Source: Streptomyces rochei
GTDB taxonomy: Bacteria > Actinomycetota > Actinomycetes > Streptomycetales > Streptomycetaceae
Length of the DNA stretch: 59,915 bases
NCBI GenBank assembly: GCA_002155895.1
Contig: MUMD01000006.1
Coordinates: 1 to 59,915, forward strand
Direction: 5' to 3'
The translations under genes were made by a program, and so were the position numbers. The notes beneath the pieces are model-generated. The model was not told the origin of the DNA and did no database searches. It was given only the letters and a program-made list of their open reading frames with translations. Shown here in pieces: positions 1-59,915 of this stretch. Position 1 is the stretch's first letter; each line of letters starts with the position of its first letter.

Positions 1-64
1 CCGGTAGCCGCACCGGCCACGGCGGTGGGGCGGGCGCCGGCATCGTGGCCGGTGCGGCTACCGG
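1..64. repeat. 21-bp perfect inverted repeat inside the PKS linker
   Basis: Positions 1-21 and 44-64 are perfect reverse complements (CCGGTAGCCGCACCGGCCAC plus one more pair) around a 22-nt loop. The repeat lies in the Pro/Ala linker of the synthase coding sequence, so it may only reflect biased codons for Ala-Pro-rich peptide, but 21 perfect pairs is long for that. Confidence 0.8.
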
Positions 65-2923
65 CGGAGTCCGGGGCGGATTGGGTGGCGGCAGTTCGGC
101 CGCCCCGCCCTCGGGGGGATAGGGCTGACCGTAATTGGCACCGCTGATCTGCACGGTCATGCGCGGTTCGCGCTCCTTCGCTGCTGTCGCTGACGGTCCG
201 TACGGCGCCCAGAGGAAGCCGTAGTCCAACTGCGCACCGCGCGCCGCGAGCCTGCCCAGCGCGCCGTGCAGGGTGGTGACCCCGTCCTGCCCCCGGCGGT
301 CGAGGGCGACCGCGGCGTGCTCGCGGTCACCGAGGACGCGTCCGACCAGGCCGGTCAGCGCGGCCCCGGCGCCCACCTCGACGAACGTCCGCGCGCCCGC
401 CGCGTACATGGCTTCGATCTGCTCCGCGAACAGCACGGGCGCGGCCAGGTGCGCGGCGATCCTGCGGCGTACTTCGCCGGCGTCCCCCGGGTACGGTGCC
501 GCGTCCGCGTTGCCGTACACGTCGATCACGGGTGCCGTGAGGGTCAGGTCGTTCAGGAACGCGGACAGCGGCTCGGCCGCCGAGGCGACCAGCGGGCTGT
601 GGAAGGCGTGTGAGGCGTCCAGCCGGCGCACGGCGACGCCCCTGGAGAGGAACTCCCGCTCCACCGCGTCGATCGCTCCGCGCTCGCCGGACACCACGAC
701 CTGGTCCGGCGCGTTGTGGTTCGCCGGCCACACGTTCTTCGAGCCCGTTCCGGCGAGGACGGCCGTCACCAGGTCGCGGCTCGCGGCCACGGCCAGCATC
801 GCCCCCGGAGTGTCGGCCGCGGCGCGCATCAGCTCGCCCCGCCGGCGGGCCAGCGCGACCAGGGATGCGGCGTCCAGCGCTCCGGCGGCGTGCAGGGCCA
901 CCAGTTCGCCGAAGCTGTGGCCGCCCACGCAGTCGGGCCGCAGTCCGAGGCCGCGCACCACCTCCAGGAGGGCCAGACTGTGCACGGCGAGCGCCGGCTG
1001 CGCCCACTCGGTGGCGTTCAGCAAGGCGGCCCGCTCCTCCCGCTCCGCGTCGTCGAATCCGGGAGGCGGGAACACCACGCCGTGCAGGGCGCGGCCGTCG
1101 AACCGGCGGCCTGCCAGACGGTCCCAGACGGCCTGGGCCTCGGGGGCGAACATGGCGAGGTCGGCCCCCATGCCGACGTACTGGGCTCCCTGTCCCGGGA
1201 AGAGGAACGCCACCTTGCCGACGGCGGGGTCGCCGGTGCCGTAGTGCGTCCCGCCCGGGAGGGAGAACGCGTCGTGCGGCCGCCGCTGGATCGCGGCTGC
1301 GGCCTGTGCGAACCTGTCGTACAGGTCGTCGGTGTCGGTCGCCACTACGGCCAGGCGTGCCTCGTCGCCGGGCCGGAACCCGGCCTGGCCCTCCCGCGCG
1401 ATCTCGGCGAGGGGGCGGCCCCGGTCGATGGTCCGCTCCAGCAGGGCGTCCGGCGAGGGGGCGCTGAACAGCACCAGTTCCGTGGGCGCACACCGGCTGC
1501 GCCACGCCGGACGACCGTTCCCCGCCGACGGCACATACTCCTCCAGGGTGACGTGGAAGTTGCTGCCTCCGAAGCCGAAGCTGGACACCGAGGCGCGGCG
1601 CGGATGGCCGGGCGGACGTACCCATGGTCGTGCCTCGGTGTTGACGTAGAACGGGCTGTCCCGCGTTCGCAGGGCGGAAGCCGGACGCTCGACCTTGATG
1701 GTGGGCGGCAGGACCTGGTGGCGCAGGGCCAGGACCGTCTTGAGCAGGCCGGCGGCTCCCGCGGCGCACTTGGTGTGGCCGATCTGGGACTTCACCGAGC
1801 CGATCGCGCACCACTGCCGGGCCCGGCGCCCGCCTTCCTCGAACACCGTGCGCAGCGCGGCGAGTTCGGCGGCGTCCCCGGCCTTCGTACCGGTGCCGTG
1901 CGCCTCGACGAGTTCCACCGTGCCGGGGTCGTAGCCCGCCTGCTCGTACGCGCGTCGCAGCGCCCGTGCCTGGCCCTCGGGCAGGGGCGCGTAGATCGCC
2001 GTCCCCTTGCCGTCGGACGAGCTGCCGATCCCCCGGATCACCGCGTGGATCCGGTCGCCGGCCCGTTCCGCGTCGGTCAGCCTCTTGAGCGCGTACATCA
2101 CGACGGCTTCACCGAGCATCGTGCCGTCGGCCCGGTCGGAGAAGGGCCGGCAGTCCCCGGTGGGCGACAGCGCGGGTGTCTTCGAGAAGCACATGAACAT
2201 GCCGATGTCGTTCAGGGTGTCGACGCCCCCGCTGACGACCAGGTCGGCACGGCCCAGGGAGAGTTCCGCGACCGCGGTCGACAGGGCGGCGAACGAACTC
2301 GCGCACGCGGCGTCGGTGGTGTGGTTCGTGCCGTGCAGGTCGAACCTGTTGGCGATGCGTCCCGCGACGACGTTGCCGAGGAGCCCGGGGAACGTCGCCT
2401 CCTGCCAGGGCGTGTAGTGGTCCTGGACGGCGTCGCACACGGACTGTGCCTCGGCCTCGGGGACGCCCTGCTCCCGCAGGGCCTTCAACCACACGGGGCG
2501 TTGGGTCCGCCCCTGCATGTGGCTCAGCAGCTCCAGCGAGGACGCGCCGAGGATGACGCCGACCCGGTCGCGGTCCACACCCGACAGCCCGCCGGCGTCG
2601 GCGAGCACCTGGTCGGCGACCATCAGGGCGAGCAGCTGGCTGGTGTCGGTGGCGGGGAGGGTGGTGGGCGGGATTCCGTAGGCCAGCGGGTCGAAGCCGA
2701 CCTCGGGCAGGAACGCCCCTCTGCGCGCGTAGGTCTTGTCCGGCGCGGCGGGGTCGGGGTCGTAGTGGTCCTCGACGAGCCAGCGCGACGGAGGCACGTC
2801 GGTGATCATGTCGCGGCCCGAGAGCACGGTCCGCCAGAACTCCGTGGGGTCGGTCGAGCCCGGGGCCAGGGCTCCGACGCCGACCACGGCGACGGGTACC
2901 TGCGGGGGGTGGGTCTCGGACAC
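1..2923 (-). CDS. PUFA/heterocyst-glycolipid-type polyketide synthase, KS-AT part (3' end beyond window)
   Basis: Iterative type I polyketide/fatty acid synthase of the PfaA/HglE type; it would elongate malonyl units into a long acyl chain. GTG start at 2923 with an AGGGAGA ribosome site 5 nt before it. At least 974 codons are open to the window edge. The ketosynthase spans about residues 8-450: active Cys207 in DAACASS, His342 in HGTGTKAGD, His383 in the GHTKCA loop. These signatures fit PUFA and enediyne-like ketosynthases better than modular ones. The acyltransferase spans about 570-870, with GQGAQ near its start and Ser670 in GHSFGE. A Pro/Ala-rich linker follows (about 930-974); ACP and later domains should lie outside the window. 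It is transcribed after the PfaD-like gene, 47 nt apart, so probably one operon. The domain assignment is firm; the product is not known. Confidence 0.92.
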   Translation of the reverse strand, partial: MSETHPPQVPVAVVGVGALAPGSTDPTEFWRTVLSGRDMITDVPPSRWLVEDHYDPDPAAPDKTYARRGAFLPEVGFDPLAYGIPPTTLPATDTSQLLALMVADQVLADAGGLSGVDRDRVGVILGASSLELLSHMQGRTQRPVWLKALREQGVPEAEAQSVCDAVQDHYTPWQEATFPGLLGNVVAGRIANRFDLHGTNHTTDAACASSFAALSTAVAELSLGRADLVVSGGVDTLNDIGMFMCFSKTPALSPTGDCRPFSDRADGTMLGEAVVMYALKRLTDAERAGDRIHAVIRGIGSSSDGKGTAIYAPLPEGQARALRRAYEQAGYDPGTVELVEAHGTGTKAGDAAELAALRTVFEEGGRRARQWCAIGSVKSQIGHTKCAAGAAGLLKTVLALRHQVLPPTIKVERPASALRTRDSPFYVNTEARPWVRPPGHPRRASVSSFGFGGSNFHVTLEEYVPSAGNGRPAWRSRCAPTELVLFSAPSPDALLERTIDRGRPLAEIAREGQAGFRPGDEARLAVVATDTDDLYDRFAQAAAAIQRRPHDAFSLPGGTHYGTGDPAVGKVAFLFPGQGAQYVGMGADLAMFAPEAQAVWDRLAGRRFDGRALHGVVFPPPGFDDAEREERAALLNATEWAQPALAVHSLALLEVVRGLGLRPDCVGGHSFGELVALHAAGALDAASLVALARRRGELMRAAADTPGAMLAVAASRDLVTAVLAGTGSKNVWPANHNAPDQVVVSGERGAIDAVEREFLSRGVAVRRLDASHAFHSPLVASAAEPLSAFLNDLTLTAPVIDVYGNADAAPYPGDAGEVRRRIAAHLAAPVLFAEQIEAMYAAGARTFVEVGAGAALTGLVGRVLGDREHAAVALDRRGQDGVTTLHGALGRLAARGAQLDYGFLWAPYGPSATAAKEREPRMTVQISGANYGQPYPPEGGAAELPPPNPPRTPPVAAPATMPAPAPPPWPVRLP

Positions 2924-2970
2924 GGGCTCTCCCTATCGTGGGGCGTCGGCTTCCGGGGCGGGGAGCGCGG

Positions 2971-4554
2971 TCACGCGAGCCTGCGCGGCGTGTACGCGAA
3001 GGCCGAGGCCGGGACCGGGACGCCGTAGGTGCGCAGTTGATGGGCCCGCGTGAGAACGGCGGCGCCTTCGAGGAGGTTGAGCGCGATCTGCACCACGGTG
3101 CGGTTCTCCGGTTCGGCGAGGAAGCCTCCGGCGGTCCACCGGTTGAACGCTCCCACCGCCGGGCCGCACCAGATCTGGTAGTCGGTGCGCCGGCCGGTGT
3201 CCCCGTCGATGGCCCAGCGGCTGGAGCTGCCCAGGTACCAGCGGAAGACGAGGGCCATCCGGTGCTTGGGGTCGTTCTCCGCCCGTGTGATCTGTGCGGG
3301 GTCGCGTGCCGCCCAGAACCGCTTGGTCCGTTCCCACACCTCGTCGACGGGAGCCCCGAGGACGTCCCGTTCCAGCTTCTGCCGCTCCGGGGAGGGGATG
3401 TCCTCCAGCGAAGGGTGGGCCCGGTAGGCGGCGTAGAGCCGGGAGGCCCTGGGGGCGAACATCGTGCCCCGGCGCAGCACCTGGAGGGTGACGCCCATCT
3501 CGAACATGTCCGCCGCGGGCGCCATGGTGACGTCGGCGACGTCCGCCTGGGCGAGCAGTGTCTTGGCGTCGTCCGAGATGCCGGCCTCGGTGGCCGTCTG
3601 GTTCACCGACCCGGTCACCACGTAGGCCGCCCCGAGCGCGAAGGCGGCGGCCACCGCGGCGGGCGTTCCGAGCCCTCCCGCGGCACCGACCCCGACCGGG
3701 CGCCGGTAGCCGAAACGGCGGGTGACGTCGTCGCGCAGCATCAGCACGCGGGGCAGGAGGGAGCCCAGCGGGCGTCCGTCGGTGTGGCCACCGCTGTCGG
3801 CCTCCACCGTGACGTCCTCGGCCACCGGTACCTGGCGGGCCAGTTCGGCCTCGTCGGCGCTCAGCTCGCCCTGCTCGACGAGTCGGCGCAGCAGCTCGGC
3901 CGGTGCGGGTGAGAGGAACTTGTCGGCGACCTCGGGCCGGGACACCTTGGCGAGAATCCGGGTGGGCCGCAGGACGCTCCCGTCGGCGTCCCGGCGCAGT
4001 CCGCGGGCCGCGCACAGCACCGCGGCGGGCGTGAGTTCCAGGTAGGCCGAGAGCGACACACGGGGCACCCGGTGGTGGAGCAGCAGCTTCGCGGCCCGCA
4101 GTTCCAGTCCCGGTTCGGCCGGTGAGTGGATGAGGTTCACGCCCCAGTTGGTCCTGTCCCGGAGCCGATCGGCCAGTTCGCGCACGGCCCGCTCGACCTC
4201 CGGCAGGCCGAGACCCGCCGCGCCGAAGAAGCCGAGCATGCCGGCCCGGGCCATCGCGGTGACCATGCGGGTGGTCGCGATGCCGTTCGCCATCTCACCC
4301 GCCACATAGGGGAAGCGGACACCGTGGGCCTCGCAGAAGGCGCGCCCGCCGAGCCACTCCGGGTACAGCGGCGGCAGCGTGCCGACGACCTCGTCGGCCG
4401 GGCGCGGTCCGAAGGCCAGGCCGAGGGTCCGGCGGGTGCTGTCGGTGACGACGTGCACGTGCTCCCGGATGCGTCGGGTACCGGCGGTGATCGCTTCGGG
4501 TGAGAAGGCCGGCGGTTGCGTATCCGTGCTGCCGGGCCGGGCGGGAGCGGACAA
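2971..4554 (-). CDS. PfaD-like enoyl reductase (nitronate monooxygenase-type TIM barrel)
   Basis: Flavin-dependent trans-acting enoyl reductase of the PfaD family, which serves PUFA synthases. TTG start at 4554 chosen because GGAG lies 7 nt upstream and the protein then begins about 15 residues before the conserved PPAFSPEAI stretch. Length 527 aa, close to stand-alone PfaD. Visible family features: FCEAHGVRFPYVAGEMANGI near residue 70, a Gly-rich FGAAGLGLPEVE segment, the GVGAAGGLGTPAAVAAAFAL flavin-phosphate region, and a C-terminal KRFWAARDP / KHRMALVFRWYLG region typical of PfaD. It sits 60 nt after the SDR and 47 nt before the KS-AT gene on the same strand. An open frame continues upstream of the TTG but overlaps the SDR gene and is not PfaD-like. 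Function is inferred from family and context. Confidence 0.88.
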   Translation of the reverse strand: MSAPARPGSTDTQPPAFSPEAITAGTRRIREHVHVVTDSTRRTLGLAFGPRPADEVVGTLPPLYPEWLGGRAFCEAHGVRFPYVAGEMANGIATTRMVTAMARAGMLGFFGAAGLGLPEVERAVRELADRLRDRTNWGVNLIHSPAEPGLELRAAKLLLHHRVPRVSLSAYLELTPAAVLCAARGLRRDADGSVLRPTRILAKVSRPEVADKFLSPAPAELLRRLVEQGELSADEAELARQVPVAEDVTVEADSGGHTDGRPLGSLLPRVLMLRDDVTRRFGYRRPVGVGAAGGLGTPAAVAAAFALGAAYVVTGSVNQTATEAGISDDAKTLLAQADVADVTMAPAADMFEMGVTLQVLRRGTMFAPRASRLYAAYRAHPSLEDIPSPERQKLERDVLGAPVDEVWERTKRFWAARDPAQITRAENDPKHRMALVFRWYLGSSSRWAIDGDTGRRTDYQIWCGPAVGAFNRWTAGGFLAEPENRTVVQIALNLLEGAAVLTRAHQLRTYGVPVPASAFAYTPRRLA

Positions 4555-4613
4555 GGGCGGGCTCCAAGGAGGCGTGCGTACGGGTGACGGTCGGCTGAGA
4601 GGCCCGGGGCGGG

Positions 4614-5747
4614 TCAATGCCGCTGCTGCGCGGGAACCGCCTCCGCGCGGGCCGGGGGCGCCGGGCGGAGACCGGACAGCAGGTAGTCGAGGTCCACCCG
4701 GGTGACGGACCGGGGGGTTCCCAGCGCGGTGCGTACCCGGGTGTCGTCGTAGCGGCGCAGGTGGCTCAGGTAGGGCGTGATGCCGGGGTAGAAGTCCATG
4801 GACGCTTCGAAGGCGGACACGTCGTCGGGTCGCCTCTCGACCAGGCGGGTCCGCAGGGGCGCGAGCCGCTCCATGAGTTCGGTGATCGCGGCCACCGGAA
4901 CGTCGTGCTCGTGGACGACGTGGTAGGTGTCGACCCGGCCGGACGGCTCCCGGTCCGCCAGGCGCAGCATGACTTTCGCCGCGTCCTCGACGGGCATCAT
5001 GTTGAGGTGGCCGTAGCGTCGGCCGACCAGTCGGGCGACGGGCCGTTCGGACCGCGCACGTCCCGGGTCCGCGAGACCGACGGCGCGCAGCGCGTCCCCC
5101 ACCAAGTGGTCCAGGACCTGCAGCGGGTGCCGGGGCAGTTCGGGGTGCGGGGGCAGGTTCGTCACCAGGATGCTCGGCCGCAGGACGATCACCGGCCTGC
5201 GGTGGGTCCGCGACCATGCGTGCACCAGGGTCTCGGCCTCGTACTTGGACCGCTCGTAGGCGTTCTCGAAGCCGTGGGCGTCGTCGAGTTCGTCCTCGTA
5301 GATCACGCCCTCACGGCGTGCTCCGGCCACGAAGGCCGTGCTGACGTGGTGAACCACCGGTCGACGGCCCCCGGCGGCGGCCAACTCCAGTACGGCTCTG
5401 GTTCCTTCGACGTTCACCCGGCGCAGCGAGGCGAGGTCGCCCTCCAGGTTGATGGAGCCGGCGCAGTGCCAGAGCGCGTCGAAGCGGTCCGCCAGTTCCC
5501 GGAACCGGTCCGCGGGCAACCCCATGAGCGGCCGGCTCAGGTCGGTGGGTACCACCCGCACCCGCGTGGGCAGTTCCGCGATCATCCGTTCCGGCGCACC
5601 GGACACCTCGAGGAACCGTGTGATGCGGCCGAAGGGGTCCGCCGAGGCCGCGTGGGTGAGCAAGGTCAGCGTTCCGTCCCGCTCCAGCAGGCACCGCAGC
5701 AGGCGGAGGCCGAGGAATCCGGTGGCACCGGTGAGGGCGATGTTCAC
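4614..5747 (-). CDS. Thioester-reductase-type SDR (NAD-binding_4 / HglB-like)
   Basis: Extended SDR of the thioester reductase/male-sterility type, which releases acyl-thioesters by NAD(P)H reduction to aldehyde or alcohol. GTG start at 5747 with GGGAG 8 nt upstream; 377 aa. N-terminal Rossmann motif GATGFLG (residues 8-14), a HVSTAFVAG segment, the catalytic YERSK (YxxxK) and a following LRPSIL stretch are visible. First gene of the PKS-side group, upstream of PfaD and KS-AT on the same strand. The equivalent gene in heterocyst glycolipid loci reduces the finished chain, so chain release as alcohol or aldehyde is a reasonable guess here. No carrier protein domain is fused to it. Confidence 0.85.
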   Translation of the reverse strand: MNIALTGATGFLGLRLLRCLLERDGTLTLLTHAASADPFGRITRFLEVSGAPERMIAELPTRVRVVPTDLSRPLMGLPADRFRELADRFDALWHCAGSINLEGDLASLRRVNVEGTRAVLELAAAGGRRPVVHHVSTAFVAGARREGVIYEDELDDAHGFENAYERSKYEAETLVHAWSRTHRRPVIVLRPSILVTNLPPHPELPRHPLQVLDHLVGDALRAVGLADPGRARSERPVARLVGRRYGHLNMMPVEDAAKVMLRLADREPSGRVDTYHVVHEHDVPVAAITELMERLAPLRTRLVERRPDDVSAFEASMDFYPGITPYLSHLRRYDDTRVRTALGTPRSVTRVDLDYLLSGLRPAPPARAEAVPAQQRH

Positions 5748-6172
5748 GACCGTGACTCCCGGTGCTCGCGCCCCGAGGAGGCGGGTGGCCGTAATCGCCG
5801 CCGCGCCACCGACTCGCCCGCTCTCATCCCCGGCCTCCCCGTCGGACGCTCCGCACGCACACCGAGGACAGTGCCAGGTGGCGGGGGTCGGCTGCGTCCC
5901 CTTCCGCCCATGGTCATCCCCCAAGGCGTTCCCCGGGTACGGAGGTTGACGAACAGGCACGCGAACACCTGGTCCGGCCGCGTGAAGAACCCTTGGGACT
6001 CCGCGTCCGCACAGCGGAGGGCCGTCTACCTTGTGCTTCCGACCCGGTCGCCGCCCGTTCGAGCGACCGCCCACCCCGGCCCCCCGCTCCTCCGTCCGCC
6101 GGTCGGCGTGCCCTCCTCGATGCCGACCGCTTCCCGGCCCCGCCGGACCGCCTCGACCGGAAGATGGTGACC
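5748..6172. other. Divergent intergenic region of the lipid-PKS locus
   Basis: About 425 bases between the divergent SDR and acyltransferase starts. It must hold promoters for both directions. Frames remain open here on both strands but show no family similarity, and I see no clear palindrome or consensus promoter. Confidence 0.5.
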
Positions 6173-7426
6173 ATGCCCGCCGACGTGCGTACGCACCCGA
6201 TCGACCGCGCGTACCTCAGACTGGAGCAGGCCCGTCCCGGTGCCCGCTGGGACACGGGAGGCATCGCGTACCTCAGCGGCCGGCCACCGAGCCTGGCCGA
6301 CTTCCGCGCCTACGTCGGGATGCGTCTGCCGGAACTCCCCATGCTCACCTATCGGTTGGAACGGACCGCGCGGCCGCCCGTGTGGCGTCCGGACGAGGCG
6401 TTCACTCTGGAACGCCACGTCCACGAAGTGGTGACGGCCGGCCCGGAGGCACCGCCGTCGCCCTTGGAGACCGCCCTCGGCGCACCACTTCCCCGCGACG
6501 CGCCCTGGGGACTGTGGCTGGTGCACGGTGAGACGCCCGACGAGTACGCCGTGTGTTACCGCTTCGAGCACGTGTGCCAGGACGGTGTCGCCGCCGCCCT
6601 CGCCTTCCGTACTCTGCTCGGTACCGGCGAGCCCGCCCTCCGACCGTTGCCCCGGCCGCGCGGTCGCGGGGAGAACCTGCGCAGGACGGTCACGGCGCTG
6701 GGTCTCGCGGTGGCGTACGCCTTCGACGTCCTTCCGCGTCCGGGCCGGCGGTCCTCGACGGCCTTCGTACCCACCGGACGGCGGAAACTGCTGCGGGCCC
6801 GGCTGCCCGTCGAGAGGCTGCGCGGGATCGGCAGGGCACGGGGGGTGTCGGCGAACGACGTTCACCTCGCGGCGCTGGCGGGTGCCCTGGGCAGGTGGTC
6901 GGAGGAGGCCGGCATCCCCCTGCCCCACACGTCGGCGTTGCTGCCCGTGGACGCACGCCGGCACGACGAGGAGCAGACGTGGGGGAACCGCACCTTCGCC
7001 GTCCGGGTGCGGCTCCCCCTGACCGAGTCCTCGCCCCTTCGGCGGCTGGAACTCGTCGCGGCGGCGACTTCCGCGGTGAAGCGGAGGCCACGGAGGCAGG
7101 CCATCCACGATCTGGTCCGGTACATGCCCGCCCGGCCCACGGCCTGGTACATGCGGCAGATCACCTCACCGCGCGTCACCGCGCTGGTGGCGACCTCCGT
7201 GCCGCTCGCCGAGGACGGCGCCCTGGGCGCCACCGACGTCACGGGCGCCGCGCTGCTCCCGCTGCTCCTGCCGGGCCACCTCTGCGGCGTGGGACTGGCC
7301 TTCTTCGGGGACTGGGCCGAGGTCTCCTTCACGGTGGACGACGCGCTTCCCCACGGCGGGCGGTTGCCCGGCCTGTGGACGGACGCCGTGGAGGAACTCG
7401 AGCAGGACCTCGGCGAGGTCGGGTAG
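6173..7426 (+). CDS. WS/DGAT-like acyltransferase (condensation-type fold)
   Basis: Acyltransferase related to wax ester synthase/diacylglycerol acyltransferase; it would pass an acyl chain from CoA or carrier to an alcohol. ATG at 6173 chosen with GGAAG 9 nt upstream; 417 aa, slightly shorter than typical (about 450-480). N-terminal DRAYLRLE resembles the family's start. The catalytic HHxxxDG is EHVCQDG at residues 132-138, so the second His and the Asp-Gly are kept but the first His is Glu. Late motifs include ANDV (as SANDVHLAAL), NRTFAVRV, and a C-terminal LCGVGLAFFGDWAEVSFTVD segment typical of the family. It points away from the PKS genes and shares their intergenic region. Joint work with the reductase (acyl chain plus fatty alcohol) is an inference. 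Confidence 0.82.
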   Translation: MPADVRTHPIDRAYLRLEQARPGARWDTGGIAYLSGRPPSLADFRAYVGMRLPELPMLTYRLERTARPPVWRPDEAFTLERHVHEVVTAGPEAPPSPLETALGAPLPRDAPWGLWLVHGETPDEYAVCYRFEHVCQDGVAAALAFRTLLGTGEPALRPLPRPRGRGENLRRTVTALGLAVAYAFDVLPRPGRRSSTAFVPTGRRKLLRARLPVERLRGIGRARGVSANDVHLAALAGALGRWSEEAGIPLPHTSALLPVDARRHDEEQTWGNRTFAVRVRLPLTESSPLRRLELVAAATSAVKRRPRRQAIHDLVRYMPARPTAWYMRQITSPRVTALVATSVPLAEDGALGATDVTGAALLPLLLPGHLCGVGLAFFGDWAEVSFTVDDALPHGGRLPGLWTDAVEELEQDLGEVG

Positions 7427-7526
7427 TGCTGCCGCAGCAGGTCGTCGCCGTAGTCCTTGCCGTGGGGGGTGCGGATGATCGAGTGGACGTGGAGCGGGGA
7501 ACCGCGCGGCCAACGCCCCGGGAGGG

Positions 7527-8354
7527 TCAGGAGGTGCCGGCGCGTACGGCGGTCGTGGCCAGGGTGGTGTAGAGCATCGTGAAGCAACCGCCCATCGAGT
7601 CGATGGCGGCCCCGACCGCGTCAAGGATCTCGGCTGTCCGGTCGGGAGGGAGTCGGGTGAGGCCGCCGGTGGTGGGAAGCAGCTCCAGCCATTGGTCGCG
7701 CGTATAGGACCGTTCCCAGTCGAATCGCCACTGTTCGGGGGCGTCGAAGCGCCCGGTCCGACGGATCGCGTCGGCGAACTTCGCGTACCCCGCTCGGTAC
7801 ATGTCCAGTGGGCGTCGGGCCGGCTGACCGCTGAACGGCGAGTCCGGCACCACCCGCCGGTAGGCGGCGGCGAACGGTTCGGCCACCTCGGCGGGCGGCT
7901 CGTACACGTGCCCGAAGATCGCCAGACGCCCGTCCGGACGCAGTGCCCGGGCCGCCTTGACCGCGCCGGCGACCGGATCCACCCAGTGCCAGGACTGGGC
8001 CGCGATCACCGCGTCGAACGTCCGTCCAGCGGGCCGCCAGGCTTCGAACGTCGCCACCTCGACCTCCAGGCCGTGGGCGCGCGCGAACTCGGCCATCCGC
8101 TCGTCCGGCTCGACGCCGAGCACGGCGCAGCCGGCGGCCTGGAACTGGCGGGCCGCGATGCCGGTGCCGCAGCCCACGTCCAGCACCTCGGGCCCAGGGC
8201 TCCCCGCGACGATCCGCGCCACCAACGCGTCGGGATAGCCGGGCCGGGCCCGGTCGTAGCGTTGCGCGTCCGCACCGAACGACTCGGCCATCCGCCGGAC
8301 TTCATGCGACTCCAGTCGGGAAGGTTCTGGTTGCTCTCGCGGTAAGGTGGGCAT
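7527..8354 (-). CDS. Class I SAM-dependent methyltransferase
   Basis: Small-molecule methyltransferase of the Methyltransf_11/25 class, 275 aa. The SAM loop VLDVGCGTG is clear, followed by GVEPDERM and AQSWHWVDP, which are typical of this group. The first ATG (8354) has no ribosome site but lies 6 nt after a TAAAGT -10 box, so a leaderless start there is attractive. An alternative ATG 21 codons further in gives MAESFGADAQRYDRARPGYP, where relatives usually begin. Divergent from a TetR regulator with a palindromic operator over its promoter, so control by that repressor is very likely. The substrate is unknown. Confidence 0.88.
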   Translation of the reverse strand: MPTLPREQPEPSRLESHEVRRMAESFGADAQRYDRARPGYPDALVARIVAGSPGPEVLDVGCGTGIAARQFQAAGCAVLGVEPDERMAEFARAHGLEVEVATFEAWRPAGRTFDAVIAAQSWHWVDPVAGAVKAARALRPDGRLAIFGHVYEPPAEVAEPFAAAYRRVVPDSPFSGQPARRPLDMYRAGYAKFADAIRRTGRFDAPEQWRFDWERSYTRDQWLELLPTTGGLTRLPPDRTAEILDAVGAAIDSMGGCFTMLYTTLATTAVRAGTS

Positions 8355-8389
8355 GCGCCCACTTTAGTGGGCACATGCCCACTGGGCAA
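8348..8389. promoter_or_regulatory. TetR operator overlapping the methyltransferase promoter
   Basis: A 34-nt inverted repeat: TGGGCATGCGCCCAC (8348-8362), spacer TTTA, GTGGGCACATGCCCA (8367-8381), one mismatch in 15 pairs. On the minus strand it overlaps a promoter with -35 TTGCCC (8384-8389), a 17-nt spacer and -10 TAAAGT (8361-8366). Predicted transcription starts about at the methyltransferase ATG. Binding here would block RNA polymerase directly. Confidence 0.8.
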
Positions 8390-8426
8390 TGGATGCCGAC
8401 AGTCCGACGCACGAGAGGATCTGTGA

Positions 8427-9029
8427 GTGCCGACCGGGGTGCACCTTCGCGACGCGCGCCAGCAGTTGTTCGACGCCGCCGAACGCGTGCTGCTGCGGGA
8501 CGGGCCGGACGCCCTGACCAGCCGCGCCGTCACCGACGAGGCGGGCTGTGCCAAAGGCGTCCTGCACCGGTACTTCAGCGACTTCGACGCCTTCCTCACC
8601 GACCTCGTGCTCGACCGGGCCGCGCAGTTGGAGACGCAGGCGAGCGCGCTGCGCGAATCCGCGGGCACCGGCACGGTGACCGACAATCTCACCACCGCGC
8701 TGACCACCCTGTTCGGCCCGGTTCCGGTGGCCGTCATCCCGCTCATCACCTTCCGGGACGAGCTGCGCGCGCGGCTTCGACGAGCCACTCCCGGGGGCGG
8801 CATCGCGATCCTCGCCCAGGTCGCGACCGCGATCTCCGCCTACCTGGCCGACGAGCGTGAGCTGGGCCGCATCGCGGCCGACGCCGACATCGACTCGCTC
8901 ACTCTCTCCCTGGTCGGTGGCGGGCATCTCCTGTTCGCGGACCGCGACCCCGGCCCGCCGCCCACGGCAACCGTCGACAAGCTCGTGACCACGGTGCTCG
9001 CCGACGTCGTGCAACGGCGGCCACGCTGA
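8427..9029 (+). CDS. TetR-family repressor
   Basis: 200 aa DNA-binding repressor. GTG start with AGAGGA 7 nt upstream. The N-terminal helix-turn-helix is visible (LTSRAVTDEAGCAKGVLHRYF, about residues 31-51), followed by the DFDAFLTDLV first helix of the ligand domain. C-terminal domain is variable and gives no ligand hint. Divergent from the methyltransferase; the inverted repeat between them is the likely operator for both genes. Confidence 0.9.
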   Translation: MPTGVHLRDARQQLFDAAERVLLRDGPDALTSRAVTDEAGCAKGVLHRYFSDFDAFLTDLVLDRAAQLETQASALRESAGTGTVTDNLTTALTTLFGPVPVAVIPLITFRDELRARLRRATPGGGIAILAQVATAISAYLADERELGRIAADADIDSLTLSLVGGGHLLFADRDPGPPPTATVDKLVTTVLADVVQRRPR

Positions 9030-9072
9030 CGGTCGCGCCGAAGCGCGGGCACGACTTCGGTCGGTGTCCGCT

Positions 9073-10506
9073 CTATACCGGTCGGGCGGGCGGGCGGTGG
9101 GTCCGGTCTTCGTCGCCCTGGTGCCCGGTCGTGGTGGGGTGGCGGTAGGACATGGTCAGGCGGTCGGGTTTGACGGTGACGACGGCTTGCGGCCGCGGCG
9201 GCCGTGTCGTCAGCTGAAGGTGCGACCAGTTCTGGAGGATGGTCGCCAGGATGATCTGCAGCTCGGCCCAGGCGAAGTTCTCACCGATGCACTTGCGACG
9301 TCCGTCGCCGAAGGCGAGGAAGGAGCCACGGGCCGCCGTGGTCTCCGCGCGCGTCCAGCGGTCCGGGTCGAAACGACCGGGTTCCGGAAAGACCTCCGGG
9401 TCGTGCTGGTGAAGGTAGGGGCTCCAGACGACGTCCGCGCCCGCTGGAATGGAGTGTCCGCCGAGCCGGGTGTCCCGGGTCGCGGTGCGCGTCACCATCC
9501 AGGCCGGCCCGTACTTGCGCACGGCTTCTTGCAGCACTCTGCGGGCGTAGTGGAGTTGGTCGACGTCGGTGTAGCGAAGCGGCCGGTCCTGGCAGACCGA
9601 GGCGAGTTCGGCGCGCAGGCGTTGTTCGACGTGCGGGTCCTGGCTGATCTCGTACAGGGTCCAGGCGAGGGTGGTGCCGGTGGTCTCGATGGCTCCGGTC
9701 AGCAGGGTGATGGCTTCGTCCTGGAGCTGCTGACGGCTCAGGGGCTCCGGTGCGGTGAGAAGAGTCTCGAACAGGCCGGTGGGGCGGGCGGCGTGGGGGC
9801 ATCCGGTCGGCGCCGCCGCCCCCGTCGAGCTGGGCAGTCGGCCGGTGTGGTGGTCGATGGCCTGGTCGATGAGGGTGCGCAGACGGGCGACCCGGGCTGC
9901 GTGGGCGCGGTTCGCCGGAAGCGGCAGCCGGTTGACCCAGGGCGGCAGGATCGTCTGGCGGATCGTTCCTTTCATGATGGCCGGCATGAGGGTGGTGAAC
10001 TCGTCTTGCAGGTGAGGCGGCAGGTCGGTGCCGAACAGCGCGACGAGGAAGGCCGCCAGGGTCAGGTTGTTCATGTCGGCGAAGACGTCCCGGTGTTCGC
10101 CGTCCTCCCAGGTGGCGACCATGGACCGGACCTGGTCGATCATGGCGTCGCCTCGGGTGGCGATGTGCGCTTTGTTGAACATCGGCTGCATCAGGCGTCG
10201 GTTGCGCAGGTGGACGTCTCCGTCGGCCACGGTGGCGAGTCCGTCACCGAAGAACACGCGCAGAGCGTCGATGATCTTGCCGCCCTTGGTGAAGTCGGTG
10301 GCGTCGGTGACCAGGACCTTGCGGGTGAGGGCAGGGTCGGTGACCACGTAGGCGGGCGCGGTGCCGATGCGTATGCGGACGACGCTGCCGTGCTCTCGCA
10401 GCGAGGCCATGAAGGGCAGGGGGGTGCGGGCGAGACGGTGGGCGTGTCCGATCAGGGGGAGGCTGCCCGGCGCCGTCGGTGTGGGCGTGAAGAGGGGGGT
10501 GCTCAC
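9073..10506 (-). CDS. Cytochrome P450
   Basis: Heme monooxygenase, 477 aa. GTG start at 10506 with AGGAGA 8 nt upstream. I-helix oxygen motif in GAIETTGTTL, ExxR in the K-helix (EAVRKYGP), PERF-like FDPDRW, and heme loop FGDGRRKCIGE with the thiolate Cys. The N-terminus (GSLPLIGHAHRLARTPLPFM) and the PAWMVTRTA / IPAGADVVWSPY segments recall the CYP170-like terpene oxidases of streptomycetes. No terpene cyclase or ferredoxin gene is adjacent. It stands alone: the next genes upstream belong to the stress-signalling operon 350 nt away. Family certain, substrate not. Confidence 0.93.
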   Translation of the reverse strand: MSTPLFTPTPTAPGSLPLIGHAHRLARTPLPFMASLREHGSVVRIRIGTAPAYVVTDPALTRKVLVTDATDFTKGGKIIDALRVFFGDGLATVADGDVHLRNRRLMQPMFNKAHIATRGDAMIDQVRSMVATWEDGEHRDVFADMNNLTLAAFLVALFGTDLPPHLQDEFTTLMPAIMKGTIRQTILPPWVNRLPLPANRAHAARVARLRTLIDQAIDHHTGRLPSSTGAAAPTGCPHAARPTGLFETLLTAPEPLSRQQLQDEAITLLTGAIETTGTTLAWTLYEISQDPHVEQRLRAELASVCQDRPLRYTDVDQLHYARRVLQEAVRKYGPAWMVTRTATRDTRLGGHSIPAGADVVWSPYLHQHDPEVFPEPGRFDPDRWTRAETTAARGSFLAFGDGRRKCIGENFAWAELQIILATILQNWSHLQLTTRPPRPQAVVTVKPDRLTMSYRHPTTTGHQGDEDRTHRPPARPV

Positions 10507-10857
10507 TGCTCGGCTCTCCTCATGGTGGGGGCATCGAGGTGCGGCCGATGCATGCCCAAGATCAATCCCGTGGATGCCGTCTGCGCGTGATCTTCACATG
10601 CCGGAGCGGTCGTCGGGCTGTTGCTCGTCTGCGGGCACGTCGATCCCTGGCAGCTCGGTGAGGCAGCCGGCCGAAGGGGCGGGTTCTCGGGTGCAGGCCC
10701 GGGGCTGCGCGGCGTAACGGAGGGTGCCCGCTGCTCGGGCCACCGCGAGGTCGGGGCGCGCCCCGTTCGAGAACCGGCACAGACCGCAGGCCGCCCGTGC
10801 CGTCGTGGCGGACGCACGACACCCGCATGATGCGTGTGCCCGCCGCCGCCTCGCGGG
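10507..10857. other. Intergenic region between P450 and STAS genes
   Basis: About 350 bases with no supported gene. Frames that stay open lack any family signal. An imperfect 19-nt palindrome centred at 10829 (core CGCATGATGCG, 8 of 9 pairs) lies about 20 nt past the STAS stop; it may be a weak terminator or a protein site. The P450 promoter should be here. Confidence 0.45.
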
Positions 10858-11196
10858 TCAAGGTCGTGTGGCGGCCTCGCTGTCGGGGTGGAGAGCCAGG
10901 ATCTGGTCGAGCCCGACCATGCGCAGCACGCGCAAGGTGTGGTCGGGGACGGCGGCGAGTGCGATGTCGGCGTCGGCGGCGTGGACGTGGTTGCGGGCGA
11001 CGATCATGGCGGTGATGCCGCTGGAGTCGCAGAACTCCAGACCGGTCAGATCCAGGACGAGGCGCTGGCCGGGCTGGAGGGTCAGCGCGGTGATCAGTGC
11101 GCGGAACTCGCCGGCACTGGTGTAGTCGAGGTCGCCGTTGACCTCCAGGACGGGTCCGGTGGGAGCGTGGCGGATGGTGGTCTGCAGCGGGTTCAT
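10858..11196 (-). CDS. STAS-domain anti-sigma factor antagonist (RsbV-like)
   Basis: 112 aa single STAS domain. The phosphorylation loop FCDSSG places the target serine at 58/59, as in RsbV, SpoIIAA and BldG. When dephosphorylated, such proteins bind the anti-sigma kinase and free the sigma factor. Start ATG overlaps the stop of the upstream PP2C phosphatase gene by 4 nt (ATGA), so they are translated together. The phosphatase is its natural activator. No RsbW-like kinase or sigma factor is encoded beside it, so the partner must be elsewhere. Confidence 0.9.
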   Translation of the reverse strand: MNPLQTTIRHAPTGPVLEVNGDLDYTSAGEFRALITALTLQPGQRLVLDLTGLEFCDSSGITAMIVARNHVHAADADIALAAVPDHTLRVLRMVGLDQILALHPDSEAATRP

Positions 11197-12488
11197 GCGG
11201 TGGCTTCGGTCCGGGGGGTGAGGGCGGGTGCGCCGAGGGCGAGCAGGGCTGTGTCGTCGTCGAGGCCGTCACCGAGGTCGTCCAGCAGGCCGGTGAGGGC
11301 CTGGATCACGTCCTGGGCCGAGCGGCCGGCGTGGTCGGCGGCGAAGTCGAGCAGCGCCTCGTCACCGTAGAGGGCGGTGCGGTCGTCGCCGGTACGGGCC
11401 TCGGTCAGGCCGTCGGTGTAGAGCAGCAGCGTGTCCCCGGGTTCCAGCACGGTCGTGGCGGCGGTGAAGGTCGCGGTGGGCAGGACACCGACGAGGAGGC
11501 CGCCGGGAGTAGGGAGGTACTCGGTCTTCCCGTTGCCGCGCAGGACGAGTGCCGGAGGGTGCCCGCCCGCGGCCAGATGGACGGTGACCCGTCCCGTGGC
11601 GGGGTCGGGGGCCAGGGTGCCGAAGATCGTGGTGCAGTAGCGCGGGTCACCGCCGGTGTAGCGCTCATGGAGCACCTGGTTGAGAGTCGTCAGGGCGGAC
11701 ACGGGGTCGGGGTCGTGCACAGCGGCGGCGCGCAGGGTGTAGCGGGTCAGTGAGGTGACCGCGGCGGCTTGGGGACCCTTGCCGCACACATCGCCGAGGA
11801 AGAAGGCGAAGCGATCGGCGTCGATGGGGAAGAGATCGTAGAAGTCGCCGCCGAGCCGGTCCGGGGAAGCGGTGCGGTAGTGGGCGGCCGCGTCCAGTCC
11901 CGGCACCGAGGGCAGGGAGTCCGGCAGCAGCGACTGCTGCAGCACGGCCAGGGCGTCCTGCAGCCGGGCACGGTCCGCCTCCGCCTCCTTGCGCGCCTGT
12001 TCGGCCGCCTTACGGGCTCCCAGGAGTTCTTCCTCGTAGGCGCGGCGGTCGCGGGCGTCGAAGACGGTGGTGCGGATCAGCTGGGGTTCTCCGCCGCCGC
12101 CGTGTTTGACGACGGAGGAGACCAGGACCGGTATGCGCCCGCCGCCCGCCTCCTTGATCTCCAGGGCGATGCCGCTCAGCTCGCCCTGCATCCGCAGCAG
12201 GGGCGAGAAGTGGGTCTCGTGGTAGAGCTTGCCGCCCACGGTCAGCAGGTCGGTGAACCGCATCCGGCCCACCACGGCGTCCCGCTCCTGGCCGAGCCAG
12301 GCCAGCAACGTGCCGTTGATCTTGGCGATGGTGCCGTCCATCAGCGTGGACAGGTACCCGCAGGGCGCGTTCTCGTAGAGTTCCTCGACGCTGTCCTCCA
12401 GCAACGCGGCGAACGCCGCAGTCGGTCCTTCTTCGTCGTCCTCGTTGTCCGCGTCGTGCGGACCGGGCTCCTGGCCGATGCGGCACAT
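11193..12488 (-). CDS. PAS-PP2C phosphatase (RsbP/RsbU-like)
   Basis: 431 aa serine phosphatase that would dephosphorylate the STAS protein encoded next. Domains: PAS-type sensor about residues 35-165 (YENAPCGYLSTL, MRFTDLLTVGGK), a charged coiled-coil linker about 170-205, and a SpoIIE-type PP2C domain about 210-425 with metal-site motifs GGDFYD, GDVCGKG and YTDGLTEAR. ATG at 12488 overlaps the stop of the upstream hydrolase as TGATG; a GTG one codon earlier is possible. The sensor-coil-phosphatase order matches B. subtilis RsbP, which needs the hydrolase RsbQ encoded beside it. The same pair is present here. Confidence 0.9.
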   Translation of the reverse strand: MCRIGQEPGPHDADNEDDEEGPTAAFAALLEDSVEELYENAPCGYLSTLMDGTIAKINGTLLAWLGQERDAVVGRMRFTDLLTVGGKLYHETHFSPLLRMQGELSGIALEIKEAGGGRIPVLVSSVVKHGGGGEPQLIRTTVFDARDRRAYEEELLGARKAAEQARKEAEADRARLQDALAVLQQSLLPDSLPSVPGLDAAAHYRTASPDRLGGDFYDLFPIDADRFAFFLGDVCGKGPQAAAVTSLTRYTLRAAAVHDPDPVSALTTLNQVLHERYTGGDPRYCTTIFGTLAPDPATGRVTVHLAAGGHPPALVLRGNGKTEYLPTPGGLLVGVLPTATFTAATTVLEPGDTLLLYTDGLTEARTGDDRTALYGDEALLDFAADHAGRSAQDVIQALTGLLDDLGDGLDDDTALLALGAPALTPRTEATA

Positions 12489-13291
12489 CACGGCAGACGC
12501 GCCAGGAAATCGGTGATCGCTTCGTTGGTGGCCTCGGGTGCGGAAAGGTGCGGGCAGTGCCCGGTCGCGTCGAGTGTCACCAGTGTCGAGCCGGGGATCG
12601 CCTGGTGGACGAACGCGCCGACCTCACGTGGGGCGATGACGTCCCGGGCGCAGTCCAGGATCAGCGTCGGCACCGCCACCGCCTTGAGGTCGTCCCGCGA
12701 GTCCGACAGGAACGTGGTCCGGGCGAAGACGCGGGCCATGTCGGGGTCGGTGGCACAGAAGCTGTTCTTCAGTTCCTCGCCGAGTTCGGGCCTGTCCGCG
12801 TTGCCCATGATCACCGGTGCCATCGCCGCCGACCAGCCCAGGTAGTTCGACTCCAGCGACGCCAGGAGTTCGGCGATGTCCTCGGCGGTGAACCCGCCCC
12901 GGTAGCCGTCGTCGTCGATGTACCGCGGGGACGGAGCGACCATCACCAGCGCCCTGAGACGCTCCGGCGCCCTACCGACCGCCAACACGCCGATCATCGC
13001 GCTGACCGAATGCCCCACGAACACCGCATCCCGCAGATCGAGCGCCTCGCAGACCTCGACCACGTCCTGCGCGTAACCGTCCAGCGAGGCATAGCGGTCC
13101 TCCGAGAACGCGGAAAGGTCGGACCGGCCCGCACCGACGTAGTCGAACAGCACCACCCGGTAGTCGTCGGCCAGCGCGGGCACGGTCAGACGCCACATGT
13201 TCTGGTCACAGCCGAAGCCGTGCGCCAGCACCACCGTCGGTCCGGACGGGTTACCGGTGACCGTGACGTTGTTCCTGCGTTCTACATCCAT
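12488..13291 (-). CDS. RsbQ-like alpha/beta hydrolase
   Basis: 267 aa alpha/beta hydrolase. Catalytic triad by position: Ser95 in GHSVSAM, Asp217 in CARDVIAP, His245 in TGHCPH. The whole sequence follows B. subtilis RsbQ: AHGFGCDQNMW near residue 24, RVVLFDYVGAGRSDLSAF, YASLDGYAQDVVEVCEALDL, and an ELKNSFCATDP segment. RsbQ-type proteins also resemble the KAI2/D14 receptors of plants and are thought to turn over a small signal needed by RsbP. First gene of an operon with the PAS-PP2C gene, coupled by overlapping stop and start. ATG at 13291 preceded by GGGGGA. The ligand is unknown. Confidence 0.9.
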   Translation of the reverse strand: MDVERRNNVTVTGNPSGPTVVLAHGFGCDQNMWRLTVPALADDYRVVLFDYVGAGRSDLSAFSEDRYASLDGYAQDVVEVCEALDLRDAVFVGHSVSAMIGVLAVGRAPERLRALVMVAPSPRYIDDDGYRGGFTAEDIAELLASLESNYLGWSAAMAPVIMGNADRPELGEELKNSFCATDPDMARVFARTTFLSDSRDDLKAVAVPTLILDCARDVIAPREVGAFVHQAIPGSTLVTLDATGHCPHLSAPEATNEAITDFLARLP

Positions 13292-13485
13292 TCCCCCACT
13301 CTCTCAGGCTCTGTCCACTCCCCCGGCACGGCTGCGGACGGCCCCCACGCCCCGGCCAGCGGGTCTCACTGTGCGGTGTCGCCACGTCACGGAAAAGTAT
13401 GGCCATGCGGCCCTCTTCGGCGTGAGCCGCGCAGACGGCACCCGGGGCGGTGGACGGTGGACAGTGCCGGACGGCCGGGCACTTC

Positions 13486-14409
13486 TCATGCCACCCTGAT
13501 GACGATCTTTCCCGAGGCGTGACCGTTCTCGACGGCGGCGAGGGCGGCCGGGGCGTCGGAGAGGGCGTGGACCGCGGTGATCACGGGTGCGAGCAGGCCG
13601 TCGAGGGCCAGCCGGGCCGACCGCTCCAGGTTCTCGCGGTCGACGCGACGCTCGACGAAACGCCCACCGAGATCGGGCACGGACATGTCACCCACGGCGA
13701 TGACGTTGCGGGGGTCCTGGGCCAGCGGAGCGACCGTCCGCAGCGAGCTGCCGCCGGCCAGGTCGACGATCCCGTCGAAGCCGTCCGGAACCAGCGCGCG
13801 TGCCACGGCGGCGACGTCCTCAGCGGTGTAGTCGACGAACCGCACCCCGACGGCCTCGGCGTGCTCGCGTTTGGCGGTACTCCCGGTGCCGATCACCCGC
13901 AGCCCGCGCCCGACGGCCAGCCGGGCGACGGCGAGGCCGACCCCGCCCCCTACTCCGTTGACCAGGACCGTGGCACCGGCCGGGAGGCCGAGCTGGTCGA
14001 GCACGTCCACCGCGGTCGTCCCGGCCACCGGCAGCGTTGCCGCCACGGTCGCGGACAGACCCTCCGGGATGCGCGCGGTGTGCGGCGCGGACAGCACCGT
14101 CGTCTCGGCGTAGGTGCCGCCACCGGTGAGTGCGAAGCCGAAGACCGCGTCACCCACCTCGAGCCCGTTGACGTCCTCCCCCAGGGCGAGGACGGTTCCG
14201 GCTGCCTCCATGCCCAGCACGCGGGGAAACGGACGCCCGCCGTCGAGCCCTTCGACCGGACCCGAGCGCAGAAGGTGGTCGAGGGGATTGACGCCGGCGA
14301 CGTCCACCCGGATCAGCACCTCGCCGCGCCCCGGAGCAGGGTCGGGACGATCGAAGAACTCCTGCACCTCGGGCCCGCCGTGCCTGCCGAAACCCCACGC
14401 CTTCCCCAT
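13486..14409 (-). CDS. NADP-dependent quinone-oxidoreductase-type enzyme
   Basis: Medium-chain reductase without structural zinc, 307 aa. ATG at 14409 with AGAGG 9 nt upstream. GroES-like N-terminal domain (GEVLIRVDVAGVNPLDHLL), then the nucleotide fold with VNGVGGGVGLAVARLA near residue 150 and the C-terminal ENGHASGKIVIRV typical of the family. Follows the merR gene on the same strand with an 88-nt gap that holds a MerR-like promoter, a very common actinobacterial pair. It likely reduces quinones or alpha,beta-unsaturated carbonyls. Confidence 0.88.
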   Translation of the reverse strand: MGKAWGFGRHGGPEVQEFFDRPDPAPGRGEVLIRVDVAGVNPLDHLLRSGPVEGLDGGRPFPRVLGMEAAGTVLALGEDVNGLEVGDAVFGFALTGGGTYAETTVLSAPHTARIPEGLSATVAATLPVAGTTAVDVLDQLGLPAGATVLVNGVGGGVGLAVARLAVGRGLRVIGTGSTAKREHAEAVGVRFVDYTAEDVAAVARALVPDGFDGIVDLAGGSSLRTVAPLAQDPRNVIAVGDMSVPDLGGRFVERRVDRENLERSARLALDGLLAPVITAVHALSDAPAALAAVENGHASGKIVIRVA

Positions 14410-14460
14410 CTTTCGCCGCCTCTCGTACAACCGGCCCGGTACTTCCGGGCGTTGTCGCCA

Positions 14461-14491
14461 TCCTCACCTCTGACATTGATGTGAAGGGCAA
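14461..14491 (-). promoter_or_regulatory. MerR-type promoter before the oxidoreductase
   Basis: Minus-strand -35 TTGCCC (14486-14491), long 19-nt spacer, and -10 TGAGGA (14461-14466). The spacer carries an imperfect dyad around CTGACATTGATGTGAAG. A long spacer with a central dyad is the hallmark of MerR activation by DNA untwisting. Confidence 0.5.
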
Positions 14492-14517
14492 CCGGCTGAG
14501 ACGCAGATCACACAACC

Positions 14518-14913
14518 TCAGACCTCTTGCGCCACCGGCTCCCGCGCCGTGGACAGCTCAGCCCGGTGTCGGCTGTTGGCCCTGACCAGCACGTCGAGTG
14601 CGTCCCGAGTCTCGATCAGGTGCGCGATCTCGGCGTCGATCCGGTCACGCTCGCGCATCATCGCCCTGAACGTCTCCTCGGCGACGTCCAGGTCACCCGG
14701 GTCGTCCACACACGGCAGCACCGTCGCGATCACCCTGCTGGACAGGCCCGCCTCCAGCAGCTGTCGGATGAGTGACACCCGCTGGACCGCGGCATCGGAG
14801 TAGTGACGCTGCCCCGCGTCGGAGCGTGAGCTGGTCAGCAGGCCCTGATCTTCGTAGTAGCGCAGTGAGCGCGGGCTCACGCCCGTGCGCTTGGACAACT
14901 CGCCTATCCGCAT
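14518..14913 (-). CDS. MerR-family regulator
   Basis: 131 aa. N-terminal winged helix: MRIGELSKRTGVSPRSLRYY, then EDQGLL. A long dimerisation helix follows (FRAMMRERDRIDAEIAHLIE). No cysteine cluster for metal binding is seen, so it is more like the organic-ligand or redox-linked group. The start codon lies 7 nt after a TAGGCT box (14921-14926), which suggests a leaderless message; the GAGG just before ATG is too close to act as a ribosome site. Probable activator of the following oxidoreductase gene. Confidence 0.9.
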   Translation of the reverse strand: MRIGELSKRTGVSPRSLRYYEDQGLLTSSRSDAGQRHYSDAAVQRVSLIRQLLEAGLSSRVIATVLPCVDDPGDLDVAEETFRAMMRERDRIDAEIAHLIETRDALDVLVRANSRHRAELSTAREPVAQEV

Positions 14914-15097
14914 CCTCGAGAGCCTACGCCCGCGTGCTCAGGTACCGGCCGCCTCGCGTCATGGCCACTCGCGGACGCCCTCCGCCGGGCCAGGTCCCCT
15001 CAGCACCGATCACCCACTGCCACGTCCGACGGCCTTCTTGATGCCTCTCGGCATCGAGGCGATCTCGCCTCCTGGAGCATGCGTGGAAAATGGTGGA

Positions 15098-17869
15098 ATG
15101 ACGCGAGGGAACCAGGGCTCGACACGCGATCGTGCACTGACGATGGTGGGTCGGGAGACCGAGACCGCGGAAATCATGCGGCGCCTCGCCATCGACCGGT
15201 GCCACAGCGAGGTGTTGATCCTCACGGGAGAACCCGGGGCCGGCAAGAGCGTACTGCTCGACCTCGCGGCCGACCGCGCGCGGCGCGAGGGCAGCCGGGT
15301 ACTGCGAGCGGTCGGCAGCGAGTCCGAGGCGCACCTCGGGTTCGCGGGCCTTCATCAGATGCTCCGCCCGGTCCTCGGCGAGTTGGACAGCCTGCCGGCG
15401 CGGCAGCACTCCGCGCTCCGGGCGGCCCTGGGTCTGAGCGAATGCGCCCAGGCCCCTGACGGCATGCTGGTCGGTCTCGCGGTTCTCACCTTGGTGTCGG
15501 AGCTGGCGGAACCGGCGCCGCTGCTCTTGGTGATCGACGATGCCCAGTGGATCGACCGCGCATCGTTGGACGTTCTCTCCTTCGTGGCCCGACGCATGGA
15601 CAGGGAACCCGTCACGCTGCTGCTGGGTGCGCGCGCCGCGGCCGTGCTGCCCGGGTTCGACAAGGGATACGAGCGTCTCGACGTCGGTCCGTTGAGCGGC
15701 GAGGCAGCGAACCGGTTGCTCGACCGACAGCCGGCCCCGCCCGTCGGGCGCACCCGGGTGCGCGTGCTGCAGGAGGCGGCCGGAAATCCGCTCGCCCTGA
15801 TCGAACTGGCCCGCGCCGCCGCGACCCAGCAGCCCGACGGCGGCACCGTGGAGGGCCCGCTGCCCGTCACCGACCGATTGGAGCGGATCTTCGCGCAGCA
15901 CGCGCGGCTCCTGCCGGACGTGACGCGCCGCTCCCTCCTGCTGCTCGCGGCTGCCGATGCGACGGACGCACCGACTGCTCATCGAGGACTCCCCCAGGCC
16001 GACGACGAGACGTGGGCGCCTGCGGAGCGGGCCGGTCTCGTACGCCGAGACGGTGCCCGGATCTCCTTCCGCCACCCGCTCATCCGCTCGGCCGTCTACC
16101 ACGCGGCGTCCTTCGAGGAACGCGGGCACGCGCATCTCGCGCTCGCCGAGTTGCTGAGCGAGGAGCCCGACCGCCGCGCCTGGCACCTCGCCGCCGCGAC
16201 CACACGCCCCGACGAGGACGTGTCGGCCGCCCTGCGGCAGACGGCCGACCGGGCCCGGCGTCGGGGCGGTTACGCGGCCGCTGCCGCCGCTCTGGAGCGC
16301 GCGGCGGAGCTGAGCCCGAGCCGCGCGGACCAGGCGCGGCTGCTGACCGAGGCCGCCGCCATGGCCGTCTTCACCGGTCAGCTCGACTGGGTGGACCGCC
16401 TGGCCGCCGAGGTCCGGGGGCGCAGTGACGATCCAGCGCTGATCAGCAGGGCGTCGCTGGCCACCGGACGGCTCATGGCCCTGCGTCGGCACCATGCGGC
16501 GGCCTTCGCCCTGCTGACGCGCATCGCCGAGGAGGCCGCGGACACCCGGTCACCCCGTCTGCTGGAGGCGCTCGCCGCGGCGGCGGTGGTCCGCTACTAC
16601 TCGGGCGAGGAGTCCCAGCGGCAGCACATCGAGAAGCTGCTCGGCGCTGCGCCGGACGCCACCGTCAGGGACGCCCTGCGCGCCTGGGTGCCGGCCGTCT
16701 CCGACCCCTACGGCGCGGGAGCCTCCCTCGTCCCGGCGCTGCCCGGACTGATCGCCGAGGCCAAGGACGACGCCGACAGTCTCACCGCGCTCGCCATCGT
16801 GGCGTGGATCCTGGACCAGACCGCCCTGGCTGCCCGGACCTTCGACGAGGCGTTCGACCGGTGGCAGGCCCGTGGCTCGCTCCCGGACGGTCTGGGATGT
16901 GCCGTCGGCTGGGCCTATCTGGAGCAGGGCCGGTGGACCGAGGCCCGCTCGGTGGCCGCCGATATCTCGGCGGTGGCGTCCGTGGCAGGGCTGGACCACG
17001 CCGAGGCGTGTGCGCATGTGCTCGACGCGACGGTGCTCGCGCTGCTCGGCGAGTCGGCAGACGCGCGACGGGGTGCCGAGCGGGCACTGGTCCTCGTCGA
17101 CCCGCTGGAGAGCCGCTCCGTCGCGGTCTTCGCCCGCCGGGCCCTGGGTCTGGCGGCAACGGCCGAGGGCGACTACGACACCGCGTACGCGCAGCTCCGG
17201 TCCGCCTTCACCGACGACGGCGATCCGGTGCACTACCACGTCTCCTACACCCTCCTGGCCGAGTTGGCCTCGGCTGCCGCCCGCCTGGGCCGGCGGAAGG
17301 ACGCCGCCGCCCTGCTGGAGCGATCGGCGCGACGCCTGGGCACAGGCGTGTCGGCGCGGGTCACCGCGCTGCTCGACCGAGGCCGCGCTCTGCTCGCCGA
17401 ACCGGAGCACGCAGAACGGTACTTCCGGGCCGCGCTGGCGGACGACACGGGCGAGCAGTGGCCGTTCGAGCGGGCACAGACGCGGCTGGACTACGGCGAA
17501 TGGCTCAGAAGACGACGGCGCATCGCCGAGGCCCGCCCGCAGCTGATCATGGCACTCGACACCTTCCGACGACTCGGCGCGCGGCCCTGGACCGAGCGGG
17601 CGCAGGCAGAACTTCGCGCCGCCGGCATCACCGCCGCCGACGGCGTGGTGCCCAGTGCCCTCACCGAACTGAGCCCACAGCAGCAACAGATCGTGCGACT
17701 CGCCGCCCGCGGCCTGACGAACCGCGAGATCGGAGAGACCCTGTTCCTTTCGCCCCGCACGGTCGGCTCCCACCTCTACCGGGTGTTTCCCAAACTGGGC
17801 ATCACCGCCCGGTCACAGCTCCGCGATGTGATCGAAGGCCCCCTGTCAGGCACCGGCACCCAGATCTGA
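15098..17869 (+). CDS. LAL-type LuxR regulator with AAA ATPase
   Basis: Large ATP-binding regulator of the LuxR family, 923 aa from ATG 15098. N-terminal ATPase with Walker A GEPGAGKS (44-51) and Walker B-like LLLVIDDAQW near 145, then a long helical repeat (TPR-like) middle section, and a C-terminal LuxR helix-turn-helix (LSPQQQQIVRLAARGLTNRE, then IGETLFLSPRTVGSHLYRVF). An ATG at 15142 just before VGRETE is an alternative start. Such proteins often activate secondary-metabolite or catabolic genes. It is divergent from merR and precedes the metallo-hydrolase/esterase genes, which are possible targets. No ligand can be read from the sequence. Confidence 0.92.
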   Translation: MTRGNQGSTRDRALTMVGRETETAEIMRRLAIDRCHSEVLILTGEPGAGKSVLLDLAADRARREGSRVLRAVGSESEAHLGFAGLHQMLRPVLGELDSLPARQHSALRAALGLSECAQAPDGMLVGLAVLTLVSELAEPAPLLLVIDDAQWIDRASLDVLSFVARRMDREPVTLLLGARAAAVLPGFDKGYERLDVGPLSGEAANRLLDRQPAPPVGRTRVRVLQEAAGNPLALIELARAAATQQPDGGTVEGPLPVTDRLERIFAQHARLLPDVTRRSLLLLAAADATDAPTAHRGLPQADDETWAPAERAGLVRRDGARISFRHPLIRSAVYHAASFEERGHAHLALAELLSEEPDRRAWHLAAATTRPDEDVSAALRQTADRARRRGGYAAAAAALERAAELSPSRADQARLLTEAAAMAVFTGQLDWVDRLAAEVRGRSDDPALISRASLATGRLMALRRHHAAAFALLTRIAEEAADTRSPRLLEALAAAAVVRYYSGEESQRQHIEKLLGAAPDATVRDALRAWVPAVSDPYGAGASLVPALPGLIAEAKDDADSLTALAIVAWILDQTALAARTFDEAFDRWQARGSLPDGLGCAVGWAYLEQGRWTEARSVAADISAVASVAGLDHAEACAHVLDATVLALLGESADARRGAERALVLVDPLESRSVAVFARRALGLAATAEGDYDTAYAQLRSAFTDDGDPVHYHVSYTLLAELASAAARLGRRKDAAALLERSARRLGTGVSARVTALLDRGRALLAEPEHAERYFRAALADDTGEQWPFERAQTRLDYGEWLRRRRRIAEARPQLIMALDTFRRLGARPWTERAQAELRAAGITAADGVVPSALTELSPQQQQIVRLAARGLTNREIGETLFLSPRTVGSHLYRVFPKLGITARSQLRDVIEGPLSGTGTQI

Positions 17870-18344
17870 GACGGCTGCGTCCGCCGCCGCACCCGTGCCG
17901 GCCCGCACGTCGAGGACTGTCCCGAGGCGGGCGCCTCAGCACCCGGGAGCACTCCCCTCACGACGCGTCGACCGTCTGCGGGAGGGAGGGCGCCGGAGCA
18001 CTGTCCCCGCGCGGGGACCGCTGCGCCCAGGTGCAGTCACATGACGCATACCGCGCCGCGCCCGGCCGGACGCACCATGGCTGAGCAGGGCCGCCCGCGA
18101 ACGGACGCGTTCCGGGCGGCCCGCCCGCACGGCGAGGACCCCGCGGTCCGATGCCCGCGACCAGCCTCGGCTGCGGACCGCCCGGAAGCAGCAGACGCCG
18201 CGACCCGCAGTCACGGCACCACCTGCGCACGGCCCCGGCAGAGGCGCAGCGCAACGCCCCCTACCCGTCATGAGCAGAGGCTCATCCGTGTCCAGCCCGC
18301 GCCTGCGGCCTGTACACACGTCATCGATCGAACCGGAGACCATC
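17870..18344. other. Intergenic region before the metallo-hydrolase
   Basis: About 475 very GC-rich bases. Open frames here show no family similarity, and an ATG at 18270 in frame with the next gene lacks a ribosome site. No clear terminator or operator seen. Confidence 0.4.
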
Positions 18345-19259
18345 GTGGACACCATCACCCTGGGCGACGTCACCGTGACGCGAGTCCGGGAGTACTACGG
18401 CCCCGTCGGCATGACGCCCGAGGCGTTCGTCCCGGACAGTCCGGCCCAGGCCTGGGACACGCACCGTTCCTGGCTGGTGCCGGACTTCCTGAACGCCGAG
18501 ACCCGCGTCGTCAACACCGCGATCCAGACCTGGGTCCTGCGCAGCGAGGGCAGGACCATCCTGGTCGACACCGGCGTCGGCAACCACAAGGACCGGCCGT
18601 ACGCTCCGGTGTGGAGCCGCCTGGACACCGACTTCCTGGGCAATCTCGCCCGCGCCGGGGTGCGCCCCGAGGACGTCGACATCGTGATCAACACCCACCT
18701 GCACATCGACCACGTCGGCTGGAACACCTACCTCGACGGCCGGACCTGGGTACCGACGTTCCCCAACGCCACCTACCTCATGGCGAAGGCCGACTTCGAC
18801 TACTGGAACCCCGCCAACGAGATCAAGACCCGGCTCGGCCGCGGCAACCAGAACGTCTTCGAGGACAGCGTCGCCCCCGTGCACGAGGCCGGCCTCACCC
18901 TGCTGTGGGAGGACGGCCACCGTATCGACTCCCACCTGCGCCTCGACCTCGCTCCCGGCCACACCCCCGGCTCATCGGTGCTGCGGCTGGAGTCCGGCTC
19001 CGACCGCGCCCTGTTCGTCGGCGACCTGATGCACAGCCCGATCCAGATCCACGAGCCCGACGCCAACAGCTGCTTCTGCGAGGACCCCGCCGAAGCACGC
19101 GCCACCCGCCACAAGCTCCTGGGCTCGGCGGCCGACAGCAACGCCCTCGTCTTCCCCGCACACCTCGGCGGCCACGGCGCCGCCGAAGTCGTCCGCTCGG
19201 GCGGCAAGTTCGCCGTCAAGGGCTGGGCGCCCTTCTCCCCGTACACCGAGCAGGTCTGA
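18345..19259 (+). CDS. Metallo-beta-lactamase-fold hydrolase (AHL-lactonase-like)
   Basis: 304 aa metallo-hydrolase. GTG start at 18345 with GGAGA 6 nt upstream. The zinc motif HLHIDH is at residues 118-123 (NTHLHIDHVGW), the third His in APGHTPGS, the bridging Asp in GDLMHSP, and a last His in FPAHLGGH. The layout matches lactonase-type members of the superfamily. The esterase gene follows by 35 nt, so probably one transcript. It may open lactones or related esters; quorum quenching is possible but not shown. Confidence 0.87.
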   Translation: MDTITLGDVTVTRVREYYGPVGMTPEAFVPDSPAQAWDTHRSWLVPDFLNAETRVVNTAIQTWVLRSEGRTILVDTGVGNHKDRPYAPVWSRLDTDFLGNLARAGVRPEDVDIVINTHLHIDHVGWNTYLDGRTWVPTFPNATYLMAKADFDYWNPANEIKTRLGRGNQNVFEDSVAPVHEAGLTLLWEDGHRIDSHLRLDLAPGHTPGSSVLRLESGSDRALFVGDLMHSPIQIHEPDANSCFCEDPAEARATRHKLLGSAADSNALVFPAHLGGHGAAEVVRSGGKFAVKGWAPFSPYTEQV

Positions 19260-19294
19260 GGCCCACGGCAGGAAAGACGAGAAGGACACACGCG

Positions 19295-20785
19295 ATGAAC
19301 CAGCACCCCTCCCCCGTCGTGACCACCGCGCAGGGCACCGCTCGCGGCCTGCGTCGGGGCCGCACCCTCACCTTCCGGAACATTCCGTACGCCGCCCCGC
19401 CCCGCGGCGCCGACCGGTTCGCCCCGCCGCGCCCGCACGAACCGTGGCCGGGCGTACGGGACGCCACCGTGCCGGGACCCACCGCCCCGCAGGCCCAACG
19501 CAGGCTCGGCGACATCGACATGACCCCCTACTTCGGCACCGGCTGGATCCGCGGCGAGGACTACCTCACCGTCAACGTCTTCACGCCCGCCACGGGGGGC
19601 GGCGACCTGCCGGTCATGGTCTTCGTCCACGGCGGCGGCTTCGTCGCCGGATCGACGCGGGCGACCTTGTACGACGGCTCCGCCTTCGCCCGCGACGGCG
19701 TCGTCCTCGTCACCCTCAACTACCGGCTCGGCATCGCCGGGTTCCTCGACCTCCCCGGGGCGCCCGCCAACCGCGGTCTGCTCGACGTGGTCGCCGCACT
19801 GCGCTGGGTGCGGGAGAACGTCGCCGCTTTCGGCGGCGACCCGCACAACGTCACCCTCTTCGGCCAGTCCGCCGGGGCGACCGTCGTCGGCGGCGTCCTC
19901 GCCACCCCCGAGGCCGCCGGACTGTTCCGCCGCGCGATCGTGCAGAGCGGCAGCGGCCTGGGCGCGTTCACGCCCGAGCAGGCCGCCCGTGTCACCAGGG
20001 CCGCGAGCACTGCCCTGGGTGTCGAGCCCTCGGTCGACGCCTTCGCCGGCGTCCCCGACGAGCGGCTCGTCGAGGCGGCCGGCACGCTCACGGGCATCGA
20101 TCTGCGGACCGGGACCCACGGCGATCCGCTGATCGGCCTCAGCCCCTTCAGCCTGGTCCTGGACACCCAGCCCGCCGTGTCCGTCGCCGCCGGCGGCGCC
20201 GACGTCGACCTGCTCGTCGGCACCAACACCGAAGAGGGGAACCTCTACCTGGCCCCGGTGGGCAAGTACGCCACCTCGACCGCCGCCGACGTCGACGAGA
20301 CCGCCGCACGCTCGCACCCGGACCCCGCGCGGCTCGTCGAGACCTACCGCGCCTCGCGCCCCGGGGCGTCCTTCGCCGAACTGCGCTCCGCCATCATGGG
20401 CGACGCCCTGTTCGGCGTGGGCAGCCGCGCTCTGGCCGACGCCCATGCCGCCCATCCGCGGTCCGCCGCCACCTATGCCTACGAGTTCGCCTGGCGCTCG
20501 CAGGCCCTGGGCGGAGAACTCGGCGCCGCCCACGGGGTCGAACTGCCCTTCGTCTTCGACCTCGCCGACCGGCCCGAACTCAACGGCCCCCACGCCCTGC
20601 TCGGCCCCGACCAGGCCCCCGCCGACCTCGCCACCCGCGTCCACGAGACCTGGATCCGGTTCGCCCGGACCGGCGACCCCGGCTGGGACCGGTACGACAC
20701 CGGCCGCCGCGCCACCATGCGCATCGACACCGAGTGGTCCCAGGTCGACGACCCCCACGGCCAGGAACGGCTGGCCTGGACCTGA
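19295..20785 (+). CDS. Type B carboxylesterase
   Basis: 496 aa alpha/beta hydrolase of the carboxylesterase type B family. ATG at 19295 with AGAAGGA about 8 nt upstream. Oxyanion loop HGGG at 112-115; nucleophile Ser192 in GQSAG; conserved EDYLTVNVFTP early segment; GTNTEEGN near the acid position; and a His in GAAHGVELPFVF. No signal peptide, so it acts in the cytoplasm. Paired with the metallo-hydrolase just upstream, which suggests two-step hydrolysis of an ester or lactone compound. Confidence 0.9.
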   Translation: MNQHPSPVVTTAQGTARGLRRGRTLTFRNIPYAAPPRGADRFAPPRPHEPWPGVRDATVPGPTAPQAQRRLGDIDMTPYFGTGWIRGEDYLTVNVFTPATGGGDLPVMVFVHGGGFVAGSTRATLYDGSAFARDGVVLVTLNYRLGIAGFLDLPGAPANRGLLDVVAALRWVRENVAAFGGDPHNVTLFGQSAGATVVGGVLATPEAAGLFRRAIVQSGSGLGAFTPEQAARVTRAASTALGVEPSVDAFAGVPDERLVEAAGTLTGIDLRTGTHGDPLIGLSPFSLVLDTQPAVSVAAGGADVDLLVGTNTEEGNLYLAPVGKYATSTAADVDETAARSHPDPARLVETYRASRPGASFAELRSAIMGDALFGVGSRALADAHAAHPRSAATYAYEFAWRSQALGGELGAAHGVELPFVFDLADRPELNGPHALLGPDQAPADLATRVHETWIRFARTGDPGWDRYDTGRRATMRIDTEWSQVDDPHGQERLAWT

Positions 20786-20798
20786 TCCCGACCGACGG

Positions 20799-21644
20799 TC
20801 ACGGTCCCGCGTCGGGAGGGCCCAGCTCGGCCAGTGCGGTGGCGCTCCGGCTGCCGGGGTCCGCGGTGTACAGCACCAGCCGCAGGCTGGTGCCGGGCAC
20901 GAGCAGGGTCTGACGGTCCAGTTCCAGCTCGCCGAGTTCGGGGTGGTGCAGGCGTTTGCGCAGCGTCGGCCGGAGGTGCACGTCGTGGCTGCGCCAGCCG
21001 GCGACGAAGTCCGGGCTGTGCGCGGCGTACTCGTTGACCAGCTCGCCCAGCGCACGGTCCGCCGGGTGGCGGGCGCCGGCCGCGCGCAGGTGGGCGGCCG
21101 ACTGTCGGGCGAAATCGCCTTCCGCGCCGACGGGTGCCGAGCAGAGGGTGCCGCCCAGCCGGATGGCGAGGCGCACGGTGTTGCGCTCGTGGGCGGGCAC
21201 CTGCGCGAAGTCGGTGATCAACGCGGCCGCCGTGGAGTTCCAGGCCACGATGTCCTCCAGGTCGTTCACCACATAGGCGGGGAACGGCCCGAGCCGATGC
21301 AGGAGTCGGAGCGCGTCGGCGGGTACCGGCGTCTGATCGGCGTCCGTACTGGGCGGGATCTGCCCGGCCAGCCGTGCCAGGTGCTCACGCTCCATGTCGG
21401 TGAGGCGCAGCGCGGTGCCCAGTGCGGACAGCACCTGCGGCGACGGACGCGGGGCGCGGGCCTGCTCCAGTCGCTCGTAGTAGCTTGTGGACACCCCGGC
21501 CAGGGCGGCCACCTCTTCCCGCCGCAGCCCGGGGGTGCGCCGGGCGCGCGGGCCGGGTGGGTGGACAGCCGAGGCCGGCATCCGGGACGGGTGCAGCGCC
21601 TCCCGTCGACGGCGCAGGAAGTCAGCCAGTTCCGCTCTTCTCAC
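20799..21644 (-). CDS. XRE regulator with MmyB-like ligand domain
   Basis: 281 aa. GTG start at 21644; the ribosome site is weak. N-terminal HTH (GLRREEVAALAGVSTSYYER, then LEQARAPRPS) and a C-terminal MmyB-type domain with VNDLEDIVAWN. It is divergent from the SnoaL-NmrA pair and convergent with the esterase (13 nt between stops). Such regulators are often found next to short-chain reductases and control them; a second family member is at 49.2 kb. Confidence 0.88.
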   Translation of the reverse strand: MRRAELADFLRRRREALHPSRMPASAVHPPGPRARRTPGLRREEVAALAGVSTSYYERLEQARAPRPSPQVLSALGTALRLTDMEREHLARLAGQIPPSTDADQTPVPADALRLLHRLGPFPAYVVNDLEDIVAWNSTAAALITDFAQVPAHERNTVRLAIRLGGTLCSAPVGAEGDFARQSAAHLRAAGARHPADRALGELVNEYAAHSPDFVAGWRSHDVHLRPTLRKRLHHPELGELELDRQTLLVPGTSLRLVLYTADPGSRSATALAELGPPDAGP

Positions 21645-21779
21645 CCCGGCAGGGTGACACAGCGGCCCTCGGCTCAGCCACGCACCAGTAGTCCGGGGCT
21701 CACCGGTGCGTTCCACGGCACCGCCCCGCGCGCCCACTCTGGTGCGGTCACCCCTCGTGCAGAACACCGGAGAATCACC

Positions 21780-22226
21780 GTGTCACCACGCACTCCCGAA
21801 GAGACCTTTCGCCGGCTGCTGGAGCTGCTGCTGGCCAAGGACATGGATGCCGTCGCCGATCTGTGGGCGGAGAACGGCACCGCCGAGTTCCCCTTCGCCG
21901 AGGGAGCCTCACCGAGACGGCTGACCGGGCGTGAGGCCGTCCGGGACTATCTGGCCGGCTACCCCGACCTGATGGACGTACGGGCGATCCCGACCCTCAC
22001 CGTGCGCCACACGGACCAGCCGGACACCGTCGTGGTGGAGTTCACCGCGCGCGGTCGCACGGTGGCCACCGATGAGCCGTACCAGTTGGACTACATCACG
22101 GTGCTCACCACCCACCGGGGCCTGATCACCCGTTATCGGGACTATTGGAACCCGCTGGCGGTCGCCTCGGCGGCCGGCACGCTCCCCGAGCTGCTCGACT
22201 CGCTGCGCTCGCGGGCCACCCGATGA
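21780..22226 (+). CDS. SnoaL-like protein (copy 1)
   Basis: 148 aa NTF2-fold protein of the SnoaL/ketosteroid-isomerase-like group. GTG at 21780 with GGAGA 6 nt upstream. Landmarks: LLLAKDMDAVADLWAENGTA, FPFAEGASPRRLTG, and a C-terminal ITRYRDYWNPLA. Its stop overlaps the NmrA-like gene start (ATGA), so the two are co-translated. A paralogue with the same partner lies at 27.2 kb. Enzymatic or binding role unknown. Confidence 0.87.
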   Translation: MSPRTPEETFRRLLELLLAKDMDAVADLWAENGTAEFPFAEGASPRRLTGREAVRDYLAGYPDLMDVRAIPTLTVRHTDQPDTVVVEFTARGRTVATDEPYQLDYITVLTTHRGLITRYRDYWNPLAVASAAGTLPELLDSLRSRATR

Positions 22227-23086
22227 CCGGCGTGCTGATCACCGGTGGCACCGGGAAGACGGGAAGCGTCCTGGCCGAACTGCTCCGCGGAAGCGGTGTG
22301 CCGGTCCGGGTGGCGAGCCGCGTCCCACCGGCCGACGCTCCGGACGCCGTCCGGTTCGACTGGAGCGATCCGGCCACCCATCCGGCCGCGTTGCACGGGA
22401 TGGACCGGGTCTATCTGGTGCCTCCGGTGGACACCACGGATCCGATGCCGCTGGTCGAACCGTTCTTGGTCGAGGCTGAACGCCTCGGCGTACGCCGAGT
22501 GGTGCTCCTCGGCTCCGCCATCGTGCTGCCGGGTGCCGCCGGCGCGCTGGAACTGGCCGCGCGGGTGCGGGCCCGGCCCGGCTGGGTGGTGCTGCGTCCC
22601 TCCGGGTTCATGCAGAACTTCCTGGCCCCCCACCCGCTGGGCGAGCGGATCAGGCGACGCGGTGAGATCCGCACCGCTGCCGGAAGCGGCCGGGTGGGCT
22701 GGATCGACGCTCGCGACATCGCGGCGGTCGCCGCCGTGCTGTTGACCGAACCCGGCGGCCACCAGGACGACCGGCGTGACTACCTGCTCACCGGGCCGAA
22801 GGCGCTGAACTACCAGGATGCGGCGCAGGCCATCACGCTCCGTACCGGCCGGCCGATCCGGGTCGTGCCCGTCGGGGCCGCCGAGCAGGCGGACGCCTAC
22901 CGCGCGTCCGGTATGCCGGACGCCTTCGCGACCGCCCTCGCCGCCGTCGACGCCGGCCTCCGCACCGGCCGGGACGACCAGGTCAGCACCGCGGTGCTGG
23001 ACCTGACGGGCCGCCCGCCCCGCACCTTCGCCGAGTTCGTCCAGGACCACGCACTCCACTGGACGGACCCTCGGGACACCCGATGA
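22223..23086 (+). CDS. NmrA-like NAD(P)-binding protein (copy 1)
   Basis: 287 aa atypical SDR. N-terminal nucleotide motif ITGGTGKTG, RFDWSDPATH, VYLVPP, VLRPSGFMQNFL and WIDARDIAAVAAVLL are all typical of NmrA/QOR2-like proteins. No YxxxK catalytic pair is evident. ATG overlaps the SnoaL stop by 4 nt. Same gene order as the 27.6-kb pair. Probably an NADPH-dependent reductase or redox sensor. Confidence 0.88.
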   Translation: MTGVLITGGTGKTGSVLAELLRGSGVPVRVASRVPPADAPDAVRFDWSDPATHPAALHGMDRVYLVPPVDTTDPMPLVEPFLVEAERLGVRRVVLLGSAIVLPGAAGALELAARVRARPGWVVLRPSGFMQNFLAPHPLGERIRRRGEIRTAAGSGRVGWIDARDIAAVAAVLLTEPGGHQDDRRDYLLTGPKALNYQDAAQAITLRTGRPIRVVPVGAAEQADAYRASGMPDAFATALAAVDAGLRTGRDDQVSTAVLDLTGRPPRTFAEFVQDHALHWTDPRDTR

Positions 23087-23101
23087 CCGACCGATACCTC
23101 T

Positions 23102-23130
23102 TTGCGCAGCGGGTATCACGGTCGTACTGT
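23102..23130 (+). promoter_or_regulatory. Promoter of the 23.2-kb hydrolase
   Basis: -35 TTGCGC (23102-23107), 17-nt spacer, -10 TACTGT (23125-23130). It lies just after the NmrA gene and 38 nt before the hydrolase ATG, suggesting independent expression. Confidence 0.5.
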
Positions 23131-23167
23131 GCCGCGACAGCCCCAACGACCCACCCAGGGACGCCCG

Positions 23168-23983
23168 ATGAGCTACGCGACGGTGAATGGAGCGACGCTC
23201 CGCTACGACGACCACGGACCCGTGACGGGACCGGTGGTCCTCCTGATACACGGGCACCCTTTCAACCGCACGCTGTGGGCCCCGCAGAGCAGAGCACTGG
23301 CCGCGGCGGGTTACCGGGTCATCGTCCCGGACCTGCGCGGATACGGCGCAAGCGATGTCACCCCCGGAAAGGTGTATCTGTCCGACTTCGCAGACGACCT
23401 CATCGGCCTCCTGGACGTGCTCACCGTCGATCAGGCCGTGATCGGTGGCGTCTCGATGGGAGGGCAGATCGCCATGGAGACGCATCGCCGCTACGCCCAC
23501 CGGATACGTGCCCTCGTCCTGTCGGACACCTCGGCACTCCCCGAGACACCCGAAGGCAAGACCTGGCGCAACCACTTGGCCGACCGTTTGCTCGCCGAGG
23601 GCATGGCCGGTTACGCGGACGACGTCATCGACAAGATGCTGGCCGCCTACAACGTCACCGCGCTGCCGGCCGTCACCGCGCACGTCCTCGGCATGATGCG
23701 CGCCACCGATCCCCGTGGTGCCGCGGCCGCCCTGCGGGGCCGCGCCGAACGCCCCGACTACCGTGACACGCTGGCCGCCGCGCGATGCCCCGTGCTGGTC
23801 GTCGTCGGCGCCGATGACGTCTACACGCCGGTCGCGGACGCCGAAGCCATCAGCCGCCTCGCCCCGCATGCCGTACTGAGTGTCATCGACGGTGCCGGGC
23901 ACCTTCCGGGCGCCGAGCAGCCGGAACGCTTCAACCGCGTCCTGCTGGACTTCCTCCGGACACAGGCTCCCGACGCGGCCTGA
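23168..23983 (+). CDS. Alpha/beta hydrolase
   Basis: 271 aa. ATG at 23168 with AGGGA 7 nt upstream. HGHPFNRTLW oxyanion region near residue 29, nucleophile Ser96 in GGVSMGG, Asp in VGADDVYTP, His in DGAGHLPGAEQP. This is the common epoxide hydrolase/haloperoxidase-like fold without a cap sequence I can assign. Substrate unknown. Confidence 0.88.
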   Translation: MSYATVNGATLRYDDHGPVTGPVVLLIHGHPFNRTLWAPQSRALAAAGYRVIVPDLRGYGASDVTPGKVYLSDFADDLIGLLDVLTVDQAVIGGVSMGGQIAMETHRRYAHRIRALVLSDTSALPETPEGKTWRNHLADRLLAEGMAGYADDVIDKMLAAYNVTALPAVTAHVLGMMRATDPRGAAAALRGRAERPDYRDTLAAARCPVLVVVGADDVYTPVADAEAISRLAPHAVLSVIDGAGHLPGAEQPERFNRVLLDFLRTQAPDAA

Positions 23984-24180
23984 AGACCCCGGTCCCCGAG
24001 CCGTCCAGGACACCCCCCACGCCCCCTGAGGGACGGTACAACCCTCGCGGCCCGTCCGGAGTCTGAGAAGCCGTGATGAGGCCAGGGCCTGCCCCGGAGC
24101 CACCGGTCCATGACCGGGCACAGAGATGGCATACGATCCGCATGCCCCTCATAAAGATCCAGTAAGAGGATGTACACGTC

Positions 24181-25068
24181 ATGACTGCCCGTGCCCCCTA
24201 TCGTTCCCTTCGCGGTATATCCGCCGTTGCCGCCCTGCTCGCGATCGGCGCGGTGGGGTGTTCGGACGTCACCGACACCGTCGACAGCGCCAAGGAGGGC
24301 GCGAAGAAGGTGGCCCGCCAGCGCTCGGTGTTCTCGCTGGACACCGGTGACTGCTACAACCCGTACGGCAAGGCCGAGGGAACGGCGTACACCGTGGAGA
24401 TCGTGCCCTGCGACGAGGCGCACAAGGGCCAGGTCGTCGGCGAGTTCTCGATCGACGAGGGCAAGGAGTACCCCGGCGACGACGGGGTCTCGGCGATCGC
24501 GGACACCCGCTGCCCGGTCGAGGCGCAGAAGTACGCCCCGGACACCTGGGCGCTCCCCGAGGGCGCCGAACTCTTCTTCTACACCCCGACCGCGGAGAGC
24601 TGGGCGACGGGCGACCGCCTGGTGAGCTGCACCTACACCGCCGAGCAGGGCACCCTGAGCGGCACCCTGGACACCGCCAAGTCCCTCAAGCCCGAGCAGC
24701 TCACGTACCTCAAGGGGTCGAACGCGGTCTACGAGGCCCTGTGGGCGAACCAGTCCGAGAAGGACACCGTCGAGGCCGACCTGCCCGGTTACAAGGCGCA
24801 GGCCAAGGCCGTCGCGGCCGCTCTCCAGGACCACGTCGAGGGGCTGAACGGCATCGACGGCGCCGAGGTCGGGACGCTCCGTTCGACGCTGGCGAAGGCG
24901 ACCGGCGACTGGGAGAAGGCCGCGCGCGCCACCGACGCCGACGCGTTCTACGCCGCCTACGACCCGGCGTTCACCGGCATCGACCCGAACAAGTCGGTCG
25001 CCGCCCGCAAGGAACTGGGCCTGGCCACCACCGTCCCGGCCGAGGAGGCCGAGGTCTGGGCGAGCTGA
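24181..25068 (+). CDS. Lipoprotein of the septum-formation (PF13845-like) family
   Basis: 295 aa exported lipoprotein. Signal peptide with lipobox AVGC (Cys27), so it should be anchored outside the membrane. The Cys pairs in GDCYN, VPCDEAH, DTRCPVE and SCTYT are typical of septum-formation-type extracellular domains in actinobacteria. A charged helical tail (KAQAKAVAAALQDHVEGLNG and onward) follows. An AGAGGA ribosome site is about 10 nt upstream. Followed by a strong hairpin, so it is likely a single-gene unit. Precise role unknown. Confidence 0.8.
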   Translation: MTARAPYRSLRGISAVAALLAIGAVGCSDVTDTVDSAKEGAKKVARQRSVFSLDTGDCYNPYGKAEGTAYTVEIVPCDEAHKGQVVGEFSIDEGKEYPGDDGVSAIADTRCPVEAQKYAPDTWALPEGAELFFYTPTAESWATGDRLVSCTYTAEQGTLSGTLDTAKSLKPEQLTYLKGSNAVYEALWANQSEKDTVEADLPGYKAQAKAVAAALQDHVEGLNGIDGAEVGTLRSTLAKATGDWEKAARATDADAFYAAYDPAFTGIDPNKSVAARKELGLATTVPAEEAEVWAS

Positions 25069-25080
25069 CACACCCTCGGG

Positions 25081-25117
25081 GGGGGGCGAGGCACCGGTCG
25101 GCCGGTGCCCGCCCCCC
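25081..25117 (+). terminator. Strong hairpin terminator after the lipoprotein gene
   Basis: Inner stem GCACCGG (25091-25097) / CCGGTGC (25102-25108) with a TCGG loop. Outer stem GGGGGGC (25081-25087) / GCCCCCC (25111-25117), with a small internal bulge. No U tract, which is usual for actinobacterial terminators. It may serve the convergent tetR as well. Confidence 0.75.
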
Positions 25118-25157
25118 TCAGCGTGGGGACGCGGTCCGGTCCGTGTGAAGCAGGGTG

Positions 25158-25760
25158 TTACGCGCCCGCCGGTCGTGCCGCGACACGCGCCCGCAGGATC
25201 CCTTCGACGCCGTCCAGGAACGTCTCGGTGACCAGCCCGGAATCGGAGAGGCACCCGGCGGCCATGGCTCCGTCCCGGAGCATGACGAAGTGCCGTCCCG
25301 CCGACTCGGCGGGCTCGTCGCCGACCTGCGCCAGCAGGTCCGTGACCATGTCGAGGAACCACTGCCGGTGTGCGAGCACGGCTCGGTGGATGGGGTGCGC
25401 CGGATCGGCGTACTCAGCCGCGGCGTTGAGGAAGGCGCAGCCGCGAAAGCCCTCGGACCGGATCCCTTCGGCGATGGCGCGGCCGACCGCGCGCACCCTC
25501 TCGTCCGGGGCGTGAACGTTCTCCTGAGCGGCCGACAGCTGCGCCCTGATGCCTTGATCGGCCTGCTCGAGGTAGGCGAGAACGAGGTCCTCCTTGCCGG
25601 AGAAGTGCCGGTACAGGGTCGCCCGGGTCACCTTCGCCTCCTCGATGATCCGGTCGATGCCCACGGAGTGGATCCCCTCCGCGTAGAAGATCCTGACCGC
25701 GGTCCCGAGCAACCGCGCTCGCGCCTCGGACACGCCACCCGCCTTCGTCTTCCGGTTCAT
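25158..25760 (-). CDS. TetR-family repressor
   Basis: 200 aa. ATG at 25760 with AGGA 8 nt upstream (another ATG 9 nt earlier is possible). HTH segment VGIDRIIEEAKVTRATLYRH near residues 34-53, then FSGKEDLVLAYLEQAD. The C-terminal part (RGCAFLNAAAEYADP) resembles the TetR_C_16-like group. Divergent from a membrane protein gene. Twin palindromic operators between them suggest it represses both itself and that gene. Confidence 0.9.
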   Translation of the reverse strand: MNRKTKAGGVSEARARLLGTAVRIFYAEGIHSVGIDRIIEEAKVTRATLYRHFSGKEDLVLAYLEQADQGIRAQLSAAQENVHAPDERVRAVGRAIAEGIRSEGFRGCAFLNAAAEYADPAHPIHRAVLAHRQWFLDMVTDLLAQVGDEPAESAGRHFVMLRDGAMAAGCLSDSGLVTETFLDGVEGILRARVAARPAGA

Positions 25761-25780
25761 GGCTCCCATCCTACAGCGGA

Positions 25781-25848
25781 GGGAGAACGTTCGGTCTTGA
25801 CAGGTTGACCGGCACACCCAACGATAGAAGGAGACCGAACGTTCTCCC
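25781..25848. promoter_or_regulatory. Twin TetR operators between tetR and the DUF308-like gene
   Basis: Arms GGGAGAACGTTCGGTCT (25781-25797) and AGACCGAACGTTCTCCC (25832-25848) are perfect 17-nt reverse complements, 34 nt apart. Each has its own 8-nt palindrome GAACGTTC. A promoter for the right-hand gene fits between them: -35 TTGACA (25797-25802), 17-nt spacer, -10 AACGAT (25820-25825). One operator sits at each gene's promoter. Confidence 0.85.
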
Positions 25849-25871
25849 TCACCTCGGAAGGCGGATTCGCC

Positions 25872-26444
25872 ATGGACACCGTCGTCAGCCGACCCACCCC
25901 CACCGCCCCGGCCACGTCGCCGGCGGCGCTCCGCAAGCTGTATCTACTGCGTTTCGCCTTCGCCGCCGTCTGGGCGGCCCTGCTGTTCTCGACGGCCGAC
26001 GAACTCGGTCCGCTCAGCGGGGTGTTGCTGGTGCTCTATCCCCTCTTCGACGCGGCCTGCGCAGTGGTCGACCTACGGTCGACTCGGGGAGCCGACGGCG
26101 TGACCACGAGGCTGTGGGCGAACATCGCGCTCAGCGTTCTCACCGGCATCGCCCTGGCCGTCGCGCTCGCCTCCGGCATCCCGGCCGTCCTGCGGGTGTG
26201 GGGAGTCTGGGCCGTCACGGCAGGCATCGCACAGCTCGCCGTGGGTCTGGTGCGGCGTCGGATGGGCGGGCAGTGGCCGATGATCGCGAGCGGGACCATC
26301 TCCGCGCTCGCCGGCGTGAGCTTCTTCGTCCAGGCCGGCAAGGACGGCGCCACCCTCATGAACCTCGCCGGGTACGCCCTCCTCGGCGGCCTCTTCTTCC
26401 TGGCGTCCGCGCTGCGCCTCAACTCCACGCGCCGGCAGAGCTGA
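25872..26444 (+). CDS. DUF308-like integral membrane protein
   Basis: 190 aa with about five to six hydrophobic helices (for example YLLRFAFAAVWAALLFSTA, VWAVTAGIAQLAVGLV, MNLAGYALLGGLFFLASAL). Layout and small-residue-rich helices resemble DUF308/HdeD-type proteins. ATG at 25872 with GGAAGG about 10 nt before it. Likely the target of the divergent TetR repressor. Ligand or transported substance unknown. Confidence 0.75.
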   Translation: MDTVVSRPTPTAPATSPAALRKLYLLRFAFAAVWAALLFSTADELGPLSGVLLVLYPLFDAACAVVDLRSTRGADGVTTRLWANIALSVLTGIALAVALASGIPAVLRVWGVWAVTAGIAQLAVGLVRRRMGGQWPMIASGTISALAGVSFFVQAGKDGATLMNLAGYALLGGLFFLASALRLNSTRRQS

Positions 26445-26477
26445 ACACAGTCGAGGCCGACCGGCATCCCCCGACGT

Positions 26478-27071
26478 TCACCCCTCGCGGGGGCTGGAGG
26501 CCAGGACGCCGGTGACGAAGTTCGCCAACTGCGCCCGCATCGCTTCCCGCGGAATGTGCTCGTCTCCGGCCAGGTGCTCGACGAGGTCGGCCCGCGTGGC
26601 GGCGAGCAGGGCGTGGGCGGTGAAGCCGCTGTCGGTCAAGCCGGGGACCTGCTCCAGTACGGCTCGGAGCAGGCCGTGCCACCTCTCGTAGTGCTCCGCC
26701 CGGTACGGGCTGCCGCTCCCGCCCTCCTCCAGAGCCAGCGCGAGGCGCCGGTTGTCGAGCTTGAAGCACAGGACGGCATCGAGCAGGGCGGGCACGCGAT
26801 CCCGCGGTGGGGTCGCGGGCCCCAGGGGCGGTGGGCCGGCCTCGACGGCCTGCCTGATCGGTTCCATCCGCGCCTCGTACAGCGCGCGGAGCAGCCCGGC
26901 ACGATCGCCGAAGGCCCGGAAGAGCGTGCCCTTGCCCACGCCGGCCGCCGCCGCGACGTCGGCCATGGTGACGTCCTCGGGACTCTCGCGGCGGGCGAAG
27001 AGGGCGTCGGCAGCCGCGAGCACGGCCTCCCGGTTGCGGGCCGCGTCCTTACGCGGCTTGCGCTCAGGCAT
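26478..27071 (-). CDS. TetR-family repressor
   Basis: 197 aa. ATG at 27071 with GGAGGAA a few nt upstream. HTH: VTMADVAAAAGVGKGTLFRA, then FGDRAGLLRALYEARM. Typical of repressors that control NmrA-type redox genes. Divergent from the second SnoaL-NmrA pair, with two palindromic operators between. Confidence 0.9.
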   Translation of the reverse strand: MPERKPRKDAARNREAVLAAADALFARRESPEDVTMADVAAAAGVGKGTLFRAFGDRAGLLRALYEARMEPIRQAVEAGPPPLGPATPPRDRVPALLDAVLCFKLDNRRLALALEEGGSGSPYRAEHYERWHGLLRAVLEQVPGLTDSGFTAHALLAATRADLVEHLAGDEHIPREAMRAQLANFVTGVLASSPREG

Positions 27072-27105
27072 GCCGTTCCTCCATTGCTGCTCCTCCGTTT
27101 ACAAA

Positions 27106-27155
27106 GCGGACCCGCGGTCCGTATTGTTGAAGCGGACCCAGGGTCCGCATTCTAG
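27106..27155. promoter_or_regulatory. Tandem TetR operators and promoter of SnoaL-NmrA copy 2
   Basis: Site 1 CGGACC-CGC-GGTCCG (27107-27121) and site 2 GCGGACCC-A-GGGTCCGC (27132-27148, perfect 8-nt arms). Centres are 26 bp apart. Site 2 fills the spacer of a promoter with -35 TTGAAG (27127-27132) and -10 TTCTAG (27150-27155). Site 1 lies where the tetR promoter should be. Confidence 0.8.
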
Positions 27156-27170
27156 AGCTGGAGGATACCC

Positions 27171-27596
27171 ATGTCCGCACCCACTTCTCCGACGGATCTG
27201 TACCACCACAGCCTGCACCTGCTGCTCGACAAGGACATCGACGCGTGGGTCGCCCTGTGGGCCGAGGACGGCCTCATGGAGTTCCCGTTCGCTCCCGACG
27301 GCTGGCCGCGGCGTCTGGAGGGCAAGGAGGCCATCGCCGCCTACATGCGCCACTACCCCGACCACATCGACCTGCACGACTTCCCCGACCTGCGGATCCA
27401 CGAGACCACCGATCCGCGGACCATCGTGGTCGAGATGCGCGGCGTCGGCCGTCTGGTGGAGAGCTACGCTCCCTTCGACATGACCTACATCGCCGTCGTG
27501 ACCGTTCACGACGGCCACATCACCTCCTACCGCGACTACTGGAACCCGCTCGGCGTCCAGCAACCCGGCGCCGACTTCACCGGGAGCAGCCGATGA
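27171..27596 (+). CDS. SnoaL-like protein (copy 2)
   Basis: 141 aa, same fold and landmarks as the 21.8-kb protein (LLLDKDIDAWVALWAEDG, EFPFAPDGWPRRLEG, ITSYRDYWNPLG). GGAGG lies 8 nt before the ATG. Stop overlaps the next start (ATGA). Similarity to copy 1 is moderate, so the duplication is old or the two cassettes came in separately. Confidence 0.87.
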   Translation: MSAPTSPTDLYHHSLHLLLDKDIDAWVALWAEDGLMEFPFAPDGWPRRLEGKEAIAAYMRHYPDHIDLHDFPDLRIHETTDPRTIVVEMRGVGRLVESYAPFDMTYIAVVTVHDGHITSYRDYWNPLGVQQPGADFTGSSR

Positions 27597-28441
27597 GCAC
27601 CACGGGCACCACACTGGTCATCGGCGCCACCGGCACCACCGGAAGCCGTACCGTCGCACAGCTGACGGCCGCGGGACACCGCGTCAAAGCCGCCGGCCGC
27701 CGGGCCACCCCGGTCGCCGACGCCGAGCCGGTCCGCTTCGACTGGTACTCCCCCGCCACCCACGCGGCCGCCCTCGACGGCGTCGACCGCGTCTACCTCG
27801 TCCCGCCGCTGGGCGACTCCGACCCCGCGGCGACCATGCTGCCGTTCCTCCGGCAGGCCCGCACGGCCGGCGTGCACCGCGCGGTGCTGCTGAGCTCCTC
27901 GGCCATCCCCGAGGGCGGCCCGGCGGTGGGGACGGTGCACCGGGCCCTGCCCGGACTCTTCGCGCGGTGGGCGGTACTGCGGCCCTCGTGGTTCATGCAG
28001 AACTTCACCGGTACGCACGCGCACGCGCGCAGCATCCGCGACGAGGGCAGCATCTGGACCGCCACCGAAAGCGGCCGGGTCGGCTTCATCGACGCCGAGG
28101 ACATCGCGGCCGTCGCCGTCCGCGCTCTGACCGACGAGCAAGCCCCCAACACCGATCTCCTCCTCACCGGACCCGAGGCACTCGGCTACGACGACATCGC
28201 CGCGATCGTCACCGAGGTCACCGGGCGGCCCGTCGTCCACCGCCGTCTGTCCTACGAGCAGATGCGTGACCGCCTCACGGCGCAGGTGCCCGTGGAGTTC
28301 GCCGCATTGCTGGCCGGCATGGACCGCGCCATCGCCGCAGGGGCGGAGGACCGCATCACCGACACCGTCCTCCGTCTCACGGGTCGGCCCCCGCGCACCT
28401 TCCGGGCCCTCCTCGAGAGCGAGACGCGAAGCGGCAGCTGA
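27593..28441 (+). CDS. NmrA-like NAD(P)-binding protein (copy 2)
   Basis: 282 aa. Nucleotide motif VIGATGTTG, then RFDWYSPATH, DRVYLVPP, LRPSWFMQNF, FIDAEDIAAVAV, LLTGPEALGY. Clear paralogue of the 22.2-kb protein, again overlapping its SnoaL partner by 4 nt. Regulated by the divergent TetR through the tandem operators. Function: probable NAD(P)H-dependent reductase. Confidence 0.88.
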   Translation: MSTTGTTLVIGATGTTGSRTVAQLTAAGHRVKAAGRRATPVADAEPVRFDWYSPATHAAALDGVDRVYLVPPLGDSDPAATMLPFLRQARTAGVHRAVLLSSSAIPEGGPAVGTVHRALPGLFARWAVLRPSWFMQNFTGTHAHARSIRDEGSIWTATESGRVGFIDAEDIAAVAVRALTDEQAPNTDLLLTGPEALGYDDIAAIVTEVTGRPVVHRRLSYEQMRDRLTAQVPVEFAALLAGMDRAIAAGAEDRITDTVLRLTGRPPRTFRALLESETRSGS

Positions 28442-28612
28442 CGTTCCGGGACGATCAGCAGTTCTGGTCCGAGACCCTTCGCGGGATGCTGCGGGCGTCC
28501 GCCTGCAAGGCAGAGAGACGACAGGTTCCGAGCGGGCGCCCCTCAAGTCCTGAAGCACCCGCTCGAAGTACGGACACCGGGCGACTGACGAACGCCGGCG
28601 GGACGGGCGCTG

Positions 28613-30844
28613 TCAGGGCCGCCGGGACAGCGGCCGGTCCTCCGTCCGGTGTCCTTCCGGTTCCGCGGTGTCGTGGCTGGTCCCGTCCCGCCGGACTCGT
28701 GCCACGCGCACCGGCCACCACATTCCCCGGCCCAGCAGGGCCGCGGCCGCCGGGACCAGCAGGAGTGACACGACGAAGGCGGACAAGAGGATGCCGAGGG
28801 CCGTGGCGAAGCCCAGTTGACGGGTGGAGGGATCCGCGTTCACCGCGAGGCTGCCGAAGGAGGCGGCGAGAACCACACCGGCCGTGGCGACGGCCGGCGC
28901 CGTGTGTCGTACCGCCCGGGCCACGGCGGCACGGACGGAGCCTCCGTGGGCCATCTCCTCACGCAGACGGTCGCTGATCAGAATGTTGTAGTCGGTGCCC
29001 AGCGCCACCACGAACAGGAACAGCACCAGCGGCAGGACGAAGGTCACGCCCGCCTCGCCGCCGATGTGCTGGAAGGCCAGCGCGGAGGCACCGAACGTCG
29101 CCGCGAAGCACAGTCCGACCGCGAGCATCAGCACCACGGGCGCCGCCAAGCTGCGCAACAGCACCACCAAGATCAGTGCGATCAGCGCCGCCGCCACCGG
29201 GAACACCGTCCGCAGGTCCCGGTCCACCGCAGTGGCCACATCGGCGAACACGGCTGCCGTGCCGCCCACGTGCGAGGTGAGGCCGGCGGGCGTCGCTTCC
29301 CGTACGGCTTGGCGCACCGGGCCCGCCACGAGGTCCCGCGCGCGCTGCGACTGGGAGTCCACCGTCAAGTAGGCGTCGAGCCGGGCGGCGGTGCGGTCGG
29401 CGTCGAACACGGGGGCGGCCACCTTGCCCACTCCGTCGACCTCCGACAGCGCCCGGTGCACGACCTCCAGCTCCCTGGAGTCCAGGGTCCGGTCCTCATC
29501 GGCGGTGACGTACACCGTCGTCGGGTCGGACACTCCCGGCGGCAGGGCGCCCGCGATTTCCCTCGCCGTCGCGGCGGCCGCCGTGTCGTGCGGGGTGCCG
29601 CCGGTGCTGAAGTCCATCCGGACGCCCACCACACCGGCCGCCAACGCGCCGAGGAGGGTCACCGACGCCACGAGCACCAGCAGCGGGCGGCGTGCCACCC
29701 ACTCGCCGGTACGGCCCGCCGCGCCGGGCCGCCCGGCCTTCTCCGACAGGATCCGCGACGGCCAGAACATCTTCCGCCCGGTCACCGCCAGCAGCGCCGG
29801 CATCAGCGTCAGGCTCGCCACCAGCATCACCAGCACCGACACCGCCACGGACGGGCCGAGCACCCGGAACTGTCCGAACGTCGCCACACCGAGCGTCGCG
29901 AAGGCCGCCACGATCGTCAGCGCCGCCGAGGTCACCGCCGTGCCCACTCGCCCGGCCACGTCCGCGGCCACCAGGCGATCGTGTTCCTGCGGGCGTCGCC
30001 TCAGCTCCTCACGGAAGCGGAACAGCAGGAAGAGGAAGTAGTCGACGCCGATGCCGACCAGCACGGTGCCGATCATGCTCGGAGTGCCCGGGTCCAGGTC
30101 GAATCCGGTCAGCAGGGCCGCACCCACGACCGTACCGACGGCGGTTCCCCCCACCACGGACACCGCGAACAGCGGCACGAACGCGGCCAGCACACTGCGG
30201 AACACGAACACGTTGATCAGAACGATCAGACCGACCACCAGCAGGCCGACCACCGTCTGTGTGGTCTCCTCCGCGTCGGCGCGGTCCACGACGTCCGCCA
30301 GGCCGCCCGTGAACCCCGTGCGCAGCCCGGCCTCGCCGAACTCCTGCTCGGCACGGTCGTGGAAGACCCGGTACAGGGAATGCATGCTGGGGTCGGTGGA
30401 GTTGCCCCGCAGCCGCGCGTCGAGCAGCGCGAACGATCGGTCCGGGGCGTTCGTCATGAAGGCCACTCGGGGGACCTGGGAGTAGTCCTCGGAGAGCCCC
30501 CGTATCTGCTCGTCCGTCCACGGCATCTGCAGGCGCGTGGCGCTCAGTTCACGCACCGCGACCTTTATGCGCTCCTCGTCCGCGTCCCGCAGGGGCTTGC
30601 CGTCGCGCCGCGCCACCAGCACCGTCACCGCGTTGGCGTCCGGCTCGGCACCGAACTCCTCCTCGGCGACGCGCAACGCCGCGGCCGCGTCGTACTGCGG
30701 TGGCAGGAAGCCGGCACTGTCGGTGTGCGTCACACGGAAGACGAGCGCCTGACCCACGATCGTCACGAAGATGCCGACCACGGCCCACACGATGATGACC
30801 CGCCATGGTCTGCGGGTCGAGTATCCGGTCAGGGAACGGATCAC
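28613..30844 (-). CDS. MMPL/RND-family exporter
   Basis: 743 aa membrane exporter of the MMPL type. GTG start at 30844 with GGAGG 6 nt upstream. N-terminal helix (VIIVWAVVGIFVTIVGQALV), a large outer loop with YDAAAALRVAEEEF, two sterol-sensing-like helix blocks (MIGTVLVGIGVDYFLFLLF and LVLFLFVVALGTDYNILISD), each with the characteristic GTDY/GVDY-type Asp. It exports lipids or drugs by proton motive force. Divergent from a two-component system that probably controls it. Confidence 0.9.
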   Translation of the reverse strand: MIRSLTGYSTRRPWRVIIVWAVVGIFVTIVGQALVFRVTHTDSAGFLPPQYDAAAALRVAEEEFGAEPDANAVTVLVARRDGKPLRDADEERIKVAVRELSATRLQMPWTDEQIRGLSEDYSQVPRVAFMTNAPDRSFALLDARLRGNSTDPSMHSLYRVFHDRAEQEFGEAGLRTGFTGGLADVVDRADAEETTQTVVGLLVVGLIVLINVFVFRSVLAAFVPLFAVSVVGGTAVGTVVGAALLTGFDLDPGTPSMIGTVLVGIGVDYFLFLLFRFREELRRRPQEHDRLVAADVAGRVGTAVTSAALTIVAAFATLGVATFGQFRVLGPSVAVSVLVMLVASLTLMPALLAVTGRKMFWPSRILSEKAGRPGAAGRTGEWVARRPLLVLVASVTLLGALAAGVVGVRMDFSTGGTPHDTAAAATAREIAGALPPGVSDPTTVYVTADEDRTLDSRELEVVHRALSEVDGVGKVAAPVFDADRTAARLDAYLTVDSQSQRARDLVAGPVRQAVREATPAGLTSHVGGTAAVFADVATAVDRDLRTVFPVAAALIALILVVLLRSLAAPVVLMLAVGLCFAATFGASALAFQHIGGEAGVTFVLPLVLFLFVVALGTDYNILISDRLREEMAHGGSVRAAVARAVRHTAPAVATAGVVLAASFGSLAVNADPSTRQLGFATALGILLSAFVVSLLLVPAAAALLGRGMWWPVRVARVRRDGTSHDTAEPEGHRTEDRPLSRRP

Positions 30845-31171
30845 AGAATGCCTCCGGGAAGGGTACGGAAGGCCGGGCGCCACGGAACGTCACGGTCCGA
30901 GGCGGGGCCCGAGCCGGGGCGTCCCGGCACTCGTCCAGCACATCAGCCGGGCGCGGCCCGGAACTCGGAGCCGAGAACGAAAAAGCATCTGGGAGCACGG
31001 CCCCGCATCGTCGCCCCACTGGGAGCCTGCTCCTGGTCGCCCCGTCCGCTCCCGGCCTGGGGAACACGGGGCCCGGCACACCGGAACTATGGGACACTCT
31101 GCGGAAGAACCGCAGGTCACCGCGCTGCCGCTACGGCCACGGGGATGCGGGGACGCGCAGGGAGGGCGGAG
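30845..31171. other. Divergent region between MMPL and histidine kinase
   Basis: About 327 bases with the promoters of the exporter and of the two-component operon. Coding frames run into it from both sides but lose family similarity. No strong dyad recognised. Confidence 0.4.
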
Positions 31172-32446
31172 ATGGGACACAGCGTGAACGAAGGGCACGC
31201 CGTCCGGGCATGGAGCGGTGCCGACGCACCAGGCGCGAAATCGTCGGGTTCCGCGAGCGGGACGGGCCCCGACACGGCCGCGGCGACGAGCCGGGCCGGA
31301 TGGCCGGGACTGTGGACCCAGCACGACGGACTCGTCGCCGCCGGTGCCGCGGCCATCGATCTCGTGGGCTTCACCGTAACCAGCCAGATGGACCAGGGCC
31401 ATGTCCCCGTGGCCGGGTGCCTGGTCACGGTCGTCGCCTCGCTCTTCCTGCCGGCGCGGCGCCGCGCGCCTCTGGCGGTCCTGGTGTGCGTCCTCGCGGC
31501 GAACCTGGCCACCGGCTGGTTCAGTTCCGTGGGCCTGCACTACGGGGCGGCCACGATCATCGCCCTCTACACCGCCGTCCGTCACTCCAGAGCCGTGGTC
31601 GGAGCGACGGCCGTCGTCGGCTGCGTCGCGGTGCTGCACCTGTTCCACCCGGGCAGGCCCGCACCGCCCCTGATCGAACTGGCCCCCAACGCGGTGTCCG
31701 CGCTGTTCGTGGCCGGGGCCGCCGTCGCCGTGGGGCGCTGGCAACACAAGGCCGAGGCCCAGCGGCGGCGACTCGCCGAGCGGGCCGTCTCCGACGAACG
31801 GCGCCGCATCGCCCGGGAACTGCACGACGTCGTCGCCCATCACCTGACCACGATGCAGCTGCTGGCCGGAGGCGCCCGGGCCAACCTCGACCGGTCCCCG
31901 GAGGCGGCCCGCGAGGCACTCGTCGCCCTCGAGGGCTCCGGCCGCTCCGCTCTGCATGAGATGCGTCATCTGCTCGACGTACTGCGGGCCGGCGACGAGG
32001 GCGGGGAAGAGGGGCGAGAAGGCGCGACGACCGCACCGCAGCCCGGCATCGGCGACCTCGACCGCCTCGTCGAGGACAGTCGCCGCGCCGGTCTGCCCAC
32101 CACGCTCACCACGGAGGGCGACCTCCAGTCGCTGCCGCCCGGTGTCGCGCTCACCGTCTTCCGCATCGTCCAGGAAGCTCTCACCAACGCCCGCAAGCAC
32201 GCCGGCCACGGCGCACAGGTCGACGTGGAACTCACCCGCACCGTGCACGAGGTCCGGGTCACCGTCACGGACGACGGCCCGCGTCCCGGCCACTTCGTCG
32301 CCCGCGGCACGGGCCACGGGCTCGTGGGGATGCGCGAGCGCGTGGTCCTGCACGGCGGCACCCTGCGGGTCGGACCGGTGAGCGGCGGATTCGCCGTCCG
32401 CGCCTGTCTTCCCCTGCCCGCCGACCGCCAGGAGTCGTACACGTGA
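31172..32446 (+). CDS. NarL-type sensor histidine kinase
   Basis: 424 aa. ATG at 31172 with GGAGG 6 nt upstream. Four to five membrane helices between about residues 52 and 190, then a HisKA_3 dimerisation domain with His218 in RELHDVVAHH, and a HATPase with VQEALTNARKHA and GHGLVGMRERV. No large outer sensor loop, so it may sense the membrane. Overlaps the response regulator gene (GTGA). Confidence 0.92.
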   Translation: MGHSVNEGHAVRAWSGADAPGAKSSGSASGTGPDTAAATSRAGWPGLWTQHDGLVAAGAAAIDLVGFTVTSQMDQGHVPVAGCLVTVVASLFLPARRRAPLAVLVCVLAANLATGWFSSVGLHYGAATIIALYTAVRHSRAVVGATAVVGCVAVLHLFHPGRPAPPLIELAPNAVSALFVAGAAVAVGRWQHKAEAQRRRLAERAVSDERRRIARELHDVVAHHLTTMQLLAGGARANLDRSPEAAREALVALEGSGRSALHEMRHLLDVLRAGDEGGEEGREGATTAPQPGIGDLDRLVEDSRRAGLPTTLTTEGDLQSLPPGVALTVFRIVQEALTNARKHAGHGAQVDVELTRTVHEVRVTVTDDGPRPGHFVARGTGHGLVGMRERVVLHGGTLRVGPVSGGFAVRACLPLPADRQESYT

Positions 32447-33120
32447 GCGCGATCGTGAAGGTTCTCATCGCCGACGACCAGCCCCTCGTGCGACGCGGCC
32501 TCGCCCTGATGCTGGATCCCGAACCCGGCTTCCAGGTCGTGGCCGAGGCCGGGGACGGCGCCGAGGCGCTCCGTCTGGCCCACACACACCGGCCGAACGT
32601 GGTCATCATGGACATCCGCATGCCGGTCCTGGACGGTATCGCCGCCACCGAACGGCTGAGCACCGAACTGCCTGACTGCCGGGTCCTGGCCCTGAGCACC
32701 TTCGACATGGACGAGTACGTGGTGGACGCCCTCAGGGCGGGGGCGTGCGGTTTCCTGCCCAAGGACATCTCGCCCGAGGACCTCGTCGCCGCCCTGCACG
32801 TCGTCCACGAAGGCGAGGCGATCCTCGCCCCACGGCTCCTGACCCGCCTCATCTCCACGCACGTCAAGGCCCACGCCCACCGGTCACGGCCCTCGGTTCC
32901 CCCCGACGCCGAGGAACTCACCCCGCGTGAGCGGGAGGTGTGGCGGCTGATCGCCGGAGGACTGGACAACACGGAGATAGCCGAACGGCTGGGGGTGAGC
33001 GGCTCCACCGTGAAGAACCACATCACCGGCCTCTTCGCCAAGCTGCGGGTCAGGGACCGGGCCCAAGCCGTCATCGCGGCCTACGAGACGGGCCTGGTCA
33101 CGGCGCAGCGCGAGACGTAG
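32443..33120 (+). CDS. NarL/FixJ response regulator
   Basis: 225 aa. Receiver domain with acidic pocket ADDQ and phosphorylated Asp57 (VIMDIRMPVLDG), and Lys in FLPKDIS; C-terminal LuxR HTH (LTPREREVWRLIAGGLDNTE, then IAERLGVSGSTVKNHI). GTG start overlaps the kinase stop. Likely target: the divergent MMPL exporter and its own operon. Confidence 0.92.
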   Translation: MSAIVKVLIADDQPLVRRGLALMLDPEPGFQVVAEAGDGAEALRLAHTHRPNVVIMDIRMPVLDGIAATERLSTELPDCRVLALSTFDMDEYVVDALRAGACGFLPKDISPEDLVAALHVVHEGEAILAPRLLTRLISTHVKAHAHRSRPSVPPDAEELTPREREVWRLIAGGLDNTEIAERLGVSGSTVKNHITGLFAKLRVRDRAQAVIAAYETGLVTAQRET

Positions 33121-33243
33121 ACCCCGGCTGCGGCAGCGGAAGCCGAGAAGGGGCGGCACGCGGGATCACGAGGTGACGCGCCGAGGGCACGTCACCTGCC
33201 TCGAGCCGACCCCGACCGAGGAAGAGGACCCGGCGCCCGACCC

Positions 33244-33912
33244 TCAGCCCGGACGGCGCGCTCGCAGGCCCTCGATGAGCAGACCCAGCCCGTACTCGAA
33301 GTGACGGTCGAAGTCCGTGCTGGCCATCGCGGACAACGCGGTGTGCAGGTGGGGATACGAGCCGTCCGTCACCGCGGAGCGCAGCAGTCCGGCGGCGTCC
33401 GCTCCGCCGTTCTCCCCCGACCGGGCGGCCTGCTCCTCCAGGGTGTGGCCGACGGTGAAGTTCGACAGCGCGTAGAGCGTCCGGGCCGCGTCGTCCGCGG
33501 GGAAGCCCGCGTCGAGCAGGACGCCGACCAGTGCCTCGGAGAAACCGAGGACGTTGCCGCCCGTCGGGTGGGTCCCGGCGAACACCCGCGCGCCGTCGCG
33601 GTGGTTGAGCAGCGCCGTGCGCAGGGCGCGCGCGAAGTCCGCCACCCGCTCGTGCCACGGCGCGCCGTCGGTCGCCAGGACCTTCTCGGTCACGCCCTCC
33701 ATCATCTGCTCCGACATGGCCGTGAGCAGGTCCTGCTTGGTGGCGTAGTAGCGGTACAGGGCGCCGGCCCGCACCTCCATCGCGTCCGCGAGGCGCCGCA
33801 TGGTGAGGGCGTCGAGGCCCGCCTCGTCCAGCAGTTCCAGTGCGGTGCGCAGGGTGCGGGGGCTGTCGATGCGCGAGGGGCGCCCCCGTGACCGGGTTGA
33901 CGAGGAGTTCAT
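33244..33912 (-). CDS. TetR-family repressor (TetR class, TetR_C_1-like)
   Basis: 222 aa. HTH LTMRRLADAMEVRAGALYRY, then YATKQDLLTAMSEQMM. C-terminal part with NHRDGARVFAGTHP matches the tetracycline-repressor-type domain. ATG at 33912 lies 7 nt after a TATACT -10 box (33920-33925), and GAGG sits only 1 nt before it, so it is probably leaderless. It must control the divergent FAD monooxygenase through the perfect 34-bp palindrome. Confidence 0.9.
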   Translation of the reverse strand: MNSSSTRSRGRPSRIDSPRTLRTALELLDEAGLDALTMRRLADAMEVRAGALYRYYATKQDLLTAMSEQMMEGVTEKVLATDGAPWHERVADFARALRTALLNHRDGARVFAGTHPTGGNVLGFSEALVGVLLDAGFPADDAARTLYALSNFTVGHTLEEQAARSGENGGADAAGLLRSAVTDGSYPHLHTALSAMASTDFDRHFEYGLGLLIEGLRARRPG

Positions 33913-33923
33913 GCCTCGCAGTA

Positions 33924-33957
33924 TAGTGAACAGCGTTCACGTGAACGCTGTTCACTA
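33924..33957. promoter_or_regulatory. Perfect 34-bp palindromic TetR operator
   Basis: TAGTGAACAGCGTTCAC (33924-33940) is followed at once by its exact reverse complement (33941-33957). Each half holds a smaller 6-3-6 palindrome: GTGAAC-AGC-GTTCAC (33927-33941) and GTGAAC-GCT-GTTCAC (33941-33955). So two operators abut and share one base. Confidence 0.9.
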
Positions 33958-33987
33958 ATTGTGCGTGATACGAGAGGGCGACCCTCC

Positions 33988-35517
33988 ATGAAGGACGACG
34001 TGATCATTGCGGGCGGCGGCCCCACCGGACTCATGCTCGCCTGCGAGCTGGCCCTGGCGGGGGTGCGCACCCGGATCCTGGAGCGCCGCGTCGAGCCGCA
34101 GCGCGACTCCCGGGCGCTGACCCTGCACCCCCGCAGTCTGGAGCTGCTGGATCAGCGGGGCCTGCTCGACCGCTTCCTGCCGCTCGGCCGCACGGTCCCC
34201 GGCTGGCACTTCGCCCAGCTGCCGACCCGGCTCGACTTCTCCCGGCTCGACTCCCGGCACGGCTACACGCTGTTCCTCGCCCAGGCGCGCACCGAGGCGC
34301 TGCTGGCACAACGGGCCGCCGAACTGGGGGTGCGGATCAGCCGTGGCCACGAGGTCGTCGGCGTGCGTCAGGACGAGCACGGGGTCGAGGCGGACGTACG
34401 GGGACCGGACGGCGCCGAGACGGTCCGGGCTCAGTACGCGGTCGGCTGCGACGGCGGACGCAGTGTGGTCCGGCGGGCCGCCGGCATCGGTTTCCCCGGC
34501 ACCGACGAGACGCTCACCGGAGTCCTCGGTGACTTCGCGGTCGTGGACACCGACCCCGCCGCCCTCGACGCCGCGCGGGCCGCGGGCGTGCTGGTGGCGC
34601 CGCTGGAAGGCGGCGTCACCCGGCTGGTCCTGGTGGATCCGGAACGGATGCGCGTGCCGGCCACGGAACCGGTGACCCTGGAGGAGTTCCGCCAGATCCT
34701 GCTCCGGATGTGCGGCACCGACCTCGGCGTCGCCGACCCCCGCTGGCTCTCCCGCTTCGGCAACGCCACCCGGCTCGCGGACCGGTACCGGGCCGGACGC
34801 CTCCTGGTGGCGGGGGATGCCGCTCACATCCACTTCCCCGCCGCCGGCCAGGGCCTCAACACCGGCCTCCAGGACGCCATGAACCTGGGCTGGAAGCTGG
34901 CCGCCGCCGTCCAGGGCTGGGCCCGCCCCGGCCTCCTGGACAGCTACGACGCCGAGCGCCGCCCGGTGGGCCGCAGGGTGACCGAGAACACGGAGGTCCA
35001 GACCCTCCTCATGGAACTCACCCTCGTCCCCCGGTACGAACGTCCCGCCGCCGCCCTGCGGGGCCTGATGGACGAACTCCTGGGCCAGGACGAGGTCAAC
35101 CGCACGCTCGCCGGCCGGGTCTCCGCACTGGACACCGCCTACCCTCCCACGGACGCCGACGCCGATCCCCTGGTGGGACGACGGATGCCGGACATCACGC
35201 TGACGGTCGCGGGCTCGTCCGCCACCCGGTTCTACGACCTCCTGCACCCCGCCCGGTTCGTCCACCTCGACCTGGCCCCCGACCCCACGGCGACCGCCGG
35301 TCCGGAACCCGACGCACGCCTCACCAGCGCTGTGGTGACCGACCACGAAGACCGCCCGGACCTGCGGGGAACGACCGAGATCCTCATCCGCCCGGACGGT
35401 CACATCGCCTGGACCACCCGCACCACCGACCAGACCGCGCGCCAGGCCGAACGCCTGACGGCCCTCACCCGGTCACTGGGCCGCCGACACACCCTCGGCG
35501 AGTGCCCTACCGGTTGA
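33988..35517 (+). CDS. Class A FAD monooxygenase (Rox/RdmE-like)
   Basis: 509 aa flavoprotein aromatic hydroxylase. ATG at 33988 with GAGAGGG 9 nt upstream. FAD motifs: GGGPTGLMLACELA (about 8-21), DG motif GCDGGRSVVRRAAGI, and GDAAHIHFPAAGQGLNTGLQ. C-terminal thioredoxin-like domain ends in LIRPDGHIAWTTR. The sequence recalls rifampin monooxygenase Rox (RTEAL for VITERLL, LSRFGNATR for LSRFGDATR) but also polyketide hydroxylases, so the substrate is not fixed. An Arr homologue lies just downstream on the other strand. Repressed, very likely, by the divergent TetR. Confidence 0.9.
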   Translation: MKDDVIIAGGGPTGLMLACELALAGVRTRILERRVEPQRDSRALTLHPRSLELLDQRGLLDRFLPLGRTVPGWHFAQLPTRLDFSRLDSRHGYTLFLAQARTEALLAQRAAELGVRISRGHEVVGVRQDEHGVEADVRGPDGAETVRAQYAVGCDGGRSVVRRAAGIGFPGTDETLTGVLGDFAVVDTDPAALDAARAAGVLVAPLEGGVTRLVLVDPERMRVPATEPVTLEEFRQILLRMCGTDLGVADPRWLSRFGNATRLADRYRAGRLLVAGDAAHIHFPAAGQGLNTGLQDAMNLGWKLAAAVQGWARPGLLDSYDAERRPVGRRVTENTEVQTLLMELTLVPRYERPAAALRGLMDELLGQDEVNRTLAGRVSALDTAYPPTDADADPLVGRRMPDITLTVAGSSATRFYDLLHPARFVHLDLAPDPTATAGPEPDARLTSAVVTDHEDRPDLRGTTEILIRPDGHIAWTTRTTDQTARQAERLTALTRSLGRRHTLGECPTG

Positions 35518-35624
35518 GACCATGGAGACGTCTGCCGATCGACGTGCGTGGGCCTGTCAGGAACAGCGTCGGGTCTCGCGCGAGCGGTAAGCGCCGTCAC
35601 GAAGCAGTGGTGGGCCCGTCCCGG

Positions 35625-36035
35625 TCAGTTGACGATCTCGGCACGCTCGTCCTGACGCATGGCCGCCAGCCGGTCGCGCCACATCTTGAGGGCCTCAGGC
35701 GTCTGCCGTGTCCAGTCGGTGACTTCACCCACGATCCGCAGCGGCTCCTTGCTGCGGTAAGAGCGGGTGAGATTGCCGGGAAACTTCTTGTCGGTGACGT
35801 TCGGATCGTTCTCGAACTCGCCGGTCGGTTCGACGAGATACACGCGCGGCTCTCCGTCACCTGCCGCAAGTTCGGCGGCGAGGCCGGCGCCGTCGCGCAA
35901 CGCGGTGAAGTAGATGTGGTTCATCACGATCTCGGGCCGGTAGTTGGAACGAAAACCGGCGGTGAGATGGTCCCCGACTTGCAAGGCCGCCTTTGTACCG
36001 TGAAAGAACGGACCCTCGTCCAAGACCTTCTGCAT
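35625..36035 (-). CDS. arr: Rifampin ADP-ribosyltransferase (Arr)
   Basis: 136 aa, near the usual size (about 140). It transfers ADP-ribose from NAD to rifampin and inactivates it. Key residues are present: His12 in FFHGTKA, Tyr42 in HIYFTA, Asp77 in ENDPNV; also YLVEPTGEF and KFPGNLTRSYRSKEPLRIVG. The N-terminus is a few residues shorter than known Arr proteins. No ribosome site; a TAACCT box 6 nt before the ATG (36042-36047) suggests leaderless expression. The upstream side is bounded by an IS256-type remnant starting about 32 nt away. No rifamycin-associated element is seen. Same resistance theme as the neighbouring monooxygenase, if that is Rox-like. Confidence 0.9.
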   Translation of the reverse strand: MQKVLDEGPFFHGTKAALQVGDHLTAGFRSNYRPEIVMNHIYFTALRDGAGLAAELAAGDGEPRVYLVEPTGEFENDPNVTDKKFPGNLTRSYRSKEPLRIVGEVTDWTRQTPEALKMWRDRLAAMRQDERAEIVN

Positions 36036-36066
36036 CGCAGCAGGTTACCGCAGTGAGCAGACGGGC

Positions 36067-36380
36067 GAGGGAAGGCTGCTGCAGCGGCTGACCAATCGGC
36101 TGCTGGAGTCCGCTCTCGAAGGTGAGAACACCTACCACCTCAGCCAGGACAAGCACGATCCGACGGGCAAGGACGGTGGCAACTCCCGCAACGGCAAACG
36201 CCCCCGCGGCCGGGAGGCCGCCTTCGAGCCGAAGATCGTCAAGAAGCCGCAGAAACGCCTGACCGGCGTCGACGAGATGGGATGCCGCTGGTCGCGAAGG
36301 GCCTGACCGCCGATGAGGTGCAGGCCCGCCTTGCGGAGGATTATGGCGCCGAGGTGGGCCCCGCGGTCTCGACGGCGTGC
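36067..36380 (+). pseudogene. IS256-family transposase remnant
   Basis: N-terminal transposase sequence LLQRLTNRLLESALEGE, then DKHDPTGKDGGNSRNGK and KIVKKPQKRLTGVDEM, all typical of IS256 Mutator-type enzymes. The part between GNSRNG and FEPKIVKK is shorter than usual (internal deletion). A -1 frameshift follows VDEM at about 36280, after which MPLVAKGLTADEVQARLAED continues in another frame. No catalytic DDE region or terminal repeats remain. It lies between arr and the GlxA-like gene and touches the latter's stop. Confidence 0.8.
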
Positions 36381-36381
36381 A

Positions 36382-37407
36382 TCAGGTGGACGTTCGTTCC
36401 GGCCGGGTTCGCTGGGGCGGGAAGGCTCGCCGGTAGTCACTGGGGGAGACACCGACGCGCTTGAGAAAGTGGTGGCGCAGGTTGTTGGCCGTGCCGAGGC
36501 CGGTGAGCGCACCGATCCTCTCAACCGGCAGTGCCGTCGACTCCAGCAGGCTCCGGGCCAGACTCAGACGCTCGTTCAGCAGCCACTGCAAGGGCGTGGT
36601 GCCGGTGGCTTCCTGCAGGCGTCTGTAGAAGGTGCGTGGGCTCATGGCCGCTCGCAGGGCCAGGTCCTCGACGGTCAGCGGTTCGTCAAGGTGCGCTCGC
36701 GCCCACGCCAGTACGGGGGTCAGTCCGGCGTCGTCGGTGACGGGCACGGGCATGTCGATGAACTGCGCTTGACCGCCGGGCCGATGGGCAGGCACGACCA
36801 TACGCCGGGCCAGCTGGTTGGCGACATGCGCACCGAGATCGAGTCTCACCAGATGGAGACACAGGTCAAGGCCCGCGGTCAGGCCCGCGCTGGTCAGCAC
36901 GTCGCCCTCGTCCACGTACAGGACCGAGTCGTCGAACGTCACCTTCGGGTATCGCTCAGCGAGCTGCGCAGTGTGCATCCAGTGGGCTGTGGCACGGCGG
37001 CCGTCGAGCAGTCCGGCCTCGGCAAGCGCGAAGGCGCCGTTACACAGGGAGACCATGCGGGCCCCCGCGTCGTGGGCCCGGCGCAGTGCGGTGACGAGTT
37101 CCGCGGGCAGGGGCTGTTCTCCCTCGACGCAGGAGTCTGGCACGGACGGCACGATGACGGTGTCGGCGCCGACGATGTCGTCGACGCCGTACGGGGTCCG
37201 GACGGTGAAACGGGCCCGGCCCGGCGATCCGCCATAGGCCTCCGCGAAGCGGTCGCCCACGCCGCACAGCCGGAAGTCGTACCAGGACTCGGCCAGATCG
37301 GGTTGCGGCTTCCCGAAAACCGTGCACGGGATGCTCAACTCATAGAGATCCCAAGAGGGGAGCTCTATCTCCTCCGTCACCACCACGGCGACTGACCCCA
37401 CTGTCAT
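36382..37407 (-). CDS. GlxA-like regulator (DJ-1/PfpI plus AraC HTH)
   Basis: 341 aa. N-terminal DJ-1/PfpI-like domain with LCNGAFALAEAGLLDGRRAT, where Cys sits at the nucleophile elbow; C-terminal AraC HTH with LALRAAMSPRTFYRRLQEAT and GLGTANNLRHHFLKRVGVSP. Related regulators respond to small metabolites. It is divergent from the imine-reductase-like gene, a plausible target. Its stop codon overlaps the edge of the transposase remnant, yet the C-terminus looks complete. Confidence 0.9.
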   Translation of the reverse strand: MTVGSVAVVVTEEIELPSWDLYELSIPCTVFGKPQPDLAESWYDFRLCGVGDRFAEAYGGSPGRARFTVRTPYGVDDIVGADTVIVPSVPDSCVEGEQPLPAELVTALRRAHDAGARMVSLCNGAFALAEAGLLDGRRATAHWMHTAQLAERYPKVTFDDSVLYVDEGDVLTSAGLTAGLDLCLHLVRLDLGAHVANQLARRMVVPAHRPGGQAQFIDMPVPVTDDAGLTPVLAWARAHLDEPLTVEDLALRAAMSPRTFYRRLQEATGTTPLQWLLNERLSLARSLLESTALPVERIGALTGLGTANNLRHHFLKRVGVSPSDYRRAFPPQRTRPERTST

Positions 37408-37558
37408 TCCGTGAAGCCTACGGCAGGAATTTGGTGGTCGGCGTCACCGGTGTCACTGTCCGGGGCCGCCCAGCACTGCGAACGTAGTCGCACATGATCG
37501 ACCGCCCGGCCGGAAGGCCCGCGGCATCACCCAGGACTCGGACAACAGGAGTTGAACC

Positions 37559-38443
37559 ATGCACACCGATCTGCAGGCCGTCACCGTCATCGGACTGGGA
37601 TCCATGGGCTCGGCGCTGGCCGCCGCGCTGCTTGACCGGGGGCACCCGCTCACCGTGTGGAACCGCTCGCCCGGCAAGGCCCGGCCCCTGGTCGAGAAGG
37701 GCGCACGCCTTGCCGACACGCCGGAGGAAGCCATCGCTGCCAGCCCCGTGACGCTCACCTGCGTATTCGACTACGACGTGCTGCGCACGCTGCTCGGCCC
37801 CGCCACCGGCGCCCTCGCGGGGCGGGACCTGATCAACGTCACCTCCGGGTCCGCTGAGCAGGCACGCGAGTTGGACAGCTGGCTCCGCCTCCACGGCGCC
37901 GGCCACCTCGACGGCGGAATCATGACTACCCCGCCCGGCGTCGGCGACCCGGCCATGATGTTCCTCTACAGCGGATCGCCCTCAGTCCTGGACTCCCACC
38001 GCCAGGTCCTCGAGGCGCTGGGAGAACCGGTCTACCTGGGCAACGACCCCGGCCTGGCCTCCCTGTACGACGCCGCCCTGCTCGGTCTGATGTGGTCCAC
38101 CCTGACCGGTTGGCTGCACGGCGCCGCCTTGGTGGGCGCCGACGGCGTCGAGGCCGGAGCGTTCACGCCCATCGCCGTCCGCTGGCTGACCGCGGTGTCC
38201 GGCTTCGTGACCACCTACTCTGCCCAGGTGGACGCCGCCGAGTACCCGGGCGACGACGCGACCGTCGACGTACAGATCGCGACGATCGACCACCTCATCC
38301 ACGCCGCACAGGCTCGGGGCATCGACACCGGGCTGGTTGCCCTGCTCAAGGCGACCATGCAACGCGCCAAGGCGGCCGGTCACGGTTCCGACAGCTACGC
38401 CAGCGTGATCGAGGTACTGCGGAAGCCGAGCGACCACGCCTGA
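37559..38443 (+). CDS. Imine-reductase-like NADPH oxidoreductase
   Basis: 294 aa, the usual size for imine reductases. ATG at 37559 with AGGAG 8 nt upstream. Rossmann motif GLGSMG (12-17) with WNRSPGKA for NADPH choice, then NVTSGSAEQARELDSWL, DGGIMTTPPGVG and the long interdomain helix LASLYDAALLGLMW. In this family the Asp/Tyr on that helix acts in catalysis; Asp is seen here. It would reduce cyclic imines to amines; the natural substrate is unknown. Divergent from the GlxA-like regulator. Confidence 0.87.
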   Translation: MHTDLQAVTVIGLGSMGSALAAALLDRGHPLTVWNRSPGKARPLVEKGARLADTPEEAIAASPVTLTCVFDYDVLRTLLGPATGALAGRDLINVTSGSAEQARELDSWLRLHGAGHLDGGIMTTPPGVGDPAMMFLYSGSPSVLDSHRQVLEALGEPVYLGNDPGLASLYDAALLGLMWSTLTGWLHGAALVGADGVEAGAFTPIAVRWLTAVSGFVTTYSAQVDAAEYPGDDATVDVQIATIDHLIHAAQARGIDTGLVALLKATMQRAKAAGHGSDSYASVIEVLRKPSDHA

Positions 38444-38538
38444 GCGGAACACTGGACCGCGCGCCCTCGCGGTGCGCGTTCGATCCCACTGCCCCTGACG
38501 AAGCAAGCCCGCATCAGTTCGCGTTCCGGACCGAAGCA

Positions 38539-39273
38539 TCAACCGCCGGCCAGAGTGCGGCCGAGGAGGGGGAGCAGGTGGTCCCAGTGAAGCTGCAGTG
38601 CCGCCGGATTGAAGGCGTCGGTGTCGGCCATGGTGAAGCCGTGGACGGTGTCGGGGTAGATCTCAGAGGTGTAGTCGACACCCGCGGCGTCCAGGGCCTG
38701 GTTGATTTCGCCGAGGGCCCCGGGCGTCAGGTCGGTTTCGGCGTGGCCGAAGTGGACCTGGGCGATGAGGCGGCGCAAGCTGTCGGACCCGGCGGCGCCC
38801 ACGGGAGCGTGGAATCCCGCGATGGCGGCCACTCGACCGGCGTGAGCAACAGCGGTGCGCACCGCCAGAAGGCCCCCTATGCAGTAGCCGGTCACCGCGA
38901 CGGGTCCCGCGCTGACCTCGGGCTGCGTGGTGAGGAACCCGAGGTAGGCGTCGGCGTCCCGCAAGGTCCGTTCGACGGTGTGCGCCTCGATCAGGGGCAT
39001 CAGTTGACCCATGACCGCGGTCCGCGCCTCTTCTCCGATGTGCTCGGGAAGTTCGACCACAGGTGCCGGGCCGTGCCGGTAGAAGAAGTTGGGAACGAGC
39101 ACGTAGTACCCGTGGCCGGCCAGTTCACGTGCCATCTCCCGCAGCACGGGTCGGATGCCGAAGCCATCCGCGTACATCAGCACCCCTGGGTGCCGCTCGC
39201 CGCCGTCGGGAAAGACGGCCAAGGCATCTGCCCGGCCGTCCGCGGTGGGAATGTGCAACATCTTGGTGGGCAT
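38539..39273 (-). CDS. Dienelactone hydrolase family protein
   Basis: 244 aa alpha/beta hydrolase. Nucleophile Cys131 in GYCIGG, Asp region in HAETDLTP, His in VHGFTMAD. The Cys nucleophile is diagnostic for dienelactone hydrolases of aromatic breakdown, but many homologues have other roles. ATG at 39273. It converges with the imine reductase gene and stands alone. Confidence 0.88.
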   Translation of the reverse strand: MPTKMLHIPTADGRADALAVFPDGGERHPGVLMYADGFGIRPVLREMARELAGHGYYVLVPNFFYRHGPAPVVELPEHIGEEARTAVMGQLMPLIEAHTVERTLRDADAYLGFLTTQPEVSAGPVAVTGYCIGGLLAVRTAVAHAGRVAAIAGFHAPVGAAGSDSLRRLIAQVHFGHAETDLTPGALGEINQALDAAGVDYTSEIYPDTVHGFTMADTDAFNPAALQLHWDHLLPLLGRTLAGG

Positions 39274-39797
39274 GAAGTCTCCTGTCGTGGTTGATATGTC
39301 CTCAGATCAACACGACGGAGGCGGAGCCCGCGCAACAGGGCAAGATCTTCGATCCAACGGCGGGCCCGCAGTGGCCCGCACAGTGCTCAGAGGAGCACCG
39401 GGTCGCCGATCCGTGTGTGGCGCAATGCCGTCCCGGTAGTCATCCCCATAGCCTAGTCCACCGCATCAGGCCGCTGCCAGGACTCCACGTATCGTGGACG
39501 GAACCCTGGCGTCCCTCGGCGACCACTACTCCATCGCCGAGCAGTCGAAGAACCACCGAAACTCCGCCTACGACCGAATCGTCATCAACGCCGCCACCCG
39601 GTTCGTCGTCGCTGCCGACCGACCGCTCACCGGCAACCGCAACAACTGCAGGGCAATGGACCACACGGGACCTGTCGGGCCAGGGCGTCCTTCCCGTACA
39701 ACCGCCCCCACCGCGAGAAGCGGTTCGTGAGCGCCGCTGCGGCCCGCACACTGCGGTCGTTCGTACTGGAACAGGGCCTGCTCGCGCGAGGGACCGT
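39274..39797. other. Intergenic region with an IS5-type fragment
   Basis: About 520 bases. The dienelactone hydrolase promoter must lie at the left end. The middle (about 39490-39665) is a decayed transposase fragment listed separately. The right end, 39670-39797, shows nothing firm. Confidence 0.5.
39490..39665 (+). pseudogene. IS5-like transposase fragment
   Basis: The frame reads IVDGTLASLGDHYSIAEQSK, NHRNS and later RPLTGNRNNCRAM. The VDGTL start of the catalytic domain and the PGNRND-like stretch before the next Asp match IS5-group transposases common in Streptomyces. The flanking sequence drifts and no full reading frame or terminal repeats remain. Confidence 0.6.
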
Positions 39798-40745
39798 TCA
39801 GGCGAGATCAGACTGGCCGCGAATCCCCTGAAGCGTGGTCGTCGCGGCGAATGCGTCGGAGATCGGCGCGATGAGCGAAGCGAAGCGGCGGGCGCCCGCG
39901 TTGCCGACGGGTGCCCACAGCGCGGCGCAGTACTCGTCCGTCTCCACTTCGATGCGCTCGCGTGCCGCACGGCCGGCGTCGGTGACCACGCCGTGGGAGT
40001 CGAGCCAGCCGCGCGCGACCAGGCGTGCCGTGGCCGCACTCCACGCGTCGTCGTCCCACCGGCGGGTCGCTCGCACGAGGGGCGTCGGGAGACTGCCGGT
40101 CGCGGTGTGCAGCACGAGGCAGTCGCACGGCCCGAGGCCGTTGTCGGCGAGTACGACGAGATGGGCGTCGCCGCGCCACTCGCGCGCCACCGTGATCTGC
40201 TGCCACAGCGCGACAAGAGGATCGGGTGGAAGTACGACCGAGGCGTTCGCGGCGGCCAGCACCTTGCCGGCGTAGTCGGCGCAGGCGAGGACCGGGTCGA
40301 TCAGCGACCGCGCCTCGGCGAGGTGATCGTCTGTGAGCTGTACGCCGACGCGCCGCATCGCCCGGCCGGCGGCACGGAAGCGTGCGGCCTGCCACCGCTC
40401 GGGCGGCGCGGCGTCCCACACGCCCGCCATGGCCCGCACCGCCCGCGGGCTGAAGTTGTAGAAGGCGGCGAGCGTGACCTGCCACGGGACCGCGCCCATC
40501 GCGGCCGACCGGAAGGCAAGATACGCCGGGCCGCGGTCGGTCACGCCGAGCCCGGCCGCCTCCTCGGCTGTTTCGGGGACGAGATAGATGAACAGGTGGG
40601 CGGCGCTGACGGCGCGGCTGACGTCGCGGACGGCGTCGAGGTCCATCGGGCCGTCGCCGGCGCGGGCGTGGTCGGTGACGGTGGTGCTGGTGACGGTGAA
40701 CGCGGCCGCCTGGGGGAGGCGGGCGAAGGGGTCGTCGGCAGGCAC
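39798..40745 (-). CDS. SCO6745-family protein
   Basis: 315 aa. Matches the actinobacterial SCO6745 family: HLFIYLVPE, GVTDRGPAYLAFRSAAMGAV, TLAAFYNFSP and a C-terminal RWDDDAWSAATARLVARGWL winged-helix-like part. The family is often annotated as a helix-turn-helix domain protein, but its function is not known. Divergent from a GntR regulator; a perfect palindrome between them suggests control by it. Confidence 0.82.
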   Translation of the reverse strand: MPADDPFARLPQAAAFTVTSTTVTDHARAGDGPMDLDAVRDVSRAVSAAHLFIYLVPETAEEAAGLGVTDRGPAYLAFRSAAMGAVPWQVTLAAFYNFSPRAVRAMAGVWDAAPPERWQAARFRAAGRAMRRVGVQLTDDHLAEARSLIDPVLACADYAGKVLAAANASVVLPPDPLVALWQQITVAREWRGDAHLVVLADNGLGPCDCLVLHTATGSLPTPLVRATRRWDDDAWSAATARLVARGWLDSHGVVTDAGRAARERIEVETDEYCAALWAPVGNAGARRFASLIAPISDAFAATTTLQGIRGQSDLA

Positions 40746-40806
40746 AGCTGTCGTTCCTTTCCGGACGAGGACGTCCTCATCGGCTGCTGAATCGACAGTA
40801 ACACCG

Positions 40807-40837
40807 ATAATCGATTATTGAAGAGATCGTCTAGGAT
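40807..40837 (+). promoter_or_regulatory. GntR operator and leaderless promoter
   Basis: Perfect 12-bp AT-rich palindrome ATAATCGATTAT (40807-40818), 14 nt upstream of a consensus-like -10 TAGGAT (40832-40837). The GntR ATG begins 6 nt after the -10 box, so the message should be leaderless and the palindrome sits at the -35 position. Confidence 0.75.
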
Positions 40838-40843
40838 GAGCTC

Positions 40844-41536
40844 ATGACTCAGACGGCCCACGCCTCGACCCCGCCGGGGAAGCAGATGCTTTCCGACCAG
40901 GTCTACGCACATCTGCGGGACGCGATCATGCGTGGGGACCACCCCCCTGGCGCTCCCCTCAAGCCGCAGGATCTCGCCAAGGAGCAGGGTGTGAGCCTGG
41001 CCGTGGTGCGCGAGGCACTTGTGCGGGTGGTCGGCGAGGGGCTCGCCGACCGGCTGCCCAACCGCGGTTTCGCCGTCCCGTCCTTCTCCGACCGCCGCTG
41101 GCAAGAGATCATGGAAGCCCGCCGGACCGTCGAACCGGCCGTACTGCGCATGTCCGTCGAGCGCGGTGACGTCGACTGGGAGGCCCGCGTGCGGGCCGCC
41201 CACCATCGCCTGGTGCGTACTCCGGCATTCGCGCCGGAGGAGGGCGAGTACTACACCGACGCTTGGGCCGAAGCGCACAGAGCCTTCCACCGCACGTTGC
41301 TGGAGGGGTGCGGCAACCGCGCACTGCTCGAGACGTTCGACCGGTTGTGGACCCAGAGCGAGCTGGCCCGCCGTTGGTCGGCGCACCGCAACCCCGACCG
41401 GGACGGTGCTCTGGAACACCGCAGGCTGGAGGAGGCGGTGCTGGCCCGCGACGCCGACACCGCGGCCGCGCTCCTGGTCCAGCACCTCACTTCGACCGCG
41501 GCCGCTCTGACCGACGATTCAGGCCAGGCCACCTGA
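40844..41536 (+). CDS. GntR/FadR-type regulator (FCD domain)
   Basis: 230 aa. Winged helix with QVYAHLRDAIMRGDHPPGAP and DLAKEQGVSLAVVREALVRV; C-terminal FCD ligand domain with EARRTVEPAVLRM and WAEAHRAFHRTLLEGCGN (His/Asp metal-type positions). Regulators like this respond to carboxylic acids. ATG at 40844; no ribosome site, leaderless promoter seen. Likely target: the divergent SCO6745-family gene. Confidence 0.9.
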   Translation: MTQTAHASTPPGKQMLSDQVYAHLRDAIMRGDHPPGAPLKPQDLAKEQGVSLAVVREALVRVVGEGLADRLPNRGFAVPSFSDRRWQEIMEARRTVEPAVLRMSVERGDVDWEARVRAAHHRLVRTPAFAPEEGEYYTDAWAEAHRAFHRTLLEGCGNRALLETFDRLWTQSELARRWSAHRNPDRDGALEHRRLEEAVLARDADTAAALLVQHLTSTAAALTDDSGQAT

Positions 41537-41581
41537 GAGGATCAACAGCGATCTGGTCCACCAAGTGTGCAAGAGGCAACT

Positions 41582-42004
41582 GTGGTTGATGACGTGCAGA
41601 CGTTCGAGCTGTTCCGGTTCGCGGATCCGGCCCAAAGCGTCGCGGTTGAGGTGAGGTGCGGTGCGCCTGTGGCGACGGTGGACCAGGAGCGCTACTACTC
41701 AGCCGAGATCGTGGTGAAGAGTGGCTTCGTTTCCGGGCGGGTCGGCCTGCAGGTGTCGCATGAGGACCTGGACGAGTGGGAGCGTTGCCTCGATGCCCTC
41801 CAGGCGGAGGAGGGGGCCGAGTGGCCGGCCGGTGACCGCAGCGCATGGGTGGACGTGGTCCCCGATGACCCTGTGGAGGTCACCGTGCACGACTCACCGT
41901 CGACGCAGATCGCGGTGCGGGTGCCGATCGACGTCGCTGCGGAGTGGCTGGAGGAGAACCGGCTGCGGTTGGCTCGCGTCCGTGCGGCTGTCTCCGCGTC
42001 CTGA
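41582..42004 (+). CDS. DUF5959 family protein
   Basis: 140 aa. GTG at 41582 chosen because AGAGG lies 5 nt upstream; a GTG 15 nt earlier is possible. The pattern SAEIVVKSGFVSGRVGLQVS, DLDEWERCLDAL and PIDVAAEWLEENRLRL matches the DUF5959 family of actinobacteria. Function unknown. No hint from neighbours: it lies between the GntR gene and the YceI gene. Confidence 0.72.
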   Translation: MVDDVQTFELFRFADPAQSVAVEVRCGAPVATVDQERYYSAEIVVKSGFVSGRVGLQVSHEDLDEWERCLDALQAEEGAEWPAGDRSAWVDVVPDDPVEVTVHDSPSTQIAVRVPIDVAAEWLEENRLRLARVRAAVSAS

Positions 42005-42198
42005 CAGGGCTCGCGGGATGTGGTGATCGTTGTGGGGGAGGGATCCGCAAGCCGGTGAACGCGCCTCGTCGCGACGGAGCGCACGCGATCCGGTGGGGTC
42101 GGCCGTGGGGGTGCCGTACCGCCTCCGATCGGCACCCCCGAACGGCCGGAAGGCGCCGGCCGGGCCGCAGCCCGCGTCAGGCGCCTCCCTGTGAGGGC

Positions 42199-43113
42199 CT
42201 ACTCCGGGGGCGTGGGCGTGTCGTGGGTGCGGTACATCGCCTGGACGTCCAGCTCGAGTTGCACGGTCGGTCCGACGACGGCGATGCCGCGGGCGAGCAT
42301 GGAACGCCAGTTGAGGGTGTAGTCCTCGCGGTGGAGTTCCGCCTTGGCGAGGGCCGCGCACCGCAGTTCCTGGTCGTAGCCCCCGTTGACCATCCCGAGG
42401 TAGGTCGTGTCGAGGCCGACGGAGCGGCTGGTGCCGTGCATGGTGAGCGTGCCGTGCAGGGTCCACTTGGAACCGCCGCGGTAGGCGAACCGGGTACTGG
42501 TGAAGTCGATATAGGGGTAGCGCTCGACGTCCAGGAAGTCGGCGGAACGCAGGTGGTTGTCACGGGTGTTGTTGCCCGTGGTGATGCTGGCGGCGTCGAT
42601 GCGCACCGAGACCTGCGAGTCGGCCATGTCCGGTGCGACGCGGATGCCGCCCTGGAAGCGGGTGAACCGGCCGTGGACGTGGGCCATCCCCACGTGCTTG
42701 GCGATGAACCGGATCGCGGTGTGCGGAGGGTCGAACAGCCAGGTTCCCGCCGTGGGGAGTTCCATCTGCCGGGCGGGCAGGAGCGCGATACGCATCGGGG
42801 GCAGAGCCACCCCGGCGGTGATGTCGAGGTTCTCGCGGCTGGGCGACAGGCCCTCGGCCACGGTCATCACGCTGTAGGAGCCCGGTGACAGCGTCGCTAT
42901 GAAGTAGCCGTGAGGGTCCGTGGTGCCGCGCGTCACAACCCGGTGGCTGTCCAGCGCGGTCACCGTGACCTCGGCTCCGCCCATGGGCTGCCCCATGGGA
43001 TCGACGACCTCGATGCCGAACGCTCCGGCATCGGGCGGCAGGGGCACCGAGATGCTCGCTCCGGCACCGGAAGCGCCGCGGGAACGCCGACGTCGCAGCA
43101 GCCCGAGGGCCAT
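42199..43113 (-). CDS. YceI-family protein with N-terminal Ig-like/CNA-B-type domain
   Basis: 304 aa. ATG at 43113 with GGTGG about 5 nt upstream. Residues about 25-115 form a carboxypeptidase-regulatory-like beta domain (GIEVVDPMGQPMGGAEVTVT, PHGYFIATLSPGSYSVMTVA); residues about 125-300 are a YceI lipocalin-like domain (GTWLFDPPHTAIRFIAKHVG, RGGSKWTLHGTLTMHG). YceI proteins bind isoprenoid lipids. Ordinary YceI proteins lack the first domain. No signal peptide is evident despite the extracytoplasmic look of both folds. Confidence 0.85.
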   Translation of the reverse strand: MALGLLRRRRSRGASGAGASISVPLPPDAGAFGIEVVDPMGQPMGGAEVTVTALDSHRVVTRGTTDPHGYFIATLSPGSYSVMTVAEGLSPSRENLDITAGVALPPMRIALLPARQMELPTAGTWLFDPPHTAIRFIAKHVGMAHVHGRFTRFQGGIRVAPDMADSQVSVRIDAASITTGNNTRDNHLRSADFLDVERYPYIDFTSTRFAYRGGSKWTLHGTLTMHGTSRSVGLDTTYLGMVNGGYDQELRCAALAKAELHREDYTLNWRSMLARGIAVVGPTVQLELDVQAMYRTHDTPTPPE

Positions 43114-43650
43114 GGGGTCCACCTTTCTCCACATGCGTCGCCGCCACGCGGCCCGCTCAGCGAGTGCGTTCGCGGTCGCCAAGTACCGTCCGACGACAGA
43201 AGGATGGTCGCGGATTCAACAGTCGTTGACGATCATAAAGCCGCCCACCTGCCGGGCCTTCCCTCCCATGTCAGCGCCGCTCAACACCCTGCCGCAGGAT
43301 GTGGGGTCACAAATCAGCACATCGAGGGGCCATATCGCCACACCTTGACTTCGCTTCTTTGCAGCCACGCTGTGGTGAAGAGCACGCAAGAGGGCCAGGA
43401 AGTTCACCATCGGTCTGCGAATTCACCACGGACCCGACACAGGCGGTGGTGCCTGCCGGCCAGGAGACCGTTCCAGGGGCGGCTCTTTCCGATCGCGGCC
43501 ATCGGCGAAGTGCACTCGCGACCCTCGCGCCACTCCGTCTGCCGCGGCTGGGCGAGGACGGCCCCGGGGCGAGCCGGGCCCGGTAGCCGTCCTTCTCCAG
43601 TCCGCCAGGCGCCTCATGAGACGCCGGCGGCTCCGTCTCTCCGAAGTGGA
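43114..43650. other. Intergenic region upstream of YceI
   Basis: About 537 bases with lower GC than the neighbours. A minus-strand TATGAT box near 43235 could serve YceI. No gene supported. Confidence 0.4.
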
Positions 43651-44484
43651 TCAGCGCAGCCCGGCGAAGAGGTCGCTCTCCGGTACGGGCGCGCCGGTGG
43701 CGTCCTGGACCCGTAGGAAGGTCTCCATGCCCATCAGCTCGCCGAACCTCTCCTTGCCCAGCTTGAGGAAGAAGATGTTCTCGCCCTGGCTGGCGTGCGC
43801 AGCCAGCGCGTCGTACTTCTGACCGCTGAACGCGGTGGTGTCCACCCACGTGGTGATCTCGTCGTCGGGGAGGCCGATCTCGGCCATCGCGGCGGCCTCG
43901 GCCGGATCCGGCTCAGGCATGTCCGGATGAAACTCGCGCATGATCTCCCCGAACCGCTGCATCCCCGAGCGGGGCATCGTGGTCCAGTACACCTTCGGTG
44001 TCAGCGCGGTCATCTCCAGCGCCGCCATCGTGATGCGGTGGGCCTGAATGTGGTCGGGATGGCCGTAGAAGCCGTTCTCGTCGTAGGTGACGACCACATC
44101 GGGTCGGTAGTGCCGCATGAGTTCCGCGAGTCGGGCCGCGCCTTCCTCCACGGGGGTCCGCCAGAAGGAGCCGGGGGCGTCGTTGCTCGGCCAGCCCATC
44201 ATCCCGGAGTCGGCGTAGTCCAGCATCTCCAGATCGCTGATCTTCAGCACGTCACAGCTCGCCTCGAGTTCTTGACGTCGCATCAAGGCGACCGCCGCCG
44301 GATCGTGCCCGGGATCGCCCGGCTTGACACCCCCCGGACCGTCGCCGCAACCGCCGTCGGTACACGTCACGAGAACCGTGCGGATGCCTTCGGCCGCGTA
44401 CCGCGCGAGGACCCCTCCGGTTCCGGTGGCCTCGTCGTCGGGGTGGGCGTGTACCGCCATCAGCGTCAAGGGCCGGTCGATCAT
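43651..44484 (-). CDS. PIG-L/LmbE metal hydrolase (Mca-like)
   Basis: 277 aa deacetylase-type zinc hydrolase. Start ATG 44484 with GGAGGA 7 nt upstream. Zinc motif HAHPDDEATG (12-21), TYDENGFYGHPDHIQAHRIT with the second His. It resembles mycothiol S-conjugate amidase (Mca), which cleaves toxin conjugates of mycothiol. A mycothiol-linked DinB/DUF664 protein is encoded just upstream on the same strand. Mca or a secondary-metabolite amidase are both possible. Confidence 0.85.
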   Translation of the reverse strand: MIDRPLTLMAVHAHPDDEATGTGGVLARYAAEGIRTVLVTCTDGGCGDGPGGVKPGDPGHDPAAVALMRRQELEASCDVLKISDLEMLDYADSGMMGWPSNDAPGSFWRTPVEEGAARLAELMRHYRPDVVVTYDENGFYGHPDHIQAHRITMAALEMTALTPKVYWTTMPRSGMQRFGEIMREFHPDMPEPDPAEAAAMAEIGLPDDEITTWVDTTAFSGQKYDALAAHASQGENIFFLKLGKERFGELMGMETFLRVQDATGAPVPESDLFAGLR

Positions 44485-44702
44485 GAAACAGTCCTCCTGC
44501 AGATATCGTCGTGTCCCGCCGCAGCGGCGGGCGTACCGCATCCGGCCCGGATCCTGGTGGGGCGGACGACCCTGTGGCCTCCGTACTCCCCCGCCGTGCG
44601 GCGCCGGTCTCTCATGCGATGCAACCGTGCGGGCCCGACCGGCTGTTCCCGATGCGGCCGTCGGGCGTGGGGCGAATGAGTCCGTTACGAGAGGCGCGGC
44701 TG

Positions 44703-45218
44703 TTAGACGCCGGTCTGTCCGTCGACCAGCTCACGCACGATGTCGAGGTGACCGTTGTGGCGGGAGATCTCTTCGATGAGGTGGAGGACCACCCAGCGCA
44801 GGTCCACGTGGCGCCCGTCGCCGATGGGACGCTCGGCCGTCGAGTCCAGGTCGCGGTCGGCCACCAGCCGGCGATAGCGGGCGCTCTGTTCCTCGTACTC
44901 GGCGAGAAGCTGCGGCAACGGGATGTCGACCGCCGTCCGCATCTCGGGGTCGGGGTCGTCGTCGGTCGCCGCCGTGAGCGGCCCCTCGGGCTCCTCACCG
45001 AGGAACATCACCTGGATCCAGTGGTACTCGACCCAGCGCAGATGGCTGATCAGCCCGCACATCGTCATCAACGGTGAATTCGGCAGCGGTGCCTTGCGGG
45101 CGTCTTCCTCGGACACGCCCTCACACTTGGCTCGCGCCGTGTCACGGGCGTAATCCAGGAAGGTGGCCAGCTGCGTACGTTCGTCCCATGTGGGGGGCGT
45201 ATCGGTTCGTTGTGTCAT
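44703..45218 (-). CDS. DinB/DUF664 family protein
   Basis: 171 aa four-helix protein. Start chosen at ATG 45218 (MTQRTDTPPTWDERTQLATF). The conserved His positions for a metal are GLISHLRWVEYHW near the middle and EISRHNGHLDIVRELVDG at the end. DUF664-type DinB proteins act in mycothiol- or bacillithiol-dependent reactions. Same strand as the Mca-like gene, 218 nt apart. Confidence 0.85.
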   Translation of the reverse strand: MTQRTDTPPTWDERTQLATFLDYARDTARAKCEGVSEEDARKAPLPNSPLMTMCGLISHLRWVEYHWIQVMFLGEEPEGPLTAATDDDPDPEMRTAVDIPLPQLLAEYEEQSARYRRLVADRDLDSTAERPIGDGRHVDLRWVVLHLIEEISRHNGHLDIVRELVDGQTGV

Positions 45219-45401
45219 CACGCGTGAGGTTCCCACAGCTCGGGGGCGGTGTCGCGTGAATTGGGCGCCGTGCGGGCACCGAACGCCGCTGACGCGGCGC
45301 CCCGCGGCTCGGTGACGACCGGCCCGCCCCCGTGACGACGGTTCCGGAGCGTCCGAAGTCGTGCCTGGCCTCGGTCGTGAGCCGCACGCGTCTCGTGGGG
45401 T

Positions 45402-46058
45402 TCATGCCTTCCTGCGGGTGACCGCCTGGGTGACAGCGACCGCGGCCGCCAAGACTCCCGCCGTGACGGCGAGCAGGGCACCCGTGGGCGCCAGGACGTC
45501 CGCCGAGTCCGACGCGCTCTGCAGGCGGGTGAGCATGATGTTGACCGGGGACACGCCTTTGCCGAGCAGCACGGCCAGGAGGAGCACCAGGGCGAGGACG
45601 AGCGCGTGGCCCGGCCGCCGGAAGATCAGCCGCGAGCAGACCAGCCCGATCGCCATGCCGGTGCAGGCGCAGGTGAGTTGGGCCGCGATCCCCAGGGCCA
45701 GATCGGCGAGGCCGGGTGTGTGGGCTCCGAGCATCAGGGGCAGCACGAGGCCGGCAGCCGTCAGCAGCAGGCACCCCGTCGCGGCCGTCGCGACCGTCGC
45801 GAGCAGCACGCGCAGGTGGCTGCCGGCGCTGATGACGACGATCGAGCGGTGCGCCCGGTCCTCGAGACCGATCAGTGTCACGGTCAGCCAGACCGAGCAC
45901 GGCAGCATGGCCCCGGCCACCGAGGCGTAGGTCGCGGTGAGCGGGCCGCTGTCGCTGCTGGTCAGCACGGCCACCAGGCCCAGGAACAGCAGCAGCGGCG
46001 CGAGGTAGCGCTGGGAGAGCAGCAGCACCGTGACCATGTAGCCGACCAGGGCGATCAC
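45402..46058 (-). CDS. ABC transporter membrane protein
   Basis: 218 aa, about six hydrophobic helices (VIALVGYMVTVLLLSQRYLA, LLLFLGLVAVLTS, LVLALVLLLAVLLG). GTG at 46058 overlaps the stop of the ATPase gene (GTGA). It has no similarity that fixes the substrate. Together with the ATPase it forms a small exporter-type pair. Confidence 0.78.
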   Translation of the reverse strand: MIALVGYMVTVLLLSQRYLAPLLLFLGLVAVLTSSDSGPLTATYASVAGAMLPCSVWLTVTLIGLEDRAHRSIVVISAGSHLRVLLATVATAATGCLLLTAAGLVLPLMLGAHTPGLADLALGIAAQLTCACTGMAIGLVCSRLIFRRPGHALVLALVLLLAVLLGKGVSPVNIMLTRLQSASDSADVLAPTGALLAVTAGVLAAAVAVTQAVTRRKA

Positions 46059-46954
46059 CGGGTGGTCCCCCGCGCGTCGCCCCGGGAACGGCGTCCGTCC
46101 GCGGTCGCGGTCAGACTGACCACCGACCACCGGTGCCGCAGTGCCGTCAGCAGTACGGCGTCCGAGCGCTCCCGCGACACCCGCAGGACGACCTCCTCGC
46201 CGCACTGGACGACGCCGGTCACACCCGGCAGCGCGGACCAGTTCACCTCGATCGGTGTGACGTCGGTGGGCGGCGCGGTGAGCACCAGCTCGGCCGTCGA
46301 GGGGCGACTCCCGGTGTGCCGGCCGCCCCGCAGGGAGACCCGACCGTCGTCGATGGTGCAGACACCTCGGGCGCGCGTCTCGGTGATCGCCTCCCGGTGG
46401 TCCGTGAAGACCACCGACCCGCCCTGTACGGCCACCTCGTCGATGGACTCCGCGAGGACACCGTGGGCCGAGACGTCCAGACCCGACCAGGGTTCGTCGA
46501 GCACCAACAGGTCGGGTGGGACCAGCAGGGCCTGGGCGAGCGCCACCTTCTGCGCGTTGCCCTTCGACAGCGTGCGCAGCGGTGCGTCCCGCCCGCCCAC
46601 CAAGGACAGCCGCTCCAGCAGGTGGTGGCCTCGGGCGCGGGCGGCGGAGGCCGACAGCCCACGGATACGCCCCATGTGGGTGAGGTAGGAGATCGCCGTG
46701 ACGCGGTCGTGGACGGTGAAGCGGTCCGGTACGTAACCGATGCGCGAGGGTCGGCCCGACACGCTCCCGGTGGTGGGTCGCGACAGTCCGACGAGGATCC
46801 TCAGCAAGGTCGACTTCCCCGAACCGTTGCCGCCGGCCACCGCGAGGACGTCACCGGCCGGGACCTCCATGCTCACGTCCCTGAGGACCCACCGTCCCGC
46901 GCCGTACCGTTTGCCGACCGCATCACAACGTAACAACTCGACTCCTCGACTCAC
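46055..46954 (-). CDS. ABC transporter ATPase
   Basis: About 299 aa from GTG 46954 (TTG further upstream or a later TTG also possible; start unsure). Walker A GGNGSGKST, signature TLSKGNAQKV (an unusual version of LSGGQ), Walker B LLVLDEPW, and an H-loop in VFTDHRE. An extra C-terminal part of about 90 residues follows (for example WSALPGVTGVVQCGEEVVLR), often seen in drug-type ABC proteins. A palindrome GTCAAGTTGAC (47001-47011) is just upstream. Confidence 0.85.
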   Translation of the reverse strand: MSRGVELLRCDAVGKRYGAGRWVLRDVSMEVPAGDVLAVAGGNGSGKSTLLRILVGLSRPTTGSVSGRPSRIGYVPDRFTVHDRVTAISYLTHMGRIRGLSASAARARGHHLLERLSLVGGRDAPLRTLSKGNAQKVALAQALLVPPDLLVLDEPWSGLDVSAHGVLAESIDEVAVQGGSVVFTDHREAITETRARGVCTIDDGRVSLRGGRHTGSRPSTAELVLTAPPTDVTPIEVNWSALPGVTGVVQCGEEVVLRVSRERSDAVLLTALRHRWSVVSLTATADGRRSRGDARGTTR

Positions 46955-47068
46955 CGTGGCCCGCGCGCTGGTCGTTCCAGTCTGACGGACGGGCTCGGCG
47001 GTCAAGTTGACAGGCAGGTGAAGCCCCTGGTGTCCGTGGTCGCGGGACAGGCGCGGTCCGGTGCGTGG

Positions 47069-47854
47069 CTAGAGCGCGGTGAAACCGCCGTCGGCGGCGA
47101 CCACGGCTCCCGTGACGAAACTGGAGCGGGGCGAGACGAGGAAGCACAGGACCTCGGCGATCTCCTCGGGCCGCGCCACACGTCCCAGGGGCTGCGCGGC
47201 GCCGAAGGACGCCAGGTAGGCGCGGCTGTCGGGGCGGATCGTATCGAGGAAGTCCGTCTCGATGACGCCCGCGGCCACGAGGTTGGCGCGGATGCCCAGC
47301 GGGCCGCCCTCGACGGCGAGCACCTTGGTCAGTTGGGCCAGAGCGCCCTTCGACGCACTGTAGGCGACGCCTTCCGGCAGGGCGACGGTGGAGGCGTAGG
47401 AGCCGGTGCTGACGATGGCACCGCCGCCGCGGCTCTTCATGGCCCGGAACGCCTCGCGGGCGCAGAAGAAGGAGCCTCGGGCGTTGACCGCCATCACCGT
47501 GTCCCAGTCCTCGGCCGTGGTCTCGGTGACGGGCTTGTTCTGGGTGCGGCCGGCGTTGTTCACGAGGATGTCCAGTCCGCCGAAGGCGTCCAGGGCTGTT
47601 GCCACGGCGCGGTGCGCGGTCTCCTCCCGGGTGATGTCGCCTTGTGTCGCGGCGACGCCGGGAAAATCCTCCGCCAGGTTCTTGACGTCGGGACGGAGGT
47701 CGAGGGCGACGACCCGGGCGCCGCGGGCGTGGAGGAGTGCCACGGTCTCCCGGCCCACCCCTCGCGCGGCTCCGGTGACGAGGGCGGTCTTCCCGGCGAA
47801 CTCGGTGGATTCGGCTGACGCGGCGGATGCCGCGGATGCGGTCGCAGGTGTCAT
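47069..47854 (-). CDS. Short-chain dehydrogenase/reductase
   Basis: 261 aa classical SDR. ATG 47854 with GGGGAGAG 6 nt upstream. Cofactor motif GAARGVG, NNAG, Ser in STGSYAS, catalytic YSASK, and C-terminal SSFVTGAVVAADGGFTAL. Second gene of a same-strand group with another SDR and an Atu4866 protein, all divergent from an XRE regulator. Substrate unknown. Confidence 0.9.
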   Translation of the reverse strand: MTPATASAASAASAESTEFAGKTALVTGAARGVGRETVALLHARGARVVALDLRPDVKNLAEDFPGVAATQGDITREETAHRAVATALDAFGGLDILVNNAGRTQNKPVTETTAEDWDTVMAVNARGSFFCAREAFRAMKSRGGGAIVSTGSYASTVALPEGVAYSASKGALAQLTKVLAVEGGPLGIRANLVAAGVIETDFLDTIRPDSRAYLASFGAAQPLGRVARPEEIAEVLCFLVSPRSSFVTGAVVAADGGFTAL

Positions 47855-47957
47855 GGTTCGCTCTCCCCGGAGAGGGTCGGTGTGCGTGCGGACGCCGGTG
47901 CGGGGCACCGGAAGTGCGGTGGCCCGGTGGACGGGCCCGGTGGGCCGCACGGGTGGT

Positions 47958-48716
47958 TCAGTACGCGGTGAGCCCGCCGTCGACGACCAGCTCCGCGCCG
48001 GTGACGAACGAGGAGTCCTCGCAGGCCAGGAAGAGGATCGCGGGGGCCACCTCGTCGGCCCGGCCGGCCCGGTTCATGGGGGTGCGGCGGATGTCCGGCT
48101 GCTGGTCGCCCTGGTCGTCCAGGAGGTCCTGGATCATCGGTGTGGCGATCACCCCGGGGTGGACCGAGTTGATCCGTACTCCCTGCCGGGCGTACTCGAC
48201 CGCGGCCGTCTTGCTCAGCAGGCGCACGGCCCCCTTGGACGCCTGGTAGGCCGCGGCCGCACCGCTGCCCACCAGGCCGAGCACGGACGACGTATTGATC
48301 ACCGACGCGTTGCCGCTCGCACGCAGGAGCGGCATCGCCGCCTTCATGCCCAGCCATGTGCCCTTCTGGTTCACGGCGATGACGCGGTCCCACGCCTCTT
48401 CCCGCGTGTCCTCGACCCCTGGCCAGTCCACGATGCCGGCGAGGTTCACGAGCACGTCCAGCGTTCCGAACCGGTCGCGCACGACGGTGATCACTTCGTC
48501 CCACTCCCGCGCGGAGGAGACATCGAGGCAAGCGGCGACCACCTCCGCGCCGCGCGCCTCGATCCGGTGCGACAGGTCCCGCAGGGGGCCTTCGGCGATA
48601 TCTGTGATCACCAGCCGGGCGCCTTCGCGGGCGAAGAGTTCGGCGGTCGCAGCGCCGAGGCCGCCGGTCGCGCCCGTGATCAGCGCGACCTTGCCGGCGA
48701 GTCGTTGTCCTGTCAT
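47958..48716 (-). CDS. Short-chain dehydrogenase/reductase
   Basis: 252 aa classical SDR. ATG 48716 with GAGGA upstream. GATGGLG, a changed NLAG in place of NNAG, Ser in INTSSVLG, catalytic YQASK, and SSFVTGAELVVDGGLTAY. Similar to the next SDR in the C-terminus, so the two are paralogues. Located between the Atu4866 protein and that SDR. Confidence 0.9.
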   Translation of the reverse strand: MTGQRLAGKVALITGATGGLGAATAELFAREGARLVITDIAEGPLRDLSHRIEARGAEVVAACLDVSSAREWDEVITVVRDRFGTLDVLVNLAGIVDWPGVEDTREEAWDRVIAVNQKGTWLGMKAAMPLLRASGNASVINTSSVLGLVGSGAAAAYQASKGAVRLLSKTAAVEYARQGVRINSVHPGVIATPMIQDLLDDQGDQQPDIRRTPMNRAGRADEVAPAILFLACEDSSFVTGAELVVDGGLTAY

Positions 48717-48826
48717 GGAGATGGTCCTCGATTCTCGTTGCCGCTGGCCGACTGCTGTGCAGTCGCCTCTTGGTCCCCTGGTGAGGGAGGCGCGCCCGGT
48801 GCCCCGGGCGGCCGTGGCCCGGCCGT

Positions 48827-49093
48827 CTACGACGGCCTCTGCTCCCGGTGGAGCACGAGGTGCTCGTGGTAGAGCACTCCGTCCCGGATGTCGCCCGTGG
48901 CGGTGAACCCGGTGTCGTCGACGTAGTCCAGGTGGCTGCCGGTCACCGTGTAGCGGCCGGTGTACGCGCTGCGCCGCTCGCCGCGGGCTTCGTCGTAGCG
49001 CCCGTCCGGCAGCAGCTCCTGTCGGATGTGACCGTCCGCGGTCACCCACATCCCGACCACGTCGACGTCGTCGTCCTCGACGCTCCCGGCCAT
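48827..49093 (-). CDS. Atu4866-domain protein
   Basis: 88 aa. ATG 49093 with GGAG 6 nt upstream. Sequence MWVTADGHIRQELLPDGRYD, SAYTGRYTVTGSHLDYVDDT and GVLYHEHLV matches the small beta-barrel Atu4866 family, common beside SDRs and XRE regulators. Function unknown; possible binding partner of the reductases. First gene of the minus-strand group. Confidence 0.82.
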   Translation of the reverse strand: MAGSVEDDDVDVVGMWVTADGHIRQELLPDGRYDEARGERRSAYTGRYTVTGSHLDYVDDTGFTATGDIRDGVLYHEHLVLHREQRPS

Positions 49094-49176
49094 GGCGGAC
49101 TCCTCTCCTCGCACGGTGCGGGTCCTTCCCGCCCCACCGAGTCTGTGCAGGTCGGCGGCCGTCCACCAGGACGACT

Positions 49177-49227
49177 GCTGCCTGGGCATGGCACACCCAG
49201 GCAGCGGGCCGCGCCCTCGCCTAGCCT
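49177..49227. promoter_or_regulatory. XRE operator and leaderless promoter
   Basis: Perfect 10-nt arms GCTGCCTGGG (49177-49186) and CCCAGGCAGC (49196-49205) with 9 nt between. A -10 box TAGCCT (49222-49227) stands 6 nt before the ATG of the XRE gene, so its message is probably leaderless. The dyad is placed to control both directions. Confidence 0.7.
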
Positions 49228-49233
49228 GAACAC

Positions 49234-50094
49234 ATGGACGACAACCACCTGGGTGACTTCCTGCGCACACGCCGCGCCGGGCTGCGGCCGGAGGATGTGG
49301 GCATGGCGAGCTACGGGGCCCGCAGAGTCGCCGGCCTGCGCCGCGAGGAGGTCGCCGTCCTGGCCGCGGTGAACGCCGACTACTACACCCGGCTGGAGCA
49401 GGGCCGCGAGCGCAACCCCTCCCCCAAGGTGGTCGACGCGCTCAGCCGCGCCCTGCGCCTCGACGAGGACGCACGCGCGCACTTGTACCGGCTGGCCGGG
49501 GCCACGCCGAACGACGGGCTCTTCGTCCACACCGCCGAGCACGTGAGCCCGTCACTGCGACAGCTGATGGACGGCTACCCCGGCACCCCGGCGTTCGTCA
49601 TGAGCAGGACCCTGGACCTCCTCGCCGTCAACCCCCTGGCCGATGCCCTCTACGCCCCGTTCGAGCCGGCGGACAACTTGGCCCGCATGACCTTCCTCGA
49701 CCCCGCGGGCCGCTCCTTCTACACGGACTGGGACCGGGCGGCACAGGCCACCGTCGCCAACCTTCGCGAGGCATCCGGATTCGACCCGGACAATCCGCGG
49801 CTGCGCGAACTCGTCCGCACCCTCACGGAGCGCAGCCCGGACTTCACCCGCCTCTGGAACGCCCACACCGTGCGCGGCAAGACCCGGGACGCCAAACACC
49901 TCCTCCACCCGGACGTCGGCCCCCTCAGCCTCACCTACCAGGCTTTCGACGTACGCGACGCCCCCGGCCAGCAGCTCGTCATCTACCACGCCGAACCGGG
50001 CAGTCCCAGTGCCCAGTCCCTCGATCTGCTCGGTTCCCTCCACGCGACCCGCCGCAGCTCCGACCCTCGCCCGGGCCACCGGCCCCACCGCTGA
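49234..50094 (+). CDS. XRE regulator with MmyB-like ligand domain
   Basis: 286 aa. HTH: GLRREEVAVLAAVNADYYTR, then LEQGRERNPSPKVVDALSRA; C-terminal MmyB domain with VMSRTLDLLAVNPLADALY. Paralogue of the 20.8-kb regulator. Divergent from the Atu4866-SDR-SDR group. It stands 169 nt before the ABC exporter genes, on the same strand. Confidence 0.9.
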   Translation: MDDNHLGDFLRTRRAGLRPEDVGMASYGARRVAGLRREEVAVLAAVNADYYTRLEQGRERNPSPKVVDALSRALRLDEDARAHLYRLAGATPNDGLFVHTAEHVSPSLRQLMDGYPGTPAFVMSRTLDLLAVNPLADALYAPFEPADNLARMTFLDPAGRSFYTDWDRAAQATVANLREASGFDPDNPRLRELVRTLTERSPDFTRLWNAHTVRGKTRDAKHLLHPDVGPLSLTYQAFDVRDAPGQQLVIYHAEPGSPSAQSLDLLGSLHATRRSSDPRPGHRPHR

Positions 50095-50263
50095 TCAGCA
50101 AGCCGGGCACCACGCCGCAGGCCGCCGCGGCGCTTCGGCACGGCGGGGAGCCCTCTGCTCGCCGGACCGGCAAAGGACGCCGGCGCTCGGCTGCGTGCCT
50201 GTGGCGGGCCGGGTTCGTTGAAGCCTTCGGTCGTCCGGGCGAGCAGCGTGGGAGTGTCACAGC

Positions 50264-50869
50264 GTGGAAGTCGTGGATGTGCATCATCACTATGGCAAGA
50301 GGCGGGTACTGCGGGGTATCGACTTCACCCTGCCCGCGGGAGCGCTGACCGGGGTGGTGGGAGAGAACGGCACCGGCAAGTCCACGCTGCTCAAGATCCT
50401 CGCCGGGGAGTTGCGTCCCGCGCGGGGCAGTGTCCGTCACGGTGGCCGCTTCGGGTATTGCCCGCAGAAGGTGGTGATCAACGACGCGTTGACGGTGCGT
50501 CAGCACTTGTCGTACTTCCGGGCGGCGTTCCGTCTCGACGACCTCGCACACGCCGGGGAGGTCATGGAGGTGCTCGGCTTCACCGACTACATCGACGAGC
50601 GGGCCGGCCTGCTCAGCGGGGGCACGCGGCAGAAGCTGAACGTGACCCTCGCGCTGATGCACGACCCGCAGGTTCTGCTGCTGGACGAGCCCTATCAGGG
50701 CTTCGACTGGGAAACGTACCTGCGTTTCTGGGACCTCGCGGCCCGGCTGCGCGAGCGAGGGCGTTCGATCCTGGTGGTCTCCCACCTCGCCTACGACGCC
50801 GAGCGGCTGGACACACTGTGGCGCCTGGACGGTGGCCGTCTGCGGACACAGGAGAGGGGAGCCGCATGA
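50264..50869 (+). CDS. ABC exporter ATPase
   Basis: 201 aa, short ATPase. GTG start. Walker [10 protein letters not shown], signature [10 protein letters not shown], Walker [11 protein letters not shown] and H-loop VVSHLAYD. Overlaps the membrane gene (ATGA). With the membrane protein and the fused terpenoid enzyme downstream it makes a likely three-gene operon (46 nt gap). Confidence 0.88.
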
Positions 50870-51693
50870 GGGAGCGGACGGCGCTGCTCGTCACGGCCAC
50901 GCGGTACACGCTGGTCGAGCACTCCCGTAACCGGTTCGCCGCGGTGCTCATCGCGCTCTTCCTTCCCCTGTGGACGCTGCTGGCGTACGTGTCGATGCCG
51001 GACCAGCCGGTGCGGCTGCGCCTTCGGGCCACCGGGGAACTGCTGACGCCTCGCGGCAACGAGCTGACCGCGGTCAGCGGAGCGCTCAACGCGGTCACCC
51101 TGATCACCGCGTTCCTGATGTTCGCCGCGACCTTCGGCGGCAGCATGTTCGACCGGCGCCTGGCCATGGCCGGCTTTCCTCGGCCCCATCTGATCGCGGC
51201 GAAGCTGGCCGGCCTCACTCTCGCGTCGGCCCTGGTGGCCGCCTACGCGACAGCCGTCATCTGCCTGGCCTGGACACCGCGTCAGCCCCTGCTGCTGGCC
51301 GGGGCGTTGTTCAGCGCGGGGCTGACGTACGGCATCCTCGGAGTCGGCTTCGGTGCTCTGCTGCGCAAGGAAGTGGAGGGCATGTTCGCCATCGTGATGA
51401 CCAGTGTCATCGACCTCGCGCTGCAGAATCCCATCATCAGCTCCCGTGCGGACAGCGCCATCACACACTTTCTGCCGTCCTACGGGGCCATGCAGGCGGC
51501 CACCGCGGCGGCCTTCTCCCGCACGGCCGTCCCGGGGCACCTGCTCGTCGAACTGACCTGGTTCGCCGCGGCGGCACTCGTGGGGCTGCTGACCTTCCAG
51601 TGGCGCACCCGCAGCACCTTGCCCTCGAACCGCCGGGCGCCGCGGGGCAACGGCCCGCGACCTGCCGAACCGCGGCCGCTTCCGGAGGGCTGA
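50866..51693 (+). CDS. ABC exporter membrane protein
   Basis: 275 aa, ABC2-type membrane domain with about six helices ([60 protein letters not shown]). ATG overlaps the ATPase stop. GAGGAG follows the coding end but is 45 nt from the next gene. Probably exports a lipid-like compound, given the adjacent prenyl enzyme (inference). Confidence 0.83.
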
Positions 51694-51739
51694 GGAGCGT
51701 TTCTGATCACCGGCACAACCTCGTCGCCCGACTGTCGTT

Positions 51740-53626
51740 GTGATCCTTGTGTTCTCCACATCTCCAGGCCCGCGACGCTCCGCCGTTCCGCGGGCCGGCC
51801 GCCGCACGACGAGATCGCTGTGGGAGGCGGTCGGTGACGATCCGGCGTTGCGGGCGGCGTACCGGCTCTGCCGGGCCAGGACCAAGCGACAGGACCCCGC
51901 GGAATACGCTCTGATCCAACTCGTGCCCGCTGTGATGCGTCCGGCGTGCTGGGCCCTGTGGGCGGCGGCCAACGCCATCGACGATCTTGCCGACGACCAC
52001 TCGGTCGACGCGGAACGGCGTGCCGAGCGGGTCGGAGCATGGATCGCCGCGTTGGATCACGATGTGGCCACCGGGTCGAGCACGGACCCGGTCCGCCGGG
52101 CTCTGGTGGACACCGCCTGGCGATGGCGCCTGGACATCTCGGGGCTGCACGGCGCCATGGCGGTGGTGCGGCGAGACAGCCACGGGCAGCGTTTCGCCGA
52201 CTGGAACAGCTGGCGCGCGTGGGGCCGCGGCACGCTGCTCCCCTGGTTCGACCAGGTCCGTGACCTCTTCGACAAGGCCGGGGCCGGGGTGGCACTGCGT
52301 CTGGACCGGCAGGAGGTCTACACGACGTTCCTCGACGGCGTCCGTCTCACGGACATCCTCACCGACCTGTCCGCCGACCTGGCGCAAGGTGGCCTCCTCC
52401 TGCCCGGTCAGGCCCTGGATCGCTTCCCGGGCTGCGAGGACGACCTGTCGCACCGGCGCTGGAGTCCGGCCACCTCCGCCCTGGTCACCGACCTGACGCG
52501 GCTCGCCCGCGCATGGGTGACCCAGCCCGCTCTCGCCCACGGCATGCACCCCGGCCCCGCCGTCGTCCTCGACACCATGGCCGGGCTGCTGCGCGCACAG
52601 CTCGACGCCGTCGACGCCGCCGGTCCCGCTCTCCTGCGCACCCCGCCCAGGCCGTCGACGGCCGCCACCGCCCGTCTCGTCGTCCCCGCCCGAGCGCGGT
52701 CCGCCCTGGCCTGGAGCCTGACCCCGGTGACCGTCCCACGGCCACGCGAGGCCCGGGCCCCCGCCGTCCCCGCGCAGAGCCCACCCGCGCGGCGCCCGGT
52801 GTTCGACCGTCCGCCGCCGCACCCCAGCGGTGAGCAGCCACCACGGATCCCGGCCGACCGGATGCCCACCCACGTCGCCGTGATCATGGACGGCAACGGC
52901 CGGTGGGCGCGGCACCGCGGCCTGCCTCGGCACGAAGGCCACCGCGCCGGCCGCGCCGCCGCCCGCGAGATGGTCTACGGCGCCCTCGAGATCGGCCTGC
53001 GGCACTTGACCCTCTACACCTTGTCCACCGAGAACTGGAAGCGCGACGGCGAGGAGATCGGCGCCATCCTCGACATCCTGCGCGAGGAGCTGGAGGACTA
53101 TCCCTTCCAGGATCTCGACGTCCGGGTGCGCTGGCACGGCCGTCCGGAGCGACTGCCGCAGGACGTGGTCGACAGCATGCGGCTGCGTGAGCGCACCACG
53201 CGTGACCGCACGGGCCTGACACTGACCACCTGCATCAACTACGGCGGCCGGGACGAGATCACCCGTGCCGCCGCCGCCCTGGCCCGGCGGGTCCGCGACG
53301 GCGAACTCGACCCCGACGCGATCCGTGAGGAAGACCTCGCGCGGCACCTGCCCCAACCGGACATGCCCGATGTGGACCTCCTGTGGCGTACCGGCGCCGA
53401 GCAGCGCGTGTCGAACTTCCTGCCCTGGCACACCTCCTACGCCGAGCTGTACTTCACTCCGGACCACTGGCCCGAGACCGACCGGCGCCACCTGTGGCAG
53501 GCCATCGGCGAGTACACCCGCCGACAGCGCCGCCACGGCGCCTCAGCCGACAGCCCCGTCCCGGGAACCCCCGGAACGGCACCGCCTTCAGGGACCGCGG
53601 AGAACGTGGGGGCCGGGGGCCTCTGA
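51740..53626 (+). CDS. Fusion of squalene/phytoene-synthase-like domain with cis-prenyltransferase
   Basis: 628 aa two-domain protein; the unbroken reading frame has no frameshift between domains. Residues about 30-290 have the squalene/phytoene synthase fold pattern: first Asp motif DDLADD (81-86) and second motif DILTDLSAD (205-213) with GGLLLP after it, as in the NILRDVxED...LP of that family. The usual YxxxVAG segment is replaced by WGRGTLLPW (161-169). Residues 300-375 are a Pro-rich linker. Residues 376-605 are a full UppS-type cis-prenyltransferase: MDGNGRWA (383-390, catalytic Asp384), GHRAGRA, LSTENWKR, INYGG, RTGAEQRVSNF (550-560). The first domain makes terpenoid C-C bonds; the second adds IPP in cis. 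Start GTG 51740 has no good ribosome site; GTG 51749 is an alternative. Product unknown. Confidence 0.88.
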   Translation: MILVFSTSPGPRRSAVPRAGRRTTRSLWEAVGDDPALRAAYRLCRARTKRQDPAEYALIQLVPAVMRPACWALWAAANAIDDLADDHSVDAERRAERVGAWIAALDHDVATGSSTDPVRRALVDTAWRWRLDISGLHGAMAVVRRDSHGQRFADWNSWRAWGRGTLLPWFDQVRDLFDKAGAGVALRLDRQEVYTTFLDGVRLTDILTDLSADLAQGGLLLPGQALDRFPGCEDDLSHRRWSPATSALVTDLTRLARAWVTQPALAHGMHPGPAVVLDTMAGLLRAQLDAVDAAGPALLRTPPRPSTAATARLVVPARARSALAWSLTPVTVPRPREARAPAVPAQSPPARRPVFDRPPPHPSGEQPPRIPADRMPTHVAVIMDGNGRWARHRGLPRHEGHRAGRAAAREMVYGALEIGLRHLTLYTLSTENWKRDGEEIGAILDILREELEDYPFQDLDVRVRWHGRPERLPQDVVDSMRLRERTTRDRTGLTLTTCINYGGRDEITRAAAALARRVRDGELDPDAIREEDLARHLPQPDMPDVDLLWRTGAEQRVSNFLPWHTSYAELYFTPDHWPETDRRHLWQAIGEYTRRQRRHGASADSPVPGTPGTAPPSGTAENVGAGGL

Positions 53627-53657
53627 CGTTCCAGGGTGAAGCGTCGCGGCGCAGCGC

Positions 53658-54884
53658 CTACGGTTCCCGGCACACCGCGCGTTCGACCATCTCGTACGTC
53701 GCCTTGTCCTGCGCCGCGGCACGCCCCGGGTCCCCGAAACGGGTGGTGAAGACGGCTGCGGCGACGGAGACGTCGCCGTCGGGGGTGACGGCGGTCTCGG
53801 AGACGGTGCCGAAGGACGTACCGCCGTGGTACCAGACACCGCCGTCGCAGCCCTCGACCGGACGCCAGGCGATGCCCAGCCCGTAACGGGCCTCGGCGCC
53901 GCCGGAGAAGTCGGGCGCCGGGACGGTGGTGCGCATCTGCTCCAGCTGCTCGGCGGGCAGCAACGTGCCGTCCATCAGGGCGCGGAGGAAGGTGTTCATG
54001 TCGGTGGTGGTGCTGACGATGCCGCCGTCCGCGCCGCCGTCGACCTGGAGCGTGGTGTCGGTGAGGTCGTGCCGGCCGGGGAACTGGAGGTAAGCGGTGG
54101 CGGTGGGCTGGGGAACGTAGGCGGAGGTGCCCATCGTCAGAGTGTGACGCAGGCCGAGCGGCTCGATGATCCGCTCGTGGATCTCCTGCTCCCAGGGATG
54201 CCCGGTGACCCGCTCGATGATCATGCCGATCAGGACGTAGTTGGTGTTGGAGTAGGCCCACCGGGTCTCGGCGCCGGGATTCTCCGGGTCCGGCAGCCAG
54301 CCCGGAGCACGGGACATGGCCAACGCGACCTGCTCTTCAGGAGTACGCGCCGTGAACCGCTTCGCACGGTAGTTCTCGGGCGTCAGCTCCTCGGGGTCGC
54401 CGAAGAGGATGTCCGTGTAATTGGGCAACCCGCTGGTGTGCTGGAGCAGATTACGGACGGTGATCCGACTTCCGTCGTTGCCGTTTCCCTTCACCACCCC
54501 GGGCAGCCACTCGTCCACGGTGTCGCCCAGGCCCAGCCTGCCCTCGGCGACCAGCTGCAGCGCGGCCACGGCCACGAAGGTCTTGGTGTCACTGCCGATC
54601 CGGTAGTACGCGTCGAGGGGGATCCGCCCACCCCGCGCCAGGTCCCGGACACCGGCCCCGGCCTCACGGTCGCGGCCCTCGGCATCTCGCGCCTGCACGA
54701 CCACCCCGGAGGCTCCCGCGCCCACCACCGCCTCCGCGGCCCGCTGCAGACGAGTACCTCCTGCCGTCCCATCGCCACCGCCCTGCGCCCAGGCTCCCGA
54801 CGCCCATACGAAGGCGCCCACGACAGCCGCACCGACCCCGGCCACGAGCACGCCCTTCGGTCGGCCTCTCTGCTTCCGCATCAT
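53658..54884 (-). CDS. Secreted serine hydrolase (beta-lactamase/DD-peptidase class C type)
   Basis: 408 aa. ATG 54884 with GAGG about 10 nt upstream. Signal peptide at the N-terminus (GVLVAGVGAAVVGAFVWASG). Catalytic motifs SDTK (SxxK, in RIGSDTKTF), YSN (WAYSNTNYV) and HGGT. Works outside the membrane on D-Ala-D-Ala peptides or esters. A paralogue lies at 56.7 kb. Confidence 0.9.
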   Translation of the reverse strand: MMRKQRGRPKGVLVAGVGAAVVGAFVWASGAWAQGGGDGTAGGTRLQRAAEAVVGAGASGVVVQARDAEGRDREAGAGVRDLARGGRIPLDAYYRIGSDTKTFVAVAALQLVAEGRLGLGDTVDEWLPGVVKGNGNDGSRITVRNLLQHTSGLPNYTDILFGDPEELTPENYRAKRFTARTPEEQVALAMSRAPGWLPDPENPGAETRWAYSNTNYVLIGMIIERVTGHPWEQEIHERIIEPLGLRHTLTMGTSAYVPQPTATAYLQFPGRHDLTDTTLQVDGGADGGIVSTTTDMNTFLRALMDGTLLPAEQLEQMRTTVPAPDFSGGAEARYGLGIAWRPVEGCDGGVWYHGGTSFGTVSETAVTPDGDVSVAAAVFTTRFGDPGRAAAQDKATYEMVERAVCREP

Positions 54885-55089
54885 CGTCCACACACCTCAG
54901 ACGCTACGGACCGCGACGACACCCGCCCATCCGGCGACCCCGAACCCCTGACCTGGGGACAACCCCACCCCGGCCGCCTGGGCGCACGGCGGCACCGAGC
55001 CGAACCGGCGCGCGCCACGGCGGGCCAGGCGCGCGGCCCCACGACCCTGCGAACGGCCCGGCGAGCAGCCCGGCGATCAGCCTTATGGC

Positions 55090-55440
55090 CTAGCCGCGGG
55101 CGGTCTCCTGAACGCTGAGCAGCGATCCGTCCTCCATGACGGCGGTCACCACGCGTTCGTCCACCACGGAGTCGTCGACGAGGTGACGCTCCAGGAACCG
55201 GTACACCTCGGAGGTGATGCGGGTGATGTCCTCGATCCGAATCGACAAGCCGGGCCGACTGCCGCCCGCGCCGCGCAAGGCGTGTCGAAGCGTCTCGAGA
55301 CCGAGTACCGCTCCCTCTGTCGTCACGAGGGTGAAGGTCTCATGGTGCGCACGCAGGAACGCGTCGAGTCGGTCGGCCTCTCCGTCCCTCAGCCACGCCG
55401 TCAAGTGCTCGTGATGTCGAATCAGGAAGTCCTCGTTCAT
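55090..55440 (-). CDS. SnoaL/DUF4440-like small protein
   Basis: 116 aa from ATG 55440 (MNEDFLIRHHEHLTAWLRDG). Looks like an NTF2-fold protein: FLRAHHETFTLVTTEGAVLG and YRFLERHLVDDSVVDERVVT. Function not known. Divergent from the quinone oxidoreductase; the MerR-type promoter between them faces right. Confidence 0.65.
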   Translation of the reverse strand: MNEDFLIRHHEHLTAWLRDGEADRLDAFLRAHHETFTLVTTEGAVLGLETLRHALRGAGGSRPGLSIRIEDITRITSEVYRFLERHLVDDSVVDERVVTAVMEDGSLLSVQETARG

Positions 55441-55523
55441 GCCCCGACTGTGCCAGTGCGAGGCGGGGGCAGGCCAGTTCGGGACGCACGGCACCCGGTT
55501 GGCGCCGCACCGGAGATCGCTGC

Positions 55524-55554
55524 TTGACCTCAAGTGAAGTGGAGGTCACAGAGT
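55524..55554 (+). promoter_or_regulatory. MerR-type promoter of the quinone oxidoreductase
   Basis: -35 TTGACC (55524-55529), 19-nt spacer, -10 CAGAGT (55549-55554). A perfect inverted repeat TGACCTC (55525-55531) / GAGGTCA (55542-55548) lies in the long spacer, the standard geometry of SoxR/MerR-controlled promoters. No merR gene is adjacent. Confidence 0.75.
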
Positions 55555-55590
55555 GGGCGTTCTCCTGTTGATCCACCGGAAGGAACGGAC

Positions 55591-56565
55591 ATGCGCGCCG
55601 TGGTACTGCACGAGTTCGGGCCCGCTGAGAACCTCCGCTACGAGACGGTGCCCGATCCGGTGCCGGGGCCGGGTGAGGTTCTCGTCTCGGTCAGGGCCGC
55701 GGGCGTCCACCAGATCGAGACGGCCATGCGGGAGGGGTTGACGATCGGACCGCCGTTGCCCGAACTCCCGGCGATCTTCGGTGGGGAAGTGGCCGGTGTC
55801 GTCGCGGCGGTCGGGCCCGACGTGGACGGGAGCTGGATCGGCGCCGACGTGGTGACCGCGCACGGCAGGCCGGGCGGTTACGCCGAGCTGGCCGTCGCCG
55901 ACGTGTCCGCCGTGCACCGGATCCCGGACGGACTGGGTCACGAAGCAGCCGTCACCATGATCGTCACCGGCACCACCGCCATCGGACTGCTCGACATCGC
56001 GGCCCTCACCTCCGACGACGTGGTCCTGGTCACCTCCGCGGCCGGGGGAATCGGCCGTCTCGTCGTCCAGTTCGCCCACCGCCTCGGCGCGACGGTCGTG
56101 GGAGCGGCGGGCGGACCGGCCAAGGTGGCGGCCGTGCGCGGGCTGGGAGCCGACGTCGCCGTCGACTACGACCTGCCCCAGTGGGCCGGCACCGTCCGCG
56201 AGGCCCTGGGCGGGCGCGGTGTCACGGTCGTCCTGGACGGAGTCGAGGGCGAGAAAGGAAGGGCCGCGTTCGGGCTGCTGACCGCGGGCGGACGCTACAT
56301 CACCATCGGTGCGGCCTCCCGTACGGAGTTCCGCCCCGACGCGGCCCAGCTCGAGGAGCGCGACGTGCGCTTCACCGACGCGTTGTCCCTGTTGCTCGCC
56401 GGCCAGGACACGCCGGCGGACGAGGCCCGCGCCCTCGCGCACGCCGCCGCCGGGGAGCTGGTGCCCGCTTTCCAGACCTTCCCCCTGTCCCGGACGGCGG
56501 CGGCACACGCCGCCCTGGAGTCGCGGCAGACCACGGGGAAGGTCGTCCTGGTCCCCGACGCCTGA
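55591..56565 (+). CDS. Zinc-binding-dehydrogenase-family quinone oxidoreductase
   Basis: 324 aa. ATG 55591 preceded by a GGAAGGAA site. GroES part (MRAVVLHEFGPAENLRYETV, GEVLVSVRAAGVHQIETAM), nucleotide fold VTSAAGGIGRLVVQFAHRLG. No catalytic zinc ligands, so quinone-type. Controlled by a MerR-like promoter. Compare the 13.5-kb oxidoreductase with its own merR. Confidence 0.9.
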   Translation: MRAVVLHEFGPAENLRYETVPDPVPGPGEVLVSVRAAGVHQIETAMREGLTIGPPLPELPAIFGGEVAGVVAAVGPDVDGSWIGADVVTAHGRPGGYAELAVADVSAVHRIPDGLGHEAAVTMIVTGTTAIGLLDIAALTSDDVVLVTSAAGGIGRLVVQFAHRLGATVVGAAGGPAKVAAVRGLGADVAVDYDLPQWAGTVREALGGRGVTVVLDGVEGEKGRAAFGLLTAGGRYITIGAASRTEFRPDAAQLEERDVRFTDALSLLLAGQDTPADEARALAHAAAGELVPAFQTFPLSRTAAAHAALESRQTTGKVVLVPDA

Positions 56566-56705
56566 CCGGACGGCGAGCTGCCGGATCACGGGCGGTGAGG
56601 GAAGTGGTCCCGACGGTCCCCTCGATGCGTTCCGGGCGCCGGTCGAGCACCGCCGGCGGCGTCCACCGGCACGTGACCGCAGATCGGTCACGTGCCGGGG
56701 ACGGG

Positions 56706-58852
<2,147 letters not shown>

Positions 58853-58871
58853 CCTTGTTCTCTCCCGTTCT

Positions 58872-58891
58872 TGCACGTTTCTGCATGTATC
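58872..58891. promoter_or_regulatory. Direct-repeat DeoR-type site
   Basis: TGCACGTTTC (58872-58881) and TGCATGTATC (58882-58891) match in 8 of 10 bases and are tandem. Located between the divergent deoR and DUF4406 genes, 9 nt before the latter's start. Tandem repeats are common DeoR binding sites. Confidence 0.55.
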
Positions 58892-58900
58892 GTAGCGCTC

Positions 58901-59284
58901 ATGACCGACAAGCGCATGCTCATCCTCATCGCCGGGCCCTACCGCTCGGGCACCGACGGCGATCCCCGGGCCATGGCCGCCAACCTCGCGCGTCTCGAAG
59001 CGGCGGCGTGGCCCGTGTTCGCCGCCGGGCACCTCCCCGTCATCGGGGAGTGGATCGCGCTGCCCGTCCTGCGCTCGGCCGGTGCGGGCCCCACCGACGC
59101 TCTGGCCGACCAGGTGCTGTACCCGACCGCCCAGCGCCTGTTGGCGCGCTGTGACGCCGTGCTGCGGCTGCCCGGGGAATCCGTCGGCGCCGACCAGGAC
59201 GTCGCCCTCGCGCGCCGCCGCGGCCTGCCCGTCTACCACGACGTCGCTCAGATCCCGGCCCTCGACCGGCAGGGGGCGGCGTGA
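58901..59284 (+). CDS. DUF4406 family protein
   Basis: 127 aa. LILIAGPYRSGTDGD at the N-terminus and EWIALPVLRSAG, RCDAVLRLPGESVGADQDVA resemble nucleoside 2-deoxyribosyltransferase-like DUF4406 proteins. A catalytic Glu is not assigned. Its stop overlaps the next gene's start (GTGA). It may act on a nucleoside or nucleotide-sugar bond together with the NUDIX enzyme. Confidence 0.8.
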   Translation: MTDKRMLILIAGPYRSGTDGDPRAMAANLARLEAAAWPVFAAGHLPVIGEWIALPVLRSAGAGPTDALADQVLYPTAQRLLARCDAVLRLPGESVGADQDVALARRRGLPVYHDVAQIPALDRQGAA

Positions 59285-59915
59285 AGCCCCGCCCCGGGGT
59301 GGACGTCCCGGACCACCGCGGCCGGACAGGGCTCGACCGAGCGGGGCGGGACCTCGACCGCAACCCCGGCGTCCGGGTCCGCGACGTCGAGCTGACCTCG
59401 CAGGGCTGGCACGTCCTTCGTCGCACCACCTTCGACTACCTCCGCCGCGACGGACGCTGGGAAACCCAGATCCGCGAGACGTACGACCGTGGCAACGGCG
59501 CCGTCGTCCTTCCCTACGACACCGCACGCGGCCGCGTCCTGCTCACCCGCCAGTTCCGCTACCCCGCCTACGTCAACCACCACCCCGACGGGATGCTCGT
59601 CGAAGCCGCGGCCGGATTGCTAGACGCGGACGACCCTCACACCGCGATCCGCCGCGAGGCAGCTGAAGAACTCGGTGTCGTCCTCGGCCCGCTGACCCAC
59701 GTCCTCGACGCGTACATGAGCCCCGGCTCCGTCACCGAACGCCTCCACTTCTTCGCCGCCCCGTACACTCCCGCCGACCGCGCCGGGCCCGGCGGCGGAG
59801 TGGAGGAGGAGGGCGAGGACATCGAAGTCCTCGAACTGCCCTTCTCCGAAGCCCTCGACATGACTCGCGACGGTCGCATCACCGACGGCAAGACCGTGCT
59901 GCTGCTGCAGGCGGC
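59281..59915 (+). CDS. NUDIX hydrolase (NudK-like), cut at window end
   Basis: At least 211 codons; 3' end missing. GTG start overlapping the DUF4406 stop. Nudix box GLLDADDPHTAIRREAAEEL, then GVVL; the first acidic position is Asp rather than Glu. The layout (TRQFRYPAYVN, DGMLVEAAAGLLD, AYMSPGSVTERLHFFAA) is typical of GDP-mannose/ADP-sugar pyrophosphatases such as NudK. It hydrolyses nucleoside-diphosphate sugars to NMP and sugar phosphate. Confidence 0.85.
   Translation, partial: MKPRPGVDVPDHRGRTGLDRAGRDLDRNPGVRVRDVELTSQGWHVLRRTTFDYLRRDGRWETQIRETYDRGNGAVVLPYDTARGRVLLTRQFRYPAYVNHHPDGMLVEAAAGLLDADDPHTAIRREAAEELGVVLGPLTHVLDAYMSPGSVTERLHFFAAPYTPADRAGPGGGVEEEGEDIEVLELPFSEALDMTRDGRITDGKTVLLLQA

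Follow-up and report, generated by a model that had tools for sequence, protein, structure and literature searches.

Gene organization at the fusion locus

The stretch of Streptomyces rochei DNA analyzed in this study (the window; 59,915 nucleotides) contains, at 51740..53626 on the forward strand, a gene for a protein of 628 amino acids with a squalene/phytoene synthase (SQS/PSY)-like domain, a linker and a cis-prenyltransferase (cis-PT) domain, as judged from the ORF, from Pfam and from homologous one-frame fusions. The frame is single and open; it starts with the GTG at 51740 or with another in-frame GTG at 51749, and the coordinates given here use 51740. Pfam analysis placed the SQS_PSY-like domain (PF00494) at residues 49-303 (51884..52648, forward strand) with 64.7 bits against a gathering cut-off of 26 (1.4e-17), and the UPPS-type cis-PT domain (PF01255, Prenyltransf) at residues 382-600 (52883..53539, forward strand) with 226.6 bits against a cut-off of 27 (3.5e-67), the whole profile (1-219/219) being covered. 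With both models above cut-off in one protein, the HMM search proposed in the initial annotation confirmed its reading of the gene as a fusion of the two domains. The PF00494 scores of relatives were 73.7 bits in S. pseudovenezuelae (L008), 55.2 in S. tendae (L088), 109.5 in Embleya (L089) and 61.6 at locus L123. A Pfam scan of the window protein up to E 10 revealed no domain beyond SQS_PSY and Prenyltransf, and an epoxidase domain of the MonCI/Lsd18 type was absent by the same method. Structure prediction, which had been suggested for both domains, gave a confident model for the cis-PT part (pLDDT of 74-97 per 10-residue block) and a low-confidence one for the SQS part (pLDDT below 60 except at about residues 71-130; mean of 46 in a second model built without an alignment).

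Analysis of the upstream region revealed an MmyB-type helix-turn-helix regulator (49234..50094, forward strand; PF17765), an ABC transporter ATPase of 201 amino acids (50264..50869, forward strand; PF00005) and an ABC-2-type permease of 275 amino acids (50866..51693, forward strand). The permease matched PF12698 weakly, with 20.8 bits against a cut-off of 31.6 (33.9 bits for its L008 orthologue). Orthologues in L008, L120 and L121 share 74-77% identity with the ATPase, and orthologues of the permease 69-73%. The ATPase gene overlaps the permease gene by the four nucleotides ATGA (50866-50869). As noted earlier, the permease is separated from the fusion by 46 nucleotides, its stop codon ending at 51693 and the GTG lying at 51740. 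A second ABC ATPase gene (46055-47005, reverse strand) is located next to an SDR gene, some 3 kb ahead of the ABC pair.

The genome contains further isoprenoid genes. The hpnC, hpnD and hpnE genes were all found above cut-off at one locus (L006), and crtI-family genes above cut-off were found at two others (L005 and L007), where the adjacent CrtB-like genes fall short of every SQS equivalog. The latter are two separate loci, each with a Rieske-like ORF by eye. Two standalone cis-PTs (L002 and L003) scored above NCBIfam cut-offs, including that of the uppS model. Since the genome has its own cis-PTs, hpnC-hpnD-hpnE and two CrtB-like genes, the fusion is unlikely to be a housekeeping copy.

Recurrence of the fusion

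A total of 101 Streptomyces genomes were searched with the SQS domain as query, scored among the best 20 candidates per genome. Matches at E <= 1e-15 were found in 22 genomes, 13 of which (own genome included) reached E <= 1.5e-48; the matches in the other nine were weak (1.8e-20 or worse). An intact one-frame fusion is present in nine of the 13 strong genomes (own, G061, G026, G078, G013, G060, G018, G067 and G001). Together with S. pseudovenezuelae (L008:7911-9716, 62-64% identity) and Embleya sp. NBC_00888 (L089, 44-45% identity), both domains occur in one frame at 11 loci. Among the remaining strong genomes, the frame is broken in L118 (G009), the SQS N-terminus is missing in L122 (G027), and the fusions L101 (G099) and L126 (G097) run into contig ends. 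Flanking sequences were covered for 12 of the 13 strong genomes, G099 being represented by L101 alone. Recurrence of homologous one-frame fusions in other genomes indicates more than chance and rules out a sequencing or assembly join, a circumstance that the initial annotation had named as refuting the fusion.

The break in L118 (9324-11169, forward strand) lies between the SQS and cis-PT parts, in a single-contig genome. The S. tendae copy (L088:9965-11578), on plasmid NZ_CP043960.1, also lacks the SQS N-terminus and overlaps a hypothetical ORF; a CHAT-domain gene lies upstream and a terminal-protein gene downstream. Given the broken frame in L118 and the missing N-terminus in L122 and L088, some hosts therefore manage without an intact copy.

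A profile search of 197 class-level genomes (at least 16 Streptomyces), scored among the best 11 candidates per genome, revealed a sharp gap: the own genome, G013 and G067 scored at least 440 bits, and the next best match 182. In 55 of the 197 genomes there was no match. No cis-PT was found beside the best 17 lower profile matches (L144-L160, 2.4-3.9 kb each), and scans of viral contigs found no SQS relatives. Within the genomes searched here, the fusion was found in two genera, Streptomyces and Embleya. At L128 (9118-10086, forward strand), an SQS-like gene stands alone, close to a P450-like gene; its best solved chains are LvqB4/CqsB4 (1.6e-29), and the 20-kb stretch contained no cis-PT match. 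Judged from these matches, L128 is possibly a phytoene-synthase-like (PSL) prenyltransferase locus.

Motifs of the SQS-like domain

The alignment of the SQS arm comprised 12 rows, one from each of the 11 intact fusions and one from L118 (SQS part). The first Asp-rich motif is DDLADD (residues 81-86; 51980..51997, forward strand) and the second DILTDLSAD (residues 205-213; 52352..52378, forward strand). The five aspartic acids of these metal motifs (D81, D85, D205, D209 and D213) are invariant in 12/12 rows, even though the SQS arm of the divergent rows falls to 34-41% identity with that of the window. The Pfam SQS_PSY domain and the two Asp-rich motifs are shared with HpnC/HpnD and CrtM/CrtB (squalene, presqualene, dehydrosqualene and phytoene synthases), and HpnC (4hd1) is the best solved match of the fused arm. 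The fused arm differs from these enzymes in forming its own clade, in its attached cis-PT and in the loss of the YxxxVAG-like segment. This loss had been noticed from the sequence and is borne out by WGRGTLLPWF in the window protein, where a CrtB-like protein of the same genome has YMHGSAAVIG.

The doubt expressed earlier that the first domain is a standard squalene or phytoene synthase proved well founded. The best equivalog models for the fused SQS domain were HpnD, with 60.7 bits (cut-off 278.6), and HpnC, with 55.1 (cut-off 250.45), and the HpnD score compares with 174 and 194 bits for the CrtB-like proteins and 323 for HpnD of the same genome. With the NCBIfam CrtB model it scored 41.6 bits against a cut-off of 550, which the own-genome CrtB-like proteins (155.1 and 170.5) do not reach either, so the CrtB model by itself discriminates little. 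Scores far below the HpnC and HpnD cut-offs, together with the separate clade, rule out a standard synthase identity.

Analysis of single positions revealed a mixed pattern. In the LTNxLRD motif, the fused arm has aspartic acid for asparagine, and the following arginine (position 208) is replaced by T, E or V in fused rows. In the alignment, the aspartic acid (D205) is found in 15/15 fused rows, in CqsB4 and LvqB4, and in the P450-linked standalone L128; asparagine occurs at this position in CrtB-like, HpnD and CrtM rows, in the 4hd1 HpnC and in the standalone L113, and glutamic acid in three Streptomyces HpnC rows. At position 78, preceding the first Asp motif, five of the six divergent fused rows keep the canonical arginine and L123 has S; the group of the window has N, T or S instead.

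These replacements of canonical basic residues at positions 78 and 208 are what would be expected if the SQS-like domain were a non-catalytic scaffold or regulator and the cis-PT made a lipid carrier for an envelope polymer handled by the ABC pair, and the truncated S. tendae copy, which retains the whole cis-PT, is consistent with this. Invariance of the five metal-motif aspartic acids over divergent rows and purifying selection on the SQS domain argue against it, and we consider an inert domain of this kind improbable.

The aspartic acid at position 205 bears on another explanation, in which the SQS-like domain would prenylate a non-isoprenoid acceptor as PSL enzymes do, with the cis-PT supplying a Z-configured donor, to give a prenylated aromatic or indole. 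The solved matches of the SQS arm include CqsB4 and LvqB4; these are SQS-like domains with Asp motifs and the same D for N, and the first motif of CqsB4 (IDDLADD) is identical to that of the window. There are published precedents for PSL enzymes (PMC6173783, PMC7466098, PMC10156859). However, D146 is kept in the fused arm and replaced by alanine in CqsB4/LvqB4, which are also separate from the fused arm in the tree. NzsG, DmtC1 and NozPT are PSL enzymes as well; the sequence comparison covered CqsB4/LvqB4. Overall, the alignment indicates that the SQS-like domain partly resembles both known groups, the canonical synthases and CqsB4/LvqB4, and groups with neither.

Motifs of the cis-prenyltransferase domain

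The cis-PT alignment (18 rows) combined two fusions with 16 standalone enzymes, a selection from the 79 fetched; a few selected rows were removed because they were short or because their sequence contained stop codons. The motif MDGNGRWA (residues 383-390; 52886..52909, forward strand), which we take to be the diphosphate-binding motif, is invariant in this alignment. In RTGAEQRVSNF (residues 550-560; 53387..53419, forward strand), R550, E554, R556, S558 and N559 are invariant. Residues identical in 18/18 rows include D384, R388, R397, H401, N432, W433, R435, E439, R550, R556, S558 and E569, whose roles are presumed here from E. coli UPPS. Both catalytic sets, described as intact from the sequence, are thus present with all four of their motifs.

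Identity of the fused cis-PT to the 16 aligned standalone enzymes is 40-49%. Actinobacterial UPPS/decaprenyl diphosphate synthase has the catalytic residues and the uppS model in common with it: the fused domain scored 207.9 bits with the general TIGR00055 uppS model (cut-off 109.55). Unlike these enzymes, it has its own clade, forms the C-terminal half of a fusion and falls below the PRK14829 cut-off (275.7 against 372), which L002 of the same genome exceeds at 388.6. The segment between E439 and G467 comprises 29 residues in 9/11 intact fusions against 31 in the 16 aligned standalone enzymes, the exceptions being L123 (27) and L125 (31). The length of this segment presumably bears on product chain length, and the shorter segment hints at a product other than C50-C55. 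A long-chain product is nevertheless compatible, because the fused cis-PT passes the uppS model, as do L002 and L003; passing this model is also consistent with the lipid carrier proposed above.

Phylogeny and selection

In the SQS-family tree (28 rows), a 100/100 branch separates the 15 fused rows from CrtB-like proteins, CrtM, HpnC, HpnD, CqsB4/LvqB4 and two standalone proteins. PSL enzymes are represented in this tree by CqsB4/LvqB4, CrtM and L089 have long branches, and three rows have an odd composition; the support concerns the grouping of the fused rows and not the order of the deeper branches. In the cis-PT tree (31 rows), the 13 fused rows are united in a single clade (100/99), with actinobacterial UPPS next to it (90/92). 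On the two trees, the fused forms share one origin for both arms.

Comparison of seven non-independent pairs gave dN/dS values of 0.22-0.47 for the SQS domain, 0.18-0.39 for the cis-PT domain and 0.40-0.91 for the linker. Both domains are under purifying selection. The Pro/Ala-rich linker (about residues 306-370; 52655..52849, forward strand) evolves faster than both domains in 7/7 pairs. A long and fast-evolving linker, with no sign of channelling, would fit two domains that work without cooperation, the fusion merely co-expressing enzymes with different substrates. We regard this as very unlikely, since each arm is one clade and the fusion has been kept in 11 loci with mostly different neighbours.

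Genes adjacent to the fusions

Comparison of 14 fusion loci revealed the ABC pair directly upstream at four: the window, L008, L120 and L121 (69-77% identity). The pair was not found in L117, L118, L119, L122, L089 or L123-L127 within the fetched stretches of 10.5-21.7 kb; weak ABC ATPase matches occur downstream of the fusion in L125. The SQS tree groups the window with L117, L118, L119 and L101 and not with L008, L120 and L121. Because the window thus lies apart from the other ABC-linked loci, the link is either old with losses or has arisen twice, and because the pair was not found near L117-L119 or the six divergent loci, it lies outside the core function. The initial annotation had taken the ABC link to imply export of the product; with the pair at 4/14 loci and none found at the nearest relatives L117-L119, general ABC export is unsupported. 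Of its expectation that the fusion would be conserved in strains with the same ABC genes, recurrence of the fusion stood, and the ABC genes accompanied it at 4/14 loci. The four loci with the ABC pair agree with the lipid carrier explanation, against which stand the ten loci where it was not found and the oxygenases near most divergent fusions.

An oxygenase is present near five of the six divergent loci (L089, L127, L125, L123 and L126). P450 genes lie just upstream of the fusion, on the same strand, in L127 and L089; the best models of the L127 P450, both below cut-off, were albaflavenone monooxygenase and pentalenene oxygenase. A gene of the MPAB/Lcp (rubber oxygenase) family is located upstream of the fusion in L125 (7751-8578, reverse strand). 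At the sixth locus, L124, the four Pfam-tested neighbours are a regulator, an L,D-transpeptidase, a nitroreductase and an MFS transporter.

A frame of 1116 amino acids at L123 (8084-11431, forward strand) unites a MonCI/Lsd18-type FAD epoxidase with the SQS-like and cis-PT domains. Its N-terminal FAD domain matches MonCI (2e-52) and Lsd18 (3.6e-48) and contains PQARH and NPxxxHGMS motifs; an in-frame epoxidase domain was found at L123 alone among the fusion loci searched (one genome). A Tn3 transposase gene lies upstream (4381-6771). According to PMC10560226, linalool epoxidation in a host is increased by MonCI, whose nearest structures include human squalene epoxidase. The epoxidase domain of L123 would be better suited to a polyene than to a prenylated aromatic acceptor. 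At L126, a MonCI/Lsd18-type homologue lies about 6 kb from the fusion. A control search found MonCI-like genes at E <= 1e-30 in 90/101 Streptomyces genomes, so proximity at L126 is uninformative and epoxidase co-occurrence was rejected as evidence.

The L123 epoxidase domain and the upstream P450s of two relatives hint at an oxidised terpenoid. Neither L124 nor any of the eight loci making up the window's group yielded a homologue of the divergent-locus oxygenases at E <= 1e-5. This contrast is biased, because the query oxygenases were taken from the divergent loci, with one more from L128, and the Pfam analysis covered part of the neighbours. Since no oxygenase homologues were found near the window's group, the case for oxidation does not apply directly to the window itself.

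Upstream of the Embleya fusion, a salicylate synthase gene, an AurF-like gene and the P450 gene lie in a row on the same strand (L089:5585-9575, forward strand), the synthase above its cut-off and the AurF-like gene below. An epoxide hydrolase gene is also present at this locus (14101-15501). The row upstream of the fusion would suit prenylation of an aromatic acceptor. However, homologues of the synthase and of the AurF-like gene were found in none of the other 13 fusion loci searched, and the genome of the window has no salicylate synthase above cut-off; a salicylate-derived product for all fusions was rejected on these grounds. With the likeness to CqsB4/LvqB4 on one side and the tree, D146 and these gene contents on the other, acceptor prenylation is less probable than the reading preferred below but is its strongest competitor.

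Proposed function and relation to known systems

The fusion, its recurrence, the shared ancestry, the intact motifs and the purifying selection are established. The reading we prefer, at a probability of a little under one half (about 0.47), is that the cis-PT makes a Z-prenyl diphosphate which the SQS-like domain uses in cis to build a terpenoid skeleton. The protein would then be an isoprenoid synthase with two functions, belonging to the specialised metabolism of Streptomyces. Going by its family and conserved residues, the C-terminal cis-PT would extend an allylic diphosphate by condensation with IPP; the resulting (Z)-prenyl diphosphate may have a shorter chain than lipid carriers of C50-C55. 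Hand-over of this cis-prenyl diphosphate from the second to the first domain, as had been proposed, is plausible. The SQS-like domain may bind the diphosphate via Mg2+ on its two Asp motifs, ionise it and form a carbon-carbon bond. The product would most likely be an all-isoprenoid polyene or a cyclised terpenoid, formed head-to-head or intramolecularly; an all-isoprenoid product is favoured because divergent relatives couple the fusion to oxygenases of polyene or terpenoid type. Oxidation by partner enzymes would be a lineage-specific third step, and export by the adjacent ABC pair is possible in the window's lineage, not in general. A fuller version of this reading is unlikely as a whole: a single-chain assembly line in which the Z-prenyl diphosphate passes to a new catalytic class of SQS-like domain that yields a Z-polyene or cyclised skeleton, some lineages oxidising it with a fused MonCI-type epoxidase or an adjacent P450.

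Each of the two domain families is known; fused together they make up a clade of their own, which among the rows compared contains no characterised member. All 45 solved sequences with a match align best with a single domain, in chains of at most 360 amino acids; the solved CqsB4 and LvqB4 chains (333 and 360 amino acids) match the SQS arm only. MonCI and Lsd18 resemble the N-terminal domain of the L123 form, for which the window protein has no counterpart. CLDS, of cis-PT fold, is a weak match of the window protein (5.6e-9) and belongs with LvqB4 to the lavanquinocin pathway. That route would pair a cis-PT-family enzyme with an SQS-like enzyme in a similar way, here in one chain. No report of such a fusion was found among the titles and abstracts listed for open-licence PMC literature, a weak negative. 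To our knowledge, the two-domain terpene enzymes known so far join trans-prenyltransferases to cyclases.

Such enzymes may be hidden by annotation, since the S. tendae record names the fusion merely uppS/polyprenyl diphosphate synthase. The 11 intact fusions make the role of the SQS-like domain directly testable. Fusion of a cis-PT with an SQS-like domain would give access to Z-configured scaffolds and offer a ready expression target. If the assembly-line reading is true, the fusions would produce bacterial terpenoids of cis configuration that form a so far unrecognised family and are possibly polyether-like.
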